Positions 1 through 30,800 of a stretch of DNA of 30,800 nt are shown one piece after another (positions within the stretch are counted from its first letter, which is position 1; each line of letters starts with the position of its first letter). Under the pieces are notes generated by a model. The model was not told where the DNA came from and made no database searches. It was given only the letters and a program-made list of their open reading frames with translations. Source of the DNA: a virus; IMG/VR virus record IMGVR_UViG_3300044302_006339, positions 1-30,800 of that record. The stretch is one strand, 5' to 3'. Made by a program: the position numbers and the translations under genes.

Positions 1-1404
1 CAGATCATCGTTGATGATCGCCTGGCGGGTGATGCTGAACAGCTTGCCGTAGGTTGCCAGCTGGATCTGCTCGGCACGCTCGCCCATGGTCGCGTACTTG
101 TACTCAGCGCCTTCCTGGACCTTATCCAAGGTGGGAAATGCGTTGAGGTCAACGCGAGAGGCAACCTTGAAATCCCCCAGCTGACCGGTGCGGGTCCACT
201 GCTGGAACGTCTCGTTGCTTTCCTCGGCGCCGCGCAGCATGGCTTTTTCAGCCGTGTTGGCGAGCAGCTTGCTGAAATCGCCAGAGCTGTGAGTGAACGC
301 GGCCGCTACAATATCCATCTTGCTCATGCCGCCAGTGGATACGGCGCGGGCTTCCAGGCAGGACTCAGCCATACCGAGCAGTGTCTTGCCACGATAAGCG
401 TTCTCGCCAACCTCTTCAGACTTCTTGAAGCCGGCACGCATGGCAACCACATCAGCCATAGCGTTGACTTTGGCTTGGTTACCTTCGTCGGCAACGAACA
501 CGGAGCCGGAAGGCTTGTGGTCTTTGCCGAGTTCGGCCAATAGTTTGGCGCGGGCATCCTCAACCCCGCACTCAACATCGGCGATGCACTCGTTGCGCAG
601 TTCGATATGCTTCTCGAAGCCCTCGAATGTTGCGTTGATGTCGGTCACACGCTGCTTTTGCTTGGCTACAAATTCTGCCGAAACGCGGGCCTCGATGTCT
701 TTCTGGTCAACCGGCTGATCGGTTGCTTGATTTTCTTTAGGCATGGTGATTTCCTCTTCATGCTTTGCGACGGGATTGTCAGCAACCGCTGACGGTTCGG
801 TTTTCAGTTGGGTGGGTGTATTCTGGAATTGGGCCAACTGCTCAAACTTCGCGCAGGCGGCCATCGCTACCTCTTCTTCCATCTCGTCCGCGAAACCCAT
901 CTCTACGGCATCTGCACCAGTGAGCCAGGTTTCGGCGTCCATCATTGAGCTGAGCTCTTCGTCGGTCATTGCCGAACGCCCGTAGGCGGTCAACAGCGTT
1001 CGCTTGATGGTGTCGAGAAGATCCGCGTCCTTTCGCAGTTCCTCGGCGTTTCCGATTGATACCGTCCAGGGGTTGTGGATCATCATCAGCGCGTTTTCCG
1101 GCATGACGATATGGTCGGCAGCCATGGCGATAACTGAGGCCATGGATGCCGCCAGCCCATCGATGTGCGCGGTTACCTTTGCCTTGTGCTGTTTCAGCTG
1201 ATTAAAAATGGCATTGCCATCAAAGACGGAGCCACCTGGGGAGTTGATGCGCAGCGTGATCTCGCTAACTGCACCCAGTTCTTTTAGATCGCTGGCGAAC
1301 TCCTTGGCGGAAATCCCCCAGGCACCGATTTCTTCATAGATCAGGACTTCGGCAGCGCCTCCGCCCATCGCTTTCATTGCATACCAGCTTCTCGGCTTAG
1401 GCAT
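1..1404 (-). CDS. ClpP-like prohead protease / major capsid fusion (partial)
   Basis: The gene is open from the ATG at 1404 to the left edge (468 codons, no stop seen), so its 3' end is missing. Residues 1-185 look like a ClpP-type head maturation protease: INSPGGSVFDG near 53-63, nucleophile Ser87 in GLAASMAS, and His110 in MIHNPW. Residues 185-230 are a charged linker. The part after about 230 resembles a Mu/lambda-type scaffold and capsid region and ends in TRQAIINDDL, typical of major capsid proteins of this class. The protease would process the scaffold inside the procapsid. The start overlaps the portal stop by 8 bases (ATGCCTAA). An internal ATG at 744, preceded by AGAGGAAAT, could give a separate capsid or scaffold product. 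The fusion is known in other phages; the internal start is my inference. Confidence 0.87.
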   Translation of the reverse strand, partial: MPKPRSWYAMKAMGGGAAEVLIYEEIGAWGISAKEFASDLKELGAVSEITLRINSPGGSVFDGNAIFNQLKQHKAKVTAHIDGLAASMASVIAMAADHIVMPENALMMIHNPWTVSIGNAEELRKDADLLDTIKRTLLTAYGRSAMTDEELSSMMDAETWLTGADAVEMGFADEMEEEVAMAACAKFEQLAQFQNTPTQLKTEPSAVADNPVAKHEEEITMPKENQATDQPVDQKDIEARVSAEFVAKQKQRVTDINATFEGFEKHIELRNECIADVECGVEDARAKLLAELGKDHKPSGSVFVADEGNQAKVNAMADVVAMRAGFKKSEEVGENAYRGKTLLGMAESCLEARAVSTGGMSKMDIVAAAFTHSSGDFSKLLANTAEKAMLRGAEESNETFQQWTRTGQLGDFKVASRVDLNAFPTLDKVQEGAEYKYATMGERAEQIQLATYGKLFSITRQAIINDDL

Positions 1405-2878
1405 CGTTACCTTCCTCCTGAAACGAAGAAGCCCGCTCAGTGGCGGGCTCCGGTTCGATTTGAATGTTTCGATCTCGCAACTTCGTTTGCCATTGCTCAA
1501 TCTGATCCAGCACCTCGTCAGGGTTGTCTCCCCGGCTGCGGATGATCTTTTGTGGGCTGGTAATTCTCAGGCGCAAGTTGGCCTCATGGCCTTCCGCCTC
1601 TTTCTTCGGATCAATCCACGGCATGGCTGGCGTGAGATAGTCCACGTCGAACAGAGTTTCCCGGTCGACCTTTGGCGAAACACGGACTTTCCCGCTCATG
1701 ACCGCTATGCGAACAAAGCGGCGAACGACCGGCGCCACGAAGTCATCAATGAAGTCGATCGATAGAGATCCATAATTTACCCACTGCTCAACCAGTTCCT
1801 GACGCTGCGCCGAGTAGGTGCCGTCGTAGTTCTTGCTGATGGTCGAGTATCCAGAACTTGAGCCGCTGGCAATGGCCTTCAGCATTGAGTCGCGAAAGGG
1901 CTGCAGCAGTGCGCTTGGCCTATTGCTTTGCAGCGTGCCCACATCTTCACCAGGCGCCAGGTTGTCAAATACGACACCCGGCGCGAACTCGAAGGTGCGC
2001 TCTTCGTCATCACTCTCTTGGTCAACGCCGTACATATCCGGCGTTCCTTTCTTTACGTAGGCCGCCATCGCCGCACTGATCCGGGCCGCGACTCGCTCGG
2101 CTTCCTCATAATCTTTCAAGTCGTTCAGCCGATTCATGACCGCTGCAAAGATCGATACGCCCCGGTTCTGCCGAATGCGGTCTGTCATCTTCAGGTGATC
2201 GATATCCTCGGCAGCGATCCGGCGATACTTCATCCTGAAACCCAAGGCTTCGCCCGGGTGCTGATCATAGATATAAGTGAATCGCGGCTGGCCCCACTGG
2301 TTGCGCTCAACTCCCTGGATGATGCCTTTGCTCAGGTCGTTAATGTCTGCAATGTGATCAGCCTCAAGCAGCTCCAGCGAATAGGGCACGATGGTGTTAT
2401 GTCTGAGCAGCGGAACGCTGCCCATCAGAGACTTTGACAGCACTTCTCCATCGCGGAACCATGCTCTGGCCATCATCCTCTGAGTCTTGGCCCAGCTGAA
2501 TTCTCCGGTGGTTTCCGGGTGGCGACCCCACTCTGTGAAATACCAGTTCAGGGCGTCGGCCAGCTCTTTGTTTACGGTGCCATCAAGGTTCTTCGGCTGA
2601 AACTCAACTCCGATGCCTTTGGCTCCAACGACATTATTCACGAGGCAAGTCAGGATGCCCCGTGCAAGATCGTGATTCTGCTCAAGGTGTCGAGCCTGAC
2701 CTCTCAGCGTTTCCGCCGCGCCGTCTGTCAAGCTGTTGCCTGAACGGTTGTCCTTCGGGTTCCGCCGGGTCCGACTGGGCCGAGCGGCCTCATAATGCGC
2801 CAGGATCTGGCGAGCCTGGGCCCGCTTCAGCGCCATGGCCGGAGAGAAGGGGCGAATGATCGCGTCAATCAAATTCAT
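1397..2878 (-). CDS. Phage portal protein, lambda gpB family
   Basis: This 493-residue protein would form the dodecameric portal at the unique procapsid vertex, through which terminase pumps DNA. The N-terminal region (residues 40-100) has the family pattern of Arg/Asn-rich helices followed by NNVVGAKGIGVEF. The middle holds the acidic and aromatic core with YSLELLEADHI and an RGVSIFAAVMNRL segment typical of lambda-type portals. Lambda gpB is slightly longer (533 residues). It lies between the gpW-like connector gene and the protease-capsid gene, the usual order. Its first codons overlap the end of the gpW gene by 4 bases. Confidence 0.93.
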   Translation of the reverse strand: MNLIDAIIRPFSPAMALKRAQARQILAHYEAARPSRTRRNPKDNRSGNSLTDGAAETLRGQARHLEQNHDLARGILTCLVNNVVGAKGIGVEFQPKNLDGTVNKELADALNWYFTEWGRHPETTGEFSWAKTQRMMARAWFRDGEVLSKSLMGSVPLLRHNTIVPYSLELLEADHIADINDLSKGIIQGVERNQWGQPRFTYIYDQHPGEALGFRMKYRRIAAEDIDHLKMTDRIRQNRGVSIFAAVMNRLNDLKDYEEAERVAARISAAMAAYVKKGTPDMYGVDQESDDEERTFEFAPGVVFDNLAPGEDVGTLQSNRPSALLQPFRDSMLKAIASGSSSGYSTISKNYDGTYSAQRQELVEQWVNYGSLSIDFIDDFVAPVVRRFVRIAVMSGKVRVSPKVDRETLFDVDYLTPAMPWIDPKKEAEGHEANLRLRITSPQKIIRSRGDNPDEVLDQIEQWQTKLRDRNIQIEPEPATERASSFQEEGNDA

Positions 2879-3084
2879 TTGAACGTCGCCAGTGAGTGAG
2901 TGCGTCGACCTTTGGCCGCCTGCTCTTCTGCGAATACCCGGCGCTCCAGGCGCTCGCGCTCTTTGCGAATATCAGCCAGGTCAGCACCTGTCCAGGTGCG
3001 GCCGCCGAACTCATAGGATTGGCCCTTGAGGATTCGCTTTTCTGCCTCGACATAAAGCGGCAGCAGCTCGCTCGCTGTACTCAT
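2875..3084 (-). CDS. gpW-like head-tail joining protein
   Basis: A 69-residue protein close in size to lambda gpW (68). It is predicted to sit under the portal and help stabilise packaged DNA and attach the tail. The pattern YVEAEKRILKGQSYEFGGRTW followed by a helix rich in Arg and Glu matches gpW: an N-terminal helix, a two-strand hairpin and a second helix. The ATG at 3084 overlaps the terminase stop as ATGA and has AGGGGG six bases upstream. The alternative ATG at 3090 lies too close to that ribosome site. Family proteins are sometimes mislabelled as primosomal protein. Confidence 0.82.
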   Translation of the reverse strand: MSTASELLPLYVEAEKRILKGQSYEFGGRTWTGADLADIRKERERLERRVFAEEQAAKGRRTHSLATFK

Positions 3085-5000
3085 AACCATCCCCCTGCGG
3101 GCTTGTGAACTTTGCCGGCCTTCCGCTTTTTGGTCGCCGGCGCTTCTGTTGGGTCTCCGTCTTTCCGGTACCGACTTAGATTGATCCCGAAGTGCTGCTG
3201 GAGAAGCCGGATTGCGGCGAGGTTGTAGACGGCTGTATCAAAAGGCTCGTTACGCCTGCCGCCAGCATCCCACTCAATCTGTTTGCGGCCCTTTCGATAA
3301 ACTATCTTTCGGCGCTCGTTGGTCAGTTGCTGGAAATAGGTTTCGTCAAACTCATCGGATACAGGCCAGTGCATGTAGCCTTCGCCAGGATTCATGATGC
3401 GGAAACGGCTAGTGATTATTTCCTTGGCGGTATCCGTTCCGATCATGGTTAGGTAGACGCCCTTTTCATTGCGCTTCCTGGGAAATGCCACAACCGGTTT
3501 TCCAGATTGGCTGTGCCCCTTTATCGGGATGAACTTCCGGATGCCGTATTTCTTGCTGAACTTGTAAACCTCGTCAGTGAAGTGGCCGCCCGAGTCAATC
3601 AGGGTGAGCTTCACGTCGTGAATCGCGCCACTTACGCTTGTGAATTGACGGGTTAAGCGCTTATGGAGCAGATCCCATATCTCAGACCGGGAAAGATCGC
3701 CGTATAGGCGCTCATAACTAATGTCGTAACTTTCCTCTCCGTTCACCCAGGCTTTCACCTCGATCTCAAGGCGGTCATCCTGGGTGTCAACCGCGGCTGT
3801 GAGAATGCACGAATCAACAGGCACCTCGGCCTGGTAATGCTCGCGTCTCGCGAACAGGCTTTCTGGGTCTACCTTCTCGCCTTCGGTGTCGTCCCAAGCT
3901 TCGCCCAGCGTGGTGTTGATAAACGTCTTGAGCTTGCTGGGGTCGTTCTTGGCCTTCAGGAAGTCGGTAACGATCCGGCGCCAGGTGGTGAATGGGCTGT
4001 AAGCTGTCCACACATGGAAGCCGACAGACTCCGGGGCCTCCCGTCGAGTTCCGTCGGCATCGAAGTAGCTAATGCCATCCTTTGTCCATATCCCGGTGGT
4101 CTCGCAACGCCAGACAATGTTTTCGTGCTGAGCCTGGTAGTCTCCCTGGCTGCCGAGGGTCGCGCAGTGTTCACAGAGATACTGAACCGACTTTGGGTTG
4201 TCGTCGTCCCACTTGAATCCAAAATGGGCCTCTTTGCCTCCCCACTTCAAGACCTGTTCTTCGAGGCAGTGCGGGCACGGAATGTGCGCCTTCAGCATGC
4301 ACTCAGCTTCGGAGGCCGCCTTTGTGATCTGGCAGGTGTCCAGAACCTTTGGAGTTGATCCTCGGACTGACTTTGGAAATACAGAGCCCTCAATCCGCTT
4401 GTCACCCAAAAACGTCGGAGAGCCTTCCTTCTCAACGTCCTGATCAAATGCCGCCAGCTCGTCGTAAGCAACCACGTCAACGGACTTTTCGCGATAGTTC
4501 TTGGCCGCTGTGCCACCAAGGCACCAGAGTTGTTTGCCGTTACTGAATCGCTTCGTGTCCAGGGTGTTGTCGCGGTGCTTCTTCCCAATCCAGGGCGCCA
4601 GAGCTTTGACCACCGGAACATCCCGGATCATGGTTTCAACGCTCGACTTCATGAAGCTTGAGGCCGCGCCATCGGTTGGCTGGAACAGCAGTAAGTTTCT
4701 GGTCTTGTGCTCAGTGAAATAACCGAGCGCAGCTCGGATCATCTGCGAATAGCCAACCCGGGCCGACTTGACGATGTTCACATAAACGATGTCGTCATGG
4801 CCGATGGCATTCATCATCGCTATCTGGAATGGCAGCGTCTGCCAACGGCCTTCGATGTAGCTGGATTCTGACGAGAGATAAAAGTTCTCATCCGCCCACT
4901 CCACGAGAGTCATGGGCTCCGGGCGAGCAAAAGCTTTCAACCCAACTCGAACAGCTCGCTTCAGATTCTCAAGCTGCGTCGAGTTCAGTGAGGTAGTCAT
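3081..5000 (-). CDS. Terminase large subunit, lambda gpA family
   Basis: This 639-residue packaging motor and endonuclease cuts concatemers at cos and drives DNA into the procapsid. The ATPase has the deviant Walker A KSARVGYSQ at residues 78-86, as in lambda gpA, and Walker B VVAYDELAAFD at 176-186. Two Cys pairs (CPHC 242-245, CEHC 276-279) suggest a zinc site. The C-terminal nuclease region has acidic residues in TAAVDTQDD (Asp405) and LIDSGGHFTDEVY (Asp469). Length matches gpA (641). The start overlaps the small subunit gene by 32 bases, also as in lambda-type phages. No frameshift is seen. Confidence 0.96.
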   Translation of the reverse strand: MTTSLNSTQLENLKRAVRVGLKAFARPEPMTLVEWADENFYLSSESSYIEGRWQTLPFQIAMMNAIGHDDIVYVNIVKSARVGYSQMIRAALGYFTEHKTRNLLLFQPTDGAASSFMKSSVETMIRDVPVVKALAPWIGKKHRDNTLDTKRFSNGKQLWCLGGTAAKNYREKSVDVVAYDELAAFDQDVEKEGSPTFLGDKRIEGSVFPKSVRGSTPKVLDTCQITKAASEAECMLKAHIPCPHCLEEQVLKWGGKEAHFGFKWDDDNPKSVQYLCEHCATLGSQGDYQAQHENIVWRCETTGIWTKDGISYFDADGTRREAPESVGFHVWTAYSPFTTWRRIVTDFLKAKNDPSKLKTFINTTLGEAWDDTEGEKVDPESLFARREHYQAEVPVDSCILTAAVDTQDDRLEIEVKAWVNGEESYDISYERLYGDLSRSEIWDLLHKRLTRQFTSVSGAIHDVKLTLIDSGGHFTDEVYKFSKKYGIRKFIPIKGHSQSGKPVVAFPRKRNEKGVYLTMIGTDTAKEIITSRFRIMNPGEGYMHWPVSDEFDETYFQQLTNERRKIVYRKGRKQIEWDAGGRRNEPFDTAVYNLAAIRLLQQHFGINLSRYRKDGDPTEAPATKKRKAGKVHKPAGGWL

Positions 5001-5502
5001 CGAGGGCGTTATCCAAGGATTCGCTAGTTCTGGCTATCGCGTTTTGTGCTTTTACGCAATGGCGCTTGATAGATTCGATCACCTGGTTTTCGAGTTCCGG
5101 ATGCCGGCGCTTAATGTTGAGTGGAAGGCTATCAAGTTCTCCAGATGCCTCGCCGGCAATCTTGGAAAGCACCAGTGTGATGATTTCAATCGGAGCCGTT
5201 TTGCCCTCTGCAATCCTGTTCTTGATTTCCTGGCCGTCGGCCTGGGCCCTAGTCAACCGCAGGCGTTCAAAGTCCATTGTGCCGGGTTCGTAATCAAGGT
5301 CTTCAGGTTGCTGTATTGCGATCTGGTGATTCAGGCGATTATCCAGAACGGATCGCACGTCGAAATACTTCTCTCGGCCGATGCTGGCTACCGGCTGTAC
5401 CCCCCATTTATCAAAGGCAGTCGTGGAAATGCCGAGGCTCTTTGCCATCTGCGATTTGTTGAGCCAGTGAGGCTCTTTCTTGGCCCTCTTTGACTCTGCC
5501 AT
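4969..5502 (-). CDS. Terminase small subunit, Nu1-like
   Basis: This 177-residue protein is the DNA-recognition subunit of terminase, expected to bind cosB-type sites next to cos. Residues 13-55 form a winged helix-turn-helix of the Nu1 type (LNKSQMAKSLGISTTAFDKW, then GREKYFDVRSVLDNR). The rest is helical and would mediate assembly with the large subunit. It is the first gene after the cos site, exactly as nu1 is in lambda. No strong Shine-Dalgarno sequence precedes the ATG at 5502, so its level may depend on the late transcript and local structure. Confidence 0.88.
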   Translation of the reverse strand: MAESKRAKKEPHWLNKSQMAKSLGISTTAFDKWGVQPVASIGREKYFDVRSVLDNRLNHQIAIQQPEDLDYEPGTMDFERLRLTRAQADGQEIKNRIAEGKTAPIEIITLVLSKIAGEASGELDSLPLNIKRRHPELENQVIESIKRHCVKAQNAIARTSESLDNALDDYLTELDAA

Positions 5503-5522
5503 CTAAACAACAACCCGGCTCA

Positions 5523-5564
5523 GAAAATTCTCGTATGTAGTGAAAACCCGCGCCTCCACGCACC
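5523..5564 (-). other. cos: cos packaging site (cosN region)
   Basis: Read on the minus strand, 5552 down to 5523 begins CGCGGGTTTTC and continues with a pattern closely matching the lambda left end just inside the cohesive end. I count 25 of 30 identical positions against the lambda sequence as I remember it. The twelve bases before it (5564-5553, GGTGCGTGGAGG on the minus strand) occupy the place of the lambda 12-base overhang. The site lies 21 bases before the Nu1-like gene, as expected. The exact nick positions and overhang length are not determined by sequence alone. Confidence 0.8.
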
Positions 5565-5619
5565 CACCAGCCGGCCCCGGTTCAGGAGTACCTTTTGTGT
5601 GCGCGATTCTGGTGCGGGC

Positions 5620-5919
5620 CTAGTCAAAGCGCTGCCCTACCTTCGCGTAGACACCGGCCATTGATCCGCCTGATCCAGTCGTGACAGCTCGCAGCGTTTG
5701 GTTGCGGTAGCCCTGGTAAACCTTTGCGTCGTCAGCAGTGAATGCTGCACCGGGAATGTCAGACCACGAACCATCGTTGGCTCGCTCTTGAAGCTTGACT
5801 GACTGACTATCCCAGGTGGACGCAGTAACCTTGATGAACAGGTTGTCAGCGGCCAGGGTAATTGCGTTGCCCGTAGCTCCCGCCCCTGCGTTGGAAAGGA
5901 GCTCAATTTGATTGCTCAT
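5620..5919 (-). CDS. Small beta-rich virion-associated protein, unknown
   Basis: A 99-residue protein without recognised family. It reads as alternating beta strands (ADNLFIKVTASTWDSQSVKLQ, then GYRNQTLRAVTTGSGG), with no signal peptide or membrane segment. Its ATG overlaps the stop of the upstream 727-residue gene as ATGA, so the two are translated together. It is the last gene before cos, at the far right end of the packaged genome. A role as a small structural or decoration protein is inference from position and composition only. Confidence 0.72.
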   Translation of the reverse strand: MSNQIELLSNAGAGATGNAITLAADNLFIKVTASTWDSQSVKLQERANDGSWSDIPGAAFTADDAKVYQGYRNQTLRAVTTGSGGSMAGVYAKVGQRFD

Positions 5920-8099
5920 AGTACGTCCTCAAAGATGGGGGATAGGATTGGCTTCAGTACGGGCTGGAGAATGCTGTTTCCGCCTGACACCTCATCTACA
6001 ACTCTCAGCGTCGCCGTAGCCTCAACCGCATCATTCCCCGCCGCATCCTGCCCGTTCAGGGTCATGGGGTAGGTATCGAGCGCCAGTTCTGGAAGCTGCT
6101 GGCTCCATGTACCACCGGAGGGGGTTGGGTTGTAGGTAACGCTATTGACCACCAGCGTGAGGCTTGATGCGTCTCCCGCACTGCCAGTAACCACCGGAGT
6201 GGTGTCTGTGGTGGTCAGGCTATTGATTGAGATAACAGGCGCCAGGCCATCCACAAGAACGCCGGAGGTATCGCCAACGCTGTTCAGCGTCAGTGTGGCG
6301 TTGTTGCTTGAGGCATCCTGTAGCGTTCCGTCTTCCAGTGTGAGGCTGGATACGGCAATGCCGTTATCGTCTTCGTCACCTGCCTGCACTGTGTAGGTGA
6401 ACACCAGGGCGCTTGAGCCGCTACCGGATACGTAGTCGGCCTGGCGAGACGTTCCGCCGATATCAAGATTCAGCGCCGGAGTGCCGGTGACCGTAACGGC
6501 TTCGTCCCAGTTGACGGTAAAGCTCAGGTCATCGCCAATGGCGTAAGTGCCAGCAGTTGGCACCCCCACGCTTTGGGTAACCGGCCCCGTCACATCGGGC
6601 GGCTGCTGGGTGCTGTTGTTCGTTACCGCCTGCCCGCTGAGCGTTGCCAGATCGTTTGGTGTGGCCGCCTGATCCTGGAAGCCGTCTCCGGGCTGCGTGT
6701 AGCCAATGGCCAGCGTGTCTTCGTCGGTCAGTGTGCGCGATGGCGTCAGGTTGATAATCGTGTCGTCTGAGCCATCTACCGATGCAGAGCTAACGGAGAC
6801 GCCTGCAAGGCTGATTGTCCAGCCGCCAGATCCGCCTGCGCCAACCTGCATGGATTCGGACATCTGTACGGCAATGTTATTGCCCGCCGTGGGTACAGAG
6901 GCGCTTGAGATGGTGGGGGCGGTATCGTCCGTGCCATCAACGGTCGCCGTCGCCTGAAACGTTCCGGTGGCGCCCGACTCTGGCACAAAATACTTCAGGG
7001 TTGCTGTGGAATCTCCGGCAGCAACCTCGGTGCTGTGGAGTGCAATGTCGTTGAGTTCGTCTTCCGCCGCGTCCATGGTGGCCCAATCGACGACAACCAC
7101 GCCGGAATCAAAGTCAGTTACAACGCCCCACTCTACCGGGCCATTCGTGGCGAATGCAGTATCGAAAAATGCTGAGTTCGCGTCAGGCTCACCGTGCGTG
7201 ACCAGCTCATAGGGGTAGCTGTTGGCGTAGCCAATGACCGTGCTGGCGGTCGTGCTGTCAACAGTAACGACCAGGTCCGCAGTGTCGTCGTCAGCAATCA
7301 GCGGGGCGGTGTAGCTGTAGGTTGACCCGCTGACCAGCGTCAGGGTGCCAACGTCTGTACCATTTAGTGTGGCGCTTACCGGGGCTGCGCTGTTATTCGC
7401 AAGGGTGAATTCAGCCGTATCGCCTTCGCTGGTGATATCGTCTGCGGCACTAACAGATGGCCCTGATGCAGCAGGATTGAAAACGGCCAGTGCGCCAACG
7501 GGGTCCGTCTCGCTGGAATATCTCAGCCCAAGCGTCTCCGATCCTGCCGCGCTCAACACGCCAGAAATCGCCGAGCCTTCATGCCCTGCTGTAGTTTGCG
7601 CGTGGTCAACCGTTACTGTCGTTGTTGTGGCAGATATAGTGGACGACTGGTTCAGCGTATCAGCCGGCGAGTTGGAGCCTGCGCCAGCAACTAGAACACC
7701 ACCATCAACGCCGTTAAACGTTATATCGAGGTCGAACAGGCTCACGCCAACAGCGGAATTGAAGTTATTGACGGGAGTAGCCTGATCAATTCCGCCAAGA
7801 GTGTAGACAGCCCCGGTAAATGCATCGTGGACCTGCCCGTCCCAATCAACCGCTATAACACTTGAGCCTGCGGGTATTTGCGACTCCAGTATGTAGTAAA
7901 CCCCGCCTTTGGCCGTCTCGGTGTCGCCCGTATAGGCTGCCCGAGTCATTGCAACACCACCAAAGGTTATGCCGACAATTTCACGGCTTGAGAATGCGGA
8001 TTCACCCGTGCCGGCAACAACAACCGCCCTATTGCTTCCGGCGACGGCTGTGTAGGAATCGCCCTCCTGTATTGCGAGCTTGCCAAGAATCGATGCCAT
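5916..8099 (-). CDS. Large Ig-like / SwmB-like repeat protein
   Basis: This 727-residue protein is built of beta-sandwich modules. Residues 1-210 form an N-terminal domain with ITFGGVAMTRA and GAVYTLGGIDQ. Residues 215-300 look Ig-like. Residues 393-495 (DDTAPTISSASVPTAGNN to GQAVTN) resemble bacterial SwmB-type repeats. Residues 503-617 (TGPVTQSVGVPTAGTY, WDEAVTVTGTPALNL) resemble the repeat common in large surface proteins. Residues 620-700 end with another Ig-like unit (APVISINSLTTTDTTPVVTG). There is no signal peptide, so it is probably a virion appendage or fibre component contacting the host surface. It is coupled to both neighbours (TAATG at its start, ATGA at its end). Confidence 0.8.
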   Translation of the reverse strand: MASILGKLAIQEGDSYTAVAGSNRAVVVAGTGESAFSSREIVGITFGGVAMTRAAYTGDTETAKGGVYYILESQIPAGSSVIAVDWDGQVHDAFTGAVYTLGGIDQATPVNNFNSAVGVSLFDLDITFNGVDGGVLVAGAGSNSPADTLNQSSTISATTTTVTVDHAQTTAGHEGSAISGVLSAAGSETLGLRYSSETDPVGALAVFNPAASGPSVSAADDITSEGDTAEFTLANNSAAPVSATLNGTDVGTLTLVSGSTYSYTAPLIADDDTADLVVTVDSTTASTVIGYANSYPYELVTHGEPDANSAFFDTAFATNGPVEWGVVTDFDSGVVVVDWATMDAAEDELNDIALHSTEVAAGDSTATLKYFVPESGATGTFQATATVDGTDDTAPTISSASVPTAGNNIAVQMSESMQVGAGGSGGWTISLAGVSVSSASVDGSDDTIINLTPSRTLTDEDTLAIGYTQPGDGFQDQAATPNDLATLSGQAVTNNSTQQPPDVTGPVTQSVGVPTAGTYAIGDDLSFTVNWDEAVTVTGTPALNLDIGGTSRQADYVSGSGSSALVFTYTVQAGDEDDNGIAVSSLTLEDGTLQDASSNNATLTLNSVGDTSGVLVDGLAPVISINSLTTTDTTPVVTGSAGDASSLTLVVNSVTYNPTPSGGTWSQQLPELALDTYPMTLNGQDAAGNDAVEATATLRVVDEVSGGNSILQPVLKPILSPIFEDVL

Positions 8100-9226
8100 T
8101 AGAGATCGACCCCCGCAATAAAGCTCATATCTTCGTCATACACCAGGATTGCCTTTCCTGAATAATCGGCGAACGTGCCTTTCCAGAGCTTCAGCGTTGC
8201 TGTTTGGGTCCCGCTCACAGAAACCACTCTTAATGGCCAGAACAGGCCAGCAGAGGCAGGGTTAGAGTTGTCGGACAAAAAGAAGTGCGTTCCGTTGAGT
8301 TGCCAGTATTGGTCGGTTCTCTGAAGCAGAATATTTGTGGTGTTGTCGCCATTGTTTCCAATGTAATCCTGAATGGATGCAAACCGAGGGCGCTCCGACT
8401 CAGAGCTGCGGACGGTGTCGGTTCCAACATCACCACCCGAATTTGTCATGGTAGAGTCCATGACAATGCCGGCGTCTCCTTCCTTCTGGGTGACCTTAAC
8501 CATAAGGCCATCTGACTGATCCGGGGTGTTGATCTTCCAGAGCCACCCGTGGTTAAACCAACCATCGCCGTGTTTGGGTACGCTGGTATATAGAGATGCC
8601 GCAGCCCCATCATTACCCTCGTACTCCACAATCCGAGATCCAGAGCCCGCCGGGGTTGTCTCGGCAATATAGGCTGAGTTGTGACCAGCTCCGCTGAGGT
8701 TGATGTACGCCCGGATGCGCTCTTGTTTCCACTGGAAAGATGCATTGTTAACCGATCCGTCAGTGCATCTGACTCGCGCAAACATAAAGATGGCGTCTCC
8801 AGCGGGGATAGCCGCGCCATTATCCCAGTTGATAAACCCGGCGTTGTAGCCCGTTCCAAGTGATGGGATCAGGGTTGATTCGAGGACCTTGACCCCGTCA
8901 ACCGTTTTGACAAATCGATTCTCACTGCCGACACCAAATTCATAAGTGATCGTCTCGCCATTAACACTGACAGATTGGGCCATTGGCGTATCATCAGCTT
9001 GGCCATACAACCATCCTTCGCCAAACCCAAGCCAGGCCGACTTTGACGGGGCGGAAAATGTATAAGTGTCAGTCGTTAAAACGATCTCGTTCTGATCACC
9101 CAGGCCGCTTGATGCCGACCAGGCAAGGGCGCTCGTGCCACCCGAGCTGCCGCCTCCGCCGCCATCCAGGGACAATACAAGAGCCCTCGCTGCTGCAACA
9201 GACAGGGGAGAGTCGTTAGTTGCCAT
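8099..9226 (-). CDS. Putative virion appendage protein, unknown family
   Basis: A 375-residue protein. Residues 1-40 form a short helical N-terminus followed by a Gly/Ser-rich linker (SLDGGGGGSSGGTSA), which often joins a virion anchor to an exposed domain. The remainder is beta-rich and rich in Trp, Asn and Gly, somewhat like lectin or jelly-roll folds, but no family is recognised. The start at 9226 has GAGG nine bases upstream. It is the first of three coupled genes between lysis and cos. A fibre or receptor-binding role is inferred from this architecture and location. Confidence 0.75.
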   Translation of the reverse strand: MATNDSPLSVAAARALVLSLDGGGGGSSGGTSALAWSASSGLGDQNEIVLTTDTYTFSAPSKSAWLGFGEGWLYGQADDTPMAQSVSVNGETITYEFGVGSENRFVKTVDGVKVLESTLIPSLGTGYNAGFINWDNGAAIPAGDAIFMFARVRCTDGSVNNASFQWKQERIRAYINLSGAGHNSAYIAETTPAGSGSRIVEYEGNDGAAASLYTSVPKHGDGWFNHGWLWKINTPDQSDGLMVKVTQKEGDAGIVMDSTMTNSGGDVGTDTVRSSESERPRFASIQDYIGNNGDNTTNILLQRTDQYWQLNGTHFFLSDNSNPASAGLFWPLRVVSVSGTQTATLKLWKGTFADYSGKAILVYDEDMSFIAGVDL

Positions 9227-9404
9227 ATCTCAGAACCTCAACTCTTTCATGGGTGCAGTCATTGGCGGGCTCAAGAAACTCTCAATATCAATTCAAGGCG
9301 TCAGCTTTCGTTACACACAAGCTCCAGCTCGACCTGTAACTAACTGTTTGCATTGAGTGGGCATAAATCGTGCTTTTGGGAATCACCAATACACGGAGGT
9401 GCAT

Positions 9405-9953
9405 ATGACTTATCTACAAAAATTTCTTCTGCTGCTATTGTTCAGCGCTTCAGCCAGTAGCCACGCCTCGCTTTTGCGGTATGACATGACCTTCAAAGCG
9501 TCCAACCACGAAACCAGCATTGATGGCGAGGGGTATTTCGTTGCGGATACTGAGCTGAATGCGTTGGTCCGGGCTAGGTTCACGTCAACTTATTTTGACG
9601 CCCTTTTCACAGGAACGAACCCGCTAACGTCCAACGAATACTATTATTTTGGCCACGTTGTGGAGGCCCACAATATGACGGACTCCACACTGGGAATCGT
9701 GTTCAGCCCCTTATTTCTAATCAGGGCGCCTGAAGGAGATCGCGACTTTGCCAGCAACCTTCACAATCACGAAAATGGCGAGTTTTGGGGCTCACTCATC
9801 GTTCCGCTTGCAAGCCTTCCGCCTGGCTCTCAAAGATCCTACCTCGACCTGGACTTTCAGATTGGCCAACCCTATTCAGTGATGGAGCCAGCCACCCTGT
9901 CCCTGCTATTTCTCGGCCTGGCCGCTATCGGCATCAGGCGACGATTCCGCTGA
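9405..9953 (+). CDS. PEP-CTERM anchored exported protein (moron)
   Basis: This 182-residue protein has a signal peptide (MTYLQKFLLLLLFSASASSHAS, cleavage likely near residue 20). Its C-terminal sorting signal is EPATLSLLFLGLAAIGIRRR: the EP motif, a hydrophobic helix and an Arg cluster recognised by exosortase/EpsH systems. The middle has no recognised domain. The ATG at 9405 has ACGGAGGTG well placed upstream, and an upstream in-frame start at 9357 would bury the signal peptide. It is transcribed against the surrounding late genes and stands alone, the hallmark of a lysogenic-conversion moron. No clear sigma70 promoter was found in the 178 bases upstream. Function would depend on a host exosortase. 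Confidence 0.85.
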   Translation: MTYLQKFLLLLLFSASASSHASLLRYDMTFKASNHETSIDGEGYFVADTELNALVRARFTSTYFDALFTGTNPLTSNEYYYFGHVVEAHNMTDSTLGIVFSPLFLIRAPEGDRDFASNLHNHENGEFWGSLIVPLASLPPGSQRSYLDLDFQIGQPYSVMEPATLSLLFLGLAAIGIRRRFR

Positions 9954-9965
9954 CCAGTTGCGCAG

Positions 9966-10247
9966 TTAGGTTTTGTCGGCCCGGCGCTCGGCGGCGTTTA
10001 ATTCAGCCTGTAAGCGGTGCTCAAGCAACTGCTGCTCTCTCCGGTCACGCTTGCGCTGGAAGTACAGGCTCGTGAAGTAGGTCAGCACGGCGAACACCGT
10101 GCCGATCAGCATCATGATCTGGTTGAATGTCATAGCGCCCCAGGCGAAGACGAAGCCGTTTGTTGCGTATGAGATGCCTTGAGGGGCGGAATCGATTTTG
10201 ATGTGGGCGTTGCTGGCTAGTTGTCCCGCGATGTCCTTTAAGCTCAC
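9966..10247 (-). CDS. Single-membrane-span holin-like protein
   Basis: A 93-residue protein with a GTG start at 10247, two bases after the upstream stop and preceded by AAGGGA. Residues 38-62 form one transmembrane segment (MTFNQIMMLIGTVFAVLTYFTS), followed by a strongly charged helix rich in Arg, Glu and Lys (YFQRKRDRREQQ). This resembles HP1-type holins, in which a single helix precedes a basic tail. It could equally be an antiholin or an Rz-like spanin partner, but it lacks a lipobox and a long periplasmic coiled coil. It is the last gene of the lysis group. Confidence 0.7.
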   Translation of the reverse strand: MSLKDIAGQLASNAHIKIDSAPQGISYATNGFVFAWGAMTFNQIMMLIGTVFAVLTYFTSLYFQRKRDRREQQLLEHRLQAELNAAERRADKT

Positions 10248-10249
10248 CG

Positions 10250-10717
10250 TTATCCCTTATTGACGCTCTGGGTGAATTTTCCGGTGACAGCTTTGGCGAT
10301 ATCGCCCATATGGGGCGCCGCAAAGTAGAAGGCCAGAATGAGCATGACAGCCGGGTTCATATCCATGGCTGCACTCTTGGCGATACTGCCTACCGCGTTG
10401 ACTTTTTCGGCGGTGACAGCGCCGCCATCGTTCACGAATACCGCTACCATTCCGCACAGAACGGACAGCAGGTACATGCCCAGCCATGTGCCAGTGATGG
10501 CAAGGGCTATCAGGCGGCGGGCAAGGTTCTGCCCTTGTGTCGAGGCCATCCACTGCACAACCATCTGACGAGCTTCTGATCGATCCTTGGCGGCGTCTCC
10601 GGCCTTTTCCTCGTCCGTATAAACAAGGGCGTCAAGGCCGTTGGTAACGCCGTCCACGATCCCGCCCAGCGCCTTTTCGGTGCCAAACAGTTTTCCGAAA
10701 AAGCCGCCAATACCCAT
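10250..10717 (-). CDS. Three-TM-type holin family protein
   Basis: A 155-residue protein of the 3TM holin type. It has an amphipathic N-terminal region (GIGGFFGKLFG), a charged segment (DEEKAGDAAKDRSEARQM), then hydrophobic stretches around residues 66-92 (ARRLIALAITGTWLGMYLLS) and 122-135 (NPAVMLILAFYFAAPH). Such proteins permeabilise the inner membrane or regulate the main holin so that a signal-less endolysin reaches the wall. It lies directly downstream of the endolysin gene and upstream of a second holin-like gene, which suggests a holin/antiholin pair. Which one forms the hole cannot be told from sequence. Confidence 0.8.
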   Translation of the reverse strand: MGIGGFFGKLFGTEKALGGIVDGVTNGLDALVYTDEEKAGDAAKDRSEARQMVVQWMASTQGQNLARRLIALAITGTWLGMYLLSVLCGMVAVFVNDGGAVTAEKVNAVGSIAKSAAMDMNPAVMLILAFYFAAPHMGDIAKAVTGKFTQSVNKG

Positions 10718-10728
10718 GGGAAACCCCG

Positions 10729-11274
10729 TTAAATGCTGATTCGGTGATGGAGCCAGCCAAACATAAAGGACTCGTTTCGCTCCCGGGCTTCCGCGATCTC
10801 AATGTATCGGGCACCCTGCAGGCAATTCAGAGCCTTGAGCATGACGAGTTCGCCATGGTGCTGGCGACGATCCAGGTAATCCTTGAGGGCGCCAATCGTA
10901 CTGTTCCCGATCAGGCCGTCTACGGTGAGGTCCGCGTAATGGCTGCCCTGCACGTTCAGTGCGTTGAGGGACTGCTGCAACATCTTGCTGGCCACCGTGA
11001 TGCCCATGTTCACACCGGTATCCAACAGTTCCTCGGCAATCTTCATGCTGAGCATGGACACGCGGTCATAGTTCGGGGCGGACCAGTATTGATCCTTGTA
11101 GATCTGGACGGCCAAAGACTTCGGGAGGTGCTGCATGGGGCCGTTAAAGTTGTGCAGCCTGGCCACCTTCTCGGTGATGCCGTACATGGTGGGGCCGCCT
11201 TTGTCGTCGGCGTGATCGACAAACGCGCCTTCGCGGTCAATCAGTTCATCGATGATGCGACTGAGCCGGGACAT
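10729..11274 (-). CDS. Endolysin, GH108-type N-acetylmuramidase
   Basis: This 181-residue lysozyme cleaves the glycan strands of peptidoglycan at the end of the lytic cycle. The GH108 signature is at the N-terminus: DREGAFVDHADDKGG (catalytic Glu15), followed by PTMYGIT. Residues 95-175 fit the peptidoglycan-binding domain usually fused to this enzyme (LTVDGLIGNSTIGAL, then ARYIEIAEARERNESFMFGWLHR-like end). There is no signal peptide, so export depends on the holins encoded next. The ATG at 11274 has a strong GGAGG nine bases upstream. It is the first late gene after the tandem terminators. The usual second Gly of EGGY is Ala here. Confidence 0.92.
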   Translation of the reverse strand: MSRLSRIIDELIDREGAFVDHADDKGGPTMYGITEKVARLHNFNGPMQHLPKSLAVQIYKDQYWSAPNYDRVSMLSMKIAEELLDTGVNMGITVASKMLQQSLNALNVQGSHYADLTVDGLIGNSTIGALKDYLDRRQHHGELVMLKALNCLQGARYIEIAEARERNESFMFGWLHHRISI

Positions 11275-11289
11275 GGCGACCTCCAGAAA

Positions 11290-11315
11290 TAAAAAAGCCC
11301 CGCACTTGGCGAGGC
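11290..11315 (-). terminator. Rho-independent terminator before endolysin
   Basis: On the minus strand GCCTCGC, loop CAAGT, GCGGGGC is followed directly by TTTTTT. The stem has seven pairs with one G-T. It lies between the late promoter and the endolysin start, where a lambda-type tR' terminator must be overridden by Q. Confidence 0.75.
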
Positions 11316-11358
11316 ATCTGGTCAGGCGAACCCGGCCAGGGAATTTTCAATCGGGCAC

Positions 11359-11394
11359 AAAAAAACCGCCAGCTCGGAGCGAGGGCGGTTTTTT
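11359..11394. terminator. Bidirectional terminator downstream of late promoter
   Basis: An A-run, CCGCC, a loop containing CTC-GGAGC-GAG, GGCGG and a T-run give a symmetric hairpin that can stop transcription in both directions. It starts about 20-25 bases after the predicted late transcription start, close enough to act on a newly initiated complex. Confidence 0.85.
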
Positions 11395-11419
11395 GGGGGC
11401 AATTCGGTAATCTAGGGAA

Positions 11420-11448
11420 ATTGTGCTATTAACCGCGCACGATGTCAA
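11420..11448 (-). promoter_or_regulatory. Candidate late promoter (pR'-like)
   Basis: On the minus strand a perfect -35 TTGACA (11448-11443) is separated by 17 bases from CACAAT (11425-11420, four of six consensus matches). It lies just after the Q-like gene and points at two terminators and then the lysis genes, the lambda pR'/tR' arrangement. Confidence 0.72.
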
Positions 11449-11465
11449 CATGTTGTGTTTTCTGC

Positions 11466-12011
11466 CTATGAAGCCTTCCTGGCAATCCGCTCGAGCGACC
11501 GAATTTCAATGTCATCCAGGTAACGCATGATGTCGGTGAACGGATCGTTAAGGCCGTACTTACGGTACGTGGTTTCGGGTATGCCGCTCATCCTTGCCCT
11601 GCTCGCCGCTGATTTGTCGGCGTTGCCTGACCCACCACACCCTTTACAGTCCGCTATCTTCGAGTCGACTGTCTTGCTGCCCGTGCCCTTGCAGGAACGA
11701 CACCTGGTTGCGCTCACGAATTCCTGAACCATGGCGAGGCCGATCTTGTACCGAATACCTGCATCGCAGTCAGCCCAGAACCGGCTCTTATCGCACATCA
11801 GATCCTGAATCTCATTCAGTGCAGCCAGGGCGCTATGTATATCATCGCAATACTTGGCCATTATCAGATGCATGTGCAGCGGCTCAAGGCCGGAGCATGC
11901 AGCTGCGATGTCAGTTCTGGTCAGTTCCGGAATGCCGCCGAAAATCATCCCGGCCTGCAGCCCTTTGGTTGTCAGTCTTGCCATTAGATACGCCGCCTTG
12001 TTTGAGCTCAC
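11466..12011 (-). CDS. Q-like late antiterminator
   Basis: A 181-residue protein with a central zinc-finger-like motif (Cys104, Cys107, Cys122, Cys125 in CRSCKGTG and CKGCGGSG) and a C-terminal helix-rich region, similar to the antiterminator Q family of phages such as 82. Q loads on RNA polymerase paused at the late promoter and makes it ignore downstream terminators. Position supports this strongly: it is the last early gene, followed by a TTGACA promoter, two terminators and the lysis genes. The start is GTG at 12011, with GGGGG upstream and three bases after the previous stop. An alternative reading is a generic DnaJ-like zinc finger protein. Confidence 0.75.
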   Translation of the reverse strand: MSSNKAAYLMARLTTKGLQAGMIFGGIPELTRTDIAAACSGLEPLHMHLIMAKYCDDIHSALAALNEIQDLMCDKSRFWADCDAGIRYKIGLAMVQEFVSATRCRSCKGTGSKTVDSKIADCKGCGGSGNADKSAASRARMSGIPETTYRKYGLNDPFTDIMRYLDDIEIRSLERIARKAS

Positions 12012-12013
12012 TG

Positions 12014-12277
12014 TTACCCCCGCAACACATTGAAGATTTCCCGAATCTCTTTCTCGTCATCTTGCTCTGCCAGCCAGGCCTCTAATTCCTCCCGGCTTAC
12101 CTGTTTATCCCGGTACTCGCCCCACTTGCTGCGGGCCTTGGTTTCGGTTGGTATCGGTGCGAACCCTTCAAACCTCGCCCCGAAGCGGTCTCTGCAACTC
12201 CTGGCCGCTTCTGCAATGCTCCCTTCGGTAAGCATCGTTGCTCGCTTGCCGTCTACGATGGCAGTCAGTTGGAGCAT
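12014..12277 (-). CDS. Small early protein, unknown
   Basis: An 87-residue soluble, charged protein. Its N-terminus forms strands (MLQLTAIVDGKRATMLTEGS) and its C-terminus is an acidic helix (SREELEAWLAEQDDEKEIREI). No family is recognised. Its start overlaps the end of a 49-residue gene by 13 bases and its stop is three bases before the Q-like gene, so it belongs to the early-right operon. Confidence 0.65.
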   Translation of the reverse strand: MLQLTAIVDGKRATMLTEGSIAEAARSCRDRFGARFEGFAPIPTETKARSKWGEYRDKQVSREELEAWLAEQDDEKEIREIFNVLRG

Positions 12278-12414
12278 GGCTTATCCTCGCTGGGTAGGCT
12301 ACTTCCTGATCCTGGTAGCTGCTCCAGTAGCCTGATCACCTCGTTCGGGTCCAGGGGCTTGCCATCTCTGTAGATGTCATAGCCCCCAGGGTGATTCTTT
12401 ACTGAGTAGGTCAT
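12265..12414 (-). CDS. Short unannotated-size protein, 49 residues
   Basis: An ATG at 12414 opens 49 codons. The protein begins MTYSVKNHPGGYDIYRDGKP and continues with PNEVIRLLEQL, a strand-then-helix pattern common in small phage early proteins. The ATG overlaps the stop of the upstream membrane-protein gene as ATGA, and its 3' end overlaps the next gene by 13 bases, so it fills an otherwise empty 134-base gap. Function unknown. Coupling and natural-looking composition are the grounds for calling it. Confidence 0.62.
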   Translation of the reverse strand: MTYSVKNHPGGYDIYRDGKPLDPNEVIRLLEQLPGSGSSLPSEDKPCSN

Positions 12415-12578
12415 TGCGCTATTCCCCGTACCAACGCAGTCAATAGAGCGGCCGCCAGCCCAGCGGCACTACCAAAGGCCAAAGCCACGACATAATGGCT
12501 TAGCCGGCGCCTGGGTGGCACAAGCACGGCAATGAATACCGCCAGCATTGCGATCGCAGGCCAGGCCAGCCAGGTCAT
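12411..12578 (-). CDS. Small membrane protein, two predicted spans
   Basis: A 55-residue protein with two hydrophobic segments (TWLAWPAIAMLAVFIAVLV and YVVALAFGSAAGLAAALLTAL) joined by a basic loop (PPRRRLSH). The positive loop suggests both ends face the periplasm. The ATG at 12578 overlaps the Ref gene stop as ATGA and is preferred over the in-frame start at 12605, which would overlap Ref by 31 bases. Function unknown. Superinfection exclusion or membrane signalling are possible roles of such phage proteins, but nothing specific is visible. Confidence 0.6.
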   Translation of the reverse strand: MTWLAWPAIAMLAVFIAVLVPPRRRLSHYVVALAFGSAAGLAAALLTALVRGIAQ

Positions 12579-12880
12579 GCGGCCTTTTCCAGTAGTTCGT
12601 GACACAGCAACAAGATTTCTTCCTGCTTTCCGTATCGCTGCTCAAAACGACGCTTCCAAGGGTGTACAGCCACCAAACCCGGCATTCCGGTACCGTCCTG
12701 GTGGTGCCCTGCACACAGCGGCAGAACGTTCATGTGAGAGCCTGGCTTTGTCCGGCCGTCTATGTGGTGAATGCTCACCTCTTCGGTGTAATGGCCGTCC
12801 AGGTAACAGGCGATGCATCCAAGGGCCGCCAGCTGGTCGTGAAACTGTTTCTCAGCCTTGTTTGGTGATCTACCTTTCAT
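12575..12880 (-). CDS. Ref-family HNH nuclease
   Basis: A protein of about 101 residues matching the C-terminal nuclease domain of P1 Ref. It has LGCIACYLDG, then VSIHHIDGRTKPGSHMNVLPL, CAGHHQDG and VHPWKRRFEQRYG. The paired Cys, HH and the late HH form the HNH-like metal site. P1 Ref is a RecA-dependent nuclease that cuts displacement loops, so recombination or DNA processing during lytic growth is likely. The ATG at 12880 overlaps the previous gene; a GTG three codons upstream (12889) is an alternative. It sits in the position of lambda nin-region recombination genes. Confidence 0.86.
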   Translation of the reverse strand: MKGRSPNKAEKQFHDQLAALGCIACYLDGHYTEEVSIHHIDGRTKPGSHMNVLPLCAGHHQDGTGMPGLVAVHPWKRRFEQRYGKQEEILLLCHELLEKAA

Positions 12881-13652
12881 CACCCGCACCTTTGCGCAGC
12901 ATGCCTGCGTCGAAGAGGGCTTCGGCCATAGGCTGGTCAGCTTCTATTGCTTTTTGTATAACTGCGTCGGCTGAGCTTATGAGATCTTCCCGATCCCGCT
13001 CGGCGATGGGGTCTTTGAAATCAGCCGCTGACATCAGATACACCTCTGCCTGGTCGGTGCCGTTCTCCTTACAGGCCGGCGCGTACACAACCGCTTCTCC
13101 TTTTCTGGTAGCCAGCACTTCCCATGATTTAACCTGTGGGGTGACGCAAGTTATTACGAGGCCTGAGTTTTCGCTGTTTGCCCCGACACGAGGAAGCCCA
13201 GTGTTGCTATAGGGCTTCGCTGCCTCACTTTTCGGCATACCAGGAGGGCATTCGTTGTAGTGGCCACATGGCGACTCACCGCAGGTGCCGCAAGCAGTTG
13301 GTTTGGTAGGACGTACCGCTAGGATTTCCACTTCATGTAACGAAAAAGTGTGCTCCAGGCCGAACTCAAGCTTTCTCTCGCTTTGTAAGAAGTATTGATA
13401 GAACTGAACGTTGTAGAAAATGCGCGAACGAACCGAACCAACGATCCCGAAAGATGTGGCCCACTCCGGGGCATACTCACTCCACCAAGCCGGATCACTC
13501 AGTTGCTGCTCTGTTGGTGCTTTCATAGGACTCTTCCCGGTAACCTGCTCAACGAATAAACGTGACTCCCCTTCTGAGAAGGAAGCTTTGATCACCAAGG
13601 TTGCGAACGCTTGAGCGAATCTGCGACGACGGGCAGCATCAGCGTCATTCAT
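12870..13652 (-). CDS. Unknown protein with Cys cluster
   Basis: A 260-residue soluble protein without a recognised family. Around residues 120-136 it has CGTCGESPCGHYNEC, five Cys and one His in 15 residues, a probable metal site. The region before it is helical and aromatic (WWSEYAPEWATSFG). The C-terminus is an acidic helix. The start overlaps the upstream winged-helix gene as ATGA. It is part of the cluster of zinc-site proteins between P and Q. Confidence 0.7.
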   Translation of the reverse strand: MNDADAARRRRFAQAFATLVIKASFSEGESRLFVEQVTGKSPMKAPTEQQLSDPAWWSEYAPEWATSFGIVGSVRSRIFYNVQFYQYFLQSERKLEFGLEHTFSLHEVEILAVRPTKPTACGTCGESPCGHYNECPPGMPKSEAAKPYSNTGLPRVGANSENSGLVITCVTPQVKSWEVLATRKGEAVVYAPACKENGTDQAEVYLMSAADFKDPIAERDREDLISSADAVIQKAIEADQPMAEALFDAGMLRKGAGDER

Positions 13653-13885
13653 GCCGCCACCCCGCCACCAGGCCCCGGCGTAAATCCGCCGTTCACAAGC
13701 TCATACTGACGACCGTCGCGGTGTACCTTGACCACGCCGTAGTGCATCAGGTCACTGACAGCCTGGCGCACGTTCTTCGGGTGGCGATCGGTGGCCAGGC
13801 ACAGCTGGTAAATGCTCGCCGCTTCCTTGCCCAGGCAAATCTTGATGCGCTCCATCAAAACCTCGTCAGGGACGTGATCAGTCAT
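13649..13885 (-). CDS. Small winged-helix protein
   Basis: A 78-residue protein. Residues 8-62 fit a winged helix: helix MERIKICLG, helix IYQLCLATD, recognition helix HPKNVRQAVSDLMHYG, then wing strands VVKVHRDGRQYELV. The C-terminal tail is Gly/Pro-rich. It could bind DNA, for instance as a local regulator of the operon, but the target is unknown. The ATG overlaps the preceding gene end by 8 bases. Confidence 0.7.
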   Translation of the reverse strand: MTDHVPDEVLMERIKICLGKEAASIYQLCLATDRHPKNVRQAVSDLMHYGVVKVHRDGRQYELVNGGFTPGPGGGVAA

Positions 13886-14210
13886 GGGTCACCTCGGTTT
13901 CATCGCTAGGTCTGATTACCCCTTCCATTTCATCTTCAATCCAGTCACCGCTTTTCAGCAGCTCGGCGGCGCATTCATCGCAAATGCCAAGATATTCGCC
14001 GCGTGACTCTTGATGGAAAACGGTGTGGGGGCGGTGCTTGGAGCAAAAGTACTTCTCACACGAAACCTCATCCTCGCCGTGCATGTCGCCGCAGACATAA
14101 CTCAAGCCGCGATCGATCTGCTCGTCGCATCCAGGGTGATCACAAGTGGCAGCGAACACGTATCCGATCGGGCGACCTTGTGAGTCTGTTCCGCAATCTC
14201 CCCACCCCAT
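13878..14210 (-). CDS. Cys/His-rich zinc-binding-like protein
   Basis: A protein of about 110 residues with many Cys and His: CDHPGCDEQI, a Cys in LSYVCGDMHG, CEKYFCSKH and ICDECAAELL. The spacing suggests two or three treble-clef or AN1-like zinc sites. No family is named. The ATG at 14210 has AGGGGG about eight bases upstream; a GTG one codon earlier is possible. It is one of several zinc-site proteins in a row here. Confidence 0.7.
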   Translation of the reverse strand: MGWGDCGTDSQGRPIGYVFAATCDHPGCDEQIDRGLSYVCGDMHGEDEVSCEKYFCSKHRPHTVFHQESRGEYLGICDECAAELLKSGDWIEDEMEGVIRPSDETEVTHD

Positions 14211-14240
14211 CACGCACCCCCTATGGCTATCAGCTTCATA

Positions 14241-14543
14241 TCAATCCCCATGGTAGGTTTGCCCCATCGGGCCATGACCGCGGACCCGGCTTGTCGTTCT
14301 GCTCAGTTGATCCCGAAGCTGGCGGTTTTCCTCGTTCTTCTCGTTCAGGCGGATTCGCAGCTGTAACACCAGGTCCGCCAGCGGCAGGCCTTCCCCTGTA
14401 TCCTTGTCGACGATCCCGGAGGCATGGCAGGTGACACAGGCCATCTCATAGAACATTGGCTTTACCACCCCCCTACCCTTGCATTCGTCACACCGGGCCA
14501 GCGCTACCTTCTGCTGGCGGAACGCCGGACCCGATTTCTTCAT
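14241..14543 (-). CDS. Zinc-finger coiled-coil protein
   Basis: A 100-residue protein with an N-terminal zinc-ribbon-like motif (CDECKGRG near 18-25 and CVTCHASG near 36-43) resembling the DnaJ-type finger. A helix follows (LVLQLRIRLNEKNEENRQLRDQL) with heptad-like hydrophobic spacing, suggesting dimerisation. Similar small phage proteins are often unnamed. The ATG overlaps the stop of the upstream 54-residue gene as ATGA. Confidence 0.7.
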   Translation of the reverse strand: MKKSGPAFRQQKVALARCDECKGRGVVKPMFYEMACVTCHASGIVDKDTGEGLPLADLVLQLRIRLNEKNEENRQLRDQLSRTTSRVRGHGPMGQTYHGD

Positions 14544-14704
14544 GCACCCTTTTCCCCGTTCACCATCGCCTTGAGCACCCCCAGCTTCTGCCGGGCCCGT
14601 TCCGGGCTTGTCTGGCGATGAGTGGTCCCGGATACGCCTTCAGTTCGATCGCAAGAGTGATCACAGTTCTTGCAACCACACCCCTTCATAGGCTTAGTTT
14701 TCAT
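14540..14704 (-). CDS. Short Cys-rich protein, 54 residues
   Basis: An ATG at 14704 opens 54 codons. The N-terminus is basic and carries CGCKNCDHSC within MKTKPMKGCGCKNCDHSC, a likely metal site. A basic helix follows (PERARQKLGVLKAMVNG). The start overlaps the end of the P-like gene by 11 bases and the stop overlaps the next start as ATGA, so it fills what would otherwise be a 150-base gap in a tightly packed operon. No family recognised. Confidence 0.66.
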   Translation of the reverse strand: MKTKPMKGCGCKNCDHSCDRTEGVSGTTHRQTSPERARQKLGVLKAMVNGEKGA

Positions 14705-15221
14705 AGGTCACCTCTGGCTTGTCCTCGAGGAAACAGGCGGATCCCGCCAATACTGCCTTCACTGTCTGTGTCGCCAGCCTGCCCCGGGCCATGCGCCTTT
14801 GCTTTACCGACTCTGGTTCAGGTAGCCCTCTCGGCAATACCTGGTGCGATGCGTGGTTGCAGTTTGTTCTCGCCAGCCTCAGAACCTTCGGGATGTCCGG
14901 CCAGGTATAGTCCGGGTTCCCATCCGCCAGCTTCTGCCTGAGTCGATCGAAGATGATGTCCAGGCCTTCAAAGCTGAACTTCCCGATCGTCTTCGCCCAT
15001 TCCTTGCGCATCACTTTCAGCTGGTCCTCTGAATCTCCCCACAGGGACTTGACCTTGCCCCGGCCGTAGATCGTCGTCAGACGACTGAAGAACACAGCGA
15101 CCTTCTGCTTCTCGTCTTCAGTGAATGCACCCCTAATCCCAGTTGTCGATGGCGTAGCCGGGATCTGTGAGTTGCTTGTCGAGTTCGTGATTTGGGCGAG
15201 AACCCGATTGATGTTTTCCAT
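14694..15221 (-). CDS. Replication protein P-like (helicase loader)
   Basis: A 175-residue protein. After a flexible, Ser/Thr-rich N-terminus comes a helical domain with FFSRLTTIYGRGKVKSLWGD, a helix WAKTIGKFSFEGLDIIFDRL and YTWPDIPKVLRLAR. This corresponds to the lambda P pattern, in which a DnaB-loading protein ends its core with a Pro-rich turn before the last helices. It would bring the host DnaB helicase to the O-bound origin. It follows the O-like gene with an 89-base overlap and has GAGG upstream of the ATG. Lambda P is longer (233). Confidence 0.75.
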   Translation of the reverse strand: MENINRVLAQITNSTSNSQIPATPSTTGIRGAFTEDEKQKVAVFFSRLTTIYGRGKVKSLWGDSEDQLKVMRKEWAKTIGKFSFEGLDIIFDRLRQKLADGNPDYTWPDIPKVLRLARTNCNHASHQVLPRGLPEPESVKQRRMARGRLATQTVKAVLAGSACFLEDKPEVTYEN

Positions 15222-16077
15222 GTCCAGCTACCTCGTCACGTTGGGCTTTTCGCTTCATTGCCAGCTTTGTCCAGTTGCGCCGTAGCGCGGCCGGAGATTC
15301 GATATTGCCGCTCCAGAAAGAGTCAGCCATTGCGAATGCGAACAGAGCCTTGATCATCTCTGGCGTTCGCTTGTCCTGCTCTCTGATGAGTCGGATATCG
15401 TTGGCCCAGGTGGTCATGTTTCGATTTGCAGGGGCGTCCCTGCCAAGCCGGTTATCGACAACCTGGGCGATGAGCTCGGCGAGCTCCACGTCGATCTCGT
15501 ATCCGAACTTTGTTCCGGAGGGATTTTGGACGGCGGCGCCTTCCACGGTTTTGGAAGTGGATTTTTTCTTGCCGGAATTCTTCGAGGAATAATCCGTAGG
15601 ATTATTACTTTGTCTTTTGTCTTTTAATTGATCGGAATTACTGTTCTCTAAAGGAACAGAATTACTGTTCACTGAACAGTAAGTTGAGTTTTTGTTCACT
15701 CGCAGGTTCTGACGGCCATCCGTCGCCTTTTCTCGGAAGCTCCATTGCTCGGTTTTCGTGTTGATCTTGAGCTCTCCCCGGCTACCTCCCCGACGGATCA
15801 GAACGCCAGCCTCGAGCAGTTCAGCAACCACCGTCGAACACCGCTGACGGCTCATGCCGGTGATCTTTGCAAGAAGCCCTCCCGGCACCTTCCCTTTCGG
15901 CTTTTGCCAGCCATAGGTGGCACGGATAACGCCCCACACAACGCGCTGCTGAGTCGCTGTCAGCGGGTGTGATGCCAAGCCCTCGGCCAGAGCATTAACC
16001 ACACGGCAGTAGCCGTCACCAAGCGTGGGCTCGTCATCCATTTGCTGCTCCGGATTGAACTGTATGACCTTGCCCAT
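15133..16077 (-). CDS. Replication initiator, lambda O-like
   Basis: A protein of about 314 residues. Residues 5-105 are the phage replication protein O winged-helix domain: LTATQQRVVWGVIRATYGWQK, GLLAKITGMSRQRCSTVVAELL and GVLIRRGGSRGELKIN. It binds iterons in the origin. Residues 115-165 are a low-complexity Asn/Ser/Lys linker that coincides with an AT-rich repeat region in the DNA, probably the origin itself. The C-terminal part would contact P. The ATG at 16077 overlaps the upstream antirepressor stop as TGATG. Confidence 0.88.
   Translation of the reverse strand: MGKVIQFNPEQQMDDEPTLGDGYCRVVNALAEGLASHPLTATQQRVVWGVIRATYGWQKPKGKVPGGLLAKITGMSRQRCSTVVAELLEAGVLIRRGGSRGELKINTKTEQWSFREKATDGRQNLRVNKNSTYCSVNSNSVPLENSNSDQLKDKRQSNNPTDYSSKNSGKKKSTSKTVEGAAVQNPSGTKFGYEIDVELAELIAQVVDNRLGRDAPANRNMTTWANDIRLIREQDKRTPEMIKALFAFAMADSFWSGNIESPAALRRNWTKLAMKRKAQRDEVAGHGKHQSGSRPNHELDKQLTDPGYAIDNWD
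15600..15695. other. Putative phage replication origin inside O
   Basis: This AT-rich stretch inside a GC-rich gene contains GAATTACTGTTC at 15635-15646 and again at 15659-15670, 24 bases apart, and a perfect inverted pair TTACTGTTCA / TGAACAGTAA at 15662-15682 around one central base. An adjacent T/A-rich stretch (15601-15632) could be the unwinding element. The lambda origin is likewise a set of iterons within the O gene. Confidence 0.68.
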
Positions 16078-16823
16078 CACGCCACCTTGTCCATTGCTTT
16101 ATCGTGAGTGAACTGGCCGTCCCATGTTTGCTTCATGGGCAGCTGGCCGGCGAGGTAGTATTTGTGGATCTGGCTGGCGCCCTTGTGCAGAAGGACGGGT
16201 GTGGACCGCAGCATTACCTGGCCATTGCTGCGAGGGATGTTGCTCTGCCGCTCCGTCAGGTAGTTGTCTCGGGCATAGGACGTCGCTCGCCAGTTGCCGA
16301 CTGCGTCCTTGTAGAGCCACTTGCGCTGTTCCAGCAGCTGGCAGATACGCTGGCAGTTCACGCCATTCAGGCGCTTGGAAAATTCAACCGGCGTCATGCC
16401 GTCGGCGAACAGGTTCTCGAGGGACTGGATTTGTAGTGACTGCTGATCATTCGCAAGCTTCAGGGTTTGGTTCTGCTCCACCTGGTCAGCCCAGGCCCTC
16501 GCCGCAATGGCCGGGTTGGTGAAATCAGGGAGGTTGGCGGCTTTCTGTTCGAGCTCCTGCCACCGATCAACCACAGCCGCGGTGAATTCCGGGGACAGCC
16601 GGGCAACCAGAACCAGAGAATCCCGCTTGTTGAAACGGTACTCCTGGTAAAGATTCCCCTTGTGCTCAAAATCTAACCCCTCCAATGGAGAGGTTAAAAT
16701 TCGGTCAGCCGCCAGCCTTTCAGCAGATCGTTTGACGTTGTCGTGACGACTGCCGGTAAGCTCCGCGATCTCGCGGCTGCTCATCGTTGGGCTACTGTTG
16801 CCACTTAGTATTAGGTCAGCCAT
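16077..16823 (-). CDS. Rha / KilAC-type antirepressor-like regulator
   Basis: A protein of about 248 residues with two recognisable parts. Residues 12-95 are Rha-like (MSSREIAELTGSRHDNVKRS, then YRFNKRDSLVLVARLSPEFTAAVVDRW). Residues 140-225 resemble the KilAC/ANT domain (RICQLLEQRKWLYKDAVGNW to LRSTPVLLHKGASQIHKYY). Such proteins inactivate phage repressors or modulate host functions. That is notable because the CI protein here seems unable to self-cleave. The ATG at 16823 has GAGGGA upstream; the ATG two codons earlier overlaps that site. A Rha role in host-factor-dependent growth is the alternative. Confidence 0.85.
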   Translation of the reverse strand: MADLILSGNSSPTMSSREIAELTGSRHDNVKRSAERLAADRILTSPLEGLDFEHKGNLYQEYRFNKRDSLVLVARLSPEFTAAVVDRWQELEQKAANLPDFTNPAIAARAWADQVEQNQTLKLANDQQSLQIQSLENLFADGMTPVEFSKRLNGVNCQRICQLLEQRKWLYKDAVGNWRATSYARDNYLTERQSNIPRSNGQVMLRSTPVLLHKGASQIHKYYLAGQLPMKQTWDGQFTHDKAMDKVA

Positions 16824-16843
16824 AATCATTCCCTCTTGGACGT

Positions 16844-16881
16844 ATCCCGCCGAGGTGTTGTCGCACCGTTTGAGGCGGGAT
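16844..16881. repeat. Inverted repeat between rusA and antirepressor gene
   Basis: ATCCCGCC (16844-16851) and GGCGGGAT (16874-16881) form a perfect eight-pair stem around a 22-base loop, in the 65-base gap between the two genes. There is no T-run on either side, so it may be an RNA processing or attenuation structure or a protein site rather than a terminator. Confidence 0.45.
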
Positions 16882-16888
16882 TTCTCGT

Positions 16889-17293
16889 TTAGGCCTCTGG
16901 CCCATCTTCCCGAATCGTTACCACGACCATTCCTCCTGGATGGGTCTGATCCCTCATCAGTCTCGGGTGGATCCGAAAATTCCGGTCATCAATCTTCAAG
17001 GCGTCCGCCAGCCCATCCCTGCCACTCTTAAAACTGGCAACCAGGTTGTCGTCATCACGCCGGCGGGCATCCGGTGGGTAGAAATCGATAAAGACGTGGA
17101 TGCAACCGCCAGCAGCGACCACATCACGAAGGCGCTTAACGTCCCAGCTGTGCACCTGTATGGCATTGAGTGTCCGGATCTTGGCCGCCCATCGGTATCC
17201 GCGGACCACTTCGCACCGGCGTCGCCAGTGAGTTCGTGAATTGGGGCTCAACACCTTGTCAGGCCATTTCAGTGATACGCGCATATCAGCCAT
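16889..17293 (-). CDS. rusA: RusA-like Holliday junction resolvase
   Basis: A protein of about 134 residues that cleaves four-way junctions during phage recombination and replication. It has the core FYPPDARRRDDDNLVASFKS (Asp80, Asp82, Asn83, Lys89), then DGLADALKIDDRNF (Asp102, Asp103), the acidic cluster that holds the catalytic metal. The Lys lies at +7 from the DxDN Asp rather than +4 as in E. coli RusA, an arrangement also found in other phage members. The ATG at 17293 has GGCGGAG upstream; the longer start at 17338 falls inside a palindrome and lacks a ribosome site. Confidence 0.87.
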   Translation of the reverse strand: MADMRVSLKWPDKVLSPNSRTHWRRRCEVVRGYRWAAKIRTLNAIQVHSWDVKRLRDVVAAGGCIHVFIDFYPPDARRRDDDNLVASFKSGRDGLADALKIDDRNFRIHPRLMRDQTHPGGMVVVTIREDGPEA

Positions 17294-17336
17294 GTTTTCT
17301 CCGCCGTGCCTGGTTCTGTATTTCCAAAGTTGTTCC

Positions 17337-17354
17337 AACGTGACATGTCACGTT
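17337..17354. promoter_or_regulatory. Perfect 18-bp palindrome upstream of rusA
   Basis: AACGTGACATGTCACGTT is its own reverse complement and lies 44 bases before the rusA start in a 180-base region without a convincing long gene. The 14-base core CGTGACATGTCACG occurs again at 23542-23555. A protein-binding site is a reasonable guess. A 14-codon ORF with GAAGGGGTG upstream (ATG at about 17392) also ends here. Confidence 0.6.
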
Positions 17355-17472
17355 TTCGCTTCTGGCATTTCGGGCTCCGTTGTCATCGTCATCACCCCTT
17401 CAGTTGTCGAACCCGAAGAAAGGGCCTGTGTGGCAAGCCCTTTCCGGCTTCGTGCTCTTGCGAGCAATTGGT

Positions 17473-17808
17473 TCAGTTTGTGGTGGGTCCGCGTATGCCG
17501 TTGCTGGCCAGGCCAACCGCACCCCCGGGCGGTACTGCATCGAGACGGTGAACGATCTTTGTGTTGGAGCTACCACCCCCAATCGCGATCACCCCGCCGG
17601 GTGACTCTGGCAATCGTTCCAGTGCCCGCGTGTCGGACTGGACGGTGCCGTTATCGGTTGCGGTATCCGCAATCAGTTCGGTGGAATCATCCACAGTGGT
17701 GAAAGCCGGAACTTCTGAGCCTTCAGCCGCCGGCACGGATGCCAGCAAGAACAGCGCGACTGCCACGAAGACGATTGCCAGAATATTTTTCAGGCTCAGT
17801 CCCATCAT
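17473..17808 (-). CDS. Exported small protein, unknown
   Basis: A 111-residue protein with a clear signal peptide (LKNILAIVFVAVALFLLAS, probable cleavage after VPAAEGS-like residues near 30). The mature part is acidic and Thr/Ser-rich, then Gly-rich (GGVIAIGGGSSNTK), and no domain is recognised. The ATG at 17808 has GAGGAAC seven bases upstream; the next codon is also ATG. It lies in the early-right operon where lambda has cII. An exported early protein is unusual and may act in the envelope, for example against superinfection, but this is speculation. Confidence 0.68.
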   Translation of the reverse strand: MMGLSLKNILAIVFVAVALFLLASVPAAEGSEVPAFTTVDDSTELIADTATDNGTVQSDTRALERLPESPGGVIAIGGGSSNTKIVHRLDAVPPGGAVGLASNGIRGPTTN

Positions 17809-17907
17809 GTGCGTTCCTCGCGTTCAGTTGCCGGGCTTTAAGGCGGGCCCGGAGTCGCCTCGTTAATGCGTGAAGTCCGCTGACAGGTATTGCCCCGCCT
17901 GCCCCCT

Positions 17908-18069
17908 TCACGCCACCTGGGCTCGGCCACTACTGGACGCCTCACGGCGTTCTACAAGTTCGCAACCATCGTTTCTTGATGCGGGCCGGTCGCTGGCCGG
18001 CATTGCCGCGGGCAATGTGCAGCCTTGTGAGTGAGGCAATCCCCTGCACTGGGTCGCTTGATTCCGCAT
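17908..18069 (-). CDS. Possible 53-residue protein in cro leader region
   Basis: An ATG at 18069 opens 53 codons in a region otherwise lacking genes. The product is Cys-containing and polar, with PASDRPASRNDGCELVERRE and a C-terminus rich in Ser, Arg and Ala. It has a loose feel of the Ash-type small phage proteins, but I cannot confirm that. There is no good Shine-Dalgarno sequence, and the ATG lies within one arm of a long hairpin. Its TGA overlaps a GTG that opens a further 62-codon frame (17723-17911), which overlaps the exported protein's signal peptide. Treat as tentative. Confidence 0.4.
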   Translation of the reverse strand: MRNQATQCRGLPHSQGCTLPAAMPASDRPASRNDGCELVERREASSSGRAQVA

Positions 18070-18151
18070 CCGTGGAGGGCTCTACCTGACGCGACAGATT
18101 GGGGACCTGTCAGGTCATCCTTGGCTTAGGGAGTAGAGCCCTCCCGGATGC
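18066..18151. repeat. Long hairpin in region downstream of cro
   Basis: GCATCCGTGGAGGGCTCTAC (18066-18085) pairs with 18133-18151 over 19 positions with one bulged base, enclosing 47 bases. The loop holds its own CCTGAC / GTCAGG pair (18085-18090, 18109-18114). Smaller hairpins follow toward 18000: CATTGCC-GCG-GGCAATG near 17999-18017. On the minus strand this is the RNA after cro, so a riboregulator, attenuator or small RNA is possible. Confidence 0.55.
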
Positions 18152-18236
18152 GCCCTGCTTCCAGGGCAAAACACTGTTAATCTATTCAGTACCCAAAACC
18201 CCATTACTTACATCACCAAAAATGGGGAAAATGAAA

Positions 18237-18461
18237 TCATGCAGCTGCGCCCTCATCTCCGAAGACGAGGACATAACGACTCATGACACGATCAGGGGTT
18301 ACGTCAGAGCTCGCTTTCTCAAGGCGCTCAGCCAAAGAAGATGAAGGAGATCGATGATTACCGGCCAGTTGCCATAGATAACCAACGGTCGTCTTCGCTT
18401 TCTTCGCAACCTGATCGCGCTCCTGGTCGCTGGCGAGGGTTATCCACTGCTTAACATTCAT
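18237..18461 (-). CDS. Cro-like / YdaS-like HTH protein
   Basis: A protein of about 74 residues with a compact helix-turn-helix (ITLASDQERDQVAKKAKTT, VGYLWQLAGNHRSPSSSLAERLEKA), similar to Cro and YdaS-type proteins. It is divergent from the CI-like gene and is the first gene of the early-right transcript, the position of cro. It should bind the shared operators and lock the lytic state. The ATG at 18461 follows AAGGG; a GTG one codon upstream is possible. The predicted promoter lies 30-60 bases upstream. Confidence 0.82.
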   Translation of the reverse strand: MNVKQWITLASDQERDQVAKKAKTTVGYLWQLAGNHRSPSSSLAERLEKASSDVTPDRVMSRYVLVFGDEGAAA

Positions 18462-18475
18462 CACTCGACCCTTTT

Positions 18476-18543
18476 ACTTTAGCGGTGTGATAAAGTTACC
18501 GCCTGCCGTTTTTAGCGTCAAGCACATTTATCTTTCTGCTAAA
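18476..18543. promoter_or_regulatory. cI-cro control region: pR and operators
   Basis: On the minus strand TTGACG (18521-18516) is 17 bases from TAACTT (18498-18493), a candidate pR for cro. ACTTTA (18476-18481) and TAAAGT (18491-18496) form an inverted pair over the -10 region. Further half-sites of the GCTAAA/TTTAGC type occur at about 18511-18516 and 18538-18543. The same half-sites recur at the left promoter near 19571-19635. The cI promoter itself is weak and not clearly identified. Confidence 0.68.
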
Positions 18544-18561
18544 TAAAGCGAAAATCTGCGC

Positions 18562-19506
18562 ATGGATATAAACGGCATCAGAAAAGAAAATTTGCGTGTG
18601 ATGATTGAGCAGGCTGGCGGCCGGCAGGCTTTTCTCGCCAAGGTTGGCCGATCCGATTCACAGATCAGCCAGCTATTAAGCAATTCTGGAAAAGCCCGCA
18701 ATATTGGCAATGAGCTAGCAAGAGATTTTGAGAGACTCTGCGGGTACCCCGAGGGGTTCATGGATAGTCGCCGCCCCCTGTACTCTGTCCAGAATCCAGA
18801 TGGAAGCGTTATTTACAAAAGAACAAGGATGGGACCTCAGACTGGCAAGAAGCGGAGCCAGGGTGCAGTAGAGAACGAAACCGATTTTGCCCTAATCTCA
18901 CCTGGAGCGCCGGAGCGAGAAGAGAGCCAAATGCCGGACTTTTATTTCGAAGAACCCGGCGGCCAAACCAGAATGATCGTCGACGCGAAGAGATACGAGC
19001 GCGACCCCAAAGCAGCTGCGTTCCGAAGAGAGATGGAGAGAGAAATAGAGGACCTGCTGAGCGGAATCTCTATGGATGCGGTACCTCTTGTATTTCTACC
19101 CCCATATCGCGTAGAGGCATGCGAAGCGTCTCCCTCAGGATTCAAGGTCTCTCTTTCCGATTCTTATAGGCGCCCCTTCACTGCCTCTTCCGTGCCAGCC
19201 CATAGCAGAGGGCATGCGCGAATCGGGTTTACACTGGTCTCAGATGAAGCCATGAAGCCTCTGATTAGTGCGGGCGACATGGTGGTCATATCCCCTCTTG
19301 GAGACCAGAAGATCAAAGGCGGAAGCATCTACGCCGTTCAGATCCAGGCAGAGATAAAGATCTGCAGGCTATTCACCAAACCGAACGGAAGCCTACGGAT
19401 TGTCAGCGACAACCCGCAATTCCCAGAGGAACAGGTGGACCGAAACGACCTTGATAAGATAACGATAATAGGGGAAGTCATCTGGAGAGAAGGCAGGATC
19501 CGATAA
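18562..19506 (+). CDS. CI-type repressor with S24 fold lacking the catalytic Ser
   Basis: A 314-residue lysogeny repressor. Residues 8-70 form an HTH domain (VMIEQAGGRQAFLAKVGRSD, ISQLLSNSGKARNIGNELARDFERLCG). A long linker of about 130 residues follows. Residues 205-314 are the S24/LexA-like dimerisation domain (GHARIGFTLV, KPLISAGDMVVISP, GGSIYAVQIQ). Where active family members have the Ser of the (G)DSM motif, this protein has DEAM (Ala230); the partner Lys is present (Lys266, in EIKICRL). No Ala-Gly cleavage site is evident. It therefore probably cannot cleave itself in response to RecA, so induction may use an antirepressor. No strong ribosome site precedes the ATG. Confidence 0.9.
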   Translation: MDINGIRKENLRVMIEQAGGRQAFLAKVGRSDSQISQLLSNSGKARNIGNELARDFERLCGYPEGFMDSRRPLYSVQNPDGSVIYKRTRMGPQTGKKRSQGAVENETDFALISPGAPEREESQMPDFYFEEPGGQTRMIVDAKRYERDPKAAAFRREMEREIEDLLSGISMDAVPLVFLPPYRVEACEASPSGFKVSLSDSYRRPFTASSVPAHSRGHARIGFTLVSDEAMKPLISAGDMVVISPLGDQKIKGGSIYAVQIQAEIKICRLFTKPNGSLRIVSDNPQFPEEQVDRNDLDKITIIGEVIWREGRIR

Positions 19507-19526
19507 ACACCAGACACAATCACACC

Positions 19527-19554
19527 TAAAAGCCCGCCCCTGGCGGGTTTTTTT
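19527..19554 (+). terminator. Terminator after cI
   Basis: CCCGCC, loop CCT, GGCGGG and TTTTTTT form a compact rho-independent terminator 27 bases after the repressor stop. The A-run on the left side could also let it act on leftward transcripts. Confidence 0.87.
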
Positions 19555-19570
19555 ATGCCCGCTTAACTTT

Positions 19571-19635
19571 TTGCTAAAGTTTTTCTGTATTTTGTTGACG
19601 AATCTTTATCGTGTTGCTAAATTTATTTTAAGCAA
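19571..19635 (+). promoter_or_regulatory. Left-operon promoter (pL-like) with operators
   Basis: TTGACG (19595-19600), a 17-base spacer and TAAATT (19618-19623) give a good promoter for the gene at 19653. An imperfect palindrome, TTGCTAAA to TTAAGCAA (19614-19635), covers the -10. A second site with AACTTT-TTGCT-AAAGTT spans about 19565-19581. Both carry the ACTTTAGC-type half-site of the cI-cro region, so CI and Cro probably control both promoters. Confidence 0.72.
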
Positions 19636-19652
19636 ACACGGAGTTCAATAAA

Positions 19653-20054
19653 ATGCCACGCAGAACACACCAATACGAGCACATGGAGCCGGAGCTGGGT
19701 GATACCAGTCACCTATCCCCGCGTCAGCGCGATGTTGTTGACCTTCTCCGCAAGGGCAAGAGCAATCCCGAGATCGCCGCCGAGCTGGGGATCACCCTCG
19801 ATACTGCAGCCAGCCACGTAGACGCCCTGAAAGATCGGTTCTGCGCCATCAACAAGCAGGATCTGATCTGCCAAATGTGGATTCACGGCATTCTTGAGCG
19901 CCCACGGATGATGAGCCTAGTTGCTTTCCTGCTTTGCACTCTCGCTGCGCTGCCTTTCGCAAGGAATCCTGTCCGTCCCGCCCCTCAAGGCAGGCCCAAA
20001 GTAGCTGTCATGTACCGCATTAACCGCCAAGAGATCTCTGGGGTGCTGTCATGA
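19653..20054 (+). CDS. LuxR-type HTH protein with C-terminal hydrophobic helix
   Basis: A 133-residue protein. Residues 21-80 are a LuxR/GerE-type HTH (LSPRQRDVVDLLRKGKSNPE, IAAELGITLDTAASHVDALK). Residues 86-103 are hydrophobic (MMSLVAFLLCTLAALPF), possibly a membrane anchor, followed by a basic tail. It lacks any receiver or sensor domain. It is the first gene after the operator-controlled left promoter, the position of N in lambda, so it may regulate later genes or host genes. ACGGAG precedes the ATG by 10 bases. It overlaps the next gene as ATGA. Confidence 0.82.
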   Translation: MPRRTHQYEHMEPELGDTSHLSPRQRDVVDLLRKGKSNPEIAAELGITLDTAASHVDALKDRFCAINKQDLICQMWIHGILERPRMMSLVAFLLCTLAALPFARNPVRPAPQGRPKVAVMYRINRQEISGVLS

Positions 20055-20323
20055 GCAATGTATCTATCGAACAAGTAAGGGCGGCAGCTTCAGAAATTGG
20101 CGCAGCCGTGAACTACGAGCCTCAGTTTGGCCTTTTGGACGCCTGGACGCCGGACGGGATGGTTTTCAGTTGCAACAGCCGGCACTGCGTTACTCATCAT
20201 TTTCTTAAAGGCCACCTGTATCAGCAAAAGCTGGCGGATCTGCTGAGCGATATCGAGTTCGGCATCGAGCCCTGCGATGACGAAGATTGCGAGATCTGTA
20301 CTGGTGAGGTGGCGGAATCATGA
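20051..20323 (+). CDS. Small acidic Cys-rich protein, unknown
   Basis: A 90-residue protein with CNSRHCVTHHF in the middle and CDDEDCEICTGE at the C-terminus, which together could bind a metal ion. The N-terminus is a helix (IEQVRAAASEIGAAVNY). It is coupled to the LuxR-like gene by ATGA and followed at once by a terminator hairpin. No family recognised. Confidence 0.7.
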   Translation: MSNVSIEQVRAAASEIGAAVNYEPQFGLLDAWTPDGMVFSCNSRHCVTHHFLKGHLYQQKLADLLSDIEFGIEPCDDEDCEICTGEVAES

Positions 20324-20355
20324 TCAATCCCCTGCTGGCGTTGACGACGCTGTTT

Positions 20356-20389
20356 AAGGGCTGGTCTCCACAGTCAGCCCTTCTTTTTT
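20356..20389 (+). terminator. Terminator in the left operon
   Basis: AAGGGCTG and CAGCCCTT pair over eight bases around an 11-base loop and are followed by CTTTTTT. It separates the first two genes from the rest, so later genes need read-through, antitermination or another promoter. A 31-codon frame (20320-20415), coupled as ATGA to the previous gene, runs through it and is probably not a real protein. Confidence 0.82.
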
Positions 20390-20471
20390 ACGCCGGCGAT
20401 GAGATGCGGCCTTGAGTCGCGACTGACCTCGAAAAGGTTCGTCATTACCAGACACCACAAGGAGAACAAGT

Positions 20472-20921
20472 ATGGCAACGCTCACGATAGAACTTCCGGA
20501 GAAGACGACACAGGGCCAGATGATGCAGGCACTGGATTGCCTTGGGTGCGAACTCCGGCTGGCCCGGGACGGGCGTAACTACATGGCGGTCCCGCGAGTG
20601 CGATCGGCCCGATTGGATCGCACGACCCTGCAGAGCCAGGCCGATATCTTCCGGAAGCAATACAACAAGACCTACAGCGGCGGGTACGTGCTCTTTTGGA
20701 AGGGCAGGCCTGTGGCCTGGAAACAGGAACTGGATCATCCCATCGGCTGGGAGCCTGGCTGTATCGCTCTGGACCAGTATGGGAAGCAGTGGGTCTCAGC
20801 TGGCGGTAATGGCTATGAAGGCTCCATGCGCTGGGAAGCCGTCGAGGCGCAACCCTCAAATGTAACCCGCATGCCGCCGCGAATCCGTGAGGTCCGCCAG
20901 CCGGGCCCGGGCGTGGCGTAA
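20472..20921 (+). CDS. Hypothetical early protein, 149 residues
   Basis: A soluble protein with AAGGAG well placed before the ATG. The N-terminus begins MATLTIELPEKTTQGQMMQA and the centre has a beta-rich, Trp-rich part (YSGGYVLFWKGRPVAWKQEL, GWEPGCIALDQYGKQWVSAG). The C-terminus is Pro/Arg-rich. No family recognised. It is the first gene after the internal terminator and starts a run ending near 25116. No clear promoter is seen in the 80 bases before it. Confidence 0.72.
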   Translation: MATLTIELPEKTTQGQMMQALDCLGCELRLARDGRNYMAVPRVRSARLDRTTLQSQADIFRKQYNKTYSGGYVLFWKGRPVAWKQELDHPIGWEPGCIALDQYGKQWVSAGGNGYEGSMRWEAVEAQPSNVTRMPPRIREVRQPGPGVA

Positions 20922-20937
20922 CCACAAGGAGCAGGTA

Positions 20938-21129
20938 ATGGCACTCATCTTAACGCGCCGGCCCGGAGAGACGATCGTCGTGAAAACGCCGAGCGGTGAA
21001 ATCGTGGAGTTCACGGTGGTCGGCACTAGCGGCCCGCAGGTTCGCCTGGCTATCGATGCACCAAAGCACACGAGCATAGACCGTCGGGAGATCTACGAGC
21101 GCAAGCAGCGGGAGAAGGCACATGGCTGA
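20938..21129 (+). CDS. Phage-encoded CsrA/RsmA-like RNA-binding regulator
   Basis: A 63-residue protein matching CsrA along its length: MALILTRRPGETIVV with the RNA-contacting Leu-Thr-Arg-Arg, strands EIVEFTVVG and QVRLAIDAP, and the second RNA-binding patch IDRREIYERKQ, whose first Arg corresponds to Arg44 of CsrA. It binds GGA motifs in mRNA leaders and blocks or stabilises messages. A phage copy could rewire host carbon metabolism, motility or biofilm genes, or act on phage mRNA. AAGGAGCAGGT precedes the ATG. Its stop overlaps the next gene start by 8 bases. Confidence 0.92.
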   Translation: MALILTRRPGETIVVKTPSGEIVEFTVVGTSGPQVRLAIDAPKHTSIDRREIYERKQREKAHG

Positions 21130-21355
21130 CCCTGTCGTGGTTCAGAAGTATTCCGCCGAACTGCACCAGGTTCTCAAGGATCTGGCCGGCTTGGCAAAGC
21201 TGGCCAGCGCCCCGCTGAACACCTATCAGGCTGCGGTGCGGAATTCGGACGAGCTCCTGAAGCAGATAGAGCGCGAGCCTACGGAGCGAAAGCTCCTCGA
21301 GCAAATTGAAAGCGAATCCACGGAGGACCGTTCCCATGAAAAACAGACTGGCTGA
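21122..21355 (+). CDS. Small helical protein, unknown
   Basis: A 77-residue protein predicted mostly helical ([20 protein letters not shown], then a charged helix [20 protein letters not shown]). No domain recognised. It overlaps the CsrA-like gene at its start and the next gene at its end, so the three are probably translated together. Confidence 0.62.
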
Positions 21356-21557
21356 TCTAAATGACCATCTGTTCGCTCAGCTTGAACGCCTGGGCGATGA
21401 AAGCCTTAAGGGTGAAGCTCTTCAGGAAGAGATCGACCGGAGCAAAGCCGTGACCGGAGTCAGCAAGGAGGTGGTTTCCAACGCCAGACTTGTTCTGGAT
21501 GCGGACAAGCACAAGCGTGAATACGGGCTAAAAGACGGCCCGAAGCTTCTGGAGTGA
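21336..21557 (+). CDS. Conserved small phage protein, unknown
   Basis: A 73-residue charged helical protein ([40 protein letters not shown]). Small proteins with this MKNRLxDLxxHLFxxLERL pattern recur in phage and prophage early regions, though without an assigned role as far as I know. The ATG at 21336 has GGAGG eight bases upstream and is preferred to the in-frame start at 21306. The next gene, an HNH protein, starts three bases after its stop. Confidence 0.75.
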
Positions 21558-21560
21558 GTC

Positions 21561-22175
21561 ATGGTTACCTGGACCGCACAAAAGGATGACTGGCTGCGAT
21601 CGCTTTATCCGGACACACCAAACCGGACCATCGCGAAGATGCTTTGCTGCAGCTATCTGGCTGTGAAGAACCGGGCCACGACTCTCGGGCTGAAAAAGGA
21701 TCCCGGTTACATGGCCAGTAAGCCTGGCTGTTTCAGACCTGGACAAACCAGCTGGAACAAGGGGCTGAGCTATCAACCCGGTGGCCGGATCGCTGAGAAC
21801 CAGTTCAAGCCTGGGCACAAACCCCAGACTTGGGTGCCGGTGGGCACTGAGGCGGTCGACAAAGATGGCTACCTAAAGCTCAAGGTCAGTGACGATCGGA
21901 CAGTGCCGAGCCGGTACAACTGGAAGTTTGTCCACGTCATGAAGTGGGAGGAGTACCACGGCCAACCGGTGCCACCGAAGCATGTCGTTCGCCTGAAGGA
22001 CGGCGATAAGAGAAACTTCGATCGGGAGAACCTGGCGCTGGTGAGCATGGCCGAGAACGCAATCCTGAACAAGTTCTTTGCCATGAAGAATCCGCCGGAG
22101 GGTGGCTTCGATGTCCTCCTGAATCTGGCCAGGATCAAGCTGGCCACCACCAAACGTAAACGGGAGATGGCGTGA
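21561..22175 (+). CDS. HNH endonuclease-like protein
   Basis: A 204-residue protein. Residues 5-48 look like a Myb/SANT-like HTH (WTAQKDDWLRSLYPDTPNRT, IAKMLCCSYLAVKNRATTLG). Residues 85-175 form an HNH nuclease: GHKPQTWVPVGTE, DGYLKLKVSD, a first His in FVHVMKWEEYHG, a second in VPPKHVVRLKDGDK, and RNFDRENLALVS. Free-standing HNH proteins of this form are often homing endonucleases but can also be phage packaging or defence nucleases. It overlaps the next (frameshifted) gene as TGATG. Confidence 0.86.
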   Translation: MVTWTAQKDDWLRSLYPDTPNRTIAKMLCCSYLAVKNRATTLGLKKDPGYMASKPGCFRPGQTSWNKGLSYQPGGRIAENQFKPGHKPQTWVPVGTEAVDKDGYLKLKVSDDRTVPSRYNWKFVHVMKWEEYHGQPVPPKHVVRLKDGDKRNFDRENLALVSMAENAILNKFFAMKNPPEGGFDVLLNLARIKLATTKRKREMA

Positions 22176-22406
22176 TGAGCGGCTATACCCCCCCCCCAGA
22201 TCAAGGTGTTGCAACACATGCGTGACACCGGGCAGTGCATCAACGTGGACGCCGGCGGCAAAGCTTTCATGGTCGACGGTACGCAAGTGAACCAGCTGAC
22301 ACTTCAGGCCCTGGTTAAAAAGCAGGTGCTGATCCCGTGCGGGAAGGATCTGTTCGGGCAAGGGGTGACGGCATACAGGATTTCAGAGGAGGCGATCGCG
22401 GCATGA
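22175..22406 (+). pseudogene. Small HTH-sized gene split by a C10 homopolymer
   Basis: An ATG at 22175 coupled to the previous stop opens a frame that ends after 15 codons. The following frame, to 22406, reads QIKVLQHMRDTGQCINVDAG and is followed by MVDGTQVNQLTLQALVKKQV, a natural-looking small protein. The two are offset by one base across the tract of ten C at 22188-22197: nine C would join them into about 76 residues. A TTG at 22206 or ATG at 22218 could start the second part alone. The cause may be a phase-variable tract, a mutation or a sequencing error. Confidence 0.65.
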
Positions 22407-22663
22407 ACGGAATAGACGCGAGAACAGTTATCAGCCTTTCCGATAAGCGGGACCAGGCCGAAGCCGATAAGCGGCAAGCGCTTCTGGAACTGGCCGAGAT
22501 GAAACACGAGCTGACGCTGCTGCGGCACATGAAGCGCGAAATTCTGGTTTGCCTTCTGGATCGCCGGTTGCCAATGAGCAAACGCCCCGGGGCGTCCGCC
22601 AGCTGCCAACACACGATCGGCCGTATAGCGAGGATTGTTCGGAATGCTCATTCAGGGAAATAA
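22403..22663 (+). CDS. Small coiled-coil protein, unknown
   Basis: An 86-residue protein with a long helix (DKRDQAEADKRQALLELAEM, then KHELTLLRHMKREILVCLLD) of heptad character and a basic C-terminus. It starts with an ATGA overlap on the split gene. No family recognised. Its reading frame persisted despite the frameshift just upstream, so the operon itself seems functional. Confidence 0.65.
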   Translation: MNGIDARTVISLSDKRDQAEADKRQALLELAEMKHELTLLRHMKREILVCLLDRRLPMSKRPGASASCQHTIGRIARIVRNAHSGK

Positions 22664-22835
22664 GCCGAGCTACGAGCTCGACGCAGAGGCCGTTATCGAA
22701 AAGGTCCAGGAAAACGGGCTGGCCTACATCCATGGCAGCGGATGCGCGATTTTGAAGGATGGCACCTGGCTCCAGCCTGAGCAGTGGGCTCTGTGGCTGG
22801 CGCACCTGGAAGAACAGGAGAAGGAAGCATGCTGA
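22644..22835 (+). CDS. Small protein, unknown (63 residues)
   Basis: The protein has a basic N-terminus followed by an alternating helix-strand pattern: ELDAEAVIEKVQENGLAYIH, CAILKDGTWLQPEQWALWLA and an acidic C-terminal helix ending in EKEAC. The ATG at 22644 is preceded by GAGG about 15 bases upstream; a TTG at 22635 is a possible alternative. It overlaps the previous gene by 20 bases. Confidence 0.6.
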   Translation: MLIQGNKPSYELDAEAVIEKVQENGLAYIHGSGCAILKDGTWLQPEQWALWLAHLEEQEKEAC

Positions 22836-23056
22836 CTGACGAACAGAAGAAACGGGCCGTGGCCGTTATCGGAACATCCGCCAGCGACTGCGAGATCTCC
22901 ATGGTTCTGCAGGCTGGCCACAACCCATTGCGCACCCTGGACGAGGTTGCCGGGGCGCTCCACTACATGAACACACACGGCATCGAGAGAATCAGCCACC
23001 GAAAGGCTCTGATGAAGGCCGGCCGGAAGGCATTGAATGTCCTGGGGGAACTGTGA
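22829..23056 (+). CDS. Small helical protein, unknown (75 residues)
   Basis: A predominantly helical protein (MLTDEQKKRAVAVIGTSASD, TLDEVAGALHYMNTHGI, then a basic end). No domain recognised. The ATG at 22829 follows GAAGGAAGC and lies within the last codons of the previous gene. The next gene start overlaps its stop as TGATG. Confidence 0.63.
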   Translation: MLTDEQKKRAVAVIGTSASDCEISMVLQAGHNPLRTLDEVAGALHYMNTHGIERISHRKALMKAGRKALNVLGEL

Positions 23057-23352
23057 TGCACCAGGTACACCTCTACGGACTCTCGGAAAATCACCCGTTA
23101 CGGACAGATCCAACGCGGCCATGGCCATACAAGGTTCTGGTCGGGTACCGGGCACCTGGTAACAGGAAGATACTCGCCACCCGCTTTATTTACGTTCTGT
23201 CCTCGGGTGAAGACAGGGCGCGAATGGTGGCTCTGCAAGAGGCCCGGAAAATGATGCCAATGGTTCTCGATGGCCAGAGACTCAAATGTTCTCGGATCGT
23301 CAGCAGTCGCCCTCTGGACAAGCAAGACGCGATAAATCTCGGAGGTAAGTAG
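23056..23352 (+). CDS. Hypothetical protein, 98 residues
   Basis: An alpha/beta protein (MHQVHLYGLSENHPLRTDPT, PYKVLVGYRAPGNRKILATR, RFIYVLSSGEDRARMVALQE). There is no metal motif or membrane segment. The ATG at 23056 is used by TGATG coupling; a GTG at 23053 is possible. The next gene begins directly after its stop, with GGAGG within this gene's end serving as the ribosome site. Confidence 0.63.
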   Translation: MHQVHLYGLSENHPLRTDPTRPWPYKVLVGYRAPGNRKILATRFIYVLSSGEDRARMVALQEARKMMPMVLDGQRLKCSRIVSSRPLDKQDAINLGGK

Positions 23353-23670
23353 ATGGCCATGACAGCAAAGGAGCGCAAACGGCAGCAGCGCGAAAGGGAA
23401 AGGGAAAGGGAAAAGGCCCTGGACATCAAACCCTACACCATGGAACTCGCCGCCACTGAGCGGGCCGCGATCGCAGAGGCCGCAAAGCTCCGGGGATTCG
23501 AGGACCAGACCGAATACGTTATGGCGCTGGTTTACAAAGATCGTGACATGTCACGAAAAGAAAACGTGTGCACCTATCCCGACTGCCGGTGCCCGTTCGA
23601 TATGGGGCCAGATGGTAAATGTTTGGTGGGCAATCCCAGAAAAATTGAGGTGGAAAATGGCACAAATTAA
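23353..23670 (+). CDS. Basic repeat-headed small protein, unknown
   Basis: A 105-residue protein. Residues 5-21 are very basic and repetitive (KERKRQQREREREREKA), encoded by tandem AGGGAA hexamers near 23395-23412. A helix follows (ATERAAIAEAAKLRGFEDQT), then CTYPDCRCPFDMGPDGKC near the end, a possible metal site. Proteins with a similar basic head and a ribbon-helix-helix-like middle occur in phage early regions, so DNA or RNA binding is plausible but unproven. The palindrome at 23541-23556 lies inside it, read as RDMSR. Confidence 0.65.
   Translation: MAMTAKERKRQQREREREREKALDIKPYTMELAATERAAIAEAAKLRGFEDQTEYVMALVYKDRDMSRKENVCTYPDCRCPFDMGPDGKCLVGNPRKIEVENGTN
23541..23556. promoter_or_regulatory. 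Second copy of GTGACATGTCAC palindrome
   Basis: TCGTGACATGTCACGA is a perfect 16-base palindrome sharing its central 14 bases with the one upstream of rusA. It falls within coding sequence, in a frame different from any reading around the rusA copy, so shared protein sequence does not explain the match. It lies about 100 bases before the start of the 360-residue gene. Confidence 0.55.
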
Positions 23671-24739
23671 CAGACAGGGAAAAGTAAGCTTCGGCGACGC
23701 AAGCCTGCGCGTTTGGGAAGACCCGGATTGCCCGGTGTTCTCCGACACCGACTGGGGCCAAGAATTCAAGAAAGATGTGTTCTTACGGATGGCGCAACAG
23801 CTTCGAAGGATTGGTTGGGAAACGGAGGTCCCTGCAGACATGATCAAGCAGTATGGCCGGCGTTTTGCTGAAGGACATCGCTACTGCAGGAAAGGTGATC
23901 TTCAGGGCTTTCTGGATCTGAGTGGCCGTTGCATTAAGTTCGAAATGTGGCAGGACGTGGCCAATGGTGAAAATCCGAACGGCGGCCGCTACGACTTCGA
24001 CAAAGAAAAGCGGATGCCGTATCTGCTGTGGCTGGAAATGGAGCGCACCCGTCGCCGGATTCGTGACTACCTGTGTAACGTGTTCTCCGGCTATGAATTC
24101 CGGACAGACAGAAATGACGGCCGGATGAACAAGGGGGGCCCCGGCTTCCTGACGGCGCTTGAGTGGTTGGCTGGCTGCTATGAAACCAGCTGGCACTTCA
24201 AGGGCGATACCAGCCAATACAAGATTGCCGACTACAACCGAGAGGCTGCCGATGGTTCGATGCTGAGCCACGGTCAGCGCGTCTGGTTCGCGGACCGTAA
24301 AGGCAGGATTTGCACCGGCGTTGCTTACTACAACATCAACAATATGTGGTGGGTAGTTACTGGGAAGTACGACGTGAGAAACGAGGCCTCATTTTACCTC
24401 TATAACAGTTGCCCAGATAAGCCCAGGCAGAAGCGAAACGCCAAGCTTCGCCGGGACAGATTGGAAGCAGAGTTATCCAGAGCCGCAAAGTCCATGGACT
24501 TTATGCGCGCCCAGACCCTCAAAGAAATTCTTTTCCCAGCCGCTGAACCGCTTTTTATGGTGTTCCACAAGCAGCACGGCTGCTATCACCGCTCGAACTT
24601 CTGCGGATATACGAGGGATTCAGTAGATGCCGGCCGGTTTACCTGGGAAGAACTCGGTAGGTTCCGGCCCAGAAACGGTGGGATGGAGGACGATCTAAGC
24701 CGAATTGTCCCGGTTGATCAGGAGGTACAGGCGGCATGA
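23657..24739 (+). CDS. Large unknown protein of the left operon
   Basis: A 360-residue soluble protein, the biggest unknown of the early-left region. It is rich in Trp, Tyr and Arg. Features include GRRFAEGHRYCRKGDLQGFL (about 65-85), a helix pair LLWLEMERTRRRIRDYLCNV (about 115-135), a beta-rich part GQRVWFADRKGRICTGVAYY, a basic helix PRQKRNAKLRRDRLEAELSR, and a C-terminal segment FHKQHGCYHRSNFCGYTRD with Cys and His that could hold a metal. No family is recognised. GAGG lies before the ATG at 23657, which overlaps the previous gene by 14 bases. Confidence 0.75.
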   Translation: MAQINRQGKVSFGDASLRVWEDPDCPVFSDTDWGQEFKKDVFLRMAQQLRRIGWETEVPADMIKQYGRRFAEGHRYCRKGDLQGFLDLSGRCIKFEMWQDVANGENPNGGRYDFDKEKRMPYLLWLEMERTRRRIRDYLCNVFSGYEFRTDRNDGRMNKGGPGFLTALEWLAGCYETSWHFKGDTSQYKIADYNREAADGSMLSHGQRVWFADRKGRICTGVAYYNINNMWWVVTGKYDVRNEASFYLYNSCPDKPRQKRNAKLRRDRLEAELSRAAKSMDFMRAQTLKEILFPAAEPLFMVFHKQHGCYHRSNFCGYTRDSVDAGRFTWEELGRFRPRNGGMEDDLSRIVPVDQEVQAA

Positions 24740-25116
24740 GTGAACACACCAGGATCTATCTGCAACCAGAATGCTGCGCCGGCGAGGAAGGACGACTGTG
24801 GTGCCAAGATAACGAACCGGAAACCTGCCCGGATGGTGAGAATTGGACGCCATACATACTGCTTAGAGAGTACGACGAGGTTAAGGCTCGGCTGGAGAAG
24901 GCGACCACCAGAATCGCAGCTCTGGAAGACAGTGAAGAGGTCGCTGCCCGGGAGCTTCTATTCTGGTGGGCGGAACGGTTGAGCAATGCACCAAGCGAGA
25001 ACCTCCGGCAGGTTGTCAAAGAGGGTTATCAGCGAATAATCAACCTGGCGAACGTACTCGAGGATCCATCTATCCGAATTCGATCGGACGTAGCTGGCTC
25101 GGGAGGCGCTCAATGA
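24736..25116 (+). CDS. Coiled-coil protein, unknown (126 residues)
   Basis: The N-terminus has Cys pairs (CCAGEEGRLWC, then C in ETCPDGENWTPY). It is followed by a coiled coil (REYDEVKARLEKATTRIAAL) and a helical end. Phage proteins with ‘ENWTPYIL-x-EYD’ followed by a coiled coil are common early genes without known function. ATGA overlap with the 360-residue gene. The SRAP gene on the other strand ends three bases beyond its stop. Confidence 0.66.
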   Translation: MSEHTRIYLQPECCAGEEGRLWCQDNEPETCPDGENWTPYILLREYDEVKARLEKATTRIAALEDSEEVAARELLFWWAERLSNAPSENLRQVVKEGYQRIINLANVLEDPSIRIRSDVAGSGGAQ

Positions 25117-25118
25117 TG

Positions 25119-25781
25119 TCAATCTGCTGCCAAGATTTCTGCTTCACCCACGGGATCCAGATCGTTGGCGCTCCGAACAGGCTCGCAAACAAGCGGTGCC
25201 GCAATGTGGCTCTTCATCAGGCCCTGGAATGCATCGGTCTGGTGGAAGTCCGGGTCCAGCCACATGTCGAAGTCTGCTGGCCTGAGCATCAGCGGAATGC
25301 TCTTCGGGTGGATATGGCTGAATCGCGGGTGCGGCGGAAGCGTGATCACCGTGAAGGAGTTAACCAGGTCATCTCCAAACCGCCAGCTCTGCCACAGGCC
25401 GGCCAGCACCGTGGCTTCACCCTGGGGGTGAATGTTGTACACCTGCTTACCTCGCCATTCGTGAAAGGCGCTCACAGGGACGATGCAACGCCGGCTCGGG
25501 TAAGCCTTCTTCCAGAGCGGACTGGAGGTGAGCCGATCGGATCGGGCATTGAAGGTGTGGAACTTGGGGTTCGGCCTGTATCCGGTACCGTCTGTCTTCT
25601 CCTCGATGAGCAAAGACCAAATGCCAGGGACCAGCTGGCGGCCGCCTCCATCGTCCAGGACAAATTCGGCCGTGCCACCAGGTGGGACGTTAAGTTGAGG
25701 CTTGGGCCGGTACGGCATTCCCAGCTCGTCCATCAGCTCCCCGACCACAGGGCTGTCAGTCACATTGAATCTGCCACACAT
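25119..25781 (-). CDS. SRAP (YedK/HMCES) family protein
   Basis: A 220-residue protein that covalently captures abasic sites in single-stranded DNA through its N-terminal Cys. It has Cys2 (MCGRFNV), the Asn in FHTFNARSDRL (Asn78), Glu108 in FHEWRG and a His in SHIHPKSIP (His158), matching the YedK active site, although the usual H-R-M-P motif is altered here. The gene is opposite to all neighbours, with GGGAGG upstream of its ATG and a TATACT -10 candidate at 25814-25809 on the minus strand. Independent expression and orientation suggest a cargo gene in the prophage; DNA-damage tolerance or anti-defence are possible roles. Confidence 0.92.
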   Translation of the reverse strand: MCGRFNVTDSPVVGELMDELGMPYRPKPQLNVPPGGTAEFVLDDGGGRQLVPGIWSLLIEEKTDGTGYRPNPKFHTFNARSDRLTSSPLWKKAYPSRRCIVPVSAFHEWRGKQVYNIHPQGEATVLAGLWQSWRFGDDLVNSFTVITLPPHPRFSHIHPKSIPLMLRPADFDMWLDPDFHQTDAFQGLMKSHIAAPLVCEPVRSANDLDPVGEAEILAAD

Positions 25782-25951
25782 GGCAATACCTCCCTTCTCT
25801 CCGCCAGCAGTATAGACCAGAGCCGGCGGGCGGTATTAACGATTGGCCAAGAGAAGGTAGTTGCCGAGGCGCAGCAGGAGAAGGCCGCATAACACCACTC
25901 ACCTTCACTCACGAAACCCTCGCCTTCTTTGCGAAGTGCAAAAGTAAGGGC

Positions 25952-26158
25952 ATGACCAAGCGGGAGGCGTGTACCGAACTGGGAAACCCGAACAGTACGG
26001 TCAACCGGAGGGCGAAAAAGGCAGGGCTTTACGACGAGCTTCAGAAAATCTATCCGCCCAGTTTCTCAATGCCGTTCCCGGACAAGAGTACATGGAAGCC
26101 AAAGAAGCAAATTCTTCATTTTCGGGCGGCCACCATGCAATGGAGAAAGGCGTCATGA
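25952..26158 (+). CDS. Small HTH-like protein, possibly with a lost start
   Basis: From ATG 25952 the protein has 68 residues, beginning MTKREACTELGNPNSTVNRR, an HTH-like pattern with a helix-turn and basic recognition segment. In frame upstream, from 25889, lies TPLTFTHETLAFFAKCKSKG, which looks like the natural N-terminus but begins with ATA, inside GCATAACACC. Most neighbours use ATGA coupling, so a G to A change may have converted ATGA to ATAA. The shorter protein would then be what is made, if anything. GTAAGG precedes the ATG too closely for a good ribosome site. Confidence 0.5.
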   Translation: MTKREACTELGNPNSTVNRRAKKAGLYDELQKIYPPSFSMPFPDKSTWKPKKQILHFRAATMQWRKAS

Positions 26159-26229
26159 ACCCACACAACAAAGACGACTTCCGCCGCCAGTGGAAGCCCT
26201 GGATGACTGCGACAAAACCGGAATCGTGA
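26155..26229 (+). CDS. Very short coupled ORF (24 residues)
   Basis: The ATG overlaps the previous stop as ATGA and opens MNPHNKDDFRRQWKPWMTAT and four more codons. Its stop overlaps a GTG that opens the next short frame. Real only if coupling is functional; the product may be a leader peptide. No function can be assigned. Confidence 0.4.
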   Translation: MNPHNKDDFRRQWKPWMTATKPES

Positions 26230-26312
26230 TCAGCGATCCTGAATTGATACGTGCGGCTGCAGATAAGGATGCGGCGGCAGAGATGGAGATGGGGAGTGAT
26301 TGGGATGAGTGA
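26226..26312 (+). CDS. Very short coupled ORF with GTG start (28 residues)
   Basis: The GTG at 26226 overlaps the stop of the preceding short frame, and the frame ends eight bases into the next gene. The peptide is an acidic helix (DPELIRAAADKDAAAEMEMG). Tight overlap on both sides suggests translational coupling, but the length and GTG start keep this tentative. Confidence 0.38.
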   Translation: MISDPELIRAAADKDAAAEMEMGSDWDE

Positions 26313-27606
26313 GCGCGACGAAATCATTGCAGAAATGCGGGAATACTTTGAGCAGCGGGCCGATGCGGAATATTTGCCGGGTAGTCCAGATGGCAGTCCG
26401 AACGAAGAAATGACGATGCTGTGGAAGTTGGATCGGTTGCAAGCAGCCCGCGAGCAGGAGGGCGGGGAGGCTGTGGTTGTAAAGGACGCCTATGACGGTG
26501 CGCGTGAAGACTTGCAGATATGGAAAAAGCGAGCACTGGAATCAGAGAAGTTGCTTCAGGAAGAAATCGAATCCAATGCTCGTCTTGTGGAAGTCTGCAA
26601 CGATCTTACGGGACCGACTCACATGGGCGAGCCTGTACTTCCGCCAAGGCAGGGAGCGCAAGAAGCGAAACCCATCGCCTACACGAATGGTTCACAGCTA
26701 TTTTACCTCTGGGACGAAGAGGGCGAAGGAAAGATGTTTGCAGAGCGGGAGGGTGACTACGATATAGCTCTCTACACCCACCCGCCCCGGTCTCAGGGAG
26801 TGCCGGATGAATGGCTTGAAATGCTGGCCCGGAGGGCTGAAGACTCCGACATAACATACGAAGCGACTTATGATCCCGGTTACGACAAACCAATACATCA
26901 CGGCTGTGATATTGAGGAGCGGGTAGCTGATTGGATACGCGCACAGAAGGGCGCCACACCCCAGCCAGAGGGTGGCACCACGCAGATCGAATACGCAAAG
27001 CTCGCAGAATGGCGAGATGCCCTTGGCCGATTATTCAATGACTACGGCGACTGCTCCGGCAGGCACCATGTGGACGGATTCTCGTTGTGGAATGAAATAC
27101 AAAACCAGCTAGTAGAGGCAGGCAAGAACGAATGGCACGACGGTGTGTTGCCGGGTGATTATGAATCCAGAACGCCCGCCTCCCAGCAAGGGAGTGTGCC
27201 GGAGGGGCAGATTGTGGACTGTCCATATGCCTGCGGGTGGAAGAATCTACAGTCGATAATTACTAAAAACGCCGCCTACTTTGCGCGTGAAACGATTGAT
27301 GATGACTTCCCTGAAGAGATCAGGCAAAGCGGCATAGCGTCAGGCCAGTATGCGTTGGAACTGTGCAGGTTCGCTAGACGCCTCTCCGCCCCCGCCGCGC
27401 CCCAGGCTGACGAGTGGGTTAAGTGTGCGGATCGGTTGCCGACTGTACAAGACACAGATGAAGGTGGCCGCGTCTGGATTTGCTCGCCTATCGAAGCGGT
27501 ATGGCTTTGCAGCTTTGTAGAAGCGCGGACACATGGAGCGGGATGGCACTGGAAACCCACCGGCCTAACCCGCCCGCAGCCGCCTGAACAGGGGGATGGT
27601 GTATGA
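26305..27606 (+). CDS. Mosaic early protein with DUF551-like C-terminus
   Basis: A 433-residue protein of modular look. Residues 1-50 form an acidic helix, residues 55-110 a coiled coil (KDAYDGAREDLQIWKKRALE). Residues 120-160 have the KPIAYTNGSQLFYLW to DIALYTHPP pattern of phage early proteins. The middle resembles several short phage motifs joined by Gln/Pro-rich linkers. The last 65 residues fit DUF551 (WVKCADRLPTVQDTDEGGRV, WHWKPTGLTRPQPPE). DUF551 proteins have no known function. It reads as a fusion of several early-gene modules. GGGGAG precedes the ATG at 26305. Confidence 0.78.
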   Translation: MSERDEIIAEMREYFEQRADAEYLPGSPDGSPNEEMTMLWKLDRLQAAREQEGGEAVVVKDAYDGAREDLQIWKKRALESEKLLQEEIESNARLVEVCNDLTGPTHMGEPVLPPRQGAQEAKPIAYTNGSQLFYLWDEEGEGKMFAEREGDYDIALYTHPPRSQGVPDEWLEMLARRAEDSDITYEATYDPGYDKPIHHGCDIEERVADWIRAQKGATPQPEGGTTQIEYAKLAEWRDALGRLFNDYGDCSGRHHVDGFSLWNEIQNQLVEAGKNEWHDGVLPGDYESRTPASQQGSVPEGQIVDCPYACGWKNLQSIITKNAAYFARETIDDDFPEEIRQSGIASGQYALELCRFARRLSAPAAPQADEWVKCADRLPTVQDTDEGGRVWICSPIEAVWLCSFVEARTHGAGWHWKPTGLTRPQPPEQGDGV

Positions 27607-28025
27607 CTGATTTTACAAAGCTGCCTCGAAATATCGCCGATTGCATGAAGCGGGCAGGCACCCCGCTGTCAGACGATCAGCTAATGCTGCTGGTCGGATA
27701 CTTGGCGCCAGTTCAGCAGGAACTGCAGCAAGCCGAGGCGCGGTGTGCGGAGCTGGAATCTGAAAACGAATCCCTTTGGGAAACGTTCGTTAAGGTTTCG
27801 GACTATCTAGGCGTCGACAACGAAGCGGCTCGCAAGATTCCCGGAAAGCCTTCGCAGGTATTTATCAGCGCCATTATTCGAAAGCAGGCAGAGGCGGTTG
27901 AGCAGGCAGCTCTGTGCTTTGGTGGTAGAGACTTTGCAGATGTACGCCTTGGCCTTTCCGAGCAGGCCCAACAATTACGACAGCAAGCCGACGAACTGGA
28001 GAAAGGGGGCGAAGGGTGCCAATAA
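27603..28025 (+). CDS. Coiled-coil protein, unknown (140 residues)
   Basis: Helical and Gln/Glu-rich, with two heptad-like stretches (LAPVQQELQQAEARCAELES and LSEQAQQLRQQADELEKGG). No catalytic motif. ATGA overlap with the preceding gene, and its end overlaps the next gene's GTG start by ten bases. Confidence 0.66.
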   Translation: MTDFTKLPRNIADCMKRAGTPLSDDQLMLLVGYLAPVQQELQQAEARCAELESENESLWETFVKVSDYLGVDNEAARKIPGKPSQVFISAIIRKQAEAVEQAALCFGGRDFADVRLGLSEQAQQLRQQADELEKGGEGCQ

Positions 28026-28558
28026 AGACAAACAAGCTTCCCCCTCTAGAATGGCTCCGGGAACACTTTGAGTACGACGCCAAGACGGGGAAGCTCACAT
28101 GGAAGAAGCCTCAGTTTCGAAGTAAGGCAAAGGTGGGCGCCGAAGTTGGCGTCACCAGGGTTACCCAGTGGGGCAAGAGGTACCGGTGCTTTTTTATTCG
28201 AGGAAAGATCTACCAGGTGCATCGGGTTATTTGGAAGATGCAGCGTCACGAGATACCAGATGGTTATGAGATAGATCACATTGACGGCAACAGCCTCAAC
28301 AATCGAATTGATAACTTAAGGTGCGTTACTAGTTCGGAAAACCGCAAGAACAGGAGAATGGCAAGAAACAATACCACTGGAATAGTTGGTGTTCGCCAGT
28401 TGAGGTACGGGAATAAGTGGGGCGCCCACATAAAGGTTGAGGGCAAATATATCCACCTCGGCACATTTGACACCAAAGAATCTGCTGCGAGAGCCAGAAA
28501 AGAGGCGGAGCGTGCGCACGGATTCCATGAAAATCACGGCAAAGAGGTGGCGGCATGA
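28016..28558 (+). CDS. HNH-AP2 homing endonuclease-like protein
   Basis: A 180-residue protein with two domains. Residues 15-115 are an HNH_3 nuclease: LREHFEYDAKTGKLTWKKP, the first His in YQVHRVIWKMQ, DHIDGNSLNNRIDNLR (catalytic Asp-His and Asn residues), then RCVTSSENRKN. Residues 117-170 are an AP2 DNA-binding domain (TTGIVGVRQLRYGNKWGAHI, YIHLGTFDTKESAARA). This pair is the classical form of phage and plastid HNH-AP2 homing endonucleases. The start is GTG at 28016, within the previous gene's end. It could mobilise this region or act in phage competition. Confidence 0.93.
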   Translation: MPIKTNKLPPLEWLREHFEYDAKTGKLTWKKPQFRSKAKVGAEVGVTRVTQWGKRYRCFFIRGKIYQVHRVIWKMQRHEIPDGYEIDHIDGNSLNNRIDNLRCVTSSENRKNRRMARNNTTGIVGVRQLRYGNKWGAHIKVEGKYIHLGTFDTKESAARARKEAERAHGFHENHGKEVAA

Positions 28559-28713
28559 GTCAGCACATACCGCGCGGCTCCATGTGCGCAGCCTGCAAAC
28601 ACCGAAACGGCCCATGCAGTCAACTGCCGTTCAGCACTATGCCGGTGTGCAACGTGCTTCCGGATGGGACGAAGGTGGTGATATGTCGGGAATTCGAGCG
28701 GAGGAAGGTATGA
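28555..28713 (+). CDS. Short Cys-rich zinc-ribbon-like protein (52 residues)
   Basis: Begins MSQHIPRGSMCAACKHRNGP, with Cys pairs at 11/14, a further Cys at 21, one at 31 and one at 44, suggesting a small zinc site of the kind seen in many phage early proteins. Start overlaps the HNH-AP2 stop as ATGA; stop overlaps the next gene as ATGA. It fills a 150-base gap in the operon. Confidence 0.68.
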   Translation: MSQHIPRGSMCAACKHRNGPCSQLPFSTMPVCNVLPDGTKVVICREFERRKV

Positions 28714-29159
28714 GCAAACGACCAATCGAGCCTGCCCCTTTCAACATCGGTGTCCGCGTCGTGGATATCGGGGATGTGCGAGTTGCCCGCGGCAAGGCGC
28801 GATTCAACCACGAGACATGTAAGCACAACCGGATGGTCTACGACCAGCAAGAGCGCCGGATCTGGTGCGAGGCCTGCGAGAACGATGTGGATGTGTTCGA
28901 CGCCTACTGCAGATTGGTTGAGTGCCACGACTCCGCATGGAAGAAGATCTGGCGGACGTGGAATGAGGCCAAAGAAGCAGCGGATTTCCAGTTGCGCAGT
29001 CGGGCGGCGAAGGTAATGGATAAGGTTTGGCGCGGGCGCCGGATGGTTCCTAATTGTCCGCACTGCGGAGAGGGCTTGTTGCCGGAGGATGTACTGAATA
29101 ATCAGTCTGCATCATCCGCCGAGTTGACCAGGAAGAAGCGAGAGAGGGCGAAGGTATGA
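28710..29159 (+). CDS. Cys/His-rich protein with terminal zinc ribbon
   Basis: A 149-residue protein starting at the ATG overlapping the previous stop. It contains HETCKHNRMVYDQQERRIWC and EACENDVDVFDAYCRL in the middle and CPHCGEGLLPEDVL near the end. These give two likely zinc sites. The remainder is a basic helix. No family named. It is coupled by ATGA to the next gene. Confidence 0.7.
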   Translation: MSKRPIEPAPFNIGVRVVDIGDVRVARGKARFNHETCKHNRMVYDQQERRIWCEACENDVDVFDAYCRLVECHDSAWKKIWRTWNEAKEAADFQLRSRAAKVMDKVWRGRRMVPNCPHCGEGLLPEDVLNNQSASSAELTRKKRERAKV

Positions 29160-29455
29160 GCGACCAGCAAGAAGACATGACAAAGATCGCCATGTGCCTG
29201 CTCCTCAAAAGGCTAAAGGAAACGGCTGACAAGGCTTGTGATACGGCTCAGGCGGCTGGCGTTACTGGCGCAATCAACTGGGGAGACCTTGGATGCGTAG
29301 AGGCCCGCATGTGCCTTGCGGATGACGGCAGCATTACTTATGACGTGCTGATCGAGGAAGCGGCGCCAGGCTCAGTTGAGCTGATGCAACATGTTAGCGA
29401 GGCGGTAGGCAAGCTCGGGCTTGCCCACCCGGTGGAAGTTCGGACGGAGTGGTGA
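29156..29455 (+). CDS. Hypothetical protein, 99 residues
   Basis: An alpha/beta protein with an N-terminal helix (QQEDMTKIAMCLLLKRLKET) and a strand-rich C-terminus (RMCLADDGSITYDVLIEEAA). No motif recognised. It lies immediately upstream of the excisionase-like gene and is coupled to the zinc-ribbon gene by ATGA. Confidence 0.66.
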   Translation: MSDQQEDMTKIAMCLLLKRLKETADKACDTAQAAGVTGAINWGDLGCVEARMCLADDGSITYDVLIEEAAPGSVELMQHVSEAVGKLGLAHPVEVRTEW

Positions 29456-29460
29456 GAGCT

Positions 29461-29658
29461 ATGAGCAAAATAGCGCTTAGCGAGTGGAAGAAAGAGAATT
29501 ACCCGGGCAAACGCCCTACTCTGCGCACTGTGCAGAACTGGGCAAATGATGGGTTGATTCCGGGCGCCATCAAAGTCGGTGGGCTATGGTTTGTTGATCT
29601 GGAAATTGAAAAGCAGGCCAACGGTAACAAAAGGATCGCAAGGATACTGGCAGCGTAA
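29461..29658 (+). CDS. Excisionase-like protein
   Basis: A protein of about 65 residues. Its N-terminal winged-HTH pattern resembles lambda-type Xis: IALSEWKKENYPGKRPTLRT, VQNWANDGLIPGAIKVGG and WFVDLEIEK. Xis bends DNA at the attachment site and directs integrase toward excision. It overlaps the integrase gene by one base (TAATG), as expected. GGTGAGAG precedes the ATG at 29461; the longer start at 29449 lacks that support. Confidence 0.8.
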   Translation: MSKIALSEWKKENYPGKRPTLRTVQNWANDGLIPGAIKVGGLWFVDLEIEKQANGNKRIARILAA

Positions 29659-30800
29659 TGGCACCACGGAAACGACTTCGACGTAATTTGGACATGCCGG
29701 ACAACCTTTATCCGAACAAGGTTGGCGGCGTGATCTATTATCGTTACAAGCATCCAGTCACGGGTACGTTTCATAGCCTTGGCTCAGTGAAGGGGGAGGC
29801 GATTGCGGAGGCCAGGCAACTAAACGCAATCCTGATTAAGCAGAAGGACCGGGTTGGCCAGATACTCGGCACCGCCGAGCAGACTATGAGTCACCTGATC
29901 GGCCGGTACCGGAAGGAATATCTGCCGGAACAGAAGTTGGCCGACAGCACCATCCAGAATATTGGGTACCGCCTGGACCGGTTCAGCGAGGATCTGGGCG
30001 ACTCCCTGGTCGAGAGTTTCGATGTGAAAACCGTGGCCGAATACCTGGATGAGAACTTTGTCCGGGACAGCTACATCAAGCACCGGAACCAGATGGTCGA
30101 GCTATTCCGGTTTGCGCAGATGAAGGGGCTGTACCCGTCCGATCTGGATAACCCGGCTGCCGTGACCTATCCGAAGTCGAACTATGAGAAGCAGCGGCAG
30201 CGGATGACCCTGGACCAGTTCAAGGCCATCCATGCCCTTGCCCCGGAATGGCTCAAGATCGCCATGGAGCTTTGCCTGGTGACCCTGCAGGGCCGCGCCG
30301 AGGTAATCCGGATGCAGTTTTCCGACTATGACGACGACGCCAAAGCAATCGACGTGGTACGCCAGAAGGTGAAGAAGCACGAACACGCCTTCCTGCGCAT
30401 CGAGAGCCCGCACCTTGCGGCCATCGTGTCGCGGGCCCGGCGGTCAGGTATTGCCAGCCCCTACATTGTTCACCGGGCGCCAGAGCGGAAGAACAAGGCG
30501 AAGGACCGCAGCCACTGGAGCCAGTTGACCGCCAACCACTTCACCGAACAGTTTCGCAAGTACCGAGACGAAACCGGCCTGTTTGACGATGTGCCGCGGG
30601 AAAGCCGGCCGACGTTCCATGAGATCCGGTCTCTGGGCTCGTGGCTCTACAAGAAGCAGGGCTTCGACAATGAGAGCTATGTTCAGCCGTTGATGGCACA
30701 CGCCAGCGAGCAGATGACGGAGCATTATCAGAAGGGTCACGAACAGGAATGGGTGCACGTTCGCGCGGACCTGGACATCAGCCAGGTGCTACCGAAGTGA
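29658..30800 (+). CDS. int: Lambda-type tyrosine integrase
   Basis: A 380-residue site-specific recombinase. Residues 1-45 form the arm-binding domain (RKRLRRNLDMPDNLYPN, YYRYKHPVTGTFHSLG) like lambda Int. Residues 75-160 are the core-binding domain. The catalytic domain holds Arg213 (LQGRAEVI), Lys237, His321 and Arg324 in FHEIRS, His348 (LMAHAS) and the nucleophile Tyr357 in MTEHYQKG, so all key residues are present. The stop is at the window's last base. The attachment site probably lies just beyond, and the gene order xis-int with int nearest the edge matches lambda. Confidence 0.95.
   Translation: MAPRKRLRRNLDMPDNLYPNKVGGVIYYRYKHPVTGTFHSLGSVKGEAIAEARQLNAILIKQKDRVGQILGTAEQTMSHLIGRYRKEYLPEQKLADSTIQNIGYRLDRFSEDLGDSLVESFDVKTVAEYLDENFVRDSYIKHRNQMVELFRFAQMKGLYPSDLDNPAAVTYPKSNYEKQRQRMTLDQFKAIHALAPEWLKIAMELCLVTLQGRAEVIRMQFSDYDDDAKAIDVVRQKVKKHEHAFLRIESPHLAAIVSRARRSGIASPYIVHRAPERKNKAKDRSHWSQLTANHFTEQFRKYRDETGLFDDVPRESRPTFHEIRSLGSWLYKKQGFDNESYVQPLMAHASEQMTEHYQKGHEQEWVHVRADLDISQVLPK

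Follow-up and report, generated by a model that had tools for sequence, protein, structure and literature searches.

Organisation of the immunity region

We analysed the 30.8 kb of viral record IMGVR_UViG_3300044302_006339 (positions 1-30,800), referred to here as the window. The phage is a Marinobacter-type prophage, with kinship to Marinobacter phages PS3 and PS6 (one protein 85% identical). An intact open reading frame on the plus strand (18562..19506, beginning with the ATG at 18562) encodes a CI-type repressor of 314 aa. Upstream of and divergent from it lies the gene for a Cro-like protein (18237..18464, minus strand), and leftward of cro there follow, in order, a RusA-like gene, the gene for a protein with Rha and KilAC (Roi-like) domains, recognised by Pfam and PHROG (16077..16829, minus strand), and the gene for replication protein O, assigned from domain and profile matches (15133..16080, minus strand). 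The RusA-like call was made by eye, and a Pfam search of that gene returned no match. An earlier note on this DNA described the Rha/KilAC frame correctly in other respects but bounded it at 16823, which is a second in-frame ATG. On the 3' side of the repressor gene there is a terminator-like hairpin, then a pL-like promoter (19595-19623) and, as the first gene past the left operator, a gene for a small protein that combines a LuxR/GerE HTH with a hydrophobic segment (19653..20054, plus strand).

Predicted loss of the catalytic dyad from an S24-fold repressor

The repressor has the layout of λ CI, with an N-terminal HTH (residues 1-70), a linker (71-171) and an S24/LexA-fold C-terminal domain (172-310). 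Its HTH resembles those of phage repressors (PHROG 12107, 4e-13), and Peptidase_S24 spans residues 221-307 (Pfam, E=4.4e-13). In an AlphaFold2 model built on a 20-sequence alignment both the HTH and the S24 domain are confident, with pLDDT > 90 across most of the latter, and Foldseek matched the model to LexA, λ CI, UmuD and 186 CI (2fjr). Confidence in the predicted S24 fold is thus high.

By model and alignment, this domain is an apparently intact S24 fold that is catalytically dead. We used an alignment of 20 repressors (A2) and a separate S24 profile built without the window protein to locate the catalytic positions, and both place Ala230 (GCC, 19249..19251, plus strand) in the column of the nucleophile Ser, the substitution originally noticed. 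The same note had named Lys266 (19357-19359, plus strand) as the partner Lys, and this assignment fails: the catalytic column holds residue 268, a Cys (TGC, 19363..19365, plus strand; EIKICRL vs ELYIKRL or MLRVKIL in relatives), and Lys266 stands two residues upstream of it. By alignment, then, both dyad residues are lost, which goes beyond the earlier claim of Ser loss alone, and because a change from Lys to Cys takes at least two base changes the result is not one sequencing error. The cleavage region reads RVEACEASPSGF vs EVELAAGSGA in relatives, with CEASPSG where they have AAG. As anticipated, no Ala-Gly (or Cys-Gly) is present in this region of alignment A2, and the former cleavage-site strand is represented by PPYRVEACEASPSGFK (19099..19146, plus strand).

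From the absence of Ser, Lys and site in a domain that retains the S24 fold, we infer that self-cleavage has been lost, and consider this well supported. RecA filaments would thus not be expected to set off self-cleavage, in agreement with what the note had expected. The domain has probably been kept for dimerisation or higher-order assembly only, given that neither dyad nor cleavage site survives, and the repressor would bind operators on both sides of its own gene through the N-terminal HTH. An annotation of 'S24 peptidase' or 'LexA family' therefore does not imply SOS inducibility.

Cleavable cousins share the predicted operators

Two related loci, L088 (IMGVR_UViG_3300030119_000987) and L100 (3300020458_000006), encode full-length repressors that are 31% and 28% identical to that of the window overall, with much higher identity in the HTH. 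Both repressors keep NSMEP, RVKIL and an AAG site, so that Ser, Lys and cleavage site are intact. What the three loci have in common is the HTH family, Cro, the LuxR-like neighbour (this and Cro are conserved in L088) and operators of the form TTTAGC-N5-GATAAA; in addition, the cro-cI intergenic DNA of the cousins can be aligned with that of the window. The 17-bp operators occupy corresponding places in the right region of L088 and L100, with similar sites on the left. For the window, the comparison predicts TTTAGCGGTGTGATAAA (18478..18494) in the right operator region, followed by a weaker site that begins at 18511 and by TTTATCTTTCTGCTAAA (18527..18543). On the left, the predicted operator TTTATCGTGTTGCTAAA (19605..19621) overlaps the pL-like promoter, and a weaker second one, CTTAACTTTTTGCTAAA, is predicted at 19562..19578. 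Five of the seven TTTAGC/GCTAAA hexamers in the window fall within these two short regulatory regions.

Sharing operators and HTH with cleavable cousins, the window therefore appears to combine a dead C-terminal domain with an immunity system that is cleavable in those cousins; the DNA-binding target of the repressor has been conserved while its C-terminal domain differs. The loci also differ in that L088 has no Rha/KilAC gene and L100 encodes a Rha-only protein. The earlier note held that Ser in homologues of the same clade would mark this copy as a sporadic mutant. Cousins with the same operators do have Ser, but the window repressor is not a sporadic point mutant, because its C-terminal domain has diverged far and three features have been lost together. 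The result is a matched natural pair, with one cleavable and one apparently dead repressor on the same operators, suited to the question of how RecA-dependent induction disappears in temperate phages and what takes its place.

A sister phage, L086 (IMGVR_UViG_2902000069), is nearly identical to the window over long stretches (91-97% over most aligned stretches on both flanks). The repressor it encodes, of 152 aa, has an HTH but no S24 domain; by sequence, two near-identical phages thus carry two different kinds of non-cleavable repressor. The immunity cassette between the flanks has been cleanly replaced (18170-20326 in the window vs 3203-4560 in L086). Their Rha/KilAC proteins are 64% identical overall, with a nearly identical C-terminal half and a diverged N-terminal half.

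Dyad loss among S24 domains

Ser and Lys are present in 93 of ~95 distinct S24 domains in the loci that we fetched, and only those of the window and L114 lack both residues; the figure should not be read as an unbiased rate, since the loci were chosen for their resemblance to the repressor or the Rha protein. L114:6001-6729 (IMGVR_UViG_2515154147) is an S24-fold phage repressor with Glu/Arg as its dyad. The same window-free profile reads Gln/Gln at the dyad positions of N15 CB. In a tree of S24 domains, where long branches are poorly placed, the window falls apart from the L088 clade and its branch is very long (2.28); those of L114 and N15 CB, elsewhere in the tree, are very long too. This scatter suggests that the three dead domains are independent losses, and separate losses, with relaxed or redirected evolution afterwards, would account for the pattern. 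Loss of the dyad with retention of the fold has therefore probably arisen several times.

We found no close homologue of the C-terminal half in IMG/VR, GTDB, phages, plasmids or 124 congeneric genomes (of a genus found with the Rha/KilAC protein and taken to be Marinobacter-like from a prophage match), in searches where GTDB was represented by contigs of one genome per species and the IMG/VR and GTDB scans caught only relatives with exact short peptide patterns, so that distant members were possibly missed. Taking the above together, we regard 18562-19506 as, very probably, a prophage immunity repressor with a dead S24 domain. This confidence concerns the repressor and does not extend to the SOS route discussed below.

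Relation to known non-proteolytic repressors

Non-proteolytic phage repressors are already established, and the window repressor is another case, of the kind of N15 CB and 186 CI in which the fold is kept and the dyad lost. N15 CB was found by experiment to be non-proteolytic and is not cleaved; the same study assigned 210 of 271 linear plasmid-like phages to the non-autoproteolytic class (PMC10432266). Like the window repressor, N15 CB is a phage repressor of LexA/S24 fold that has lost both dyad residues, but its HTH, operators and host are different and it lies far away in the S24 tree. N15 is induced by an antirepressor of the SOS regulon (cited in PMC10432266), which has not been identified as a Rha/KilAC protein. 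Coliphage 186 CI likewise has an S24-like fold without cleavage and is induced through the LexA-controlled antirepressor Tum (PMC7708051). However, 186 CI barely matches the S24 profile, and we identified no Tum homologue. The Gifsy repressors, too, are not cleaved and are inactivated by LexA-controlled antirepressors (PMC3121763), but they are short proteins without the cleavage motif; the repressor of L086 is closer to the Gifsy type. Beyond these systems, the window contributes a matched pair of cousins that use the same operators, along with the corrected finding that neither catalytic residue is left.

Possible routes to induction

If RecA filaments do not trigger self-cleavage, induction must come about by action on the repressor in trans or by loss of the repressor. 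The most likely trans route would be a LexA-controlled leftward transcript starting near 18172-18191, which would express the early operon, including the Rha/KilAC gene, without pR. The candidate SOS site is the LexA-box-like CACTGTTAATCTATTCAGTA (18172..18191), between cro and the leftward Rha/KilAC operon. We scored it with a matrix of E. coli LexA boxes, validated on three genomes of the Marinobacter-like genus, in which it found strong lexA and recA sites (19.4-21.4 bits). The site scores 17.7 bits and nothing else in the window exceeds 10. Judged by 1,000 order-2 Markov windows, a maximum this high has a probability of 0.009 per window, for a resemblance that was sought after the fact. 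At the corresponding place in L088 and L100 there is a similar but broken sequence (11.2 bits), and a LexA-like box is absent from L086, another phage with a non-cleavable repressor. No sigma-70-like promoter is recognisable at 18172-18191, and a plain scan for CTGT-N8-ACAG with one mismatch allowed gave no excess. The site could answer the objection that CI itself silences the Rha/KilAC operon, and we treat the SOS route as a lead, speculative and rather unlikely as matters stand. Still more improbable is the complete scenario, in which a lineage within the shared-operator immunity group exchanged its cleavable domain for a dead S24, and SOS sensing passed to a LexA box downstream of cro that drives the Rha/KilAC operon, a box kept only in broken form by the cleavable cousins. 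If true, it would let cleavage and the antirepression that replaced it be compared side by side in nature.

Another way to view the locus is as that of a decaying or locked prophage, in which cleavage was lost without replacement and rare induction occurs by fluctuation, by host proteolysis or through the antirepressor of another phage. The long branch, the multiple losses in the C-terminal domain and the lack of a promoter at the LexA-like site are consistent with this. However, the repressor frame is intact, as are the operators, Cro and the early operon, all three of which are also conserved, and the S24 fold scores well by both Pfam and AlphaFold2. We consider decay possible but, on balance, unlikely.

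It is doubtful, too, that the Rha/KilAC protein binds and inactivates CI, having replaced cleavage. Both of its domains are present (Pfam Phage_pRha, 1.3e-9; ANT, 2.9e-5, just under the cut-off), and it matches PHROG 63, 'anti-repressor Ant' (E=7e-58), although PHROG names are annotation only. A role in induction would accord with the LexA-like site upstream of the gene and with L086, which likewise pairs a Rha/KilAC protein with a non-cleavable repressor and in which the N-terminal half of that protein differs from the window's, as the immunity regions do. Against it, full-length Rha+KilAC homologues adjoin intact S24 repressors in Pseudomonas phages F10 and AV001, and a full-length homologue is also present in the virulent phage ICP1, where its annotation is DNA-binding protein (Roi in one related record). 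Homologues of the Rha domain lie beside intact, cleavable S24 repressors in dozens of loci, and in L011 a protein with a Rha domain 78% identical to the window's accompanies a cleavable repressor. Both the ICP1 homologue and those next to a cleavable CI speak against a role dedicated to inactivating the repressor. We also rejected the rule that Rha/KilAC marks non-cleavable repressors: the IMG/VR loci with Rha+KilAC had no intact S24, but F10, AV001, ICP1 and L171, which has KilAC only and an intact S24 repressor, contradict it.

Thus, of the earlier proposal that cleavage had been replaced by antirepression, the loss of cleavage is well supported, whereas the antirepression half is not, in view of the homologues that adjoin intact S24 repressors; nor, with homologues beside cleavable repressors and in a virulent phage, can the Rha/KilAC protein be taken as the natural non-proteolytic inducer. 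Although the gene may still act on CI, this cannot be read from its presence, nor does that presence identify the inducer.

Two further alternatives have little to recommend them. That cleavage persists in trans, or with Cys268, Lys266 or some other residue taking over, is highly improbable: Lys266 lies on the same strand as the Lys column and only two residues from it, but the nucleophile at 230 and the Ala-Gly site are missing, and N15 CB, in which both residues are changed, does not cleave. Equally remote is the idea that the linker (71-171) makes induction respond to DNA, as a nuclease or sensor domain of PD-(D/E)XK-like type, for although MPDFYFEEPGGQTRMIVDAKRY looks like PD...DxK, residues 89-145 are disordered in the AlphaFold2 model, Pfam and homologue searches found no match to the segment, and the L088 linker is of similar length but unrelated sequence. 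The PD...DAK motif that recalls the PD-(D/E)XK core lies at 18931-18999 (residues 124-146).

Other features of the window and its relatives

Small LuxR/GerE-type HTH proteins open the left operon in several Marinobacter phages (window 19653-20054; L088:4871-5275; L156:3950-4378; L086:3251-3625); some of them have a hydrophobic segment and end in an IGRKEI-like tail. A LuxR-like/smORF module as in PMC10432266 was considered and set aside: within the cassette, conservation extends to the LuxR-like gene and not to the small gene that follows it. In L156 (Marinobacter phage AS1), whose repressor is 136 aa, a stand-alone small KilAC-type protein (4375-4653) overlaps the end of the LuxR-like gene. 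A C4-like antisense RNA in the noncoding DNA at 17810-18237 was discounted on the absence of an Rfam match. Elsewhere in the window, two HNH endonuclease genes (28016-28558, with an AP2 domain, and 21561-22175) probably encode homing endonucleases, and a long protein (5919-8099) has matches to repeat domains only. Between cro and the next leftward genes there is a conserved noncoding stretch (17810-18170, minus strand) that contains a hairpin of the GCCCTGGAAGCAGGGC type as well as a long stem (GCATCCG...CGGATGC), and similar hairpins, with the stem sequence changed, are present in L086, L087 and L088.
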